Origin: Tetracentron sinense
Taxonomy: Eukaryota; Streptophyta; Magnoliopsida; Trochodendrales; Trochodendraceae
Assembly (NCBI GenBank): GCA_015143295.1
Contig: CM026561.1
Location: 44,210,875 to 44,274,874 of the forward strand
Reading direction: 5' to 3'
Length of the DNA: 64,000 nucleotides
Both the position numbers and the translations under genes were made by a program. Each line of letters opens with the position of its first letter. The stretch's first letter is position 1. The notes beneath the pieces are model-generated. The model was not told the DNA's origin. It searched no databases and saw only the letters and a list, made by a program, of their open reading frames with translations. Positions 1 through 64,000 of this stretch are shown piece after piece.

Positions 1-946
1 CTAAGTAGGTAGCGACTCTTAGAATAAATTTAGCGTTATTCCTCTACTCTCGGACCTTATCTCGACACTTAGAGATGAGAGGGGAGGAAAGACGGTAAAT
101 TTATGCGTTTACAGCGCTCACGGTGGAGGACGCAGTGGTGGTGGCTAGCACACGGTGGTGGCTGACTGAGGCAGGCCTAGGGGAGCTCTTGGGAGGTTTG
201 AGGGTCACCTCAGGTGTAGGGCTAGAGACTGGGAAGGCTGGGGTGTGGGCTAACTGAGCTTGGACAAGGGTTTCTTATGAAAGTTGAGGAGTAGTTTGAA
301 TCATGGAAAGTTGGGGGATTTATAGGGTTCAATGGATGACCTCAGGGTATTCTGGGGATTAATAGGATGGTTTGGAACCCTGGGGAGGCGGACTAAAGGG
401 TCGCAGAGGGGTCAGCTGCACTGTAAACAAAACACTCAGTAATGGCAGTATAATTTTTATCGCCATTCCTGATTTAGCCTAAACCAGGAATGGCAATAGA
501 ATATCTACCGCCATCACTTGATCTTTGCTAAAAGGAGCCCAACCCCCACATGGTTCACTGAGGGTGTTGTTAATTCTACCATATATGGTAATGGTGGTAA
601 AGTTATTACAGCCATTACTGAGATTTTCAAATTTGGGTGGTGGGCCCCACTACAACGGCTCTTAAAGGCTTTATGGGCCCCTGTTTGGGCTCACAGAGGG
701 TTTTGGGCCTTTTTTTAGGGTTTTTTGGGCCTTAGAGCTGAATTAGGGTTTACCTAGGGTTAAACTAGGGTTTAACTAGGGTTATATTTAGGGTTCAACT
801 AGGGTTAGGCGTAGGGCTTGACTAGGGTTTGACCAGGGTTTACCTAGGGTTAGGGTTTGACTGGGACTCAGTTGGAGATAACCATGATTAAAGATTTTTA
901 ACCATGGTTATTACAGGGTGTAAAAATTGGGTGCTTACAGCTGCCT
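1..946 (-). repeat. Partial 3' LTR of Tat-type element 1
   Basis: On the minus strand the LTR would begin TGTAAGCACCCAATTTTT at 946, after a purine-rich tract. The solo LTR whose edge is at 55648 begins TGTCAGCACCCCATTTTT in the same orientation, so the two are relatives. Both carry the TTAACCATGGTTAA-type palindrome near this edge (here at 898-911). The LTR runs off the left end of the window. The related solo LTR is about 3.0 kb, so roughly two thirds may lie outside. Confidence 0.7.
715..870 (+). repeat. Degenerate telomere-like TAGGGTTTA tract inside the LTR
   Basis: About a dozen spaced copies of CTAGGGTT or TAGGGTTTA occur, close to the plant telomere unit TTTAGGG but with irregular 10-16 base spacing and substitutions. 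It lies inside the presumed Tat LTR, so it is more likely a locally amplified LTR motif than a true telomere remnant. Confidence 0.6.
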
Positions 947-947
947 C

Positions 948-968
948 TTTGCTAGAGAGTTCCAAGTT
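948..968 (-). promoter_or_regulatory. Polypurine tract next to 3' LTR
   Basis: On the minus strand the bases just before the LTR start read AGCAAAGAGGCAGC. A purine-rich run ending at TG of the LTR is the usual priming site for plus-strand DNA synthesis in LTR retrotransposons. Position fits; priming is inferred. Confidence 0.5.
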
Positions 969-1245
969 GGCGATTGAACGATAAATATTGGAATCATCCT
1001 ATTTTTATACCAAGATTGGATTTTATGAGAAGATGATGCGCATGCATGCTGTGCAAATGGTGAGTGCGAAGTGCTTGCCTATACTTGGTGGAGGTATGAG
1101 CGACCTGGGGGAAGGAGAAGTGGTTAGGGCCACTCCCTGAGGGATGAAGAGTAGTCCATGCTACTTGTGTTGTGGATTAATGGATGTAGGGACGGCACGG
1201 CCCGGAGGTGTTAGCCGAATTGATTGCTATGACATTACCCGAAGG

Positions 1246-1660
1246 TGCTTAGCTAAAACAATCCAAGGACCCGTGGAGTATCGAAGGGGAAATATACGAG
1301 GTGCCGACGAAGTGTGTTATGTCGATGCTCACCTGGGATGTTGGAAACATGCGAGGGTTTCGAAAGGGGGACATACGAGATGCCACCGAAGTGCGTTATG
1401 TCGATGCTAACCTGAGATGTTGAAGACACACGGGGTGTCGAAAGAGGGACATGCGAGGTGCCGACAAGGTGTGTTATTTCGATGCTCACCTGAAATGTTG
1501 AGACACACAGGGGTGTCGAAAGGGGGATATGCAAAGTGCCATCAAAGTGTGTTATGTCGATGCTCACCTGAGATATCAGAGACACACAGAGTGTCGAAGA
1601 GGAGACATGTGAGGTGCCGACAAGGTGCGTTATGTCGATGCTCACCTGAGATGTCAAGGA
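1246..1660. repeat. 78-bp tandem repeat, about 5 copies
   Basis: The phrase GATGCTCACCTGAGATGTT recurs at 1324, 1403, 1481, 1559 and 1637, spaced 79, 78, 78 and 78 bases. Each unit holds a short inverted repeat of the form GACAC-acgggg-GTGTC. Because 78 is a multiple of three, long open frames appear on both strands, but they encode only the repeat. It lies in the 3' UTR of the Tat element, a zone known for tandem repeats in this lineage. Confidence 0.9.
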
Positions 1661-1679
1661 CACACGTTAGTGTCAAAAA

Positions 1680-2115
1680 TGGGACATGCAGGAGGTATCG
1701 CGGTATGACGAGATTGCCAAGGGATATACAGGATGTCTGGGGACATGCAGAAGGTAATGCTATGGTATAACAAGTTTGTTAAGGGGTACATAGGATGTAA
1801 AGGACACACGGGGGTGTCGAAGGGGAGACATGCGAGAAGTATCACGGTATGACGAGATTACCAAGGGATACGCAGGATGTCTTGGGACATGTAGAGGTAA
1901 TATTGCGGTATGACGAGATTGTCAAGGGGCACACAGGATGTCAAGAACACACGGGGGTGTCGAAGGGGAGACATGTGGGAGGTATCGCGGTATGATGAGA
2001 TTGCTAAGGGATACGTAAGATGACTGGGACATGCAGAAGGTAATACCACGGTATGACGAGATTGTCAAGGGGCACACAGGATGTCGAGGACACACGGGGG
2101 TGTCGAAAAGGTTGC
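1680..2115. repeat. 143-bp higher-order tandem repeat, about 3 copies
   Basis: The block GGACACACGGGGGTGTCGAA recurs near 1802, 1945 and 2088, giving a unit of about 143 bases. Within each unit a CGGTATGACGAGATTG phrase occurs twice, so the unit is a dimer of diverged halves. It shares the GACACACGGGGTGTCG hairpin with the neighbouring 78-bp array, which suggests one array was rebuilt from the other. Confidence 0.85.
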
Positions 2116-4020
2116 GGCATGTCTAAGAGGTGCTAGCCGGATTGATTTGAAATGGCCTAGAGGCGCTAGATTTTGATGATGTCATGCAGGGTGTAAAGGC
2201 GAAGATGCTTTCCCATGACTCTGTTGATTGTGACTCGCGGGGATGCGTGGCGCCGACTTTTTCTGCTTGTTTTATCGACCTGCTTAATGCAAGTTGGTGC
2301 AACCAGGTCTCAGAACCGGAATCTCTGTTTTGAAAAACCTTTTTTAGAATAATATTGGACTTTTGCAGAAGTTTTTGATTTTAACATAAAAATGCTTAGC
2401 TAGCTTTTAGATTTACCAGGAAATTGCCTTTGGCAGGGCTTAGAAGATTTTGTAGTCTGTCTTTCACTCTCGGAGAGTAAAGTATGACCCAGAAGAGGTT
2501 TCGTCACCGCTAGAGAATTTAGGGGCAGACCTGCTTGTTTTACTGTTGCTAGAGATTGGACTTTGGCTAGGGAGAAGCTTGCTGGGGAGTAATTGGAAAC
2601 TTCCAGACTCTTGTTGAGGAGAGTGCTCTAAAGAGCATTTGGAGGACTCTATTGGGAATCCACTTGGGAATGTGACACTGTTGTAGACCACTGCTGGGGA
2701 TCTGTCGGGAAGTGACATTCTGCTAGAGATTGTCAACTGTTTGCTGGGGAGTTGTGACATTTGCTGGAGACTACTGTCAGCAAAATCTGCTGGAGACTAC
2801 TGTCGGGGAATCTATTTCTCGGTACCGTCTACTAGCGACCTGTGGGGGATTGTTGAGAGTTCGGCGAGACTGGTTGCTGCCAGATTTTGTTGTCAAACTG
2901 CTCTTCAGCTTTTCTTTTCTTTTTACCCTTGGAATGATCAAGTCATGGGATTTCACATAATTTTTGCGCAATGAGGCCGTTGCTGGTTTGCCTCATGCCT
3001 ATGAAGCTGGTTGATTTTTATCCATTTTTTTTGCCCCTAGTCGCAAGACTAGGTCTGGGGTTGCGTAATTTTTGTGCAATGAGGCCGTTGCCGATTTTTG
3101 CACATGCCTGCGATTTGTAGGGGAAAATGGGTCTTCTCCCTTCATTGCCTCGAATGGCGTCCTGCTGATAATTGTGTTCCGCTGGGGATATAGGTGTGAT
3201 ACTGTGCTTGTACTCGTAGTTTTTAGGAGATCTAAGAGGACTTAGAGTGAGACGAAATGTAGGCTAGGGGACCGAAGTTTGGGACATCCTAGGATTTCTC
3301 TTATTGCAGTTGATCTTTTGGGGACTTCTCCTGTTGTACTCTCCTGGGGATTTGTACTTTAGAATTCCCGACGGTGTTTGATTTTTTTTTGCTATACTGG
3401 GGATTTGAGAGAGGTTGTCTTTACTGGGGAGAGAGAGAAGTTGTCTCTGCTTGGGGATTTTTTTCGAGAGAGATTGTCCCTGAAAGGTTTCTATTGGGAG
3501 AAAGAGTTCGGAGAGGCTGTCTCTGTGGAGAGTCTTTGACTTTTGATAATGTTTCAACTTCTATTTAGGGCTTTCCTTTGATGGAAATTTTTGTACCCTT
3601 GAGGGTTGACTCGACTGGGGAAGTTGAGGGGATTCTTGCTCTGTTTGGACTCTACAGGGAGACATTTTTAGAGAGACTTTGATTCCACTAGGGATGGTTT
3701 AGGGGATGTCAGGACTCTTTTTAGGAGATGATTATGGAAATATCTTGATCTATTTGGTGACCGCACCTGATTTGTCAGGTTGCTCACGTACCCTTTGTAG
3801 GATCATGTCATGACGTAGTTCAGGCAAATGTCACAGATTGGCAAGGGAGGGTGTCCCTGAAGAGGTTGTATGAAATGAAGGCTATTAGGCTCAAGGAGGG
3901 TAACTAGCAGATTTAATTGATTTTGTGAATGGTTTACTTTGCTGGGGATAAGGAGTGTGCCAAGGATGACCTCATGTCATTTCCCGATGAATCTACGAGT
4001 GCAAAGCGTCTATCAGATCT
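2116..4020 (-). other. 3' untranslated region of Tat-type element 1
   Basis: No coherent protein. From about 2500 to 3700 the words CTGGGGA and CTGGAGA recur every 20-60 bases without a strict period. At 3780-3832 there is a copy of the hairpin motif (CACGTACCC ... GGATCA ... GACGTAGTTCA) also found in the other Tat 3' UTRs of the window. Short open frames here follow the repeats and are not called as genes. Confidence 0.6.
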
Positions 4021-4025
4021 AGAAC

Positions 4026-5160
4026 CTAAGCATAGTATCGTTTGACTTTATCCATGTTGACGGGCTTTGGGAGATCTTCGTCATCTATACGCCCAAGTCG
4101 AAGGGCACCGCCTGAAAATTTATCTTGGACGATGTATAGGCTTTCATAGTTGGGCGTGAACTTGCCCATTGGGTTAGGATGATTTGATAACATTTTCTGG
4201 AAAACCAGGTCATCGATTTCGATACTTCGTGGCTTGACTTTCTTGTTGAATACCCTGACCATGCGCCTCTGATAGGCTTGAGAGTGGTTAATGGCTTTCA
4301 GTCGTCGCTCTTCGATTAGATTCAGCTATTCATACCGAGTCTGTGCCCATTCTGTTTTTGAGATATCTGCTTTTATTAACATCTGAAGTTATGGAATTTC
4401 TACTTTAATAAGGAGGACTGCTTCCATACCATAAGCTAGAGAGAATGATGTTGCCCCAGTTGAAGTTCAGATGGACGTTCTGTAAGCCATGAGTGTATAT
4501 GGGAGCATCTTATGCCAGACAGTAATTGGTTCCCATCTTTTCTATGATTTTCTTCATGTTTTTATTGGCGGCTTCAACTGGACCATTGGTCTGTGGCCTA
4601 TATAGCGTGGAGTTGTGATGTTGTATTTTAAATTTCTGACAGAGATCTGTCATCTCCTTATTACAGAAGTTGAGAGCATTGTCTGTTATAATCTCAAATG
4701 GGACACCCTACTGGCATATGATGTCCTTTCTAAGAAAATGCTGAGCCACTGAGGCTGCGACGTTGGCATAAGAGGCTGCCTCGACCCATTTCGTGAAGTA
4801 ATCAATTACAACTAGAATGAATCGATGTCTGTTTTATGCTTTTGGCGCTATAGGTCCAATGACGTCGATGCCCCAGGCTGAGAATGGCCATGGAGCGGTG
4901 AGATTATGCAGCTTGGTTGGCGATGCATTGATTTTGTCGGCATAAATTTGGCACTGGTGACATTTCTGTACATGTCGGCAACAGTCAACTTCCATTGTAG
5001 ACCAGTAGTACCCCTGTCTAAGTAAATTTTTGGAAAATATCAACCCGTTCATGTGTGGGCCGTAAGTTTCTCTGTGAACTTCTTTAACTACATGTGCTAC
5101 TTCACGAGTGTCGAGGCATCTGAGCCAAATCATGTTTGGTAATCTCTCGTACAAATTTTC
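4026..5160 (-). pseudogene. Integrase of Tat-type element 1, broken
   Basis: The minus strand encodes an HHCC zinc-binding region around 5020-5110 (a CHQC pair is visible), followed by the start of the DDE core (WGIDVIGPI near 4860). The C-terminal part is intact at 4026-4262, ending in GKFTPNYESLYIVQ and FSGGALRL, the module common at the integrase C-terminus of plant gypsy elements. Between 4262 and 4834 the frame is broken by many stops. In an active element this protein would insert the DNA copy into the genome; here it cannot be made whole. Confidence 0.85.
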
Positions 5161-5760
5161 CCCTGAGAGGACAAATTGAATGGCCAGTTTTCTGATCGCC
5201 CGATGGTCTGTTTTGGTAGTATCGAGTGGGAAGGTCCCGTCCTCAAGGTATTGCTTGATGTTCGTATACTAAGGCTTGTTGTCTGATACCTCTTTAATCT
5301 CAAGGCAGTGGGCAGGCTGGTCCTGTTGCTGAATCTCGATTGGCCAGAGCGTGATGTCCCTAGGGATTTGAACTTTGGAGGCGAGAGTAGCCAGTGCATC
5401 GACGAATCAGTTATGGTTCCTGGACCTATGATTGAAGGTGATTCTCCTGAACTGAGTGATCAGCATGTTGAGGTAGGCTAGGTATGAGACCAGCCTGGCT
5501 TCTCAGATGGCCTAAGATTCAATTGCCTGACAGATTACCAAAGAGGAGTCGCCGTAGATGTCTATCTCCTCAATTCCGATGCCCAAGGTTCTTTCAGTCC
5601 GACTATGCATGCCGCATACTCTGCTTCGTTGTTTATACATCTGAATCACAGCTTGACTGAGATAGGGAGGTGTGCTCCCTTGGGTGAGATCAGGACTGCT
5701 CTTATTCCATGCCTATGACTATTAACGGCTTCATCGAAGTATAACTCCCAACCGAGGTAT
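5160..5760 (-). pseudogene. Archaeal-type second RNase H of Tat-type element 1
   Basis: On the minus strand near 5540-5580 the residues EEIDIYGDSSLVICQ are visible, and near 5380-5400 the residues VDALATLASK. These are the IYGDS and DALA signatures of the extra RNase H that Tat-lineage elements carry between the ordinary RNase H and integrase. The frame is interrupted by stops between the motifs. The presence of this domain is the main reason for calling the element Tat-type. Confidence 0.75.
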
Positions 5761-7210
5761 TACTGCTCTTCTGCTTCTGTATACAAGATGACTTTATCTG
5801 GAAACTGATCAAGTACTAAAACATAGTCTTGTGCTGAATTGTGGGCCAGGTGATCTGCAATCGCCTGCCCCTTGATTGACTTTATAGTCATGTACATGAT
5901 GTCAAATTCAGACATCATAAGCGATCGGATCGTATTCCAGGAAGTGACTGGCCTTTCGAGTAAATACTTGAGTGGGTCCATCCGAGAGATCAGGATTACC
6001 GATTAGGAAAGTAGATAGTGCCGCAGACGCTGAGTAGCCCAGACCAGTGCCAGATAAGTTTTCTCGAGTGGATTATACCTCTCTTCATACTCTAGCAGGC
6101 GTTTACTGATGTAGTAGATGACTTGCTCTGTCTTGCCTGTCTTGTCATGTTGTGCCAGTACACACCCCATAGAGGTTTCTTACACTGAGATGTATAGTAA
6201 CAGTGGTCATCCCGGTGTAAGAGGCATAAATGTACTAGAGGATGTAAAAGATATTACTTTATTCTGTTAAAGGTTTCCTGGCACTTGTCTGTCCAGACTG
6301 TAGGTAAGTTCTTCCGGGGAAGCTTGAAGATTGACTCGTATATCGGAGTGAGCTGAGAGATGAATTGACTGATGTACTAAATTTTGCCCAGGAAACCATG
6401 GATTTCTTTTTCAGTTTGGGGAGTCGACATTTCGATGATGGACTTGACTTTAGCTGGATCGATCTCGATGCCTCTTTTGTTGACTATGAAGCCGAGGAGC
6501 TTTCCTGATGATGCTCCAAAGATGCATTTGGTCGGATTCAGTCTCAGGCCGAATTCTTAGAGTCTGTCACAGAGTTTCTTCAGGTCTTCTAGATGCTGCC
6601 TCGTACTAGGCGATTTGATGATCATCTCATCCATATAGATTTTCCCTGACTTGTGGATCGTGTTGTAGAACAATGCTGTCATGGCCCTCTGGTAGGTTGT
6701 CCTTACATTATTTAGCTCGAAGGACATTACCTTGTAGTAGAACGTGCCCCAAGGTATGATGAAGAAGGTTTTATCCATGTCTTCTTCTGCCATTCTGATC
6801 TGGTTGTATCCGGAGAAACTATCCATGAATGAAAGTGTCTCGTGTCCTATAGTATTGTCGATCAGGATATCGATGTGCAGAAGAGAGAAGTTGTCTTTAG
6901 GACTTGCGTTGTTTAGATTTTGGTAGTCGATACACATTCGGACCTTGTGGTCCTTCTTGGGTACCGGTACAATGTTAGCTAACGAATCTGGACAGGTTGA
7001 TACTGCCAGGAAGCCTGCACTGATCTGCTTTTCAACTTCTTTCTGGACTTTCTGCAACCATTTGGGCCTCATTTGTCTCAGTTTCTGCTTAACTGGTCTG
7101 ACTTCTGGGTTCAGAGGTAGTCTGTGTACCACCAATGCTGGGTCTAGGTCCGGCATGTCTGTATATGACCAGACGAAGACATCACTGTAGCTTTTCAGGA
7201 AGTTGATCAT
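5760..7210 (-). pseudogene. Reverse transcriptase and RNase H of Tat-type element 1
   Basis: The 217-codon block at 6557-7210 has RT motifs in order: VRPVKQKLRQM, VRMCIDYQNLN, FMDSFSGYNQI, and the catalytic box. The catalytic box reads YMDE instead of the usual YxDD, so the second aspartate is changed and activity would be lost even without the stops. Downstream RNase H sequence continues to about 5760 with several stops and frame changes; a recognisable end is ADHLAHN near 5850. Just upstream of RT (7220-7453) is an acidic, Glu-rich segment of about 77 residues typical of the linker before RT in these elements. Confidence 0.9.
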
Positions 7211-8128
7211 GTCTATTCTCTATTGCGGGCTCATTGTTGTGCCGATTTTAACGAGCAGAGGATTATCTTTGGAACCCAGGTTTATGGTCTCAGTGTCATC
7301 GATGTTAGACTGTAGGATCCCTTCATTATTCTCTAGGAGGTCTGGAATCTCTTGAGGTGGTTCCTCTTCCTGTTCTGAGTCACACTCAACTTCCAAAAGC
7401 TCAATGAGAGTTTCAGGGATAACCTTATCAGAGGTGATTTCCTGGCAAATCATTTAGCTTAATTTAGCATGCTTTTTGTTAATTTTGTTGGCTTCAGGAC
7501 ACTAGGCTTTCTAGGGGAAGAGTCCATATGATTTCATCATCATTCAGATGAAATGTTTTATGGAAAGCATGTTTTTGAGTCAAAATATCAGATTTTTCAT
7601 TTATAAAATAGGTGACTGTTGTTTACAAAATGTGACTCAACAAAAAGAGTCCGATAGTGGCCGACATTTGGATTTTGTGATAGGAGCAAAAGAGAAGATA
7701 GAAGGAGGAGAAGTGAGGTGCTTCGGTCACTGCTTGATCGAACCAACCTACGCTGTACTCTGCATGCCTCGACCCTGAATGGCCTCAATGGTGAGAGCCT
7801 TGGTCCACCAACGGATCAGTGGTTGGTGATTGGATTATGCCTCGGCGTTGTTGGAGAGGGTGCAGACCTGCTCTCCCATTGGATCTTTCATTTCTGCGGC
7901 GTGTTTGACAGTCAGCTCGTCGATCATCTGTGCTATGCTGAATATTTTTGGATCTGAAATCCCTGAAGACTCAACACTGGGTTGGAGGTTTGAGATACTG
8001 ACAACTGGTGCACGAGGGATATCTGGGCAAGGCTTGAAGGTTCCTATTAGAGAGGTTACAGAGAAATGAGTTCGGGGTTCCGGCTTCGCCGACTAGCTGT
8101 TCCTCTTTGTAAATTTGGAGAGATAGTC

Positions 8129-8740
8129 CTAGAATTTGGGCTTATATCCCAATCCGAATGGTGGAGTGTAGCACAGAGGTACGTATCTCTTTTTCATCAT
8201 TTGATTTCTGACTCCCAAGCCTGACCCTGGTTGATAATTCATTTTGGTCATCATCTTGACAAATGACGGCACTGCTTGCCTGCTTTGCTCTTCTATCCTG
8301 GCGATAGAACTGACTTGCTCGAACTGGTATGTCATGAAGGCGTTACCTTGCCCTAGCTATTAGATATCCCCGAAAGAACTAGCCATCTCTTCGGAAGAGT
8401 TCACGACCAAGTGGTCATCTTTAATGAATTTGATTATTTGATGGAGAGAGGAGGGAATGGCTCCAGCTGCGTGGATCCACGACATTCCCAGGAGCAAGGT
8501 AAATGAAGCTGACACATTCACGACCTGAAAGTTTGTTGTAAACTGAGATGGTCCGACCCTGATGGTCAAATCAATATCACCCAAATTCTGCCTGGTAGAA
8601 TTGTCAAAGGCCCTGATGGTCATTGGTCTCTTCTTCACCTGATCGAGGTTCAATCCCAAGCTTTGCAGTGTTGAGAGAGTGCAGACGTTTATGCCGAAGC
8701 CATTGTCAATGAGCACTGATGATAACGTCCTATCCATGCA
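8129..8740 (-). pseudogene. Retropepsin plus G-patch-like segment, element 1
   Basis: The segment at 8360-8737 resembles the retropepsin of Tat elements: an active-site-like IDNGFGIN (usual form D-G/S-G), then LGMSWIHAAGA near the end. Asp is present but the following residues are altered (DNG). Immediately downstream, 8129-8335 encodes MTKMNYQPGSGLGVRNQ, which fits the short G-patch pattern (aromatic, x, P/x, G-x-G-L-G) known from some retroviral proteases and RNA-binding proteins. One stop separates the two. The protease would have processed the gag-pol polyprotein. Confidence 0.7.
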
Positions 8741-9040
8741 CTGAATTGCGATATATAAAGCCCGGGTATGATCTTTGTCACTGTCTGGTATTTCCTCTTA
8801 TGTGAAAGAGATGATTCTTGATTCAAGCACCTGCTCCACCATATGCCCCAGTTTCTCGGGCGTAATGTTTAGTGTTACATGAGCATTGTTAAATACTTAG
8901 AGCAGTTGCTTCCTGTGATGCTCAGATGTTAGAAGAAGACCCAAGATGGATATCTGTGCGGGCTTCTTACTCAATTGCTGAGTGATATTGAATTCCTCTA
9001 CTTTTTCTAAGATTTTTAATAATACTGTCGAGTCTGCTAC

Positions 9041-10600
9041 TTATTTCTCTGGGTTTGACACCCCTACTTTTTTCTTCTTTATTTCATTTGCCTTTACCGG
9101 CTCAATTACTGGAGGTTGGTACACCAGACCAGATCTGGTGAGGTAGGCGATGCTCTCACTCTCTCTCTCAAGGATGAGAGAACGTGGAGCGGGTACATGG
9201 TTGAGGTTGAAAGGTGGAGAAAGGATGTAAGGGATCCGGATGAGGCCTGTAGAGGTGGAGGTGTGAGTTGGGGCCGTGGGCCAGTTTGCTGGGCAAAGGA
9301 TAGTGTAGATGATCTGTTCGGGGACAAGGATCTGTACTGGAGCCTGGATAGTCTGTATGTTAGACTGGGGAAATGGGATTATGACTGGAGGCTGGAAAGA
9401 AGGTCTGATGATACCATCATTCACTGCTAATGTGTTGGGTCTCGGCTGCCCTGCCCCAGGCTCTTCCCACTCAATAAAATGGACTTGGTTATTATGTGGG
9501 GCAGTGATGCCTGGTTGATACTGGTATTGCCAAGGGCTAGTTCAACCCTCCCCTCATCTAGGAGGTCCTGGATGGCGCACTTCAGACCAATGCAATAGTC
9601 TGTAGGATGGCCTGGGCCTCGGTGGAAGGCGCAGTGATAATCGGCATTGTAGTTTTTGTTCTGCTTGTCGGGTGGTAAGAGAGGGGTAGGGCCTCTCAAG
9701 GTGAGAAGACCCAGGTTGGTCAGAAAGTCTAGCAACTGGCTAAAAGTGTAGGGAAGAGAAGTGAAATTTCTGGGGGGACGATTCTGCCCCTAGTTTTATC
9801 TAGCTGGCCAGGTGTTTCCGGATGCTGTTTGAGACTGAGCGGCTGATGCTGGCAATCTGATGGGTGCTGCGGAAGATACCATTTAAACATCTTTTTTTCT
9901 ACGCTGGTCACGTGGACCACTGTTTCTGCTTGTCAAAGTTGCTATTCTTGGGGGAGCAAGCCCTGGGCTAGAGTGAATGATACCACTCTAAATGGTTGTC
10001 TCGATGCGGGCACCGGTCTTGATGATGGTGCAAAGTCTACCACTGGTAATGTTACCATCTGAGTGGAGTAGGGCTGTTTCAGAGTGCCCATGAATATGCT
10101 GGCCAACTCTTCCTTGGGGATCAGAGTAGACACTTTTGCTGCCATTTCCCTCCAGCGGGTGGCATATTTTAGGAAGGATTCGTTATTATGCTGGTACATC
10201 TGTTCCAGTTGGTTTTTCTGAGGCCGAAGCTCCTAATTGAAGGAGTACAGCTCTACAAAACTGTCTATGGCATCCTGTAAGGTCTTGATTCGCTGTTTGT
10301 TAACAGACATCCTCCTTGTGCTAGAGTATGTCACCCAGATACAACTGTAGATGTTGCTTTGAGCAGCCTATGCCGTCGTACTTGTCAAAGTCTGGCACCT
10401 TGAACCCTAAGGTACTGCATCCCCGGATGAGAAAATCAGGTCTTCCAATAAGAGATAGGGGATGGTAGATGCCCCCTTCATCCGTCTCATCTCCTCCTTC
10501 ATTTGTTTGATTTTCTCGTGCTGGTCCCTGAGGGATGGAGTAGGGTTTGAGGATGATGGCCGGTCTTGATTGACATGGGAGGCCATGGGCTACTCCTCAT
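9041..10600 (-). pseudogene. Gag (capsid/nucleocapsid) of Tat-type element 1
   Basis: The probable start is a Met near 10585 (MASHVNQD), followed by a charged stretch. The segment at 9942-10199 has the retrotransposon gag core (FLKYATRWREMAAKV). At 9580-9660 a zinc-knuckle-like CAFHRGPGHPTDYC is followed by LKCAIQDLLDEG, a combination typical of Tat-lineage gag. The region 9041-9424 is proline-rich linker. Several frame breaks separate the blocks. The protein would form the virus-like particle. Confidence 0.8.
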
Positions 10601-11100
10601 ACTGATCATATTCTTCTCCTCCGCTTGTTGCGGGCATTGTAAGCGCAAAATTCATCTTTGCTTTCAAATTTCCTTCATTGTTGTATGGAGTTTATTGCTT
10701 GTTGTGGTGGACTATCCTTCCAATCTGAGTAAACTCAGACTGTTAAATTACCTTTCCTATATTGGGGAAGAACCTCTGATTAAGATGAAGAATTAAGAAG
10801 AATAAAGATATATTGAATAAAATATTTTATTTATTCAATGGGGTTGCCCAAATCCCATGTAGGCGTGATAAGTGCCTTATTGAGGTCTTTTCAAATAAAG
10901 TAAAAGCATGGTGGCCGTGCTTGAAGGCTCACCTCATATTCTCCATGTCGAGGAAGTCTTCTTCTTTACTTACTTGCTTCTGCTTGAAAGGGAGGGGTGA
11001 GTTTTCTCTTTCTTCTAGGTTTTCTTTGTGTGTCTTCGCATATTCTTGTTGTTGTTCTTCTTGTGTTTCTTGTGAGAAACATACCTTTTATGAGTTTTAG
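10601..11100. other. Non-coding stretch upstream of element 1 gag
   Basis: No protein recognised. At 10812-10838 there is an A/T-rich near-palindrome (TTGAATAAA-atatttta-TTTATTCAA). Base composition changes here from gag-like to T-rich with TTCTTCTTGTTG runs at 11045-11075. It could be the 5' leader of element 1 or the edge of a different insertion; I could not find a primer-binding site. Confidence 0.4.
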
Positions 11101-11500
11101 AGAGTCCTTTTTGGGACTACCTCTTTGACTCCCTTATTTTAGGAAAGTCAAAAAGGGTTCTCCTCTTAGAGGATGCCAGCTCACGGGTCTCCCTTATCTG
11201 GGAGACTCCTTAAGCTCAAGAGAATCCTCTTCTTTTGAGGACTTTTGTACCAGGTTTCCCCTTTTGGGGGGAATCCTAGTACTTTTCAAAAAGAGGATGT
11301 TTCATTTCATCATTTCCTAGGATATAGGATATAGTCCTAATCCTATCATAATTGTTGAGTGCCATGCGACATCCCATGAGATTTTAAAAGAGGGGGATCC
11401 TTATCTTAGGATCGCTCACAGCTTGGCAGAGAATCCTTTTTATCAAGGATTCTCTGCCCCATGACAGCCAGATACTGACTATCAGCTGGGACAGATTGAC
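11101..11500. repeat. Cluster of unrelated perfect hairpins
   Basis: Inverted repeats follow one another with little space: AGTCC/GGACT (11103-11118), TTTGACT/AGTCAAA (11124-11152), TCCTC/GAGGA (11161-11173), GTCTCCC/GGGAGAC (11187-11206), TCCTC/GAGGA (11225-11241), a long imperfect stem with GTAC, AGG and TTCCCC arms (11247-11282), and a perfect 14-bp stem GGCAGAGAATCCTT with a 6-base loop (11425-11458). The stems differ in sequence, so this is not a simple tandem repeat. Confidence 0.8.
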
Positions 11501-11527
11501 CTATGTCAGTCTACGGATTCAAAGGAT

Positions 11528-11803
11528 GAGACCATAGGTTTCGCCCACAGACCAAAGAGTGAGACCATAGGTCTTGCCCACGGACCAGAGAGTGAGACCA
11601 TGGGTCTTGTCCACGGACCAGTGAGTGAGACCGTAGGTCTCGCCCACGGACTACAGAGTGAGACTATAGGTCTTTTCCACGGACCAGAGGGTAAGACCAT
11701 GGGTCTTGACCACAGACCAGGGAGTGAGACCATGGGTCTCACCCACGGACCAGGAGGTAAGACCATGGGTCTCGCCCATAGACCAGAGGTCCTGCTCGTG
11801 GTC
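11528..11803. repeat. 33-bp tandem repeat, 8 copies
   Basis: GAGACCATGGGTCTC or its variants begin at 11528, 11561, 11594, 11627, 11660, 11693, 11726 and 11759, an exact 33-base period. The core is a quasi-palindrome centred on CATGG, followed by GCCCACGGACCAG. Since 33 is a multiple of three, both strands stay open and give repetitive Pro/Trp/Arg-rich and Gly/His-rich translations; I regard those as by-products. Confidence 0.95.
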
Positions 11804-11824
11804 TAGGTCAGATCCAGGACATGA

Positions 11825-12400
11825 TATTTGATCCGTGAGGATTTATCCTCAGGGATTGGACACGTGTCAGCCTCATGAAGGGTGGCACTAAATATGATCC
11901 ATGGGGGTTTTATCCTCACGGAATTGATACGTGTTAACCTTTCAGAGGTTGACACTCAGGGTTGAATCTGTGGGGTTTTGTTCTCAATGATAACCATGTG
12001 TCAGCTTTTGAGAGACTAGCACTCAATATGTTCCGTGGGGGTTTTATCCTCACGGATGAGACAAGTGTCAACCTCTCGGAGGTTAGCACCAAAGTTGGAT
12101 CCGTGAGGTTTTGATCCTCACGGATAAACACGTGTCGGCCTCTCGGAAGCTGGTACCCAGGATGGATTAGTTAGGTTTTGGTCCTCACGGATTGAGCACG
12201 TGTCAGTTTCTTGGAGACTGACACTCAACATTAGATCTGTGAGGTTTTGATCCTCACAGATTGAACACGTGTCAGTCACTTGGAGACTAACATGAAGGGT
12301 TCATCCGTGAGGTTTTATCCCTCACGGATCAAACACGTGTCAGCCTTATGAAGCCGTCACTTAGGGTAGATCCGTGAGGTTTATCCTTATAGATCAGATC
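11825..12400. repeat. 68-bp tandem repeat with hairpins and a G-box in most units
   Basis: CACGTGTCA or a one-base variant occurs at 11861, 11928, 11995, 12062, 12129, 12197, 12266 and 12334, a period of 66-69 bases. Each unit also contains two inverted repeats: TCCGTGAGG-loop-CCTCACGGA, and GTGTCAGT-loop-ACTGACAC around a TTGGAG loop. ACACGTGTC is the G-box/ABRE-like core recognised by plant bZIP and bHLH factors, so the array could act as a clustered enhancer. That role is inference. Five of eight copies keep CACGTG exactly. Confidence 0.9.
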
Positions 12401-13290
12401 TCACCTTGCTTAGCTCGGTGACTTGATGCCAACCATCAACATTTAATGCTAACAGCTAAAGGTACTGCGCATGCCACAGGCACGCGTGAACTTAACCGTT
12501 TCTTCGAGAGACAGTGATCAAGTGTGTGCAATTGCACACACACCTGGGCAATGGAAGATGAATTTTCACTGCCCACAAATGCCCCTCAGGATCTCGATGG
12601 TTGAAAATGATCATCCATCTGGATCCTGACACTTGACAGTGACAATGAAGAGGCGTAACTGCTCTTCACTTAAAATTTTATGGAAAACCCATGATGGGGT
12701 TTCTTTAATCAAAGAGTTCTTATTGATGAGAGCACTTCAGTCATTAAAGCAAAATGGTGGGTGATTCCCAGCCATTTAGACCATCCATTTCGAAGTGGAT
12801 GGTCAAGATCTAACCAGAAGGTATCCTTTATAAGGATGCCTTATAGAAATTGAGGAAGACATTTTATCTTCTTCATCCCTCTGAAGTTAGAAAATCTTTT
12901 CAAGTTCAGAATTGTGCTCTTCAGGAAGGATCATTCTTCCCCCCTTTTTATTTCATTCGTTCTTCCTTTCTCGGTGAGCTTTCACCTTAATCAAACACAA
13001 ATGAAAGGGAAGAAACAGTGTTATTCCCGTATGTTATTTTTTTAACAGATGGGGATGAGGGTTTCAAACCTCACTTAGATGGACTGGATGCCCATTTGGG
13101 CATCCTTTTTGGATTTTTTTTTCTGGGATCCTTTGAAATGCATCCTTTTTTTGCATTTCTTGGGTTTTCCAGGTCAGGGAGAACCTAGGATGCCCTTTTG
13201 GGCTTCTTGTAATTTCTGGCAGGAATTCCGGTTCATTGCCGGAGCCTTTGAGTTCTTTGGTCATGGGAAACTAGACCGGTGACTCACTGC
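12401..13290. other. Non-coding tract with palindromes and possible TATA box
   Basis: No convincing protein. A 26-base near-perfect palindrome centred on TTCGAA lies at 12779-12804 (arms GACCATCCA/TGGATGGTC). A second near-palindrome, GGTATCCTTTATAAGGATGCC without its middle base pairing, lies at 12820-12840 and contains TTTATAAGG, usable as a TATA box in either direction. The order hairpins, TATA box, pyrimidine-rich leader resembles an LTR promoter reading right, but no matching second LTR was found. Confidence 0.4.
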
Positions 13291-13299
13291 CCGTCGTTT

Positions 13300-13645
13300 A
13301 TGGCCACGGACAGCTTGCCTACAGGACTTTTGTCCGTGAGCTCAAAATTGATCTGTGGATTTTGTCCATGGATGCTCTTGATTTTAATGGACTTTTGTCC
13401 GTTGATATTTTGAGTATCCGTGGATATTTTCCACGGACCAACTGCCCATAGGACTTTTGTCCATGAGCTGGAAAGATTCTGTCCGTGGAGTTTTATCCAC
13501 GGATACTTCTAATTTTCACGGACTTTTGTCCGTGGAAATATTGATTATCCGTGGATATTTCTCACGGATGGGTTACCCACAGGACTTTAATCCTTGAACC
13601 AGAAACCATCTATCTGTGGAATTGTCCGCGGATCTCACTCTTTGC
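13300..13645. repeat. About 128-bp tandem repeat built of hairpins, ~2.7 copies
   Basis: The phrase ACAGGACTTTTGTCC recurs at about 13320, 13447 and 13578. Inside each unit are inverted repeats such as TCCGTGGA-tatttt-TCCACGGA and CACGGAC-ttttg-TCCGTGG. The arm sequence TCCGTG is shared with the 68-bp array upstream although the unit length differs, so both arrays probably grew from the same hairpin. Confidence 0.8.
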
Positions 13646-13939
13646 ATATGTTCTTAGACATTTGCTAATGATAATTTACCCATGAACATTTGCCTTTAGC
13701 AAACTTTTGAGGTACTTGATCTAGGCAATGTTCCTTAGATGCATGCCCTAAGTGAGTAATTTAAATTTCACAGACTTAGGTTTTGATCCTAAGTGTGGAA
13801 TTGATTAATCTTTTAATCACATGATTAACCATTCCAGATTGTTTAGATGGGTGTATACTCCCATCTAAAGGCTCAATTTTGACCATTTAATCTGAAACCC
13901 ATGATTTGATTTAATTTCCTTGAACTAAATCATTTTGCA

Positions 13940-13966
13940 TGTTCTGTCTTTTCCTTTTGCAGAATG
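13940..13966 (+). other. Candidate splice acceptor
   Basis: A pyrimidine-rich run ending TTTTCCTTTTGCAG at 13965 or so directly precedes the open frame at 14013. This has the form of a plant 3' splice site. No matching donor was identified. Confidence 0.4.
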
Positions 13967-14012
13967 GACCTTTTTATCATAGCATGCTTCATGAGGGGAT
14001 GTCCTTGATTGG

Positions 14013-14465
14013 TTGGAGCTCAACGAAACCGGATCATCCTTCATTCGTTGCTTGGAGACCTCAAGGAGTTTCATTATTGATAAGACTGAAGTTGTCGAGC
14101 TGTGTGACTTGGCAAAATATATGGCAGCGAACAGTGCTTTCATATTTCCTTACAATTGTATCATTAATTTAATGATAGGACAGCATAAGGGCAAACTCAA
14201 TATCCTGGAACCTGTTAAAAGTTCAGATGTTCTTGACGGTGAGCTTGAGCTTGTGATGAAGGGAATATGTTGTATTCAATCCATCGATCTTGATGAAGCT
14301 AGCTTGGGTTGCTTGGCGTTGCTGAACAACCACTTCACTAATGTCGAGAAGCCTACCTTTCAAGGTATTGCTTATTCAGCTTTACAGTTTGCCACGGTTG
14401 ACAACACTGAGAGGCAATTTCTGGTTCTGCTTCCAGACGTCACCTCTGCTGTTATTGATGGTTAG
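14013..14465 (+). CDS. Unrecognised 150-codon ORF, antisense to Tat elements
   Basis: This is one of the few long frames that is not a repeat shadow or a broken retroelement domain. It starts MELNETGSSFIRCL and ends LLPDVTSAVIDG. It has ordinary amino-acid composition, two Cys in GICCIQSIDLDEASLGC, no signal peptide and no membrane segment. I do not recognise a family. It lies on the strand opposite to the Tat pol genes, downstream of their integrase, which is where antisense ORFs (aORFs) have been described in Tat-lineage elements. A captured host exon is the alternative, suggested by the acceptor-like site upstream and poly(A) signal downstream. The frame may be open upstream of this Met. 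Confidence 0.55.
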   Translation: MELNETGSSFIRCLETSRSFIIDKTEVVELCDLAKYMAANSAFIFPYNCIINLMIGQHKGKLNILEPVKSSDVLDGELELVMKGICCIQSIDLDEASLGCLALLNNHFTNVEKPTFQGIAYSALQFATVDNTERQFLVLLPDVTSAVIDG

Positions 14466-14830
14466 AATCCTCCCCTGGAGATGACTCAACACCACAAATG
14501 ATGGTGAAGAAGTTGGACGTGAGAGGAATTCTACTCTGAATAGCATCCATCAATACGGTGCTAGGACCTCTGACCTTATATTCAAGGCCGTATTTGTCAG
14601 GTCTAGCATTTTGTTGGAGCTAACAACATACTCTCAAGATACTATTTGTTTAAATCAGTAGCTTGTTGGAGCTGATAACATATTCTCAAAATACTGCTTA
14701 TTTAACTCGAGTGAGTTCTCCAACTTATGTGAAGTTCCCTCATTTTGTTATTCATGAATAAAAGACTTTATTTTATTTTTTCGTCTTGCACTCTTTTTTT
14801 TGATGATTTTCCCTTTGTATCTTGAGGAAT
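14466..14830 (+). other. Putative 3' UTR with poly(A) signal, copy 1
   Basis: After the stop of the 150-codon ORF comes a segment with an internal ~62-base direct repeat (GTTGGAGCT.A.AACATA.TCTCAA, near 14613 and 14668), then ATGAATAAAAGACTTTATTT with AATAAA at 14757-14762. The part from 14576 on is repeated at 18040-18290. On this strand it looks like the end of a plus-strand transcript. Confidence 0.5.
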
Positions 14831-16120
14831 TGATGTTCTTTTGAAAGAATAGGCTGAACCCATTTCTAGGCTGCCTACGTACCCATCATAGGATCAAGCC
14901 AAACGTAGTTCCAAAAGGGGCGATTTTAGACTCGTAGTTTACGAGTAGATAGTTTCCGTTCGTATCTAGGAAGGTTTAGACCTGTGATTTGGGGCAGGTC
15001 TTTGAAAATGATGAATCTTTTTAGCTCGTATTCAGGAGCCTGTCAAGTTGCTCTAATTTTTGCCTAAACCAACTCTTGGAGTGTTAGTTTAGCGAGCTTT
15101 TTGTTTTGACTCATTTTTGTCTAAGCTGTCCTTTCGGATTTTCAACTTAGCGAGCCATGTTACCCTAACTTTTGCCTAAGCTGTCCTTTCGAATTTTCAA
15201 CTTAGCGGGTATTTTGATGCCCTAATTTTTGCTTAGACTATCTTCTTGAAGTTTTTAGTCTAGCGGGCTTTGAGAACCTTACATTGGTTGGGAGATACAT
15301 TTCGTTATCTGTCCATTGTAATCAGTAGATATGTTTCTGATGGTGAGAAGTCCTTCCTTGGAATTGTGGTTTCTTCTTCACGCATCAAATAGTAGTTTTC
15401 TTCGTTTTATCCCTATTGAGGGGCAATAACAATGATTCTGTTTCCCAGGGGGATGGTATTCTTTTAAAAGAACTGACTGAACCCAAGTCAATTCCTCAGG
15501 CTGCCTACGTACCCATGAAAGGATCAAGTCAAACGTAGTTCAGAAGGGGGATTCGTATTTTGAGAGTGAATAAGTAGTTTCTGTTCGTACCTAGGAAGGT
15601 TTTAACTTCGGCCTCGTATTTGGGGGCTTTTGAAGCTTTGATTTGTAATTTGATAGCGAAATAGGCAGTTTTCGTTTGTGCCCAGGAGTGTTTGGACTTC
15701 GGTCTAGTATTCTGGAGACTTTTGAAGCATCGTGAACCTTTTTAGCTCGTATTCAGGAGCCTGTCAAATCGCTCTAATTTTTGCCTAAACTGACTCTGGG
15801 AGTGTCAGTCTAATGAGTTATTTGTTACCCTAATTTTTGCCTAGACTTTCTTCTTGAAGTTTTGGTCTAGCGGGCATTTTATTTTGACTCAAATTTTTTT
15901 GTCTAAGCCATCCTTTCGGATTTTCAACTTAGTGAGTCATTGTTGCTCTAATTTTTGCCTAAGCCACGCTCAAGGGCTTTCGACTTAGCGAGCTAGGGTT
16001 TTTAACTTAGCGAGTTGTTTGTGCTCTAAATTTTGCCTAGACCGTCTTTTAAAGTTTTGGTCTAGCGAGCGTTTCGATTCTTAGGAGTGTTATTGCTTGA
16101 GGAATCTTGCATTGGTTGGA
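14830..16120. repeat. Tandem hairpin array in Tat 3' UTR, copy 1
   Basis: The phrase CTAATTTTTGCCTA-arm-loop-arm-GCGAG recurs every 55-75 bases. Clear stems are CTAAACCAAC/GTTAGTTTAG (15064-15092), CTAAG/CTTAG (15121-15150 and 15176-15206), TAGACTA/TAGTCTA (15234-15262), CTAGAC/GTCTAG (15841-15870), CTAAG/CTTAG (15958-15988) and CTAGACC/GGTCTAG (16037-16065). The arms differ from unit to unit but stay complementary. The whole block is itself doubled: a GGCTGCCTACGTACCC box followed by hairpins begins at 14870 and again at 15500. Confidence 0.85.
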
Positions 16121-16427
16121 GGGATAATTCGCTCTCCATACATTGAGGTCAGCAGGTATACTCCGAGTATACCCCCTCGATGACGTATGAACCTTCCTAT
16201 TTTGGTTCGAGCCTCCCCTTGGTTCGACAAGTGACGATTATCGGAGTTCTGACCATTAAGACCAAATCTCCTTTTTTGAAAGACCTTAGTCTTGCCCTTT
16301 TGTTGAAGGTGCTAGTTAGCCTTTCCTGGTACATCTCTAAACTCTGTTGGGCTGGGTGACGACGTTCATAAAGAGTTTTAAGCTTTGCAAGACGAATCTT
16401 AGCTGAATCTTCTTTTGTGAGAGACTA

Positions 16428-17160
16428 CTAAATTACCACCCGTATGGAGGGAATTTGAATTTCAAGGGGGAATTGCTTCACCGCCGAAGACCAGGGAATA
16501 TGGCGTGGCCTGTGTCGGAGTCCGATGAGTAGTCCTATATGCCTAGAGGGCTTCGGGTAGGCATTCATGCCAGTTCCGTATGCTTTTATCCACAACTTTC
16601 TTGAGGATTTTGCACAAAGTCTTGTTGAAGGCTTCATCGAGACCATTTCACGGCTGCATAGTACCTGGTGGAATGGTCCTCTCGGATAACAAATTTGGCA
16701 TACAACTTGTGTATAGGGGCACTTCAAAAAAGTTGTCTCTTATCCGTGATGATGCTTTCTGGGATCCCGAACCGATATATGATGTGGGTCCAGATGAAGT
16801 CTGTTACTGAGAGGTGTTTGATCTCTTTGAGAGCGATGGCTTCGGCCCATTTTGAGAAGTAGTTTGTCGTGGCTAGGATGTATTGGTGTCCAGTCGATGA
16901 TGGTGGGGTGAATGGTCCTATAACGTCCATTCCCCATGCCGTAAAGGGCCATGAACATACTGTCATGTGAAGAGGCTTGGGAGCCCGATGTATGAAATCA
17001 ACATGGAGCTGACAAAATTTGTATTTTCTTGCATAGTTGAGGCAATCAACGATCATCGTAGGCCAGTAGTAGCCTAATCTTTTCAGCTGCATTTGTAGCT
17101 TGGGCCTAGCTTGGTGAGCACTGCAGATCCTGACATGAGTTTTTTTTCATGGCTTGATTT
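16428..17160 (-). pseudogene. Integrase fragment, Tat segment copy 1
   Basis: The frame at 16724-17092 has the end of the zinc-binding region (CxxCH-like ARKYKFCQLH), then WPFTAWGMDVIGPF (first catalytic Asp), FSKWAEAIALKEI and IYRFGIPESIITD (second catalytic Asp). Then the frame changes to one ending at 16428, and the C-terminal part is lost to frameshifts. A block rich in KLEP and VWVRIPIIV-like codons just below 16430 continues the domain in poor condition. Not functional. Confidence 0.85.
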
Positions 17161-17339
17161 ATTTCATTTCCTGAGATACATCTCATCAAGACGCCATCTA
17201 GGGACCTTCTATATAAGGTTTCTTCTAACATCACAAATTTTGTGACCCGTCAACGGACTTCAACGCGTTTGGCACGGTATCCGGGAAATCGACCATGTTG
17301 GAGATAATCGATGAAGGGCTATCGCTAATCCTCATTTGT

Positions 17340-18040
17340 TTATTTGATTGTCACAGAACAAACTGTCTCCAGGAAGTCTATCTCTAGAAGGGGTTTGAGA
17401 GTTCTTCTTTCCCCCACTGTGATGGTCAGCATCCTGTCCATTGGCAAAGTTAGAGATGCTGTAAGACCGGCCAAAGCATCAGCTTGGTTGTTGAGTCCTC
17501 TATAGACATGAAAAAGGCTGCTTCTTGGAATTTGAGCAAGTAGCTGATCCACTCTCTTCTGATAGGGAAGGAGACTAACCCTCCACACTACATATTCACC
17601 TCGTACCTGCTTGATGACGAGTTCTGAATCCCCATAGATTGTTAATTCATCCACCGGGTCTCAAGAGCCAATTCAAGACTTGTTATCAGAGCTTCATACT
17701 CAGCTTCATTGTTTTAACACCCTTCTGTTAGGGCAAAGGAATAGGGTAGTATTGCGTTGTCTGGTGTGACAAAAAAAATACCGACTCCTGATTTGTTTTC
17801 CTTCGGGTTGATGAGTTTGACTGAACTTGCATGACTTCTTCGCCGGGGAGGTCGGTGACCAAAGGCGAGTCCGCAGGAACTGGATGTGCTGCAAGGAAAT
17901 CAACAAGGGCTTACCTTTTCACTACTTTTTGAGGCATGAATTCTATTTCAAATTCAGACAGAAGCACCACCCATTTCGCCATTTCGCTAGAGAGAGTAGG
18001 GCGAGACATTATGTACTTGAGAGGATCGGCTCTTTTGCCT
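17340..18040 (-). pseudogene. Archaeal-type RNase H and RNase H end, Tat segment copy 1
   Basis: The 104-codon frame at 17340-17654 carries MDELTIYGDSELVIKQV near its start and LNNQADALAGL near its middle, the signatures of the Tat-type second RNase H. Upstream, 17706-18040 carries degraded RNase H and connection sequence matching 21330-21740 of the second copy. The match stops abruptly at about 18035, where the second copy's 3' UTR begins, marking the duplication junction. Confidence 0.85.
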
Positions 18041-18290
18041 TAGACCTTATATTCAAGGCACTACTCGTTAGATTTTGGAGCTTAATGGAGCTGACAACAT
18101 ATTCTCAAGATACTGCTTGTTTAACTCAGTAGCTTGTTAGAGTTGATAACATGTTCTCAAGATACTGCTTGTTTTACTCGAGTGCATTCTCCAATTTATG
18201 TGGAGTTCCCTCCTTTTGTTATCCATGAATAAAAGACTTTATTTATTTTTGTCTTATACTCCTTTCTCTTCTTCTGATATGACTCCTTTT
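18041..18290 (+). repeat. Second copy of the poly(A)-signal block
   Basis: Matches 14576-14830, including the doubled AACATATTCTCAAGATACTG phrase and CATGAATAAAAGACTTTATTT with AATAAA at 18228-18233. Here it is not preceded by the 150-codon ORF but by broken RNase H sequence. Confidence 0.8.
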
Positions 18291-19740
18291 TTATATCTCG
18301 AGGATTTTTTTTTATGGGGGAATGGTGTTCTTTTAAAAGAAATGACTGAACCCAAGTTGATTTTTTTCAGGCTGCCTACGTACCCATGATAGGATCAAGT
18401 CAAACGTAGTGTAGAATAGGAGCGATTTTAGACTCGTAATTTATGAGTAGATAGTTTCCGTTCGTATCTAGGAAGGTTTGGGCTTGTAATTTAAGAATAG
18501 GTAGGTAGTATCCGTTCATACCTAGGAAGGTTTGGACTTGTAATTTAGGGGCAAGCCTTTGAGAAATGACGAATCTTTTTAGCTCGTATTTAGGAGCCTG
18601 TCAAATTGCTCTAATTTTTGCCTAAACTGACTCTTGGAGTGTTAGTTTAGCGAGCTTTTTGTTGCCCTAATTTTTTGTCAAGACCTTCTTCTTAGAGTTT
18701 TGGTCTAGCGGGTATTTTGTTTTGACTCATTTTTTGTCTAAGCCATCCTTTCGGATTTTCAACTTAGCGAGCCATTTTACCCTAACTTTTGCCTAAGCCG
18801 TCCTTTTGGATTTTCAACTTAGCGGACAATTTGGTGTTTTAATTTTTGCCTAGACCATCTTTTGAGATTTTGGTCTAGCAGGCTTTGAGAATCTTACATT
18901 GGTCGGGGGAGATACTCCGTTGTCTGTCCGTTGTAATCAGCAGATATGCTTCCGATGGTAAGAAGTCCTTCCTTAGAATTTTAGTTTCTTCTTTGTACAT
19001 TAGATAACATTTTTCTTCGTTTCACCCATATTGAGGGGCAATAACAATGATTTTGTATCCTAGGGGGATGGTGTTCTTTTAAAACAACTGACTGAACCCA
19101 AGTTAATTTTCTCAGGTTGCCTATGTACCCATGATAGGATCAAGTCAAACGTAGTTCAGAAGGGGCATTTAGATTCGTATTTTGAGAGCGAATAGGTAGT
19201 TTCCATTCATACCTTGAAAAGTTTGGATTTTGGCCTTGTATTTGGGGGCTTTTGAAGCTTTGATTCGTAATTTGATAGCGAATAGGCAGTTTCCGTTCAT
19301 GCCTAGGAGGGTTTGGACTTTGGTCTTGTATTTTGGAGACTTTTGAAGTGCCGTGAACCTTTTTAGCTCATGTTCAGGAGCCTATCAAATCGCTCTAATT
19401 TTTGCCTAGGTTGACTCTTGGAGTGTTAGTCTAGATAGCTATTTGTTACCCTAATTTTTTCCTAGACTTTCTTCTTAAAGTTTTGGTCTAGCGGACATTT
19501 TATTTTGACTCAATTTTTGTCTAAGCCGTCCCTTGAGGTTTTCAACTTAGTGAGTCATTGTCGCTCTAATTTTTGCTTAAGCCGTCCCTTAAGGTTTTTC
19601 GACTTAGCGAGCATGATTTTGACTCTAATTTTTGCCTAGGCCGTCCTTTGGGGTTTTCAACCTAGCGAGTCTTTTTGTGCTCTAAATTTTGCCTAGACCG
19701 TCTTTTAAAGTTTTGGTCTAGCGAGCTTTTTGATTCCTAG
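18291..19740. repeat. Tandem hairpin array in Tat 3' UTR, copy 2
   Basis: Same organisation as the 14.8-16.1 kb array. Best stems: CTAAACTGAC/GTTAGTTTAG, ten pairs with one G-T wobble (18622-18650); CTAGACCA/TGGTCTAG, eight pairs (18850-18878); CTAGG/CCTAG (19636-19665); CTAGACC/GGTCTAG (about 19690-19720). The GCTGCCTACGTACCC box opens each half, at 18371 and about 19116. Confidence 0.85.
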
Positions 19741-19855
19741 AGTAGTATCTCTTGAGGAATCTTGTATTGGTTGGAGGGATAATTCGCTCTCCATCCATTG
19801 AAGTCAGCAGGTATGCTCCACTAGCATATGCTTTCTCAATGATGTAAGGCCCTTC

Positions 19856-20910
19856 CTACTTTGGTTCGAGCTTCCCCTTGGTTCGTCGAGTGATGATGAT
19901 TGGAATCCTAACCATTAAGACCAAGTCCCCTGTTTTGAAAGACCTTAGTCTTGCTCTTTTGTTGAAGGCACTAGTTAGCCTCTGTCTATACATCTCTAAA
20001 CTTTGTTGGGCTTGGAGACAACGTTCATCAAGTGTTCCAAGCTCTGCAAGATGAACTTTAGCTGAGTCCTCTTTTGTGATAGACTGTTGAATTGCCACCC
20101 GTAGGGAGGGAATTTGAATTTCAAGGCGGAGAACTGCTTGACTGCCAAAGACCAGGGAATACGGTATGGCCTATGTCGGAGTCGGATGAGTAGTTCTGTA
20201 TGCCTAGAGGGCTTCGGATAGGCGTTCATGCCAATCCCGTTTGCTTTTATCCACAACTTTCTTGAGAATTTTGTACAAAGTCTTGTTAAAGAATTTGGCG
20301 AGATCATTCACGGCTGGGTAGTACCGGGTAGAGTGGTCCTCTCGAATACCAAATTTGGCATACAACCTATGTATAGGGGCACTTTGAAAAGGTTGCCCAT
20401 TATCCGTGATGATGCTTTTTGGAATCCCGAACCGATATATAATGTTGGTCCGGATGAAGTCTGCCACTGAGTGGTGTTTAACCTCTTTGAGAGTGACGGC
20501 TTCAGCCCATTTTGAGAAGTAGTCCGTTGCAGGTAGGATGTATTGATGTCCCGCAGATGATGGTGGGGGTGAATGGTCCTATGACGTCCATTCCCCTTGT
20601 CGTGAAAGGGCCATGAACATGTTGTCATGTGAAGAGGCTCGGGAGCCTGATGTATGAAATCAGCATGAAGCTGACAGACTTTGCATTTCCTTGCATAGTT
20701 GAGACAATTAGTGATCATCGTAGGCCAGTAGTAGCCCAATCTTTTTAGCTGCATTTGTAGCTTGGGCCCAGCTTGGTGGGCACCGCAGATCCTGACATGA
20801 GTTTCCATAGCCTGCTTGATTTCATTTCCTGAGATGCACCTCATTAAGATACCATCCAGGGATCGTTTTACAGTGTATATTTCAACATCATGAACTTTGT
20901 GACACATCGG
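19856..20910 (-). pseudogene. Integrase, Tat segment copy 2
   Basis: On the minus strand 20308-20907 gives the zinc-binding region (HVRICGAHQ, then CLNYARKCKVCQLH) and the beginning of the core. Then 20204-20467 gives IYRFGIPKSIITDNGQPF (second catalytic Asp) and a YYPAVND box where plants usually have YYPQANGQ. Finally 19856-20098 gives the C-terminal region with FNKRARLRSFKTGDLVLM. At least two frameshifts separate these parts. More complete than copy 1. Confidence 0.88.
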
Positions 20911-20954
20911 TGGACTTCAGCGCGTTTGACACGATATCCAGGTAATCGACCGTG

Positions 20955-21520
20955 TTAGAGATAATCGATGAAGGGTTGTCGCCAATCTTCATCTTTTTCT
21001 TTGATTGTCATAGAACAAACTGTTTCCCAGAAATTTATCTTTGGGAGGGGTCTGAGAGTTCTTCTTTTCCCTACTGTGATAGTCAACATCCTGTCTGTTG
21101 GTAGAGTCAGGGATGCCACAAGATCGGCCAAAGCATCGACTTGATTGTTGAGTCCTCTATGAACATGGAAGAGGCTGTTTCTTGGAATTTGAGCAAGTAG
21201 CTGATCCACTCTCTTCTGATAGAGAAAAAGGCTGACTCTTCGTACAACATATTCACCTCAGACTTATTTGATGACAAGTTCCGAATCTCCATAGATTGTT
21301 AGTTCATCCACTGGGATCTCGAGAGCTAATTTAAGACCTGCTACCAAGGCTTTATATTCAGCTTCATTTGTTTGAGCATCCTTCCGTTAATGCGAAGGAA
21401 TAAGGTAGTATTGCATTGTCTAGTGTGACAAAAATAATACCAACTCCTAACTTATTTTCCTTCAGGTCGATGCGTTTGATTCCATTGGGGCTTCTTGAAG
21501 CTCCATCAAAGTACATCTTC
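20955..21520 (-). pseudogene. Archaeal-type RNase H, Tat segment copy 2
   Basis: Starting near 21520 on the minus strand the residues MYFDGASRSPNGIKR give the first catalytic region (YFDGA) of the Tat second RNase H. ILPYSFALTEGCS follows near 21400, and LNNQVDALADLVASL ends the domain near 21140. The IYGDSE region near 21290 is interrupted by a stop. The order RNase H, archaeal-type RNase H, integrase confirms the lineage. Confidence 0.85.
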
Positions 21521-22401
21521 TAACTTGGTTTGACCTGAATTTGCATAACATCTTCGTCAGGGAGGTCGGTGACCAACGACGAGTCCGCAGGAACCGGATG
21601 TGCTGCAAGGAAGTCAGCAAGGGCTTGCCCTTTAACTGCCTTTTGAGGCACAAATTTGATCTCAAATTTAGACAGGATTACCGCCCATTTTGCCATTCTG
21701 CCTGAGAGAGTGGGGCAGGACATTATGTATTTGAGGGGATCAGCTTTAGATATCAGTTTCACCGAATGCTCGAGCATATAATGGCTCAATTTCTTCAGAA
21801 CGAAGATGAGGGCTAGACAGACTTTCTCTATTGGGTTGTATCTGCATTCTGCTCCTACCAGAGTTCTTCTTAGGTAGTATAGGGCATTTTCCTTTCCTTG
21901 GTCATTATGCTGAGCAAGGAGAGCCCCGAGAGATCCTTCAAACATTGTGATATAGAAGATAAGTGGCTTTCTTCTAATGGGACCTATAAGGACTGGAGGA
22001 TTTGTGAGATAAGTCTTGATGCTGTCCAGAGCGTTTTGGCAAGCTTCATTCTAATGAAACGGTATTCCCTTCTTTATCAGCTGGGAAAACGGTTGACATC
22101 TTCCAACTAAGTTGGAGATGAATCTCTGGATATAAGCGAGTCGACCCTGAAGTCCTTTCAACTCGCGCAGATTTCTTGGAGGAGGCATTTTGCGAATGGG
22201 CTTTATTTTAGTAGGGTCAATCTTGATTCCTCTGTGGTGTACCACAAAGCCTAGGAATTTCCCTGATGCAATTCTGAATGTGCATTTGAGTGGGTTCATC
22301 TTGAGTTGGTGCTGTTGCAGTCCGTCGAAGATTTCCTGAAGATCATCTAGATGATTGCTTCATTGTCTTGTTTTGACAACTAAGTCGTTGACATAGCATT
22401 A
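21520..22401 (-). pseudogene. RT 3' end and RNase H, Tat segment copy 2
   Basis: The minus strand near 22385-22400 encodes a degraded RT active site (Y-V-N-D in place of YVDD). Then 22051-22299 encodes NPLKCTFRIASGKFLGFVV, the thumb/connection region, and 21520-21945 encodes RNase H (LGALLAQHND, ADPLKYIM, KGQALADFLAAHPV). The RT is cut at 22401 by the start of copia element A, so the rest of this Tat element should once have lain beyond that insertion. It is not found on the far side. Confidence 0.88.
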
Positions 22402-23810
22402 TGTTAGCCTCAGGGTTACAACCATGGGTAACCCTAATAATTTTGATAATAATGTAATAATGAAATAAAAAATGTGGAACTAATAATCTTATTTTAAGTG
22501 CTTGAACATTTCATAATTCAAAGTTGCTAGCACTCCGATCATGAAAAATGATGGAAATTATCTAAGAGGAAGATCGACTCAAAGTATACAATTGAAGACT
22601 TAAGATAAGGCCATAGTCCAAGTTTGGTCCATTTGAAGGCAGAGACAAATCTCAAGACCCAAGACAAGTAAAGATCAACTCTCAAGAAACTTCAAGTGTA
22701 ATTTTCTTTTGATTGAGAGTACCTAGGACTTATGTAAAAAATTCTCAAAAGGATAGTAAGTTGAAAACTCAAGACATAGATTGACCATAGGAGCCTAGGA
22801 CACTTTTTAATAATCATTCTAAGGATCAATAAAATCATGTTAAAAGATAGTTAATTGACCTAGGAAATTAATCCCATCATCTTTGGTCTGATCTAGGACA
22901 GGATTCAGAATAATTGTTCTGAATTCGTAGACGAATTCTCAGAGAAGGTTGAATTCGGCGACGAAGTCATGACAGTAATTTCAAAATTACTTACTGTCTT
23001 TAGAATTCGGTGACGAAATCAAGTGGAAACTCCACTTTGTCGACGAATCCAAGCCTGAAACTGAAAAATTGTTATAATGATTAGTTTTCAACGGGTTAAA
23101 ATGCATTTAATGCTTATCAACGACTATATTGGATCAAGTGCTATAAAAGTAGTTCATTTATGAACTAATAACAACTCTTGATCATAGTAATAACTTCTAT
23201 TGATTACTCATTCATTGCTTTTGATTTCTCACTCACTCACATTCATAGAAAATCCCTAAATCTCTTTTGAGCTCATTAACTCCATTCTCTTTTGAGAGAT
23301 TTTGTTATTTTTTGTACTTCACTCTTATCCATCTCAATCAAGGAGCTATTTATTTTGGATTTCAAATCCAAACTCATTTTCTGAAAATTAGTCAAGAATC
23401 TAGGATTCTTGCACTGAAGTTCCAACTTCAGTTTTATCAAGAGAGGGAGGTGCTCTTGAAAGGTTTTAGCTCGGCCTAAAGGAGAGCTTGTAAAGGTAAT
23501 ATCTCGACATGTAAGAGAGATTGCAGAGGTTTAGACTCCACCCGTGAAGGAGTCTGTACGATTAAGGCATCGTGGTAAATCCTCTACCTGGAAGCTAGAG
23601 GCGGGGAGTAGGCTGGATTGCTGAACCTCGTGAACAAATTCTTGTGTTTGCTCCTTCTAATTCTTCTCATTTACTTTAAGTAATTTTCTTATTTAATCTT
23701 GTGTTGCAAATATTCTTTAATTCCGTATCTTGGATTTAGAATCTAAAAAATTAATTTAAATCTGCCATAGACCTTATTCACCCCCCTTTAGGGTCATTAT
23801 CTGGTCAACA
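22402..23810 (+). repeat. 5' LTR of copia element A
   Basis: Begins TGTTAGCCTCAGGG directly at the break in the Tat RT gene and ends CTGGTCAACA just before the primer-binding site, so it has TG...CA ends. Contents in order: four palindromic boxes (22921-23050), a TATA box TATAAAAG (23142-23149), and near the end the conserved copia phrase GAGGCGGGGAGTAGGCTGG plus GAACCTCGTGAAC (about 23599-23634), also present in both LTRs of element B. Confidence 0.85.
22921..23050 (+). promoter_or_regulatory. Four-palindrome module upstream of TATA, copia A LTR
   Basis: Boxes start at 22921 (GAATTCGTAGACGAATTC), 22951 (GAATTCGGCGACGAAGTC), 23003 (GAATTCGGTGACGAAATC) and 23033 (CACTTTGTCGACGAATCC), spaced 30, 52 and 30. 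Between boxes 2 and 3 is a perfect 8-bp stem GACAGTAA/TTACTGTC (22971-22998). The implied ideal box, GAATTCGTCGACGAATTC, is an 18-base palindrome. The TATA box follows 92 bases after the last box. A role in promoter control is inference. Confidence 0.75.
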
Positions 23811-23812
23811 AT

Positions 23813-23826
23813 TGGTATTAGAGCCT
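23813..23826 (+). promoter_or_regulatory. Primer-binding site, initiator Met tRNA type
   Basis: TGGTATTAGAGCCT two bases after the LTR. The usual copia site is TGGTATCAGAGC, complementary to the 3' end of initiator methionine tRNA; one C to T change is present. Confidence 0.85.
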
Positions 23827-23869
23827 AATACTCTAGATAGATCTAAAAAATCTAAGTAATTGATTTTTT

Positions 23870-25513
23870 ATGGTAAATGACATTTTTGCAACAAGCCTAG
23901 GAGAGAGACAGTCCACCACTAGACCTCAATTGTTTAATGGAGAAAATTATAACTATTAGAAAACCAGAATGATGTATTACATCCAAGCTCTAGATTATGA
24001 GTGTTGGAAGGTAATAGTCAATGACCCCCATTTACCCACAAAAATTATGGATGGTGTTAAAATCCCTAAGGTAGAAGAAGAGTGGAATGATGCTGACATT
24101 AAGCTCATTCAAACTAATACCAAGGCCATTAGTAACCTCTACTGTGCTTTAAGTCCTTAGGAATTTAATAGAGTCTCTGGATGTGACTTTGCTAAAGAAA
24201 TCTGAGATAAATTGAAAGTCACCTATGAAGGGACAAATCAGGTTAAGGAAGAAAAGATTAGCATGCTTGTTCACAAGTATGAATTATTTAAAATAGAAAA
24301 AGAAGAATCAATTGGTGATATGTTCACCAGATTTACTAACATTCTTAATGGTCTAAAATCCTTGGGAAAAGTTTATTCTAATGCAGAGAATGTACTGAAA
24401 GTTCTGAGATCTCTACCCAAGGAGTGGACACCAAAGGTCATTGCCATCCAGAAAGCAAAAGATCTCACCAAACTGCCTATGGATGAGTTGATGGGTTCAC
24501 TTATGAACCATAAAGTAATAATGAAGGATCAACTTCCAGATGAACCTAAAGCCAAGAAAGGACTGGCCCTCAAGACTACTCAAGTGGAAGACAGTGGTGA
24601 GGAATCCAATAGTGAGGATGAGCACATTGCCCTGATGGCAAGAAGATTCAAAAGGTTTCTCAAGCACAAGAAAATTTTTAAAAAGAGACCTTACAAGAAG
24701 GAGTTCTCAAAGGAGGTATCTAAGGCTGAATCAAGCAAGAAGGAACCCCTCACCTGTTATGAGTGCAAGAAGCCTGGCCACATAAGAATTGACTGCCCTC
24801 AACTCAAGAAGAGCCAAAGGTTCAAGAAGAGAGCTATGGTGGCTACTTGGGATGATTCAGAAGAAAGCAAGTCAGAAGATTCCAGTGATGAAGAGGTGGC
24901 AAATTTGTACCTCATGGCAAATGAGGATGAGGTAACTTCTTCTCCAAATGATTCTTTTTCATATGATGAAATAAGAGAGGCATTTGATGAGCTTTACATT
25001 GAATTTGGTAGAATAGCAAAATTAAACAAATCTTTCAAAAAGGAAATCGACACTCCTACTAACTCATGTGAAAATTTACAAACTAAAAATAGTAAATTAG
25101 AAGATGAAAATGAGGAACTACATGAAAAGATTAATGAATTTAAAAATACTCCTCATAACTCATCTAGTGAATGTGAAGAGCTTAAAGGTAAAGTCAAAAA
25201 TTTGACAAGCATAATTCTCATATTCACTAATGACCAAAAGAACTTAGAAAGACTTCTAAGTCAACAAATATGTGTTTTTAGCAAAGCTGGACTTGGTTAC
25301 AACACTTTTTCAAAACAAAAGGATTGTCATAATTTCTTTACTAAATTATGTAGTAACCATACTCCACTTTCCTCTTCCAAAACTGACCATAAAGGACCAA
25401 GAATGAAATGGGTTCCCAAGGGAACTAATCCTCCCAAGAACACTCAAAAGTTAAGTTGGGTTCCAACCAAAATTGTTTGGGTATCAGGAGGAAAATATCT
25501 TGGAGTTACTTGA
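23870..25513 (+). pseudogene. Gag of copia element A
   Basis: Starts MVNDIFATSLGERQS at 23870 and would run about 547 codons. In-frame stops occur at 23957 (after YNY, where Trp is expected), 24158 and 24203 (in KEI-stop-DKL, Trp expected). After that 433 codons are open to 25513. Domains: N-terminal UBN2/DUF4219-like region with ISMLVHKYELFKIEKEE; zinc knuckle CYECKKPGHIRIDC at about residue 190 of the open part; two acidic Ser/Glu/Asp-rich stretches; then a Lys/Glu coiled coil. Would form the particle shell and bind RNA. Pol follows in another frame. Confidence 0.88.
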
Positions 25514-25559
25514 ATCAGTTGTGTACCTGTGCCTCAAGTCAAGAACATCCAAGACAAAA

Positions 25560-26560
25560 TAGTTCCTGGATAGTGGATGCTCAAGGCACATGACCGGGAA
25601 CAAGAGGCTGTTTACATCACTTACACCAAAGGATGACAGACATGTAACTTTTGGAGACAATGCTAAAGGGAAGATCATTTGAATAGGTAGCATTTGTAAG
25701 AATAACTCTACCTTTATTGAAAATGTGTTGCTTGTAGATGGTCTTAAGCATAATCGTATTAGTATTAGTCAACTTTGTGATAAAGGCTTAAATGGTTCTT
25801 TTAAATCAAACATTTGCATGATTAAGGATAAAGACAATCTCAATATCATGTTTATTGCTTATAGAACTGAAAATGCGTATATTATAGATTTTGATGAGCT
25901 TCAATCTCAAAATATGATATGTTTTTATGCTATTGATGAAGCAAGTTGGTTATGACATAGAAGACTAGGACATGCTAGTATGGATCTTTTGTCTAAACTT
26001 TCTAAAAATGAATTAGTTAAAGACTTATCTAAGACTAAATTTATAAAAGACAAAATTTTTGATGCTTGCCAACTCGGAAAATAAATAAAATCTTCTTTCA
26101 AAACTAAGAAAATCATTTCTACCTCTAGAGCTCTTGCATATGGACCTTTTTGCCTCAAATGAAGTAGTTAGCCTATGAGGCAAAACTTATGCTTTTGTGA
26201 TTGTGGATGACTATTCAAGGTATTCTTGGGTACTATTCATTTCCCACAAAAATGAGGTACCTTCTTTATTTAAAAAGTTTTGCAAAAGAATTCAAAATGA
26301 AAAATGTTATTCTATTAACAATATAAGAAGTGATAGAGGAGGTGAGTTAAAAAATAAGGAGCTTCAGTCATTTTGTGATGAAAATGGTTTTAACAATAAT
26401 TTTTTAGCTCCTAGAACTCCCCAACAAAATGGAGTGGTAGAAAAAAAAAAGATCTCTTCAAGAAATGGCTAGAACTATGCTAAATGAAAACAAACTACCA
26501 AAATTTTTTGGGCTGAAGCCATTAATACCTCTTGTTATGCAATTAATGGAGTTGTTATAA
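25560..26560 (+). pseudogene. Protease and integrase, copia element A
   Basis: Protease begins with a stop at 25560 in place of an expected Trp, then FLDSGCSRHMTG (catalytic Asp in DSG). The integrase zinc-binding region includes HRRLGHAS after a stop at 25953 (Trp expected) and a further stop at 26082 after CQLGK (Gln expected). Frame changes, then 26197-26472 gives VDDYSRYSWVLF (Asp 1), RSDRGGE (Asp 2) and TPQQNGVVEKKK (Glu). All three catalytic acidic residues are therefore present, but in broken frames. Confidence 0.88.
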
Positions 26561-26716
26561 GAAATAATTGAATAAAATTCCCTATGAACTTTGGAATGGA
26601 AGAATTCCTAACATAAGCTACTTTAAGGTGTTTGAATGTAAATGCTTCATACTAATTGATAAACAACATCTTAAGAAGTTTGATGAAAATCTGTAGAAGG
26701 AATCTTCCTTGGATAT

Positions 26717-28627
26717 TTGATTACTAGTAAAGCTTATAGAGTATTTAAGAAGAAAACTTTAACTCTTGAAGAATCTATTTATGTTGTATTTGATGAATTA
26801 AATCATTTTAACAAACATTCAAATGATGTTGAAGATGAAATTGAAACTCTTCCTAAAGAAATCTCAAACTTGAAAATCAATGAAGATAACAAAGATAAAC
26901 AAATGGAAAAAGAATCAAATGATAAAATTATTAAAATAGAAAATGAGGAAGAAATTGAAGATGAAGAATCATATCAACTTCCCAAAGCTTGGAAACTTAT
27001 AAAAGATCATCCTCAAGACTTAATTCTTGGTAATATGGAACAAGGGTTAGAACAAGAAGAAATCTAATGAACCTTGCTTTCCTAAGTCAAATTGAACCTA
27101 AAAATGCCTTAGAAGTTATTGAAGATGAATCTTGGGGCATGATTATGCAAGAAGAATTAAACCAATTTGAAAGAAACCAAGTATGAGATCTAGTACCAAA
27201 ACCAAATGATAAATCTATAATTGGTACAAAATGAGTTTTTAGAAATAAAAAGGATGAAAATGAAAATGTAATTAAAAATAAAGCAAGACTAGTAGCTCAA
27301 GATTACAACCAAGAGGAGGGCATAGACTATGATGAAACCTTTGCCCCGGTTGCTAGACTAGAAGCTATAAGAATGTTAGTTGCATTTGCTAGTCATAAGG
27401 AATTCAAATTATTCCAAATGGATGTAAAAAGTGTACTTCTAAATGGATATATAAATGAAGAAGTATATGTAAATCAACCCCCTTGCTTTGAAAACCCTAA
27501 ATTTCCAAATCATGTCTTTAAGCTAACTAAATCCTTATATGGATTAAAACAAGCTCCAAGAGCTTGGTATGAAAGACTAAGTAGCTTCCTAATTGAAAAT
27601 GGATTCATAAGAGAGAAAATTGATACAATTTTATTTATAATGACCAAAAATGATGATATACTAATAATTCAAATCTATATTAATGACATCCTTTTTGGAT
27701 CAATTAATAAATCCCTATGTAAAATATTTGCTAAAACAATGCAAGAAGAATTTGAAATGAGTATGATGAGAGAACTAACATTCTTTGTAGGACTCCAAAT
27801 TAAGTAAACTAAATAAGGAACATTTGTTAATCAAGCCAAATATACTAAAGAATTACTCAAAAAGTTTAGAATGGAGCACATTAAAGTCATGGATACTCCT
27901 AAGAGTCCATCAACTAAACTTGACAAAGATGAAAAAGGTAAAAATGTTGATGAAAAACTATATAGAGGCATGATTGGAAGTCTTTTATATCTTACTGCAA
28001 GTAGACCTGACATTATGTACAGTGTTTGCATCTGTGCAAGATTCCAATCCTGTCTAAAAGAATCTCATTTAATAGCTGTGAAAAGAATCTTTAGATACTT
28101 GCTTGGCTCAATAGATTTAGGCTTATGGTATCCTAAAGACACAAATCTTGACTTAATAAGTTATTCAGATGCAGACTTTGCTGAATACAAAGTGGATAGA
28201 AAAAACACTAGTGGAACTTGTCACTTTCTAGGACATTATCTTGTTTCATGGTTTAGTAAGAAACAAAATTCAGTGGCCCTATCCACAGCTGAGGTTGAGT
28301 ATATGACAGTTGGACACTGTTGTGCTCAAACTTTGTACATGAAACAACAGTTAGAAGATTTCAAGCTTTTCTATACTAAAATACCTATTAAGTGTGATAA
28401 CACAAGTGCAATTTGCATGACTAAAAATCTCATTCAACACTCAAGGACTAAACACATAGAAATCAGATATCATTTTATAAGGGATCATGTTTAAAATGGA
28501 TATGTTATCTTAGAATTTGTGGATACAAATAATCAACTCGCTGATATCTTTACCAAACCCCTTCAATCTGATAGGTTTAGAACCTTAAGAGGAGAATTGA
28601 GCATGACTAGTCTAAATGAATTAAATT
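26717..28627 (+). pseudogene. RT and RNase H, copia element A
   Basis: An acidic linker (26717-27067) precedes RT. The block at 27373-27807 has FQMDVKSVLLNG (catalytic Asp), YGLKQAPRAWYERL and, in place of the YVDDI box, YINDI, so the first Asp of the active site is changed to Asn. The block at 27871-28494 is the end of RT and RNase H (RPDIMYSV, YSDADFAEYK, STAEVEYM, LPIKCDNTSA-like ICMTKN). Pol ends LADIFTKPLQ...MTSLNELN at about 28627. Stops at 27184, 27232 and 28492 sit at expected Trp, Trp and Gln codons. Confidence 0.9.
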
Positions 28628-29127
28628 GATCATAAATGAAATCCTTGAAATGATATGATAAAATTGTTCGAAGAATGATTTAAATGACTTATGATATTTT
28701 TGAATGCTTTAATGAACCAATGGTTTCAAGAAAAGTGGTTGAAAATTTAAATTAAAATGAATTTCTCAAATTCTGTATTGAATTCGGCGACAAATTCAGC
28801 TGGGAATTTGAATTCGGTGACGAATCTTTGGGTAAGTTTGAAAACAGAATGTTTTCTGTACCTAATTCGGCGACGAATCTGGATGATCCATCCACTTCGT
28901 CGACGAAGTCATCCCGAATTTTAAAACAGTAGGTTTCCTGACTCAATTTCGGTGACGAATTTAGGGATGAACCCCAATTCGGTGACGAAATTGGTCGAGG
29001 GTATAAATATAAACTCCCAAATTCGATTCTTTTCAAAACCTAAATTCTTCCCTACTTTTCCTATTCCATTGCTCCTGCACCAAAAAATTTTCCAAATCTT
29101 TCAAATCCAATCCCTAATCGTGTAAGA
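28628..29127 (+). promoter_or_regulatory. Internal promoter-like spacer with six palindromic boxes
   Basis: Between pol and the extra ORF lie six copies of the same box family as in the copia A LTR, starting at 28780, 28810, 28863, 28893, 28945 and 28975; spacings 30, 53, 30, 52 and 30 match the LTR module. Box 4 contains a perfect 16-base palindrome ACTTCGTCGACGAAGT (28894-28909). A stem ACAGAA/TTCTGT lies between boxes 2 and 3 (28844-28859). TATAAATA follows at 29002-29009, and the ORF starts 119 bases later. This has the layout of the LTR promoter without being an LTR. Promoter activity is inferred. Confidence 0.65.
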
Positions 29128-29418
29128 ATGCTTCCAAAGATGAAGAATGCATCAGTGGAGCCCTCAAAGAAAAGAGCACCCTCAGACAAGGGCAAGGAGC
29201 CTGCTACGAGTTCGGCTCCAATACCAGTCAAGTTCAAAGAGGCCAAGTTCGAGAAGCTGTTCAAAGATAAATTTCTACCTCGTTCCCCTCTTTATGGTAA
29301 AGTGGTCAACTTTCTTAATCTATCTGCCTATGAGTTAGAACCCATTAAAACTCTATTTTCTGCCCTAAAATGAGAATCTTTCTTATCTTTAAATGAAATC
29401 ATGTTCCCAGAATTAGTT
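29128..29418 (+). pseudogene. Extra ORF downstream of pol, truncated
   Basis: Starts MLPKMKNASVEPSKKRAP at 29128 and is open for 81 codons, to 29373. Similar sequence seems to continue past the stop (FLSLNEIMFPELVRLR) until about 29418, where copia B's LTR begins. Basic, Ser/Ala-rich N-terminus, then KFKEAKFEKLFKDKFL and VVNFLNLSAYELEPIKTLF. Plant SIRE-like elements often carry an additional ORF of unknown or env-like function here; I do not recognise this one beyond its position. Its own promoter-like spacer is directly upstream. Confidence 0.5.
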
Positions 29419-30596
29419 AGATTAAGATAAAGATATAAGAAGGAGAAGATTGATTTTGAAGCTAAAGAAGACAATCAAGTTAAGATCAAGTTGATAAAGA
29501 ATGAAGACTTAAAAAGGTTTAATCGTTATATATTTTAGTTTGAGAGTGATTAGGACTTTTGTAAAAAGTCCTCAAAGTTTGGTTGTAGAAAAACTCACAA
29601 ACTTAGAATGACCATAGGTATCTTAAGACCTAATTTAAAATCTCTTTAAAGACTTAAAAAGATAGTAATTATCTTGATAAAGATAAGGTAGAAGACATTG
29701 GAATTCAATCACATCATCAAGGTCTTGCAAAATGGATTTTGGGAAGAAAATGCATCATCCAGTCGACTAGATGGAGCCATCCAGTTGACTAGATGAAGGC
29801 CAGAATGTTAATCTGGCCATTGTGATTATCCAATCGACTAGATGACCAATCTAGTCCACTAGATGGGGTGGGACAAAGTTTTTTTAAACTTTGTAACGAC
29901 TATATTTCAGTGGCTCTTTTTGTAATCAATGCCTCCCAATGGCCATAAAACCTCTTGGGGTATAAATATGGATGATTTATGAACTAAAATAAGCACTGCA
30001 ATCATTCCAATCATTCCTCTCACTCTATTATTCATTGATCAATCATTTGAGTTAAAAACCTAGAAAACCCAAAAGAGTTCAAATTGAGTTATTCAACTCC
30101 ATTTCTTTGAGAGACTCTTAGAGAGCGTTCAAGTAATCTAGAGTAATTTTAGATTGTAAACACTTCTCATCCAAGTATATTGAATCAAGAGGTTTGTAGG
30201 ACTCTTGTCTTTGAAGGGGGGATACTTCATTGTATGGTTTGGTTTCTACCTGTAAAGAGGACTGAAGTCAAGAGAGTGGATTCTCTTGCAAGTGTAAATG
30301 TTTGATCTTCACTCGGAAGAAGATCGTGTGACTAAGTAAATTGTAGTGAATTCTCTAGCAGGTATAGCTTGAGGCGGGAATGTAGGCGGGATTACCAACC
30401 TCGTGAACAATATCATTGTGTTTGCATTCTCTTATTATTCTCTTTACTTTATTGTTTTTACATTGATTGTAAAATAGCATAAACTCTATTTCCTTTCAAT
30501 TTGTTAAAATTGAAATTTCGTTTAAGAAAATATGAGAAAAATTGAATTTGCTATATACCCTATTTACCCCTTCTAGGGTCGAATCCTTGGGCAACA
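29419..30596 (+). repeat. 5' LTR of copia B, first ~225 bases missing
   Basis: Matches 33190-34389 and ends GGGCAACA before the primer site. The LTR start seen in the right copy (about 32966-33190) is absent, because the junction with copia A's extra ORF falls inside the LTR. Contains four palindromic boxes, TATAAATA at 29961-29968, and the GAGGCGGGAATGTAGGC and AACCTCGTGAAC phrases near the end. Confidence 0.85.
29756..29865 (+). promoter_or_regulatory. Four-palindrome module, copia B left LTR
   Basis: Boxes at 29756 (CATCCAGTCGACTAGATG), 29778 (CATCCAGTTGACTAGATG), 29827 (TATCCAATCGACTAGATG) and 29848 (AATCTAGTCCACTAGATG), spaced 22, 49 and 21. A perfect 7-bp stem GGCCAGA/TCTGGCC (29799-29818) sits between boxes 2 and 3. 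TATA follows 95 bases after box 4. Same plan as copia A, different box sequence. Confidence 0.8.
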
Positions 30597-30598
30597 AG

Positions 30599-30611
30599 TG
30601 GTATCAGAGCC
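30599..30611 (+). promoter_or_regulatory. Primer-binding site, copia B
   Basis: TGGTATCAGAGCC two bases after the LTR end, an exact match to the usual initiator methionine tRNA site. Confidence 0.9.
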
Positions 30612-30659
30612 TAGGTCTCTATTTTTTAAATGATTTAACCATCTTAGAGAAAATATTTT

Positions 30660-32226
30660 AAATTGACAAAAATTGATAATATATATGCTACTACCCTTAG
30701 AGAAGGTCAAACAACTACTATATCTCCCTTGTTTGATGGACAAAACTATAATTATTGAAAAGTTAGAATGATGTATTTCATTCAAGCTTTGGATTAAAAT
30801 TGTCAATGACATTCAAGTACCAAAGAATGAGAATGAATGGATGGAAGCCGATACAAGGCTTGTGCAACTTAATACCAAAGCTATTAGCAATGTATATTGT
30901 GCATTAAGTTTATAAGAATTCAATAGGATTTCGACATGTGAATCATCTAAGGAAATTTGGGATAAACTCCAAATTACCTATGAGAGAACCAACCAAGTTA
31001 AAGAACAAAAAATTAGCATGTTAGTTCATAAATATGAATTGTTTAAAATGAAACAAAATGAACCTATTTCATTTATGTTCACTAAATTCACTAACATTAT
31101 TAATGAGTTAAAATCTCTTGGTAAGATCTACTCTAATACATAAAATGTAAGAAAGATTCTCCGATCTCTACCAAAAAAATGAGCTCCAAAGGTGACGATC
31201 ATCCAAGAAACTAAAGATCTCACAAATCTATTCATGAATGAGTTACTTGGATCATTAATGACACATAAAGTCATCTTGAGGGAACAAAAAGATGAAGAAC
31301 CCACACTAAAAAGGGGTCATGCCTTAAAATCCTCACAAATGAGTGAAAGTGAAGAGGATGAAAGTGAAGAAGAAGATGACAAGAAAGTTCAAGAAAATTT
31401 TGAAACATAAGAAGAACCTCAAGAAAAGAGCATTCAAGAAAGAATTTTCCAATGAGTACATCAAAGACAAATCAAGCAAAGAAGAAGAGATAGTGTGTTA
31501 CAAGTGCAAAAAACCCAGACATATCAAATCGGAGTGCCCCTTACTCAAGAAAAGCCAAACATACAAGAAGAGTCCTATGAAAGCTATTTGAGATGACTCC
31601 GATGAAAGTGGATCGGATATGAGCTCAAGTGATGGGGAGCAAGCCAATCCATGTCTCATGAAACATGATGATGAGGTAAATTCAACACTTGATGAATCTC
31701 CTTCCTTTGATGATTTAAGAGAAGCTTTTGATGAACTTTATGATGAATTAAAAAAATTAGCTTCTCAGAACAAAAAGCTTAAGAAAGAAAATTCTTCTCT
31801 ATTAAACAAGAATAAATTTTTGAAAAAGGAAAAAGAAAATTTATTAGAAGAAAATGAGATTTTGAAAAAGAAAAAAAGAAGAAATTGCATCTAAGCCTCA
31901 AATTCAAATAAATGAATGCAATGAATGTGATAAACTAAAATCTAAAGTTGATGAGTTGTGTAAAATAGTGACTAAATTTATAATGGTAAAAAGACTCTAG
32001 ATACCATGCTAGGAAATCAAAAATGCATGTTTGATAAAGAAGAAATTGGTTATAATATATCTATCAAACAAAAATCTTATCAAATTTTTTTTTACCTCTA
32101 GCTCTTCTAGTAGTTCCTATACATATGTTGGAAAGAAGAGAGTAAGGCAAGTTTGGGTGCCTAAGGGAACATATCTTCCCAAGGCTAACCTAGTTGGACC
32201 CAAAAAGGTTTGGGTACCAAAATGAG
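30660..32226 (+). pseudogene. Gag of copia B
   Basis: Related to copia A gag along its length: an N-terminal part with VRMMYFIQALD (about 30765-30800) broken by stops; 31192-31410 with DLTNLFMNELLGSL; a zinc knuckle CYKCKKPRHIKSEC at about 31497 in a shifted frame; a Ser/Asp-rich stretch; a strong Lys/Glu coiled coil at 31715-31890; and a C-terminal VWVPK at 32150-32226. At least three frame changes. The final GPKKVWVPK matches the end of element A's gag, after which A continues into pol and B does not. Confidence 0.8.
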
Positions 32227-32965
32227 CTACTTGAACTTGTTCATGTAGACTTAATTATAAAAGAAGGAAGTGTACTAAATGATTATAACTCAAATGATTC
32301 CTTATGTGATCATGTTTGATTATATTATGCTTAATATTTAAATATTGATTGATGATATGTTTTTGATGTGATGATTGATGCTTGATGTTATGAAATATTT
32401 GAATTGGATGAATAATGAATGCTTGGTATTTAAATATGTGATATATGTTTGCATATATGTATGTTTTGATATATGTAATGCCTGTAAATATACTTTGCTT
32501 AAATACCTTGATAAATAATGGTAACATGTGCTTATGTGATATTTTTGTGATGATTGACAAATTGAAGAAAATATGAATGTATTGATATACACGATTGATA
32601 TAATAGGATGATGCTTGATATATAATGAATTGATTTTATTGGTATCATGTTTGAAATACTTGTTAATTCTGTATTTGTTGATGTTGCCGATGAGAGAAAT
32701 ATGATAATAGAATGAATTATCTAAACCCTTGAAATTATTGGAATAATTTGCTTAAATAACATATTCAAATTGATTTCAAATAGTTTGTAATGACTTATTA
32801 AAGTGTCATGAATTAGTGAATGGTTCATCTAAACTATATGCAAATGAATTGAATTCAAATCTTCTTTTAATGCATATGTTTAGGGAGAGTCTGCCTCAAA
32901 ATATTAATTGAATTTATATATTCAGGGACAGCTTATTCTCATTCTATTCCATTATTATATCATCA
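32227..32965 (+). other. A/T-rich 3' non-coding region of copia B
   Basis: No protein. TGATAT, TGATTG and TATGTTTG words recur from 32290 to 32640 without a fixed period. TTTAGGGAGAGT at about 32879 resembles the purine-rich phrase that precedes the 3' end in related elements. Confidence 0.5.
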
Positions 32966-34389
32966 TAGGTTTCCACCTTAGGTCTCCTTAGTGATTTTGA
33001 TAATAACACAATAATGAAATGAGATTTGTGTTACTAATGCTTCTATGAAGTTTAAGTGTAATTCAGTTTATGAAGAACATTAACAAACCATTTAAGGTAA
33101 AAATATGGAAATGACACCAAACATCCATCAAAGCCAATGGTGAAGTCTATTCAACTCAAAGCTAAAAAGATCATATCAAAAGCTCAAGTCATTAAGATGA
33201 AGATATAAGAAGAAGAAGATTGATCTTGAAGCTAAAGAAGACAGATCAAGTCAAGATCAAGTTGAAGAAGAATGAGGACTCTTAAAAAGGTTTAATAGTT
33301 TTATATTTAGTTTGAGAGTGATTAGGACTTTTGTAAAAAGTCCTTAAAGTTTGGTTGTTGAAAAGTCCACAAACTTAGAAGGACCATAGGTACCTTAAGA
33401 CCTAATTTAAAATCTCTTTAAGGACCTAAAAAGATGAAAATTAGCTTGATAAAGATAAGGTAGAAGACCTTAGAATCAAATCCCATTATTAAGGTCTTGG
33501 AAAATGGATTTTGGACAGAAAATGAACCATCCAGTCGACTAAATGGAGCTGTCCAGTCGACTAGATGAAGGTCAAAATGTTAATCTGGTCACTGCGATCA
33601 TCTAGTCGACTAGATGACCCATCCAGTCGACTAGATGGGGCAGAATAATTTTTTTTTAAAATCTGTAATGGCTATATTTCAACGGCTCTTTTTACAATCA
33701 ATACCTCCACAACGGCCATAAAACCTCTTGGGCTATAAATATGGATGATTTAGGAACTAAAATAAGTACCCTAATCCTTACAATCATTTTATAACTCACT
33801 CTATCATTCATTGATCAATCATTTGAGTTAAAAACCTAGAAAATCCAAAAGAGTTCAAATTGAGCTATTCAACTCTATTTCTTTAAGAGACTCTAAAAGA
33901 GCATTCAAGTGATCTATCAGTTCATGTAAGAAGCAATTTTATATTGTAAACACTTCTCATTCAAGTGTATTGAAATCAAGAGGTCCGTGAGACTCTCGTC
34001 TTTGAAGTGGTGATATTTCATTGTAAGGTTTGGTCTCTATCCATAAAGAGGATTGAAGTCAAGAGAGGGGATTCTCTTGCAAGTGTAAATGTTTGATCTT
34101 CACCCGAAAGAAGACTGTGCGATTGAGTAAATCAGGGTGAATCCTCTAGCGGGTATAGCTTGAGGCGGAGACGTAGGCGGGATTACCGAACCTCATGAAC
34201 AATATCGTTGTGTTTGCATTCTCTTACTCTTCTCTTTACTTTATTGTTTTTACATTGATAGTAGAATTGCATAAATTCTATTTCCTTTTAATTTGTTAAA
34301 ATTGAATTTCTGTTTAAGGGAATAGGATAAAAATTGAATTTGCGATAGACCTTATTCAAACCCCTCTAGGGTCGAATCCTTGGGCAACA
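32966..34389 (+). repeat. 3' LTR of copia B
   Basis: Starts near 32966 by alignment with copia A's LTR start (the shared TTTTGATAATAA phrase); the first two bases read TA rather than TG. Ends GGGCAACA at 34389, exactly where copia C's protease sequence starts. Contains four palindromic boxes and TATAAATA at 33734-33741. Confidence 0.8.
33528..33637 (+). promoter_or_regulatory. Four-palindrome module, copia B right LTR
   Basis: Boxes start at 33528, 33550, 33599 and 33620, with the same 22, 49 and 21 spacing as the left LTR. Box 3 is a perfect 20-base palindrome TCATCTAGTCGACTAGATGA (33598-33617). The stem between boxes 2 and 3 is partly eroded here. Confidence 0.8.
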
Positions 34390-35860
34390 ACCGGTGCATC
34401 CAATCACATGATATTTGATCCTGCCCTTTTTTATTCATACACTAAAACTTCATCTATTCCACCTGTTAAACATCCAAATGACACTTTTGCACCAGTAACT
34501 CATATTGTCATTGTTCATCTAGCACCTCTTATTCACTTGCATCATGTCTTGTGCATTCCTTCTTTTGGTTTCAACCTCATTTTTGTTAGCAAACTCATAT
34601 CATCTCTACCTTGTGCTGTTTCTTTTTCTCATGATTGTTGTGTGTTGCAGGACCTGTCCAAGAAGATAACGATTGGAGTGGCTAAACAACATGGCGGCCT
34701 CTACTACTTCCAAGATTTTTCCATTCCAAGTACTACCCCTTCAATAAATTTAGCAACTTTTGATGTATGGCATTGGTGATTAGGCCATGTTTCTTTTAAT
34801 AGATTAGAACTTTGATCTACCCAAGTTGCTTAAATTTGTAGTCCATCTTCATGCCAATGTGATATTTATCCACTTACTAAACAAACATGTTTACCATTCA
34901 TATCAAGTAGTATTACTTCTTCTAGACCTTGAATTAATATATTGTAACATTTTGGGGGCTACTCCACGCCTTCCACTTTTGGGGTGCGTTATTTTTTAAC
35001 CATCGTTGATAATTTTTCACAATGTATTTGGGTGTTCCTCATGCGTTTTAAATCTGAAACTAAAAGTCTTTTACAATATTTCTTTGCCCTTGTTCACACC
35101 CAATTTAATAGCAAGATTAAACAAGTATCACAAATAATGGATCTGAATTTTTGTCCCATGAAATGTGTTATTTCTTTCATCAAAATGGTGTTCTTCACCA
35201 ACATAGTTGTGTTGTGACTCTACAACAAAATGGTATTGTTGAACGCAAACACCGCCTCATTCTTGAAATTGCAAGGGCCTTACGTTTTCAAGCAAATTTA
35301 CCCATCTGTTTTTGGGGAGAATGCATCTTAACAGCCGTTTACCTCATCAACCGTTTACCCACACCCATTTTATCCAACAAAACTCCGTTTACCTCATCAA
35401 CCGTTTACCCACACCCATTTTATCCAACAAAACTCCTCATGAATGCCTTCTCACAAAACCACCCACTTATGCTCATTTACGGGTTTTTGGTTATTTATGT
35501 CATGCAACTACAAACCCGTATCAACGTAATAAATTTGCTCCCCATGCTAGAAAATGTATATTTGTTGGGTACTCACATGGGCAAAAGGGCTATAGTTTAT
35601 TTGATCTGCAAAATCAATCCTTTTTCACCAACCGTGATGTTATATTCCATGAAACAATTTTTCTTCTTAAAAACCACCCTCACATTGCCACCTCTAGACC
35701 TTCACCTACTGTGTTACCCTTACCCATCCTTGAGAACACTTCACTTCCCTCCCTCCCTTCCCCATCCTTTGACTATACACCCAATGTCATTGAACCCGTT
35801 CCTAATGATGACTCGACCACTCACTCCAATTCTCCTTCCCTCCCACCTACCTCAGTAGCT
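34390..35860 (+). pseudogene. Protease end and integrase, copia element C
   Basis: The first codons after B's LTR read TGASNHMIFDP, the copia protease active-site region; its DTG Asp lies on the other, missing side of the insertion. The pre-integrase segment 34408-34779 has HLHHVLCIPSFGFNLIFVSKL and LYYFQDF. The HHCC region (34780-34930) is full of stops. The core includes FLTIVDNFSQCIWVFL (34990) and TLQQNGIVERKHR (about 35220, Glu). Frames are broken at several points, one of them by a 50-base duplication. Confidence 0.85.
35335..35434 (+). repeat. Exact 50-bp tandem duplication inside copia C pol
   Basis: The bases from CCGTTTACCTCATCAACCG through CCAACAAAACT occur twice in a row, 35335-35384 and 35385-35434. 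Because 50 is not a multiple of three, the reading frame moves. The frame before the duplication continues correctly in the frame that runs to 36061 (VFGYLCHATTNPYQ, RKCIFVGYSHGQKGY). Confidence 0.95.
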
Positions 35861-36059
35861 ATTCCTCCTGTAGCTATTCCTCCCACCCTACCTGAACCTA
35901 GCTTAGACACCCTCTCACCTCATGCTTCCATCCCTCCACCTATTCAGGCCAAACGTCCCTGTCATCCTCCATCCTACCTTCGTGATTATCACAATGCCCA
36001 CACCATTATGCCATGTGACACAAGGTACCCGACACCCCTTATCTCATTACATTTCCTAT

Positions 36060-36960
36060 GACAGGTTGTCTCATGCTCACCACAAATTTGTCTTAGCTGT
36101 GTCTTCTATTCCAGAACCAACATCTTTTTCACAGGCTGTGTGTGACCCCAAATGGTGTGATTCAATGTCGGCCGAACTCCGGTCACTTGAGCAAACTAAA
36201 ACGTGGATGCTTACTACCTTTCCTGCTCAAAAGAAACCAATCGGTTGCAAATAGGTCTACAAGGTTAAATACCGTTCTGATGGGTTTGTCGAATGCTACA
36301 AGGCACATCTTATTGCCAAAGGGTACAATCGAAAAGAGGGGTTAGACTAGCATGAAACTTTTGCCCCTGTGGCAAAGCTTGTCACAGTTCGTTGCTTTCT
36401 AGCCATTGCATCTGTTCAACATTGGCCGTTTCATCAATTGGACGTCCAAAATGCCTTCTTACATGGTTGATTTGGACGAGGAAGTTTACATGATAGTTCC
36501 ACCCGGATTCTCCACCCAAGAGGAGTGACGTGTCTGCCGACTTCAAAAATCATTGTACGGTCTCAAACAGGCATCTTGTCAATGGTTTGCAAAATTTTCC
36601 ACTGCCCTTCATGCTGCCGGTTTTATCAAATCAATGGCCGATTATTCACTTTTTACTCAAAAAATCTCAAATGAATTCACTGTGGTTCTTGTCTACGTAG
36701 ATGATATATTCATCACTGGAAACAATGCTTCTGCCATCACCAAACTGAAAACCTTTCTTCATCACAGATTTCATAATAAAGATCTCGGCCCTTTAAAGTT
36801 CTTCTTGGGCATTGAAGTGGCTCGCTCCAAACATGGCATTTTTTTTACCCCAACGCAAGTATACTCTTGAAATTTTAGAAGATATGGGCTTGCTCGGTGC
36901 CAAACCTGCCCAATTTCTAATGGAGCAACATTTGAAGCTTACCTCAACTGACGGAGAGTA
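36060..36960 (+). pseudogene. Reverse transcriptase, copia element C
   Basis: RT begins near 36075-36250 (EPTSFSQAV, CDSMSAELRSLEQ), has a stop at 36252 and frame breaks at about 36460-36540, and is open at 36553-36870: [15 protein letters not shown], then the catalytic [11 protein letters not shown] with YVDD intact, then [15 protein letters not shown]. The protein is broken but its catalytic centre is preserved. Confidence 0.9.
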
Positions 36961-37199
36961 CTCGCCGATTCTACTTCTTACCGTTGTTTAGTTGGTTGCC
37001 TTCTTTATTTCACCATAACCAGGCTAGACATCGTATATTCCATAAATCTTCTCAGTCAGTTCATGAGTGGGCCACACAAACCTCATCTTGCTGCTGCTAT
37101 ACAGGTTCTCTGATACCTCAAGCATTCACCAGGACAAGGCTTGTTCATGCCTATAGATAGCTCTTTACAACTCTGAATGTTTTGAGATTCCGACTAGGC

Positions 37200-37657
37200 C
37201 AGGTGTCCTGATACACATTGCTCAACTATGGGTTATTGCACCATGCTTGGCACATCTCTCATTTCTTGGAATACCAAGAAACAAACCACTGTTTCTCATT
37301 CCTCCGCTGAAGCTGAATATCATGCGATGGCTTCGGCAACTTGTGAGATTGTTTGGCTTTGCTATTTGCTACGCGACTTAGGTGTGCAATATCCCCAACC
37401 AACACTACTTTTCTGTGATAATCAGGCATCATTACATATTGCTGCCAACCCTGTTTTTCACCAGTGCACTAAACATATTGAAATAGCCTGCCATTTCATT
37501 GAAGAAAAGCTTCAAAATGGCACTCTCAAAACCTCGTACATTCGAACCACTCAATAGATTGCTGATCTTTTCACCAAGCCATTGGGAAATTCCCAATTTC
37601 ACACCCTCATCTACAAGTTGGGTGTTATAGATATACACACTCCAACTTGAGGGGGAG
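37200..37657 (+). pseudogene. RNase H and 3' end, copia element C
   Basis: The 109-codon frame 37228-37557 has [37 protein letters not shown] and [10 protein letters not shown], standard copia RNase H motifs. A stop at 37555 precedes IADLFTKPLG. The region ends with the polypurine tract CTTGAGGGGGAG at 37645-37656, followed by the LTR start TGTTAGATG. Confidence 0.9.
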
Positions 37658-37800
37658 TGTTAGATGACCATATCCCGAATTAGAGGGATACATGCTCCTC
37701 ATTGCTGTAACCACCTCACATGTATTATATTTAGAATGTTCCTTGTTGGCAAATCCTTTGATTGATGGGATTACAACCATGTAAACTCTATTTAACAACC
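37658..37800 (+). repeat. Start of 3' LTR of copia C
   Basis: TGTTAGATGACC follows the polypurine tract. The right end is not certain: no matching 5' LTR is in the window, since the 5' half of this element is missing. LTR sequence may extend to about 37850. Confidence 0.6.
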
Positions 37801-38225
37801 ATACGTGTATGAATACAAACTAAGGTAGTTTCACCAAACTTTACATAGAAAAAAATGAAGAAAAGAGAAATCGAGGCTAGAATTCTCTGAATGGGTCCCC
37901 AAGAGATCCTATACTCCATACGATAATGCAATGATGATGATGATGACAGCAAAGAGGCGAGCTTTAAGATGTTCTTTGACCATACGTGTATGAATACAAA
38001 CTAAGGAAGTTTCACCAAAATTTAAATAGAAAAAAATGAAGAAAAGAGAAATCGAGGCTAGAATTCTCTGAATGGGTCCAACCCCAAGAGATGCTATGCT
38101 CCATACGATAATGCGATGATGATGATGAGAGTTTGCGATCCGAAAGTCAAATTGGTCCAAGCAACGAAATCTCATGCGAAATGGGTCCAACCCCAAGAGT
38201 TCCTATACTCCATAAATCAAATGTT
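37800..38225. repeat. ~180-bp tandem duplication, two and a partial copy
   Basis: CCATACGTGTATGAATACAA begins near 37799 and again near 37979, and the following ~150 bases match with few changes (GAATTCTCTGAATGGGTCC, CCATACGATAATGC). A partial third copy (GGGTCCAACCCCAAGAG, ACTCCATA) ends near 38215. It overlaps or adjoins the copia C LTR end. Confidence 0.85.
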
Positions 38226-38364
38226 GGAGTGATCATGATGCTACAGGCTATGGTTTTCCATTACTATCCAAATAGAATGCGATAAAGTAGATGGCGTCTG
38301 ATTGTGTCGGTTGTGGACTAGGTGATCCTTGTTGAGAGGGACCCTTACCACGGGACGTGTAGAA

Positions 38365-39052
38365 TAGGGGTGGCAACAGGCTGGAGTAAACGGGTAACCC
38401 GCCCCTATTTAGATGGGTTTGGGGGGGTCTTGAACGGTGTAGGGTCGGGGATAGGAATGCAGAGGTAAACCCGACCCTGGTTCGAGCCGGGGATGGATTT
38501 AAGCTACCCAGCCCGCCCTGTTTATGATATGATATTACCATTATACCCCTATTTTAATTTTAAAATAACCTTAATAATCCCCGCCTATAAATTGGATGGT
38601 TTCTAGGGTTTGGACTCAGCCCACCCTAACTTTTGAATCAATTTTAATGCTTGTGTTGTTCTTTTGTCCAAGTATGACCCTCTGTTCGGAAAAGTTGAGA
38701 ACTTCATAGTGAGTTCATGCCTGACTCTTCTTTGCAGTATAAATTGATGCTCGATTACAACCACTGAAGGACTTGGGAACAACAAAGATGGGTTCCACGC
38801 TATCCAATGAAGGTTTGCTAGTTTCTAGTACGCTCTGATTTGACAGAAGATAACCATTGGTGAGAAAAAAAATGTCTAGAATATCTGCAGTTTCTAATTG
38901 AAGAGATTAACGTGTTTAACGGGGCGGGACGGGTAAAGAATTATTTTGAAAATTTGGAAGCTACCCACCCAGGTTTGGGGTAAAAATTTTCCATCAGAGG
39001 TGGGGTCGGGAATGGGGTGCCCCGGCCCAAACCCGCCCCATTGCCATCCCTA
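38365..39052. mobile_element. hAT-like non-autonomous DNA transposon, 688 bp
   Basis: Left end TAGGGGTGGCAAC; right end, read on the other strand, TAGGGATGGCAAT. The flanking 8 bases are GTGTAGAA and GCGTGGAA, six of eight matching, the target-duplication length of hAT transposons. Subterminal GGGTCGGG, ACCCGCCCC and GGGCGGG repeats are dense at both ends, as expected for transposase binding. No transposase is encoded. Confidence 0.75.
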
Positions 39053-39060
39053 GCGTGGAA

Positions 39061-40751
39061 TACTATGCGTTAGTACACCATATACAACGGTACCTTAGAT
39101 TTCCTCACATCTATATATTTGTATGGAAAAATAGAACCACAATCAGAACAACAACTATATATGTGTGTAGAAAAATAGAACCACAATCAAGTTCTGGATG
39201 ATGGAGGAAATTACAAAGATATTCAATGCTAGTTTGGTCATTATAAAAAATAACGAGTTTCGCCATTTTCAAATTTTACAGAATTTAACCTTGTTTGTCA
39301 AACTTAATTACAAAACCACCCCTTGCTTATTTATATAGACCATTAGGTGCGCATATATTTATACTAACATTCAATAGACAAATGGGTAGGAATATTATAG
39401 TAATTTCATTTCTCGATCCAGTAGATGATTAGAAGCTTAGATTAGGATTAAGCAAACTGTCTATATTCTCAGAATAGTGTTTTGGGTAAGTAAGGGGTGT
39501 AGCCATTCCCCACCAAACATACTTTTAAGTTACCCCACCAAATTCACCCAGTAGATTGGAGATAAGATTACAAGGAGATATGACATAGATTTGATCTTCC
39601 ATTCTCTTGCCTCAACATCCACTACTTGGTATTCAGTATCTAGAAGACTAGAACCCAATGTTTTGCATTTTGCCCTTTTGGACGCAATATTGGGCTGGGC
39701 TGAGCCCTGGTTAAATCAAGCCAATTCCATTCTTGGACCGAGCTAGGCACTGAATTGATGCCCCCCATACGTAGAAGGGGTGAAGGAATCCAACCTTAAG
39801 ATTAAAGCTGGAGATAAGCCTAGGACCAGCTGAATTTAGTGGATAGCATAGATTCCTGGGGTTTGGCAGGCTTGAATCTAGTTTTTTTTAGGCCCTTTAG
39901 AGCTCCTTCCCCAAATGGGCTTTAGCAGAACTAGGGATAGGTATAGCCCAAGCGCTTCCAAATGTGGGCTGGCTAAAATGGCCATTGGGTTAGATGTCCA
40001 TGATGCTCTATTTCTTCCTTAGAAACAAAGATTCATGAAAGCGGGGGTGGCTGCAAAATGCCCTAAATACTAACCATAGCTTATTTTTTAGGTGTCACAT
40101 TAGCATTTAATAAAATTTAAGGAGTGACAAACCCTATAAGGATTATTATAACGAAAAGAGTAAGTATTTTAGCAAGCTAGGATTGGGGTTTAGGGTCTCT
40201 CTTGTGGTGAGTCCTTGTTCATTTTTTTTGAAGCCCATATACTATTTCCTTCCCTGATCTGTATCCATTGGCAGCTCAGAGGGCGATGTTTGGTAATCAT
40301 CGGAGATTTGCACAAAAGGGATGGATGGGAATAGAACAATTAATGGGATTTGAAGCAACATAGCGCATAGGGGCAACCCTTGGTCCATGAATCTTTGGCT
40401 CACCACATGGGAACATAACCGGTAGAATTACAATTCTCTAAGCTTCGCGTACAAAGCCCTCTTTTAATAACAGTGAATAAAGTTAGTAAACATATTTGTG
40501 GCATAGTGAGGAAGAACCTTATGCTTCCCAATATATCTCTATCAGCCATCCCTAACTCAAGTCTTGCTATCACACATAACAAGTGCCAGCTCGAATTCGG
40601 CCCAAGCCAATGATTTGTTGTAAGCCGGGCTTGGACTGAGGGGCTCGGTTTGAGTTCAGGATAGGCCAAGAGTGGACTGGGGATTAAACTTTGGGCTGAT
40701 CTCAGACCAGTTCAATCTGGGCCAATTACCGCCCCAATAAACAGAAAAAAG
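39061..40751. other. Unassigned non-coding stretch
   Basis: No gene recognised. GAAAAATAGAACCACAATCA occurs twice (39126 and 39168). Short GC-rich patches with GGGCTGGGCTGAGCCC (39690) and GGCCCAAGCC-like words (40595-40730) look like the ends of further non-autonomous DNA transposons, but I could not pair them. Confidence 0.4.
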
Positions 40752-41160
40752 TGCCTTATTAAATTAGGAGTTCTAATTTAGTTTAAACTATTTCCCTCTA
40801 TTTTCTTTACAAAATAGGACTTCTAAAATATCCAAACCGGCCCAAGAAGGAGACTTTCTGTGCATGAGTATAGGCCCAAAATGCAAGGGTCGATCGATCG
40901 CCCCCTCTGGGTGATCAATCGCTTAGAGTGGAATTGCTCGGGTTGCTTTTGTTTTGCGCACTCTCTTTGTTCTTCTTCTTGCTGAGATCCTTATGAGTCA
41001 TTAAAGCTTCTAAAATTTCCATTTTATCTTCTTTTCCTTGCATGAACCTGAAAGGATAAAAAGAAAACCAAGTACCGTAATATATAGTTTAAAATATTAC
41101 TTTAAAGGGTTAACAAGTTAAGTTTGAGGTGCTTAAATATATAACAATTTGCACCGATCA
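40752..41160 (-). repeat. Truncated 3' LTR of outer Athila element
   Basis: Matches 61608-61999, including AGGCCCAAAATGCA and TTAACAAGTTAA phrases. The edge at 41160 is exact (TGATCGGTGC on the minus strand) next to the polypurine tract. Only about a third of the LTR is present; the rest beyond 40752 is missing. Confidence 0.85.
40888..40925 (-). promoter_or_regulatory. Palindrome pair in outer Athila 3' LTR
   Basis: CGATCGATCGCC at 40891 and GTGATCAATCGC at 40911, about 21 bases apart. Both are variants of a GGCGATCGATCGCC palindrome. The 5' LTR carries a fused form at 61745-61764. Confidence 0.7.
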
Positions 41161-41175
41161 CAACCCCAAACTTAG
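41161..41175 (-). promoter_or_regulatory. Polypurine tract, outer Athila element
   Basis: On the minus strand AAGTTTGGGGTTG runs into the LTR start TGATCGG. AAGTTTGGGG before the 3' LTR is typical of Athila-group elements. Confidence 0.75.
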
Positions 41176-43248
41176 ACATTGCTAATCCTCGAGCAATGGA
41201 AAATAAAATAAAAACTAAACAAAACAATGTCTACATCACCTTTCGTGGGATCCTCAGTTGCATTTTGCATATGCAACAAGCCTTTTAAACTCCTAGGTGA
41301 GCCTAGTGGACGAGTGAAGTCTCGTGAAGGTTTATAGTGATAACACCCACAAACATCTGTACCACCATATACTACCATATAATTGTGCAATATAATCGAG
41401 TAAAACATGCAAGTTCCAAAATAGTAAATGATACATATTCCAAACTTTTCGAAATCACAATACATGCAAGATAATCCATAATTTATTAACAAGGTTAAAT
41501 TTTCAACTCTTCACATTCTCAATTTCACACAATTCTTACCAAATTCTGAATAATTCAGTTAATAAAAGATTAGTCATAATTTTTCTTTCATGTATAATAT
41601 GAACTAACAATTGAATATGTGATCTCAACCTAACTTTTCAACTGTTATTTTGTCGACCCACTTGTCATTAAATTCCCTTTCAATTTAAACAAACAACCCA
41701 AGGCTTAACTTCACAATTTTCATCTTTTTCTCATATTTTTTTTATGCATATAAGTGTAACTGTGCCGAATCTAAGTCCATTAAGCATTCTAGACAACCCA
41801 GGTAGTGAGTGTTAGGCCGGTGACTCCCAAACCGTAAGGCTTTAGGGCACCAGGTATCGAACACCTCTAAGGGCTTATTAACTCGAGTCAAATAAGCTTC
41901 GAATTCAAAGTAGTCACACTAGGTTATTTTATTTATTCCAATGATCACATGGTTTGATGCGAACTCTCTCTGCTTCACGAGGCAAGAGATCTGGTTACTA
42001 AGTGTAAAACCTAGTTAGGTAACATATTTTTCTATCACAATTTTTTTCCCAGTTTAGTCAAGGATGATGGTCAATTTCTAGGTCACCAAACTTTATAAGA
42101 GTTAACAAAAGCACTAATCAATTAGTTTGGTTTCAAACAAAACTAGACAATATGTTAGAATACTCATGTATATATCAAAGTGTATTCATGACTTAAAAAA
42201 AAATCAGCTTTAGTAATTCAATCAAGAGTTAAAAATTGTGTCTATTTGGGATCATGTGTTCTCAAATTTAAACCTTTTATTAAAAATTGGATTATTCTAT
42301 ATATATCACAATTTTTTAAATTCAAAAAAGTTCAGTCTAAATAAATTAAGTGTTTGCATGCCTTACCCTATTGCATAGTTGCACAATCACCCAAAAATAG
42401 TAAAAAATAATAGTTATTATTTTCCAAACCCAAACTTAAAGATTACTTTGTCCTCAATGTAAAAATAGAATTCAAGCATAAAAAAGGATTAGAGCAATAA
42501 TACCTGAATGTTGATATGCAATCCATAGTGAGAAGGTTAAGGGAATGACAATGAATATAGAAGGTATAGAAATCACCCAAATTCCAAATAACACCTAGCA
42601 GAGTTAGTACAATACAAGAAATATCCACACAAAAAATAGATGCTAAATCAATCAATATATCTCAATTAAGTATAGAAAGCATCAAGCAAGAACAAAAGTG
42701 GGGTATTTAATTTTTTTTTCCGAGTTGGGTGATCGATCTCCCCCATTGGCGATCAATCTTTTTTTTTTTTTTCCCGACATCTTTCGGCGATCGATTTCCC
42801 CTAGGGGTGATCGATCGGCAAAAAGGCCATTTTGACGATTTTTTTTTAAGAATAGGGTGGTGAATTACCACCCCAAACATGAATTAACAAAACGAAAGAA
42901 TAAAGAAAGATCCTAAACTAGACCTAAGAGATTGGGTTGCCTCCTAACAAGCGCTAAGTTTATCATTTTCAGCCAGACGACCTGAAAATAATCAATCATC
43001 TAGGTAGACGGAATCAAGCAAATCATTGGTCTCAACATAAGGCTGGAAGCGTTGAGCCTTGGCCTTGAGCACATGCCCATCAAGGTCAGAGAAGAGGAAT
43101 TTCCTATTCCTTTGCAAGGTCGTAGGTGTAAGATATAACCCACATGGCCTGCTTGTTAATCTCTTTTTATGCTTCTCAAATGGGAAACCTTTTAGATGAG
43201 CGATATCAAGCAAAGAAGGTCCATTCCCTATGAATTTTTTTATGATGG
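41176..43248 (-). other. 3' non-coding part of outer Athila element
   Basis: Mostly A/T-rich without a protein. Near 42940 GGGTTGCCTCCTAACAAGCGCT matches a phrase I associate with Athila-group elements. A 73-codon frame at 42992-43213 (minus; GHVLKAKAQRFQPYVE) could be a remnant of an element protein, but I do not recognise it. Two palindrome pairs lie at 42727-42822. Confidence 0.5.
42727..42822 (-). promoter_or_regulatory. Two palindrome pairs, outer Athila internal region
   Basis: GATCGATC-type boxes begin at 42731 and 42751 (20 apart), then 42789 and 42809 (20 apart). The first pair sits in GGGTGATCGATCTCCCC and GGCGATCAATC, the second in GGCGATCGATTTCCCC and GGGGTGATCGATCGG. They match the boxes of the LTR although this is not LTR sequence. 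Confidence 0.7.
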
Positions 43249-43665
43249 GGTCCGGGTAGGGCTGTCAACGGGTCAGATTTGGATCGGATCTGGCTAGATC
43301 CGAATATGATCCAATTAAGAATCCGACAGACCCAAATCTGATCCGAGATCCACCGGATCATTAATTAATTGATCTGAATCCAATTATATTTTTAAGATCC
43401 GAATCCAAATCTGAATCCAATCCGATTAAGGTTAATTTAAAAAATAAAACTCTATTTAATAATATAAAAACTAAAATATTACCTTAATTTACTCTAATTA
43501 ATGTTAATTTTTTTAAAATTAATAATTTATCCATAAAAAATCTATTTAATATATTTAAAATAATTTTAAAAGGTTAATATAATCGGATCGGATCATCCTA
43601 TATCCGGATCCGATCCGATTATAATTGGATTCCACTGATCCGATTCGACGGATCACATATAGGGT

Positions 43666-45525
43666 TGATAAGCACTTTTTCTCTTAGTTTTGATGAGGTT
43701 GTTGTAGTGCTATCAAAATTTTCAAAAACCTGTACTAAAAAAAAATATTAGAACATATAATTGTATAGTAGCAAGTATTGAGTACAAAGCCACAAGTAGA
43801 GGAAAGAAAGTTAATAAAGCAATTATCAAACTAAAATAAACTAAGCAAAAAAGAAAAGTTTAAGAGATTTTTGAATGTTTTTCTTTTAGTAAAATAAGAA
43901 CATGACAATTAAAATGTGAGAGATAATTTATGGATGTGAAGCTCAAGGAGAAGGATTACTACCATGAAGTTGTAGAAATCTCACCTTATTGCTTTATTAA
44001 TTTCTTGCAATTTGTTTACTCAAATGAGAAGAGAAGACTTTATCTCTCTCAAATGAAAAATATGAAATTAAAATCTAAATAACTTATTAATAATTAATAT
44101 AATGATTTAAGCCATAGAAATGAGGGAATGATCTCTTATAGTGAAGAGGTCTATTCCTTCAACTTGAAATCAATATATAAATTTCAAATAAGAAAAATAA
44201 AATAAAATTTAGATTTTAAAAAAAGATTGTTTTAAATGTTGGAAAGGCAAGCATTGCATGGATTCCAATTTAATGGAAAAACAAGCAATCTAGTTTCACT
44301 AAAAGAAACAACTTAAAAAAAAAACATTAAGGTGCGATTGAATTGCAAGAGAACCAAATAATAACAACAAGAGATTAATCTATTTCTTTATGGAGTGGAT
44401 CCCTCTCCTTGATGGGAGGGTTCTCAGCCTTCCATGAGAAGGTAATAAAATAAAAATTATTAAAAGAAAAAAAAGAGAATAAATAAACAACTACTAAATT
44501 AAATAAATGCTCAAGTATATTATTACAATGCTTGAAGAATATAAATTGAAATAAAAGAACTAAAATTCACCCCAAGAAATTAGACTAGAAATGAAGAAAT
44601 TTGAGCACTTCTACCTTATGGATGATCCCCCAAAAGAGAGAGAGGTGAGAGATATTTATAGCAAAAAAAAAAAGGGATCAAAAGGGAATCTCTACAAGTT
44701 GATTTGACTAGGGATGAGAGATTTAGGGTTCGGGTTAAAAAGGAAGAAAGAAAAAAGTAGAGAGAGAAAAGAAAGAGGAAAGCTCAAGGCAAAAAAACCC
44801 TCCAATTTGCTCTTGTAGATGTGTGATGTCATGTGTCCTATTTGGGACATGTGCATTTTTATGGTGGTCACAAAAGAGGAAAGAAAGAAGGAAAGAGAGA
44901 AAAGAGAGAGAGAGAAAAAAATAAAGAGAATAAAGAAAATGAGAAGATTGGAGAGGGAAAAAAGGAAAGAAAAGTGATCTTCTACTAAATACCCAAAATA
45001 TCCCCAGTTACAACACTTAATTACAAGCCCATGCCATCAATTACAATTTCTATTATTCTCTATCATTTTGAGCCATTGATCTTTATCCATGATCTAATAT
45101 TTGATCGAGGGAGTTTGATTCTCTTCGATCGCGGGCCTCAAAATCTATCTATGGGCTTCAAATGTCTTCGGCGGGCCTTTATTGGGTATTTATCTCTTTT
45201 AGACTCTTTTTAACCATCAATCTCTTTTGGGTGCTCAATCTAGAGGGTGATGCTCTTTGAATATCCCAACTCTCGAGAACCATCTGATTGGGGCTCCTAC
45301 AATGAAAAATACACGTAATAAGTCATTTTTAAAGAAATTTACGTAACTTGATCATCGGGACTCGTATGAATGCATGCAAATATACAATTTTTTTAGAAAA
45401 TGTGTTCTACACAATGGTGAAGATAAAATATAACATTCTACGTATAAAGATAAAGTTATACCCAAGAGACAAGTGATAATGCCTTTTTAAAGTAAGGATA
45501 ATTTTACATTTTAAAGACATTATTA
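43666..45525 (-). repeat. 3' LTR of inner Athila element
   Basis: About 1.86 kb. TATA box on the minus strand at 44653-44660. Purine-rich GA runs at 44885-44970. A 60-codon frame at 45031-45213 (plus strand) is also present in the other LTR with five substitutions; I read it as chance conservation between LTR copies. The 45525 end reads TTA where CA is expected. Confidence 0.9.
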
Positions 45526-47100
45526 CAACCGCAAGCTTACATTTTGCTAGTCCCGAGCAAAAGAGATGCAATCAACATAATGAAGAAAGAAATGAACAAG
45601 AAAAACACTCAAAGGACATTGCCACTTTTGCAGGCCAACTCAATTGCATTTAGCGTATGCAGTAAGCCCTTAAACCCGTAGGTTACCCTAGAGGACGGTT
45701 TGACTCATAAGGGTTTGCTGAGAATATACCCACAAAATTCAAATCAAGTGCAACAACCTACACACACACCTTTTCAGGCTTTTGGGCTCACAAATTTCTT
45801 TCTAGTCTCACACTCAGTGATTGTGCTCAACAGGAATTCCTAGTGACAAGTATATAGGCACAGGTTACACCGTCTTCAGCTAAACAAAAGAGTATAAAGG
45901 GAAACTAGATATTCTAATCAAAGGAAAAAAATTATCTCTCAGTATAACACCCGCTATCCCTCAATCCTTCATCAAAATTTTTTATTTTTTTTAAAAGAAA
46001 AATAAATCTAAACTATGAAGGAAAATAAAAATATTGCACAAATCATTAAAGGCATCAAATGCAGGATTACTCAGGCACCGGTTATTATAGATTTTTAGCA
46101 ATTTATTCCAACATTTGGTAGAGTCCAATTTACTAACTTCCTATTAGAGAAATTCTAGATCTGTTTGCCTCAGAGTGCATGTGAAGTCTGACTGGTAACT
46201 AGAAGGTTGGTCTCTTAAAGTAGAAAGTGAACTCCTAATTACCAAAGAAGTGGTTGGATTAACCTAAGAACCCAATTCAAAACTTAGCTACCTGTCCAGG
46301 TAAGCGAGCTGTTTGAATGTTCACCTTAATACCTCATGGGCTTTATCTATGATATTTCAGCTTGCTCGCATTTTTACAATGATGGCTGTCACCCTATTAA
46401 AAATCGGTGAAACTTTGTAACATGTTTCTTTTTTCTTTTTAATTCACTAAGTTTCCTTGACATTTTTTTTTCAGCACTTCCTTGTTTTTCTTTTCCCAAT
46501 ACAATACTAAGAAAATAGGCAGCCCTTTTTGGTGTACCCGGTCTAATTCACTGGTTGCGTTCCAAGACGTATTTTTCCCAATTCTGTTTTTCTTCTTTCC
46601 TAGCCAACCAAGTGAACCAGTTAGCCAAAGTTCATTGGATTTGGTTTTTTCTACACTCTAGACAATCATTCGCTCACAACTATTAAATTCAACCTAAACT
46701 CTAGAATCCAGTCAGATGTGTAGTGAATTTTCAAAAGATCTCAAATTCTAAGATTCCACACTGAAGAGTTAATAGAGAGGACTCATCTTTAAGAATTCGG
46801 CTGATTAGAGTTTTTCACCATGTGCCTATGTAATCCAGAATTTAACAACTCAAACGATAGAATGCAAGAAAGGAAAGAAAAAATAACATCCTTTTTTTTG
46901 TTTTTTGTTTTTTTTTTAAATTGAAGAAGGAACAATGAGGTACGAATCCACACCCCTAAGCTAAATCAAACATTGTCCTCAATGTTTCAACAAAGACTCA
47001 TCATAAACACTGAGACTTGAGAATGAAATGAGGCAGGAGAAAATCATAGAGATAGAAAAAGGGGACTAATATACAAACAAATCTCTATCAGATCTATAGA
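45526..47100 (-). other. 3' non-coding region of inner Athila element
   Basis: No ORF of useful length; no env-like gene is seen. GACTAGCAAAATGTAAGCTTGCGG-like sequence next to the LTR is a decayed Athila polypurine region. Poly-T runs at 46890-46920. Confidence 0.6.
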
Positions 47101-48290
47101 TGAATCTTGATATGCAGGATCTTCTAGAAGCATTTCTTGACTTCTGGGGTCAGGTACTCAAGGTATGGTTTCAAACGATGTCTGTTAATTTGAAAAGTAT
47201 TTCCATCCTAGCTTTCTAGGACCTCTATCGGACCATGTGGATGAACAGTTTGAAGAATGTAGGGTCCGGTCCAACGTGACTTCAATTTACCAGGAAATAG
47301 ATGCAATCTAGAATTGTAAAGTAGGACCTTTTGACCGGGTAGTGTTCCTTACAAAGGATCATTTTTTCATGCATGGCTTTCATGTGGTCCTTCTACCTTT
47401 TTGCACAGTGATATACATCATTCCTAATTTCTTCAAGCTCATCGAGCTGAAGCTTCCTATGCTCTCCTGCCTTGTCCAGATCAAAATTAAGATGCTTGAT
47501 CGCCCAATATGCTTTGTGCTCTAGCTCAACAGACATATGACAAGCCTTGCCAAAGACAAGCCTATATGGAGACATACTAATGGGAGTCTTATATGCAGTG
47601 CAGTATGTCCACAATGCATCAGTCAACCGAATTGACTAGTCTTTTCGATTTGGGTTGGATGTTTTCTCGAGAATAGACTGAATCTCTCTGTTAGAGATCT
47701 CTACCTGTCCACCAGTTTGTGGGTGATAGGGGGTATTGACCTTGTGGGCAATGTTGTATTTTTTCATTAAGGCTTCAAAGATTCTATTTTAGAAATGCCT
47801 TCCCCCATCACTGATGATAGCACAGGGTGTGCCAAAACGAGCAAAACCATTCTCTTTGAGGAGCTTGACCACCACTTTGTGGTCATTAGTCTTACATGCT
47901 AACGCCTCTACCCACTTGGATACGTAATCGACAGCAACAAGAATATATTGGTATCCATACGACATAGGAAAGGGTCCCATAAAATCGATGCCCCAAACGT
48001 CAAAAATTTCAATGATAAGGATTGGGTTCAAAGGCATCTCATTTCTTCTCGATATCTTTCCTAGTCTTTGACATCAATCACATGATTTGCAGTAATCGTG
48101 TGAATCACGAAACAAGGTAGGCCAATAAAAACCGCACTGCAAGACTTTTGCAACGGTCTTTTTCCCACTGAAATGACCAGCACATGCATGGTCATGGAAA
48201 AATGAGAATATTTCTATAATTATCATCAGGGATGCACCTTCTGATGATCTGATCAGGGCAGTATTTAAATAGATAAGGGTCATCCCAAAA
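47100..48290 (-). pseudogene. Integrase, inner Athila element
   Basis: On the minus strand: the zinc-binding region ends in YCKSCD (about 48080). The core starts [12 protein letters not shown] (Asp 1, about 48000), then [11 protein letters not shown] (Asp 2, 47790) and [12 protein letters not shown] (Glu, about 47700). Then come [21 protein letters not shown] and, in the C-terminal part near 47280-47330, [17 protein letters not shown] stop near 47640 replaces an expected Trp after RKD, and two more occur further on. All three catalytic residues survive. Confidence 0.9.
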
Positions 48291-48507
48291 ATACCATTTT
48301 GCCCTAGCTAGGAAACTGGACCGCTCTTGCTTATTCCAATGATCAGGCATCTGTTCCGTGACAAGGTAATTAACAATATCAGTGTACCATGGAACACCAC
48401 TAGAGGAAATAGACATTAACTATTCATCGGGGAAAGTCTCTATCACAGGGAGTGACTCTAAGCAGGGTTCAACTATCAATCTTGACAAGTGGTCAGCAAC
48501 CACATTT

Positions 48508-49740
48508 TCAGTCCCTTTTTTTTTTCTTGAATTTCGAGATAAAATTCTTGCAACAATAGGGATAATTATGTTGTGCATCATTTAGAGTCTTGCTCACATA
48601 GTGAATGACATGAGGGAGTTTCTCAACTCGCTGCCCCAGAACTGCACTAATGGTGTAGTTTGATGCATCACACATTACCTCGAATGGAACATTCCAATCA
48701 GGAGGTCTAATGATGGGTGTTGAGGTTAAATCAGTCTTCAACCTTTCGAAGGCTTCCAAACAGGTGGGGGTAAACTCAAATGAAACATCCTTGGACAGAA
48801 GATCACACAAGGGCTTTGCGATCTTACTAAAATCTTTGATAAAGCGGCGGTAAAAGCCAGCATGGCCTAGGAAGGAACTCACCGCTCGAATAGTTTTTAG
48901 AGGTGGTAAGTTTGCAGTTAAGTCTACCTTTGCTTTATCGACTGCAATTCCTTTTTTAGACACAATATGGCCCAAGACTATCCCAGATTTGACCATGCAG
49001 TGACACTTTTCCCAATTAAGAACTAAGTTCTTCTCCTTACATTTTTCTAAAAAAAGTGTTAGGTGATGTAGATATTCATCAAAGCTGGACCCTAAGACCG
49101 AGAAATCATCCATGAAGACTTCTAAAAATCTTTTTACCATGTCTGAGAAAATGCTCAACATACACTGCTGAAAGGTAGATGGTGCATTGCATAGCTTGAA
49201 ACGCATGCGACAATAGGCAAATGTGCCAAATGGACAGGTAAACGTTGTTTTCTCTTGATCCTTACGAGCAATCAGAATTTGGTTATATCCGGAATAACCA
49301 TCCAGGAAATAGTAGTATGGATGACCAACTGGACATTCTAACATTTGGTCGATGAAGGGTAGAGGAAAATGATCTTTCCTAGTCATGGTGTTCAACTTCC
49401 GATAGTCGATACACACTCGCCAACCATTCTAGACTCGAGTTGGGACCAACTCACTATTTTCATTTGCGACGATTGTTATACCAGACTTTTTAGGAACTAC
49501 ATGAACATGACTGATCCACTGACTATCTGAGATAGCGTATATGATACCCGCATCAAGTCACTTCATGATCTCTGCATGCACAATTTCTTTTATAACAGGG
49601 TTCAATCTCCGTTGTGGTTCTATCGAGGTTGTAGCATTTTCCTCTAGATGAATGTGGTGCATTACCACAGAAGGACTAATACCCTTGATATCGACTATGG
49701 TCCACCCAATAGCCTCCCGATGTTCTCGAAGAATGTGAAT
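48508..49740 (-). pseudogene. RT and RNase H, inner Athila element
   Basis: The 302-codon frame at 48508-49416 is the longest retroelement frame in the gypsy part of the window. It shows CIDYRKLNTMTRKDHFPLPF, FLDGYSGYNQI, the active site VFMDDFSV (FMDD intact), SFLGHAGFYRRFIKDF and VMCDASNYTISAVLGQ (start of RNase H). Upstream sequence to about 49740 includes the RT N-terminus (HVHVVPKKSG) interrupted by stops. The RNase H part is lost after KKKKRD, where a poly-A run shifts the frame. Confidence 0.92.
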
Positions 49741-49758
49741 GAGCTTTCCTTCCTGTTC

Positions 49759-50016
49759 CTAATCTAGATCGGAGGCCACTATGACAGGTAAGGTGTCAGC
49801 ATCATCAAGAAAGGCATACTTTAATGTCATGGGTAAAGACTTTAAGTCTAACTTGGGAGGTTCAATAATTGATGGAACGGGTACAAACGTGGAAACTGGT
49901 AAGGATTCTACCCTTGCTTTCCACCCACCAATATCCACAAGAGGAACTGAGTCTATCAATGTATTGACCTCTCTAATGGACTCGTCAACATCTATATTAT
50001 GGTCAAACTGGGCCAA
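49759..50016 (-). pseudogene. Linker between protease and RT, inner Athila element
   Basis: An 85-codon frame, MAQFDHNIDVDES to VIVASDLD, containing PKLDLKSLPMTLKYAFL. The P-x-LELKPLPxHLKYAFL pattern is the usual lead-in to RT in Athila elements. Separated from protease by a single stop at the right edge. Confidence 0.8.
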
Positions 50017-50580
50017 TCATTTCTCCAGGGGATCAGTATAACTCGAATTTTCAAAAGAATTACTAATCAAAGCCTCTATCATGTGGACCTCCTCATGGTC
50101 ATCCATTTCATGGGATTGGTTGCTATTGTGGAAGACATTCAGTTGGACTGTCATGTTCCCAAATGCCAAAGTCATCACTCCATTCTGACATCGGATAATT
50201 GCATCAGAAGTGGCAAGGAATGGTAGGCCTAAAATCACAGGGATGTGACTGTCGGGATTCATGACTGGCTCAGTTTCTAGGACTACAAAGTCTGCAGGAC
50301 AGTAAAATTCGTTGACTTTGACAATCACATCCTCTATAATTTCTTTGGGAACCTTTACGGACCTATGTGCAAGGCTCAAAGTGATGTTCGTGGGCTTTAA
50401 CTCCCCCAAACCTAATTGTTGGTACGCAGAGTAGGGTAACAGGTTCACACTAGCTCCAAAGTCCAAAAGGCACTTTTCAACCATAGTATCTCCAATTCTT
50501 ATGGAAATGGTGGGGCATCTAGGATCTTTATAGTTTGGAGCAATTGTTTGCTGCATGAGACACGAGGCTTGAGCAGCCAT
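50017..50580 (-). pseudogene. Retropepsin, inner Athila element
   Basis: A 187-codon frame with CLLDFGASVNLLP (D-F-G-A-S, the Athila form of the catalytic site), YQQLGLGELKPTNITLSLA, VIVKVNEFYCPADFVVLE and IPVILGLPFLAT. The motif order and length match Athila-type proteases. It is the C-terminal continuation of gag and would release gag, RT and integrase. Confidence 0.9.
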
Positions 50581-50669
50581 GACAGCTTCATGAGGAATAT
50601 TGGTTTTCCTCTTGACAGTGGTGAGGTCTTTTAAAAACTTCGAATAGGACGGGATCTACTTGATGGCAT

Positions 50670-50927
50670 CTAAGAAAGGTATATTGATTTGAACATTTTG
50701 AAGACTTCTAAAATCCCATCAAAATGATTATTCTTTTTATTCCCTTGTAACCTCTGAAGAAATCGATCTTTTGGTACATATGATTTAACAGGAGGTTCAA
50801 TAGAGGGAACTTGATCCTTTTGCTTCTTTGCTTGGGCCACAGGTCCTTGGGTTACATGCCCTTCTTCCTTGTTTGGACTACCTTCATTATCTCGGGTTTC
50901 ATTGGGAAGTTGGACCATGGTGTCCAC
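50670..50927 (-). pseudogene. Gag-protease linker, inner Athila element
   Basis: An 85-codon frame, charged and Lys/Gln/Pro-rich, ending PPVKSYVPKDRFLQRLQGNKKN and FDGILEVFKMFKSI. The P(Y/F)P-x-RL pattern followed by F-x-x-FL-x-x-FK-x-I precedes the protease in Athila elements. Confidence 0.75.
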
Positions 50928-51259
50928 TTGCCTGCCAGACCGTAAAATGTAGATGGCCTGGACTTCATTATGAGGAACTCCTACACTAGAACCAATTTCG
51001 AATTGGCCTCTAGGTGCGTTCTGAGTAACAGTTTGTCCCTTGGGGTTGGGACCCGTTTAATTGGGAAATTGCCCCCTCTCTCTTTCTCCTACTGTAGTTG
51101 CTATTTGACTGAGCTGTACCTCAATTTTGGTTATAGTCTAAGCATTAGCCTAATTGATCTGGGTTTGACTTTGATTGGTTTATTGTTTGCTCTGCATGAA
51201 TTGATGAAATATGTCCTCCAAGGATGATTTCCTTTGATTGGGGGGAACATAGGGAGGGA

Positions 51260-52462
51260 CTACTGGTGGAGTAGCATAATTGTTTCATTGAGCAAATTGG
51301 TTACTCGTAGGGTACTGGTGGGAGTGAGAGGGGTATTGACTAGGGCCTGGGAAGGATGATGATCCTTGTGGTTGTTTCCACGAGAAATTCGGGTGATTCC
51401 GCCAACCAGGATTGTAGGTTTCACTATATGGGTTGTTTTGATTGGGCTTACGGAATGCATTTAGTGCATTAGCTTGCTCGACTTTGACTAGAGGTAAGCT
51501 AGGATAATTTTCGACTAGATGGTCAGAACTGTCACAAAGGACATAGATGGGGGGTTCCATAAATTTAGATGATTCAAGTCTAGGAGGCTTCCCTACTTTG
51601 GTCAATTCTAAGGTTTCAAGCCTTCTCATTAATGCAGCCATCTTGGCGTCGCTCTCAAAACTTGACTCGACCCTATGGATACCACCCCTGTTAGTAGTGG
51701 CGGGCTTCCTAGGCTCAATGCTAATTGATTCCCATTGCAACATTTTCTCAGCAATTTCATCTAGGTAATCCCAAGCTTGATCAGAAGTTTTTTGAATGAA
51801 GTCACCATTGCAGAATGACTCGATCATGGTCTTTGTTGGATAGTCCATACCTTCATACAGGAGTTCAATAAGCCTAATTTTCTCGAAGCCATGGTGAGGG
51901 TATTCAAGTAAAAGATCCTTGAATCTTTTAAAATACGTGTACAAGGGTTTGATGAACTGTCACGGTTCTTTGCTTGGAATAGAATTTCTTGTAAAAGGCT
52001 TCAACTAATTTCACCCAAGTGGTGATGGTTATTGGTTGTAAAGCTTGCAGGCAAGCCTTGGCTTTTTCATTTAAGGAAATGGGAATAACCTAAGTTTGAG
52101 AGATTCATCAGTCATTTGTTGGTATTTCATGGTACCACAAATATCCTCAAATTCTCTAACATGTTGGTATGGGTTTTCAGAATCCATCCCACGAAAGACT
52201 GGGAGCATTTGAATCAAGCAAGGTTTCAATTTGAAATTGGTTGTGGTGGCCGGTAGCACAATACAAGAAGGCTGACTTGACTTTGTGGGTACATGTACTC
52301 CCTTAAGGTCATCACATGGGGTAGTTGTTCGTCTCCCATGTTTTCAACAATGGATTCTAAACGACCGTTTACTCGAACCCAAGGTGGCATGTACCAGGGC
52401 ATCACCCCTCAGAAACTTTCCTAAATGGGTCCGTTTAAAACTAGACGCTAGAGAAAAACAAT
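51260..52462 (-). pseudogene. Gag, inner Athila element
   Basis: The N-terminal part near 52300-52462 includes MTLREYM, a usual Athila gag start. Then 52071-52259 has PVFRGMDSENPYQHVREFEDIC, and after stops 51285-51944 has YFKRFKDLLLEYPHHGF, ALMRRLETLELTKVGK and a Cys/His region (VLCDSSDHLVENYPS) where the zinc knuckle has lost residues, followed by ETYNPGWRNHPNFSW. Capsid/nucleocapsid role by family. Confidence 0.88.
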
Positions 52463-52626
52463 CCTAATGGGCAAGACTTGGACAACTGACACACCACACA
52501 AGCAAAGTTTTGGCTTTTATCTGATTTTAATTTAAGGGAAGCCAATTTTTTAAAATATTCAGAGTGTCTCCAAAATAATTATCTCCTAATTAAAGAGCTC
52601 CTAACTATTCCAGATTAAATTGGAGG

Positions 52627-55600
52627 TGTGAGCATGAGATTTTCCTACCCACTTTCACACATTATGCTTTGACTGAGAGTCGCCACCTATTCATTCTTAG
52701 GGATAGGTCCCAGATGGTTGGATAAGGAAAATAGTTTAATCATAGTTAGGATAAGCAGTTCGATTAAGCCCCGGGGAAGGTGTTAGGTACCCCAGGACCC
52801 CTATTTTACAAATGGTAACCTACTCCCTAAACTTAAGCCAAATTTAATCTCGAAGTTTAATTAAAATACCTAAATGTTTAATCCATTGTTAATCCAAGAA
52901 AGAAATAAAGCTAAATGAGCTAGGGTCGAACCCGAGTAGGGTTGCCTACGTACTCACCGAGTGAGATTAGATTGAGCGTAGTTTTGGCACATGAGCCCGT
53001 GCCAAGGTTAGGGGTGCTCATGTGCCAAAACTAGGGGTGTGTGTATGTGTGTGTGCATAGGGTGGTCCAAGGTCTAGTCTGGAGGCTAGGGTTTAGTTGA
53101 CCGGGTTGGTCAAGTGCAAGGTCGGGTCTAACTGTAGTTAGAGGGGAGTTAGCCATGGTTAGGGGCTTACCAAGGTTAATAAGTCCTAACAAGCATGTTT
53201 TTGGTTTTTTTAAATATTTTTTTGGTATTTTTGGGGATTTTTCCAAAGGGTTGAGCATCTTAACCATGGTTAAAAATTCACTGGAGTTGGGTTAACTCCA
53301 GTTAAATGGGCTAGAAAGGGTAAAAATTACCACAGAAGATCATTTTAGGCTTTTTGGAATATTTTGGATTTTTCTGTCATTTTTTCATATTTTTAACCAT
53401 GGTTTAGGGTCCGGCTCGGTCCAAAATTGGAGTTGACTATGATTAAAGGTCCTAACCATGGTTAAATTGATCATGGAAGCCCATTCTAGAATCCAGGGAA
53501 TATTTATGATTTTTTGATCAATTTTTCAGAATTTTCTTGGGTCATGGGCTGCTTAACCATGGTTAAAAGTTAACCACAGGTGGGTTTAGCCATGGTTAAG
53601 GGTCCGGCTTGATTAAAAGTGGGTCCAAGGACCATGGCAGGGCCTAGACTAGCCTCTTACCCGGTCTGGGTCCTCACAAAGGTCTGAAATTGCCAAAAAA
53701 AGTCAAATTATCAAACACATTTTTAATCATGATTAGCATGAGTTTAACCATGGTTAATGGGGGAACCACGAGAAACTGAGACTATGGTTGCGAAGCCTGC
53801 TATACATAGAATGATTTGAGCCTTTATTGGGCCCAAAAGAAGGTTGTGGGTGGGCCCCACAAAGGCCCAAAGTGGCATAGTTGAACATCACATAAAATGA
53901 CGTTTTTCCTAAACAACATTTTTACCAAAGTTTGCGCGGATTTAACCACGGTTTTGCTCAACCCCCGGGGGAACCGAGACTACTGTTGTGAAGATTACAC
54001 TTCAAGAAACAAATTGGGCCTTTGGTGGGCCCAAGAGGAGGTCAGGTGTGGGCCCCACAGAGGCCCAAAGTCACCTAGTCCAGCATTTTTGCATACAGTC
54101 GACCCCACTTTGGGGTCGATTTAACCATGGTTACCGTTCGAGTTAAGGACTGGTATGACTCAAGAGGATATCTAGGAGTAAGGGGAACCTAATCATGGCC
54201 CTGGTCTTGACCAGGGCCCATACTAACCGTGGTTAACAAAGTAATTACAATGAATGTAAAATAGGGGTCTGCTGTAATTATTTTTGTTTAAAAAAAAAAA
54301 AAAAACCTTGTTCCCTCATGGGGCTGTGATAGCTCAAGTCCATGGGGGTTTCTCACGGTCTGAGGACCTCCCGGACCTTAAGGGGAGTTGATCATAGAGG
54401 GGGGAGTGCTAACCCGAGTTAGGTCTCAAGGGGTTCGCCCCACGCCATGGTTAAGGCGGGAGGACCCTTGTCCTTGGCTTGGGCATCTATTGCAAAATAA
54501 AAAAAAGAAAATGGAGACTCTTGGAATAGGACCAGGGGTCCCTTATAGTGGTATTGGTAAGATAACAAAGTAAGGGAGTGGGAGGTATACCCTCTGGTTG
54601 CTACTGTGGTGGCTACGGTTGTGGATGGAGTGGTGTACCAAGGGAATGCAGAAGGCCTGGGTGAACTCTAAGGAGGTCTGGGAGGCCTCCTAAGCTACTG
54701 GTGTGGGTTGGTGAGATGAGGCAGGGCTCTCCCGTTTTGGACAGGATTCGGGTATGAATGTGGTGGTGGTGTGAAATGGTGCGGCAGGCTGAGGAAGGTT
54801 GAGGCAACTCCGGGGACTTCTGGGTATCCTACGAAGGTCTCAAGTGGAGAGCTGAAGCTTGGAGAGGTTGTGGGTTGGGGTTCAAAAGGGGTGTTTTCGA
54901 GGTGGTTTGCACAACTGGTATGAGATTACTTGGGTCTGTGGTTTTAGGTTTAATGCAAGACATCAAATGGGGAAGTTGCAGGCTGGGGAATGCTGCACAG
55001 GCTAAGATATTCACTAAAGGGGAAATAGGCAGGCCTAATACCTAGCCTATAATACAGATAAATACAAGGAGGTTGAGAATAGGCTCATGCATGTGGGTGT
55101 GCTGGTTTGCAATGCATGAATATGGGTTTAATGCATGCATGAGTTACACATTAACACTTCCAAAAGAAATAAACAAAAACAAAATCAGCATGTGTGTGCC
55201 TGTGTGTCATGTTAACCACATACTAACCCTTCATCGATATATATGCGCATGTGGACTGTGCTTGGGATGAGTGTTAGTTTCATGCTAACATTTCTCAAGT
55301 ATGTGCATGGGACGGTTAGAGTACATGGGCTTTGGTCTTGGTGTGGCGGTTAGATCTAGTGGGCTTGGGCCTATGCAATAGGAAATCACATAGGTCTTGG
55401 GTAAAGAGCATGGTGCTATGGGTTTTGTTCATGGACTTGGGCCCTTGAGGCTTTGAATTAGCCTTGGGCATGGACCTAGGGCTTAGACCTAGGGCTAGCT
55501 TTGGATTTAGGGTTGGGCCGAAGCTTGGACCCTTGGGGCTTGGAGGTTTAGACCTAGGGTTATGACATGCTCTAGGGTTAAGGTTGAGCTAAACATGATT

Positions 55601-55648
55601 AAGTTATTAACCATGATTAAGGGGGGGTGCAAAAATGGGGTGCTGACA
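52627..55648. repeat. Solo LTR of a Tat-type element, 3.0 kb
   Basis: Starts TGTGAGCATG and ends GGTGCTGACA, with an exact 5-base target duplication GGAGG on both sides (52622-52626 and 55649-55653). No internal retroelement genes. The 55648 edge is related to the LTR edge at 946. It contains many copies of the palindrome TTAACCATGGTTAA, a GAGTCGCCACCTATTCA phrase (52678) and a GTTGCCTACGTACTC box (52941). Solo LTRs form by recombination between the two LTRs of an insertion. Orientation by the 946 comparison is minus, but this is not certain. Confidence 0.88.
53260..54240. repeat. Dispersed TTAACCATGGTTAA palindromes
   Basis: Perfect 14-base copies at 53260-53273, 53553-53566 and 53744-53757; 12-base cores TAACCATGGTTA at 53453 and 54122; near copies at 53393, 53586, 53723 and 54223. 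Spacing is irregular (27-300 bases). At 54197-54218 there is also a separate perfect stem GGCCCTGGTC/GACCAGGGCC with two bases between the arms. Confidence 0.85.
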
Positions 55649-56082
55649 GGAGGCTTACCAATTGAACAATCCTTCAACTGACAACCAGGTAAGTTCCCAG
55701 GAAAAAATGGTGAGGTCACAATCTGCACTAGGCAGACGGTCCTACTTAAGTATCACACTCCTTAGACAGAGACTGCCATTAGACAGAACTTACCTAGACA
55801 TTGCCAATTTCAGATATGCTTATTGGAGTGACCAACAATTGCTTCTTTCCTAATGGGCTTATGAGCTATGTTATAACCTAAGGCTGATTTCTAATGATTT
55901 TTAATTTAATTGGGCTGAGGGTACGAAATGCTTTGGGTGGTGGTTTGTGGGCCACGAAACAGGTGATGAAATCCCGATCGTATCTTATTGGGGTTCTAAT
56001 GCCCTTAAATATTTTAATGCAAACATGCTAAAATAGTAAATCGAAATGATTGATGCACAAACAATAAAGCAAAGAACTATAC

Positions 56083-56250
56083 TAACAAAACAATTGGTTT
56101 ATTTTCTTTACTAACAAAGCAAGTAAATATTAACTAACAAAGAAAGTAAATATCTACTAACAAACCAAGTAATTTTTTTTCTTTACTAACAAAGGAAGTA
56201 AATCTTTACTAACAAAACAAGTAAGTCTTTACAAACAAAGCAAGTAATTT
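56083..56250. repeat. Short tandem repeat in Athila 5' leader
   Basis: CTAACAAAGCAAGTAA or close variants occur at 56083, 56112, 56133, 56157, 56185, 56208 and 56231, spaced 21-29 bases. It lies between the primer site and gag of the inner Athila element, so it would be in the leader of the genomic RNA. Confidence 0.8.
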
Positions 56251-56461
56251 AAAAAAAAAAATTTGATTTTGATTTTTTTTTTGTAGTTTTTTTTTTCAAT
56301 ACTAACAATAAAAATAAGTGACCCTAAAACTAAGAAAATAAACTGCTTAAAGGAGAACGCGGCGAAAGAATGCCCTTACCCGTATGATGTCCACGATAAG
56401 TATTTTTTTTTTTTGCTGGAATATTTTTTCTTGAAATTTTGCTTCACTTACCGTCCACTTA

Positions 56462-56480
56462 CTTTGGCAACAGCGTCATT
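56462..56480 (-). promoter_or_regulatory. Primer-binding site, inner Athila element
   Basis: On the minus strand TGACGCTGTTGCCAAAG follows the LTR end with two bases between. The Athila site is usually TGGCGCCGTTGCCGGGGA, so this is a decayed copy. Confidence 0.7.
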
Positions 56481-58365
56481 TAATAAGCACATTTTCTCTT
56501 AGTGTTGATGAGGTCGTTGTAGTGCTATCAAAATTTTCAAAAACCTACACTAAAAAAAAATATTAGAACATATAATTGTATGAGAGCAAGTATAGAGTAT
56601 CAAACCACAAGTAGAGGAAAGAAAGTTAACGAAGCAATTATCAAACTAAAATAAACTAAGCAAAAAGAATAGATAAGAGATTTTTGGATGATTTTGTTTT
56701 TAGTAAAATAAGAAAATGACAATTAAAATGTGAGATAATTTATGGATGTGAAGCTTAAGGAGAAGGATTACTATCATGAAGTTGTAGAAATCTCATCCTT
56801 ATTGCTTTATTAATTTCTTGTAATTTTTTTACTCAAATGAGAAGAGAAGACTTTATCTCTCTCAAATGGAAAGTATGGAATTAAAATCTAAATAACTTAT
56901 TAATAATTAATATAATGATTTAAGCCATAGAAATGAGGGAATGATCTCTTATAATGAAGAGGTCTATTCCTTTGACTTGTAATCAATATATAAATTTCTA
57001 ATAAGAAAATAAAATAAAATTTAGATTTAAAAAAAAATTGTTTTCAATGTTAGAGAGGCAAGCATTGCATGAATTCCAATTTAATGGAAAAACAAGCAAT
57101 CTAGTTCTCACTAAAAAAAAAAAACAACTTAAAAAAAATATATTAAGGTGCGATTGAATTGCAAGAGAACTAAATAATAATAATAAGGGATTAATCTACT
57201 TTTTCATGGAATGGATCCCTCTCCTTGGTGGGAGGGTTCTCAGCCTTCCATGAGAAGGTAATAAAAAAAACTATTAAAATAAAAAGAAGAGAATAAAATA
57301 AACAACTACTAAATTAAATAAATGCTCAATTATATTGATGACAAATAAAAATTACAATGCTTGAAAAATATAAACTGAAATAAAAGAACTAAAATTCACC
57401 CCAAGAAAATAGACTAGAAATGAAGAAATTAGAACACTTCTACCTTATGGATGATCCCCCAAAAGAGAGAGAGGTGAGGGATATTTATAGCAAAAAAAAA
57501 ATTGTATCAAAAGGGAATCTCTACAAGTTGATTTGGCTAGGGATGAGAGATTTAGGGTTAGGGTTAAAAAGGGAAGAAAGAAAAAAGAAGAGAGTGAAAA
57601 AGAAATAGGAAAGAGAGAGGAAAGCTCAAGGCAAAAGAACCCTATGATTTGCTCTTGTGGATGTGAGATGTCATGTGTCCTATTTAGGGCATGTACAGAT
57701 TTAGGGTGGTAACAAAAGAGGAAAGAGAGAAAAGAGAGAGAGAAAAAGAAATAAAGAGAATAAAGAAAATGAGAAGATTGGAGAGGGAAAGAAGGAAATA
57801 AAAGTGTTCTTCTACTTAAATACCCAAAATACCCCCAATTACAACACTTAATTACAAGCCCATGCCACCAATTACAATTTCCATTATTCTCTATCATTTT
57901 GAGCCATTGATCTTCATTCATGGTCTAATCTTTGATCGAGGGAGTTTGATTCTCTTCGATCGCGGGCCTTCAAATTTATCTATGGGCTTCAAATATCTCC
58001 GACGGGCCTTTATTGGGTATTTATCTCTTCTAGACTCTTTTTAACCATCGATTTCTTTCGGATGCTTAATCTAGAGAGTGAGGGTGATGCTCTTTAAATA
58101 TCCCAACTTTTGAGAACCATCTGTTTGGGGCTCCTACAATGAAAAATACATGTAATAAGTCTTTTTAAAAGAAATTTACGTAACTTGATCATTGAGATTC
58201 ATATGAATGCATGCAAATATACCATTTTTATTAGAAAAATGTGTTCTACGCAATGACGAAGATATAATACAACATTCTACATATAAAAATAGAATTATAT
58301 ACAAGAGACAAGTGATAATGCCTTTTTAAAGTAAGGATTATTTTGCATTTTTAAAGACATTATCA
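56481..58365 (-). repeat. 5' LTR of inner Athila element
   Basis: About 1.89 kb, matching 43666-45525. TATA box on the minus strand at 57482-57489. On the minus strand the LTR starts TGATAATGTCTTT at 58365. The inner edge at 56481 reads TA where TG is expected. Confidence 0.92.
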
Positions 58366-58439
58366 AGGGTCCAAAGTCCGGCTAATCGGATCGGATCCGG
58401 ATCATGATCCGGTTCATTGACAACCCTAGGTCCGAGGGT

Positions 58440-58960
58440 TTAAGATGAGTGAGGAATTCCTTCTGGGGATTATCAATTAAAGCATAAGGATGGGTCTACT
58501 CAACTCTTTCATTACTCACATCAACCAGGAAGCAATCTTCCTCATTCGATTGTTGTTTGGGGGTAGTGAAGACGTTCAACCGAACTTTCATATTACCAAA
58601 TGACACCTTCATAACCCCATCCTACAATTTATGCAAGCATTGGCAGTAGCCAGGAATTGACGACCGAGGATGACTGGAATTTAGCTTTTTAAATTGTGCA
58701 CGGGTTCCATGTCAAGGACAAGAAAGTTGACAGGAAAGAAAAATTTATCAACTTTAATTAGAACATCTTCAACTATCCACGAGGCTTTTTCGTGGATTTA
58801 TTCACCAATTGTAATACAACGGATGTGAGACGAAGCTCTCCTAAGCCAAGTTTCTCATACACCGAGCAAGATAATATATTAACACTAGCTCTTAAGTCAA
58901 GGAGTGATCGGTCAATGGAGTGATCTCCATTGATACATGATATATATAGTAGGGGCATCG
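58440..58960 (-). pseudogene. Retropepsin remnant, outer Athila element
   Basis: The frame at 58773-58958 has SLLDLRASVNILSCSVYEKLGLGEL. The catalytic D-L-G-A-S has become D-L-R-A-S, so the Gly next to the catalytic Asp is lost. Downstream of a frame break, VDKFFFPVNFLVLDMEP and IPVILGRQFLA can be read. Sequence ends at the hAT target duplication at 58436. Confidence 0.82.
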
Positions 58961-60480
58961 GAGTCCTTCAATTTTGGAGGAGTGTTATGTTGGAGAATGT
59001 AGCTCACTTGCTCCGTGAGAAGGAATTTCTTGGACACATGAGTCTTTGATTTGCGCTTTTGATTGCACATGTCTTTGAGAAATTTGGTATACGTTGGAAT
59101 TTGCTTGATGACATCTATGAGTGGGAGGTTGATTTTGACTTGTTTAAAGACCTCTATCATCATCTCATCAATTTTAGCTCATTTTTTCCCGAAATGGGAG
59201 GAATCTCTTAAGCATTAAGGGTAAGGAGCTTTGGGTAAATAGGATGTCGGGGGAGTTGGATTAGATAAAAATGGGGATGAACCTTGATCATTCTAAAAAA
59301 CACTCATCCTTTCTCCTTTGGGATTTGTTAGGCCCACATTTGGCTCTTTTTCCTCACTCTTCTTCTCTCTAATCTCGTTTTCAACTTCCTTCTCACCCCT
59401 TAGAGTGGTAATGGCAAGAACGTGCTCATTATGAGTTTCATTGTTTTGAGCATCATCAACCATATTAACACCCTTAGGGGTTGCTCACCAGTTGGTTTGG
59501 GAGCTTCCCTTCTCTTCTCTTGTATACGACACTAGCTAGTTATCTCAATTGAAACTCAATCCTCTAAATAGATTGAGAATAAGAGTGTAACAGTTGGGTG
59601 TTGACCTCTAAGCCTTTGAGAGCAATCAATATTTTCTCCTCGAAAGATGGGCTCCGTTGAGGAGGTGGAGGAGAGTATTGATTTTATTGCTGTTGGGAAT
59701 GATGATAGTTGGATTGATTTTGAAAAGGCCAGACATTCGGACCTTGAGGTTGGGGGAAAGAATTCCATTGAAAAAAGTTATTCCCTTGAGCTTGGGGCTG
59801 CCATGAGAGATTAAGATGGTTCCTCCATCCCGGGTTATAAGTATTTGAAAATGGATCATTACCTAGGCGGATAAAGGCAACATTGATATGATCTTCGACA
59901 AATTCTGGGAATTGGGCAGCAGAAGGACACTCATGCACATAATGTGTAGGGCTAGAACATATAGGATACACCTCCATTTGATTAGGAGTTGGTTGAGGAG
60001 GTGTGTAAGAAGATGGCCCTGCATCCATGAGTTTGTCCAATTTTTGAGATAATTCATCCACTTTAGATGAGAGATCTATAGAAGTGCGCACTTCATATAT
60101 GTCTCTCTTGGGATTCGAGGTAGATGGTTGTTTCTTAGAACAATTATTTAAGGCATGACGAAGAGAGTTTTCACTCAAATTTTCAAACAACTCTCATGCC
60201 TAAGTCTCGTTTTTCATCATAAATGTCTCACCACATGAGACATCAACCAATTGACGGTTGTATTGGGGCAGTCCATCATAGAAAGATTGGACTAATTGTC
60301 ACTTAGAAATTTGGTGATGGAGACACTTATGGAGAAAATCTATGAATCTTTCCAAAGTTTCATGAAATAGATTCCTATCAATTAGAGCAAAGCTTGTGAT
60401 GGTTCGCCTAATCAAATTGGTTTTGCTAATGCTAGAGTTGAGCCTATGTCTCAATAGAATTGACCTCTAAAGAATTAAGT
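58912..60480 (-). pseudogene. Gag, outer Athila element
   Basis: The 168-codon frame 59684-60190 has a coiled-coil-like SSKVDELSQKLDKLMDAG, a Cys/His region CSSPTHYVHEC and NTYNPGWRNHLNLSWQ, then a Gln/Asn/Pro-rich tail, all typical of Athila gag. The frame 58912-59163 has EVFKQVKINLPLIDVIKQIPTYTKFLKDMC, the linker to protease. The N-terminal part (60200-60480) is broken by stops. Confidence 0.85.
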
Positions 60481-60680
60481 TAATACTTGACTTTGTCTTT
60501 AAGAGAGAATGAGAAGAGACACAATCTAAGGGCATCATCCGAAAATCCTTACAACTTGAATGTTACAGATTACATGAAATTCATCAAGATGCTCATATGG
60601 ATCTTCATTATTAAGTCTATGGTAGGATGGTATCATTTGAATGATACTGAACTTAATTTCATACTAGACCGTTCCAGCAA

Positions 60681-60698
60681 TCCCGGACAGTGGTGCCA
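60681..60698 (-). promoter_or_regulatory. Primer-binding site, outer Athila element
   Basis: On the minus strand TGGCACCACTGTCCGGGA, 13 of 18 matching the Athila-type TGGCGCCGTTGCCGGGGA. Confidence 0.75.
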
Positions 60699-60702
60699 AA
60701 AA

Positions 60703-61999
60703 TTAATCGTTACGCAATTTAATCATTCTTTATAGTAATAATTCTATAGAATAGTATTAGTAAGAGTGTCGAACCTCTAAGGACTGTGCTGGTTTCGTTG
60801 TCTTTTATTAAAATTAATTTTAAACTAATGACTAACAACATTAATTGATTGATTGATTTTAACATAAGTAAACTATCAAATTTTATTTAACCTAATTACT
60901 AAGATTTTTTGATTATATATTGGTTGAGAAAAATCCAAGGTATTTGAATCCTCTACTAGCTTTATAACTAATCTTACTTTGATTTTATTGAGACCTCTCG
61001 ATTTGCAAACATTACAATGAGAGTGACGACACCTCTCCTCTCAACTGATCAAGAAAAATATAAGAGATTAAATTCTAGGCATATCGTATCTTCGGTTGAC
61101 ACGAGTGATATACATTAAACTAGGGTAGTATATGATCATTCGTCTTCCCTTAACATAAAATATCTTTAGATTTATTATCTTGAACTATTAAAACAATTGA
61201 ACAAAATTTATATTAAAATTCTATCGAAAATTAACACAAGTGGGTTTAATTTTAATTTCTTAACACCTAAGACAATGATAGAAATTCAATTGAAATCAAT
61301 TTTAATTCCAATAAATCCAGTTGTTAAAACAACTCTCTCATTATGCAATCAATGTCATACAAATAAGAAATCTAAATAAAAACAAAGAACGACACAATTA
61401 CTTGGCTAGAGTTTCATCGAAATCATAGAATGAAAAGTTAGTTCATCGCGAGGAAGGAGCACACCGTCTTCATAGATAAAAACGAATAACTCATCATTTT
61501 GGCTTCCTTGATCTCCAGAGTTTCTCTTCTTCAAATCTCAAAATCTCTATATTATGATTATGGTTAAGAGTTCTCCTATTTATAGAGCGAGAGAGAGAGA
61601 AAGATAACGTCTTTATTAAATTAGGAGTTCTAAATTAGTTTAAACTATTTTCTTCTCTTTTTTCTACGAAATAGGGCTTTAAAAATATTCAAACAGGCTT
61701 AAGAAGGAGACTTTATGTGCATGAGTATAGGCCCAAAATGCACGGGGCGATCGATCGATCGCCCAGAGTGGAATTTCTCGGGTTGCTTTTGTTTTGCATA
61801 CTCTCTTTGTTCTTCTTCTTGTTGAAATCCTTATGAGTCTCATTGAAGCTTCTAAAACTTTTATTTTATCTTATTTTCCTCGCATAAACCTGAAAGGGAA
61901 AAAGACAACTAAGTACCGTAAAACAGTTTTAAATCTTACTCAAAAGGGTTAACAAGTTAAATTTGATGTGCTTAAATGTATAATAATTAGCACCGATCA
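60703..61999 (-). repeat. 5' LTR of outer Athila element
   Basis: About 1.3 kb. On the minus strand it starts TGATCGGTGC at 61999. A TATA box, CTATAAATAG, is at 61576-61585 (minus). A perfect 20-base palindrome GGGCGATCGATCGATCGCCC lies at 61745-61764, about 165 bases upstream of TATA in the direction of transcription. The inner edge is approximate. Confidence 0.82.
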
Positions 62000-62990
62000 G
62001 TCACAAACATTCGATTGATGCGAATTGACCTGATTCATTGCACTTATAAGCACATCTACCAATTTTATTGGTCAGAAACCAACATCCCTACATCATGGTC
62101 AATGATCAAAAACAAAAGATAAATAATTTATTAATAAAAATTAATAAGGATGCTTTTCAAAGGGCCTAAAGAGCATTTAATTTATTAGAAAAGGAAAATT
62201 TTAAATATTACCTCCCATTAATTTTTCTTATTTGTGTAATTAACAAGAATAATTAACCATGAAATAGTTCTAGGGTTAGACTCCTTTTTCTTTGGGATTT
62301 TTCTATTAAGCCGTTCAGGGCAGAGACCATCTGTCTCAGCTCGGGATCCAATTTTTTTTTTTTTCCCGAATCCAATGCTATTTTGCTCCACTTTGAGCCG
62401 AGACACACGTTTGGGCCCTAGACGCTCTCAATAGCAAAATCCTTTTCTTTTGGAGGGAGGGCCGAGGGTGTTTAAAAAGAGGCTCTAGGTTTCTTACATC
62501 TAAGTTACCATGAGCAATTGTCGGGCTCATCAACTTGCCCAACAAGCACTTAATGCTAGCTAGTATCACCATTTATGTTCATTCAGCATCTTTGAATGCT
62601 CGGTCCATGGCCAGTGCAGCCTCATTCTCCTGATGTAGTTACTCTCATTTAATCAAAGTTTATCTCTTAACCCAAAAAATAAAATAAAATAAAACCTCAC
62701 AATAAACACTCTTAGACAGTTTCTATTGTGTAAGACTATCACCTACATGAAATAAATAAATATGAGAAAAAATTGTAAGATCAAAGTTAGAAAAGAAGAG
62801 ATCCGATCATCAATGGGCAAATCCTCTTAGTATGCACCAATTACCAAAATTGGTATTAGGGACCCACATGCTCAATGACATGTTGACAACCCACATAACT
62901 TCATTTATTGCACTAAATTACCATCATAACACCAATTTAAAAGGTGGCTTTGGGCAAACAAAGGGTAATTAAGTAATTGACATTTAGTCC
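62000..62990. other. Unassigned flanking sequence
   Basis: No gene, LTR edge or inverted-repeat end recognised. Composition is A/T-rich with a few purine runs. This may be the oldest DNA of the 40-62 kb nest, the site the outer Athila element entered, but its left counterpart cannot be identified because the 3' LTR is truncated. Confidence 0.35.
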
Positions 62991-63029
62991 CAGCTCCACG
63001 ATTCAACTAGCCATGTGTCTTATTCATCC

Positions 63030-63920
63030 CCAATTAATTGTGGTTAAGTGTAATTAACCTAAGGTTAATATTTTTTTTAAGACCCATTAACTGTGGTTAA
63101 GATTCACTCACCCTTAGGGTTCATCCATCGAACCTTACCTTTTAGATTAAAAAAATAATAATAATAATAATAATATTAACCGTAGGTTGACTATGTTTAA
63201 ACACAATTAAAGAGACTTTACAAGCTGCCACATATCCAATTGAACACCTACTCACTGTGGTTAAGATTCAGTCACCCTTAGGATTCATCCATTTAAACTT
63301 GTTTTTTAGAAAAAAAAAAAAATTAACATTAGGTTGATTATGCTTAACCACAATTAAATAGGCTTTACAAGCTGTCACGTATCCCTTTTAACACCCACTA
63401 ACTATGGTTAAGATTCAGTCACCCATAGGGTTCATCCATTGAACCTTATTTTTAGAAGAAAAAAAAAATATTAACCTTAGGTTGATTATGCTTAACCACA
63501 GTTAAAGGGGCCCTTACAAGTTGTCACATATCCGTTTTAACACCCACTAACCGTGGTTAAAATTCACTCACCCATAAGATTCATCCATCTAACTTTGGTT
63601 TTGGAAAAAAAAATATTAACCTTTTGTTAATTATGCTTAACAACAATTAAAGGGGCTTTACAAGCTGCCACGTATCCCAGGGGCGGAGCTAGGAATTTTT
63701 CATTGGGGGGGGCCAAAATACATGTATACAAAAAAAATTTTGGTTTGAGGGTATGGGATTTGGGGGTTCGGGGGCGTAGCCCCCGAGAAAATTTTTTTTG
63801 AGGTAGTTTTTTTATTTTGAAATTTTTTTTTCTCGGTAATACGTTTGGGGTCGCCATGTGTCCTATTAATACCCCTTCAATGTGGTAAAGATTCACCCAC
63901 CTATCCTTGGTTTTAAAAAA
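63030..63920. repeat. ~150-160-bp tandem repeat, four or five copies
   Basis: GTGGTTAAGATTCACTCACCC begins near 63093, 63259, 63412 and 63556, and a diverged fifth near 63882. Each unit also has TTCATCCAT, an A-run of variable length (an AAT microsatellite in the first), TTAGGTTGATTATGCTTAACCACA and TTACAAGCTGCCACATATCC. TTAACCACAATTAA and GTGGTTAA words form quasi-palindromes related to those of the Tat LTR. Confidence 0.85.
63679..63850. mobile_element. Possible small insertion within the tandem repeat
   Basis: The repeat unit is interrupted after CCACGTATCCC by AGGGGCGGAGCTAGGAATTTT and resumes near GCCATGTGTCC about 170 bases later. AGGGGCGGAGCTAGG is a start phrase common to several non-autonomous plant DNA transposons. 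I could not define a matching inverted end. Confidence 0.4.
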
Positions 63921-64000
63921 ATATATCAAATTTCTTTTTGAACCCTTATTAAAAATTCACTAACTCCTAAGATTAAAATTATTTAAATATTTTTTTCTAA

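Follow-up and report, generated by a model that had tools for sequence, protein, structure and literature searches.

Paired box arrays upstream of TATA in the LTRs and before the envelope-like gene of Sirevirus-like elements in Tetracentron sinense

What are the short, often palindromic boxes that stand in pairs upstream of the TATA box in the LTRs of two retrotransposons, A and B, of Tetracentron sinense, and what might they do? The window analysed here is a 64,000 nt stretch of that genome (GCA_015143295.1, contig CM026561.1, positions 44,210,875-44,274,874 of the forward strand). Element A contains copia-type gag and reverse transcriptase pieces (PF14223, PF00098, PF07727) and has lost its 3' LTR; element B contains a gag match, and no match to the reverse transcriptase and RNase H pieces of A, which were used as the comparison.

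Box arrays in the window

The four boxes that a preliminary description placed in LTR-A (steps of 30, 52 and 30 bp) and in each LTR of element B (22, 49 and 21 bp in both) were recovered at the same positions (Table 1), and the TATA box it put about 90-100 bases past box 4 begins 91 bp after the end of that box in LTR-A (23142), 95 bp in left LTR-B (29961) and 96 bp in right LTR-B (33734). The stem-loop it reported between boxes 2 and 3 of LTR-A and left LTR-B is seen in folds; none is seen between those boxes in folds of right LTR-B. Overlooked at that stage was an A-type array of six boxes at 28780-28992; its own TATA (29002) lies 126 bp ahead of an envelope-like ORF of which the 81 residue piece has no Pfam match. 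This env-side array has two boxes more than LTR-A (6 versus 4) and the same box class, and the distances from its first four boxes to TATAAA differ from those in LTR-A by 0-1 bp.

Table 1. Features of elements A and B, in window coordinates (distances run from the start of a box to the TATAAA of the same array)
Feature	Position	Strand	Remarks
5' LTR of element A, TG...CA	22403..23808, ends approximate	+	from sequence; CA/ATTGG/PBS-like junction
LTR-A box 1	22921..22938	.	221 bp before TATAAA
LTR-A box 2	22951..22968	.	191 bp before TATAAA
LTR-A stem-loop, between pairs	22971..22998, ends approximate	+	fold
LTR-A box 3	23003..23020	.	139 bp before TATAAA
LTR-A box 4	23033..23050	.	109 bp before TATAAA
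LTR-A TATAAA	23142..23147	+	
gag ORF, element A	24206..25513	+	PF14223, PF00098
Reverse transcriptase piece, element A	27235..27807	+	PF07727
Env-side box 1	28780..28797	.	222 bp before TATAAA
Env-side box 2	28810..28827	.	192 bp before TATAAA
Env-side box 3	28863..28880	.	139 bp before TATAAA
Env-side box 4	28893..28910	.	109 bp before TATAAA
Env-side box 5	28945..28962	.	57 bp before TATAAA
Env-side box 6	28975..28992	.	27 bp before TATAAA
TATA box TATAAATA, proposed internal promoter	29002..29009	+	
Envelope-like ORF start, 81 aa then stop, interrupted by LTR-B	29128..29373	+	
Left LTR of element B, without its first part	29421..30596	+	
Left LTR-B box 1	29756..29773	.	
Left LTR-B box 2	29778..29795	.	
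Left LTR-B stem-loop, between pairs	29798..29818, ends approximate	+	fold
Left LTR-B box 3	29827..29844	.	
Left LTR-B box 4	29848..29865	.	
Left LTR-B TATA box TATAAATA	29961..29968	+	
Right LTR-B box 1	33528..33545	.	
Right LTR-B box 2	33550..33567	.	
Right LTR-B box 3, perfect palindrome	33599..33616	.	
Right LTR-B box 4	33620..33637	.	
Right LTR-B TATA box TATAAATA	33734..33741	+	

Box sequence and palindromy

The boxes of B had been called unrelated to those of A, the sequence having changed completely, but both sets retain a GTCGAC centre, as does a third type, C, carried by most of the LTR ends that are 80-88% identical to those of B; all three types are without CGG/CCG arms. Because A and C boxes have the core TCGTCGACGA in common, they are close variants by sequence, and the three types are nearer to two classes.

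Comparison with randomised sequence, as had been proposed, gave a divided answer. Repetition of the 18-mer lies far beyond chance: allowing up to 3 mismatches there are 5 A-type matches (including two env-side boxes and leaving out LTR-A box 4) and 8 B-type matches, against a mean of 0.00 in 100 shuffles each. Palindromy by itself is enriched only moderately; 18-mers in which 7 or more of the 9 pairs match, which take in some palindromes other than the boxes, number 4 in the A U3, 2 on the env side, 5 in left and 3 in right LTR-B, counts reached in 12, 286, 1 and 34, respectively, of 2000 first-order Markov sequences. Pairing is incomplete in many boxes, with 8, 7, 6 and 5 matched arm pairs (of 9) in LTR-A boxes 1-4, the last a poor palindrome, 8, 7, 6 and 7 in left LTR-B, and 7, 6, 9 and 8 in right LTR-B.

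Covariation of the two arms, suggested earlier as a check, is absent from all four box sets when symmetric pairs are compared with the permutation mean (B, 788 versus 796.8; LTR-A, 392 versus 392.7; env-A, 351 versus 355.4; C, 547 versus 556.4), and most B boxes break the symmetry at pair 5, where 84 of 118 non-index boxes have C on the left and A on the right. The lack of covariation argues against a palindrome-only rule, and together with the fixed asymmetry it points to recognition of sequence; the idea that palindromy itself is conserved, as the preliminary description implied, is not supported. Within element B the boxes do decay at the LTR rate, an outcome named beforehand as adverse (left and right LTR are unlike at 10 of 72 box sites, 0.139, versus 0.121 elsewhere); a dead copy would be expected to behave in this way once inserted, and the comparison is no test of the family-level claim.

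Spacing and box type across genomic copies

Relatives without boxes, or with boxes at random spacing, would likewise have told against a kept plan, but steps are exactly 30, 52 and 30 bp in 19 of 21 LTR-A copies (window included) and exactly 30, 53 and 30 bp in 16 of 21 env-side copies (the window and 20 genomic copies), counts that are not independent since the copies are related by descent. Median box-to-TATAAA distances are 222, 192, 140 and 110 bp in LTR-A (19 copies) and 222, 192, 139 and 109 bp on the env side (15 copies). From the start of the last env-side box to TATAAA the distance is 27 bp in 18 of the 19 A-type copies having TATAAA and in 3 of 3 C-type loci, and 27 and 26 bp in the two B-type loci with an envelope-like ORF. 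The case for C- and B-type env sides stands on the arrays and ORFs adjoining the matches and not on the pattern-search counts (4 places versus 3 in the reversed control for C, 12 versus 3 for B).

The order of pair, pair and TATA holds over many genomic copies, as proposed; of the common spacing plan, the layout stands and the within-pair step does not (21-22 bp in B versus 30 bp in A). This step is 21-22 bp in 73 of 76 cases in B LTRs, 21 bp in 6 of 6 on B-type env sides and 30-32 bp in 56 of 64 in C LTRs, the remaining 8 being 13, 21 or 22 bp. It mostly tracks box type (about 21-22 bp for B, 30-31 bp for A and C), with exceptions such as locus L132, which has the TCGTCGACGA core yet steps of 21, 51 and 21 bp, its env array having 30, 41 and 21 bp. 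In the LTRs, box-to-TATA distances are looser than box-to-box distances: 94 or 108 bp, also 77, 95, 96, 106, 111 and 129 bp, in C LTRs, and 108-115 bp in 28 of the 39 B LTRs with TATAAA (n = 45), the others at 97-101, 120-122 and 156 bp. Changes in spacing come in steps of about 9-10 bp, the size to be expected from slippage by half a box.

The box class of the env array equals that of the next downstream LTR in all four loci with a visible LTR array (L128/L131, L129/L132 and L130/L133 with the TCGTCGACGA core, L134/L142 of type B); the stretch fetched for a fifth pair, L137/L143, contains no LTR array. The two grids coincide exactly in A only, are 2-3 bp apart in L130/L133 (140, 109 versus 142, 112) and differ by more than that in L129/L132 and L134/L142.

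Relation to known systems and possible function

A feature for which the preliminary description knew no name is already known: judged by their sequence, the boxes are the repeated motifs (RM) of Sireviruses described by Bousios et al. 2010 (BMC Genomics 11:89, PMC2829016). As here, RM are many palindromic boxes clustered in the upper LTR half before TATA, with extra copies ahead of the ENV gene and a sequence that varies by element; nine ENV-bearing elements have them upstream of both TATA and ENV with one consensus per element, they recur in distant elements of other plants, and the box of the Vitis element, CGGTCGACCG, has the same GTCGAC centre. The present boxes differ from most RM in having no CGG-CCG signature, which occurs in 12 of 13 elements and is likewise missing from Tnd-1 (PMC2829016). 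The available part of that account is silent on paired steps, type-linked spacing and a TATA at fixed distance behind the ENV-side boxes. What looks new is the second array, closely matched in type and spacing, before a promoter-like TATA preceding the envelope-like gene.

We consider it probable that the boxes form an upstream activating array for a DNA-binding factor, itself probably homodimeric, serving two promoters of one element, and the dimeric-protein sites suggested previously would be the best fit among the readings weighed here. Binding, dimer formation, promoter activity and co-regulation we infer from the sequence. Paired sites in tandem, placed at a fixed interval from TATA, would be bound by a sequence-specific factor; transcription of the genomic RNA would depend on the U3 array and that of the envelope-like gene on the array before the internal TATA, a single factor switching both promoters together. 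Box type changes in both arrays alike, the pair step mostly following type.

The boxes might instead work as RNA, forming transcript hairpins (in U3, which the genomic RNA carries at its 3' end, and in the pol-env linker) that serve either as a structured signal or as a small-RNA template of the kind proposed for the Sirevirus palindromes of maize, the arrangement in DNA being secondary. All four window arrays give better folds than 200 shuffles (z = -3.9, -5.6, -7.5 and -3.7), and between-pair spacers fold better than shuffles at p<0.05 in 18/29 C, 9/21 LTR-A, 5/23 B and 3/20 env-A cases, against 0, 1, 2 and 0 for adjoining control stretches and 0, 0, 5 and 2 for a second, more distant control. 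The palindrome clusters of maize, which lie in the LTR's regulatory region, are reported to have small RNAs mapping to them and to be variable in sequence (2016, Genome Res 26:226); the boxes here vary too, similar LTR ends carrying different types. We nevertheless regard an RNA role as unlikely, since the four sets lack arm covariation, most B boxes have a fixed mismatch, and both the TATA spacing and the position before TATA on both sides are left unaccounted for.

Two readings would deny the env-side array or all arrays a function. That the former descends from the LTR promoter through duplication or template switching and was kept or homogenised by recombination, with its equal grid inherited, agrees with the shared box type and, in A, the shared grid. 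Between LTR and env sets, spacers (the 12 bases following each box) are 0.35-0.39 identical, slightly above the 0.27 of random 12-mers, which leaves part of the grid coincidence to common descent; they are near background all the same, while the steps stayed and the identity of box cores is 0.78-0.88. A distance of 26-27 bp to TATA is found again with three box types and with differing envelope-like ORFs, and the env side has two boxes beyond those of LTR-A; we hold this reading to be quite improbable. Still more remote is that the arrays are small-satellite-like tandem repeats expanding and contracting: a repeat unit near 71 bp in B and near 82 bp in A and C, spacing shifts near 9-10 bp and decay of element B boxes at the LTR rate would suit it, but unit spacers differ while boxes agree, the arrays precede TATA in LTR and env side alike, and the boxes recur in other plants' distant elements (PMC2829016).

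Short motifs arrayed in non-coding parts and co-changing between related families are also known from VANDAL transposons and their VANC proteins (Hosaka et al. 2017, PMC5735166; Sasaki et al. 2023, PMC10398659), which are an analogue in working and not a relative, being DNA transposons with motifs in one orientation and a known element-encoded binding protein. By this analogy the envelope-like gene could encode, instead of an envelope, a nuclear box-binding protein that activates or un-silences its own promoter and the LTR, which we think improbable; were it so, box type would change in step with the protein, as VANDAL motifs do with VANC, and B and other elements lacking the gene would need the protein in trans. 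As a weak lead, 20 of 27 envelope-like pieces have a short cluster of basic residues near the N terminus, which is missing from both B-type pieces.

Expression of the Sirevirus envelope-like gene is unsettled in the literature: PMC2829016 reports a proposed internal promoter and states that none has been conclusively identified, and PMC3414828 names stop-codon suppression and an internal promoter as elucidated mechanisms, function being unproven. A box array with a TATA of its own ahead of this gene, the last box starting 26-27 bp before TATA in three box types, marks a precise place in which to seek a transcript start. Natural variation in box type, in pair step and in TATA distance could also help to identify the factor that recognises Sirevirus boxes.

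The junction CA/A(T or G)TGG/TATCAGAGC, as defined in PMC2829016, is exact in left LTR-B (with AGTGG) and has one mismatch in the PBS in LTR-A. RM copies number 4 in the single LTR of A plus 6 on its env side, and 4 per LTR in B, which has no env side and attains 8 only when both LTRs are counted, the Sirevirus criterion being at least 8 per element. The Sirevirus definition places the PPT, AGGGGGAG, in several copies 10 bp upstream of the 3' LTR; the exact octamer is absent before right LTR-B, and before the LTR array it occurs twice in L132, once in L142 and not in L131 or L133. A C-rich signal near the LTR end is seen by eye as CACCCCCC in LTR-A and as shorter C runs in the B LTRs.

Box arrays in the LTR and before the envelope-like ORF

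Near-palindromic 18-bp boxes stand upstream of the TATA box in the single LTR of element A (LTR-A), a copia element with gag and RT (Pfam matches), and in both LTRs of element B (LTR-B), with the positions and steps (start-to-start distances) reported in a preliminary description that claimed paired palindromes of fixed spacing in two copia families. The stem-loops it placed in LTR-A and the left LTR-B are seen in computed folds, and TATAAA follows the end of box 4 by 91, 95 and 96 bp in the three LTRs. Repetition of a single 18-mer, at no more than 3 mismatches, is far beyond chance (5 and 8 found, against a mean of 0.00 in 100 shuffles); palindromy is uneven, with 5 to 9 of 9 arm pairs matched per window box. 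The A and B box sets are less unrelated than first thought, having a GTCGAC centre in common, and a named description does exist. The boxes are a real feature known in kind, because the portions of Bousios et al. 2010 (PMC2829016) drawn on here already describe Sirevirus repeated motifs as palindromic, numerous, and located upstream of the LTR TATA and again upstream of the ENV gene. Those portions give a CGG-CCG core for 12 of 13 elements, which the boxes described here lack; a Vitis element in the paper's table (box CGGTCGACCG) has the GTCGAC centre found here.

A second array in element A, six boxes between pol and the envelope-like ORF, had been missed (Table). Its first four boxes start 222, 192, 139 and 109 bp before TATAAA, compared with 221, 191, 139 and 109 in LTR-A; the four pairs of corresponding boxes are identical at 57 of 72 bases, and the two 12-base spacers inside pairs at 4 of 12 each.

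Both arrays keep their steps in genomic copies. Among 21 LTR-A sequences (20 of 39 non-window matches, mostly the best ones, plus the window), 19 including the window have steps of exactly 30, 52 and 30, the last step being 29 in the remaining two, and TATAAA lies 109-111 bp beyond the start of box 4 in 20 copies and 114 in one. On the env side (the best 20 of 39 non-window matches, plus the window), steps are exactly 30, 53 and 30 in 16 of 21, window included; one step is 1 base off in the copies L058, L061, L065 and L066, one box call is missing in L068, and a step of 35 replaces the later 52 in L054 and L056. TATAAA is present in 19 of these 21, with boxes 27, 57, 109, 139, 192 and 222 bp before it in 18, 18, 16, 14, 12 and 12 of the 19 (most others 1 base off), and an ATG-started ORF lies 122-131 bp downstream of it in 16 of the 21. 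Between the two sets, box-core identity is 0.78-0.88, versus 0.35-0.39 for the 12 bases following each box, where random 12-mers give 0.27. The two arrays resemble an old duplication in which spacers decayed nearly to background and boxes and steps were kept.

Coordinates and box spacing of features in the window and in fetched stretches (L-numbers) holding related copies
Feature	Position	Box starts before TATA (bp)	Remarks
Env-side array and TATA of element A	window 28780-29009		steps 30, 53, 30, 52, 30
Env-side boxes 1-6	window 28780, 28810, 28863, 28893, 28945, 28975
TATAAATA after box 6	window 29002
ATG after box 6	window 29128
End of A's envelope-like ORF, start of truncated left LTR-B	window 29371-29430
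Right LTR-B running into pol of another copia element	window 34318-34776		PF22936
Short palindrome TTAACCATGGTTAA	window 53260, 53553, 53744		shorter forms at 53453, 54122; region 53250-54140
LTR with B-type pairs ~210-220 bp apart plus the usual two	L032:60-1720		directly followed by part of another LTR that has a separate B array
Inverted repeat CGGTAG...CTACCG upstream of env-like ORF	L049:4850-5300		like boxes published for other Sireviruses
Two gag-like regions	L050:588-7800		~5.9 kb apart
Env-side array, type C	L128, L130	140, 109, 57, 27
Env-side array, type C	L129	119, 89, 48, 27	reading frame interrupted after 31 aa
Env-side array, type B	L134	208, 187, 117, 96, 48, 27
Env-side array, type B	L137	227, 206, 138, 117, 47, 26
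LTR array	L133	224, 193, 142, 112	TATAAA; third box weak
LTR array	L132	195, 174, 123, 102	TATAAA; third box weak
LTR array, type B	L142	222, 200, 133, 112	TATAAA
LTR array	L131		two boxes left

Box types among related elements

A search with the exact B box found 49 places; 45 arrays were analysed, each holding a perfect B box by construction. Of 76 pair steps (within a pair of boxes), 73 measure 21 or 22, and between-pair steps fall at 48-52 in 38 of 45 (exceptions 38 (2), 58, 60, 68 (2), 88). TATAAA is present in 39 arrays and in 28 of these lies 108-115 bp downstream of the start of the last box. A box-free query, the part of LTR-B from TATA onward, yielded 39 further matches at 80-88% identity, 37 newly fetched and the other two being the window's left LTR and L004. 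B boxes occur in five (left LTR-B, L004, L079, L080, L087); the remaining 34 contain at least 2 copies of a third box type, C (AACTCGTCGACGAATTC), called when at least 10 of 14 scored positions match, with pair steps of 30-32 in 56 of 64 and between-pair steps of 49-51 in 32 of 33. Because these ends at 80-88% identity mostly carry C boxes, and the exact-B-box loci are 66-82% identical to window B over the LTR end (31 of the 45 have a match there), similar LTR ends differ in box type, and box type does not appear simply to track LTR-end similarity. The A box TTCGTCGACGAA and the C box CTCGTCGACGAA both contain TCGTCGACGA, and these two types are close variants, with B (CYAGTCGACTRG) standing apart.

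Env-side arrays also accompany the other two types. A search for the C core with TATAAATA at 4-24 bases found 4 places, against 3 for a reversed control; the fourth was left out as a T/A-rich match, and the three fetched (L128, L129, L130) hold C-core arrays upstream of env-like reading frames. Their last box lies at 27 bp in 3 of 3, though the pattern permitted 20-40 bp from box start to TATA (distances in L128 and L130 were recomputed to the second TATAAATA, the script having used an earlier one). B core plus TATA gave 12 places, against 3 for the control; among the 8 fetched, an env-like ORF lies downstream in two (L134, L137) and none was found in the other six, where distances are 21, 27, 30, 31, 31 and 40. 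Downstream LTR arrays of these loci are ~3-4 kb away, and in L143, downstream of L137, an LTR box array was looked for and none seen. From order, orientation and distance, we infer that env array and downstream LTR belong to one element. Env and LTR grids coincide in A, are 2-3 bp apart in L130/L133, and lie further apart in L129/L132 and L134/L142.

Element B and the envelope-like protein

The LTR/PBS junctions and a C run near the LTR end agree with the Sirevirus definition in the portions of Bousios et al. 2010 (PMC2829016) considered; an exact Sirevirus PPT was looked for before the right LTR-B and not found. Element B has a gag 65% identical to that of A over 127 aa, and A's RT and RNase H pieces found no match in it (window 30596-32960), so that it looks like a gag-only derivative. 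Its left LTR, whose first part is missing, cuts off the envelope-like ORF of A. The two LTRs diverge by K2P 0.135, which substitution rates of 1.3e-8 and 7e-9 per site and year translate into ~5-10 million years. Between them, box sites differ at 0.139 and remaining sites at 0.121; the boxes are without protection inside this dead copy, and the case for them rests on comparing one family with another and the LTR array with the env-side array.

A protein-database search with the env-like ORF of L049 found nothing, and the window's env-like piece matched no Pfam family; that L049 ORF, which is longer, does have a Pfam match, PF20167 (putative plant transposon protein), a family for which 3656 candidates in the Tetracentron genome include 150 scored matches. 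None of the box types A, B and C was found upstream of the L049 ORF at the thresholds used, and the long stretches L047, L048 and L050 gave no informative array. Of 27 env-like pieces, 20 have a cluster of basic residues close to the N terminus; the 7 that lack it include both B-type pieces as well as three copies in which the ORF is absent.

Palindromy, folding and a putative binding factor

Neither palindromy, to which the preliminary description had tied the function, nor covariation of the arms is borne out as the feature being conserved. When right arms were redealt among boxes, symmetric pairs did not become fewer in any of four sets (observed versus permutation mean: B, 788 vs 796.8; LTR-A, 392 vs 392.7; env-A, 351 vs 355.4; C, 547 vs 556.4); the B count excludes 48 perfect boxes selected by the query, leaving 118 of 166, and 84 of these 118 are asymmetric at pair 5. 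An RNA role of the boxes is possible; arm-by-arm compensation gives it no support. The between-pair spacer folds better than shuffles (p<0.05) in 18 of 29 C, 9 of 21 LTR-A, 5 of 23 B and 3 of 20 env-A copies, compared with 0, 1, 2 and 0 for a control stretch next to it; fold and covariation counts drop copies lacking a four-box grid (0 of 21 LTR-A, 1 of 21 env-A, 8 of 37 in the C set, 3 of them B-type, and 22 of 45 B). Whole window arrays also fold well, because repeats of a palindrome must.

The arrangement of the boxes persists from copy to copy, and we take them to be probable binding sites of a dimeric factor that would act on transcription from two promoters of one element. By default this would be a host factor; a bolder reading, prompted by the place of the gene behind the same boxes and by the N-terminal basic cluster, is that the env-like protein itself may bind them. 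The open-licence papers searched yielded no subsequent account of paired spacing or of an internal env promoter that carries an array of this kind, and three details were not found described in that literature: a matched internal array with its own TATA, a pair step mostly following box type, and LTR ends that are similar yet differ in box type. With these details, experiments can ask directly whether the envelope-like gene is driven by a promoter of its own, controlled in the same way as the LTR.

Spacing changes between boxes looked like whole helical turns: for 11 hand-listed events, V at 10.5 bp is 0.47 (p 0.013 relative to a uniform distribution of sizes 4-24). At 9-9.5 bp, however, the same events reach V 0.69-0.73, a fit which half-box slippage would also produce; box-to-TATA variants, four in C LTRs (V 0.52) and four in B LTRs (V 0.44), are no clearer on phasing.

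Elsewhere in the window, the short palindrome TTAACCATGGTTAA recurs and is unrelated to the boxes (Table). Among the fetched stretches, the two gag-like regions of L050 apparently represent nested or neighbouring copia elements.
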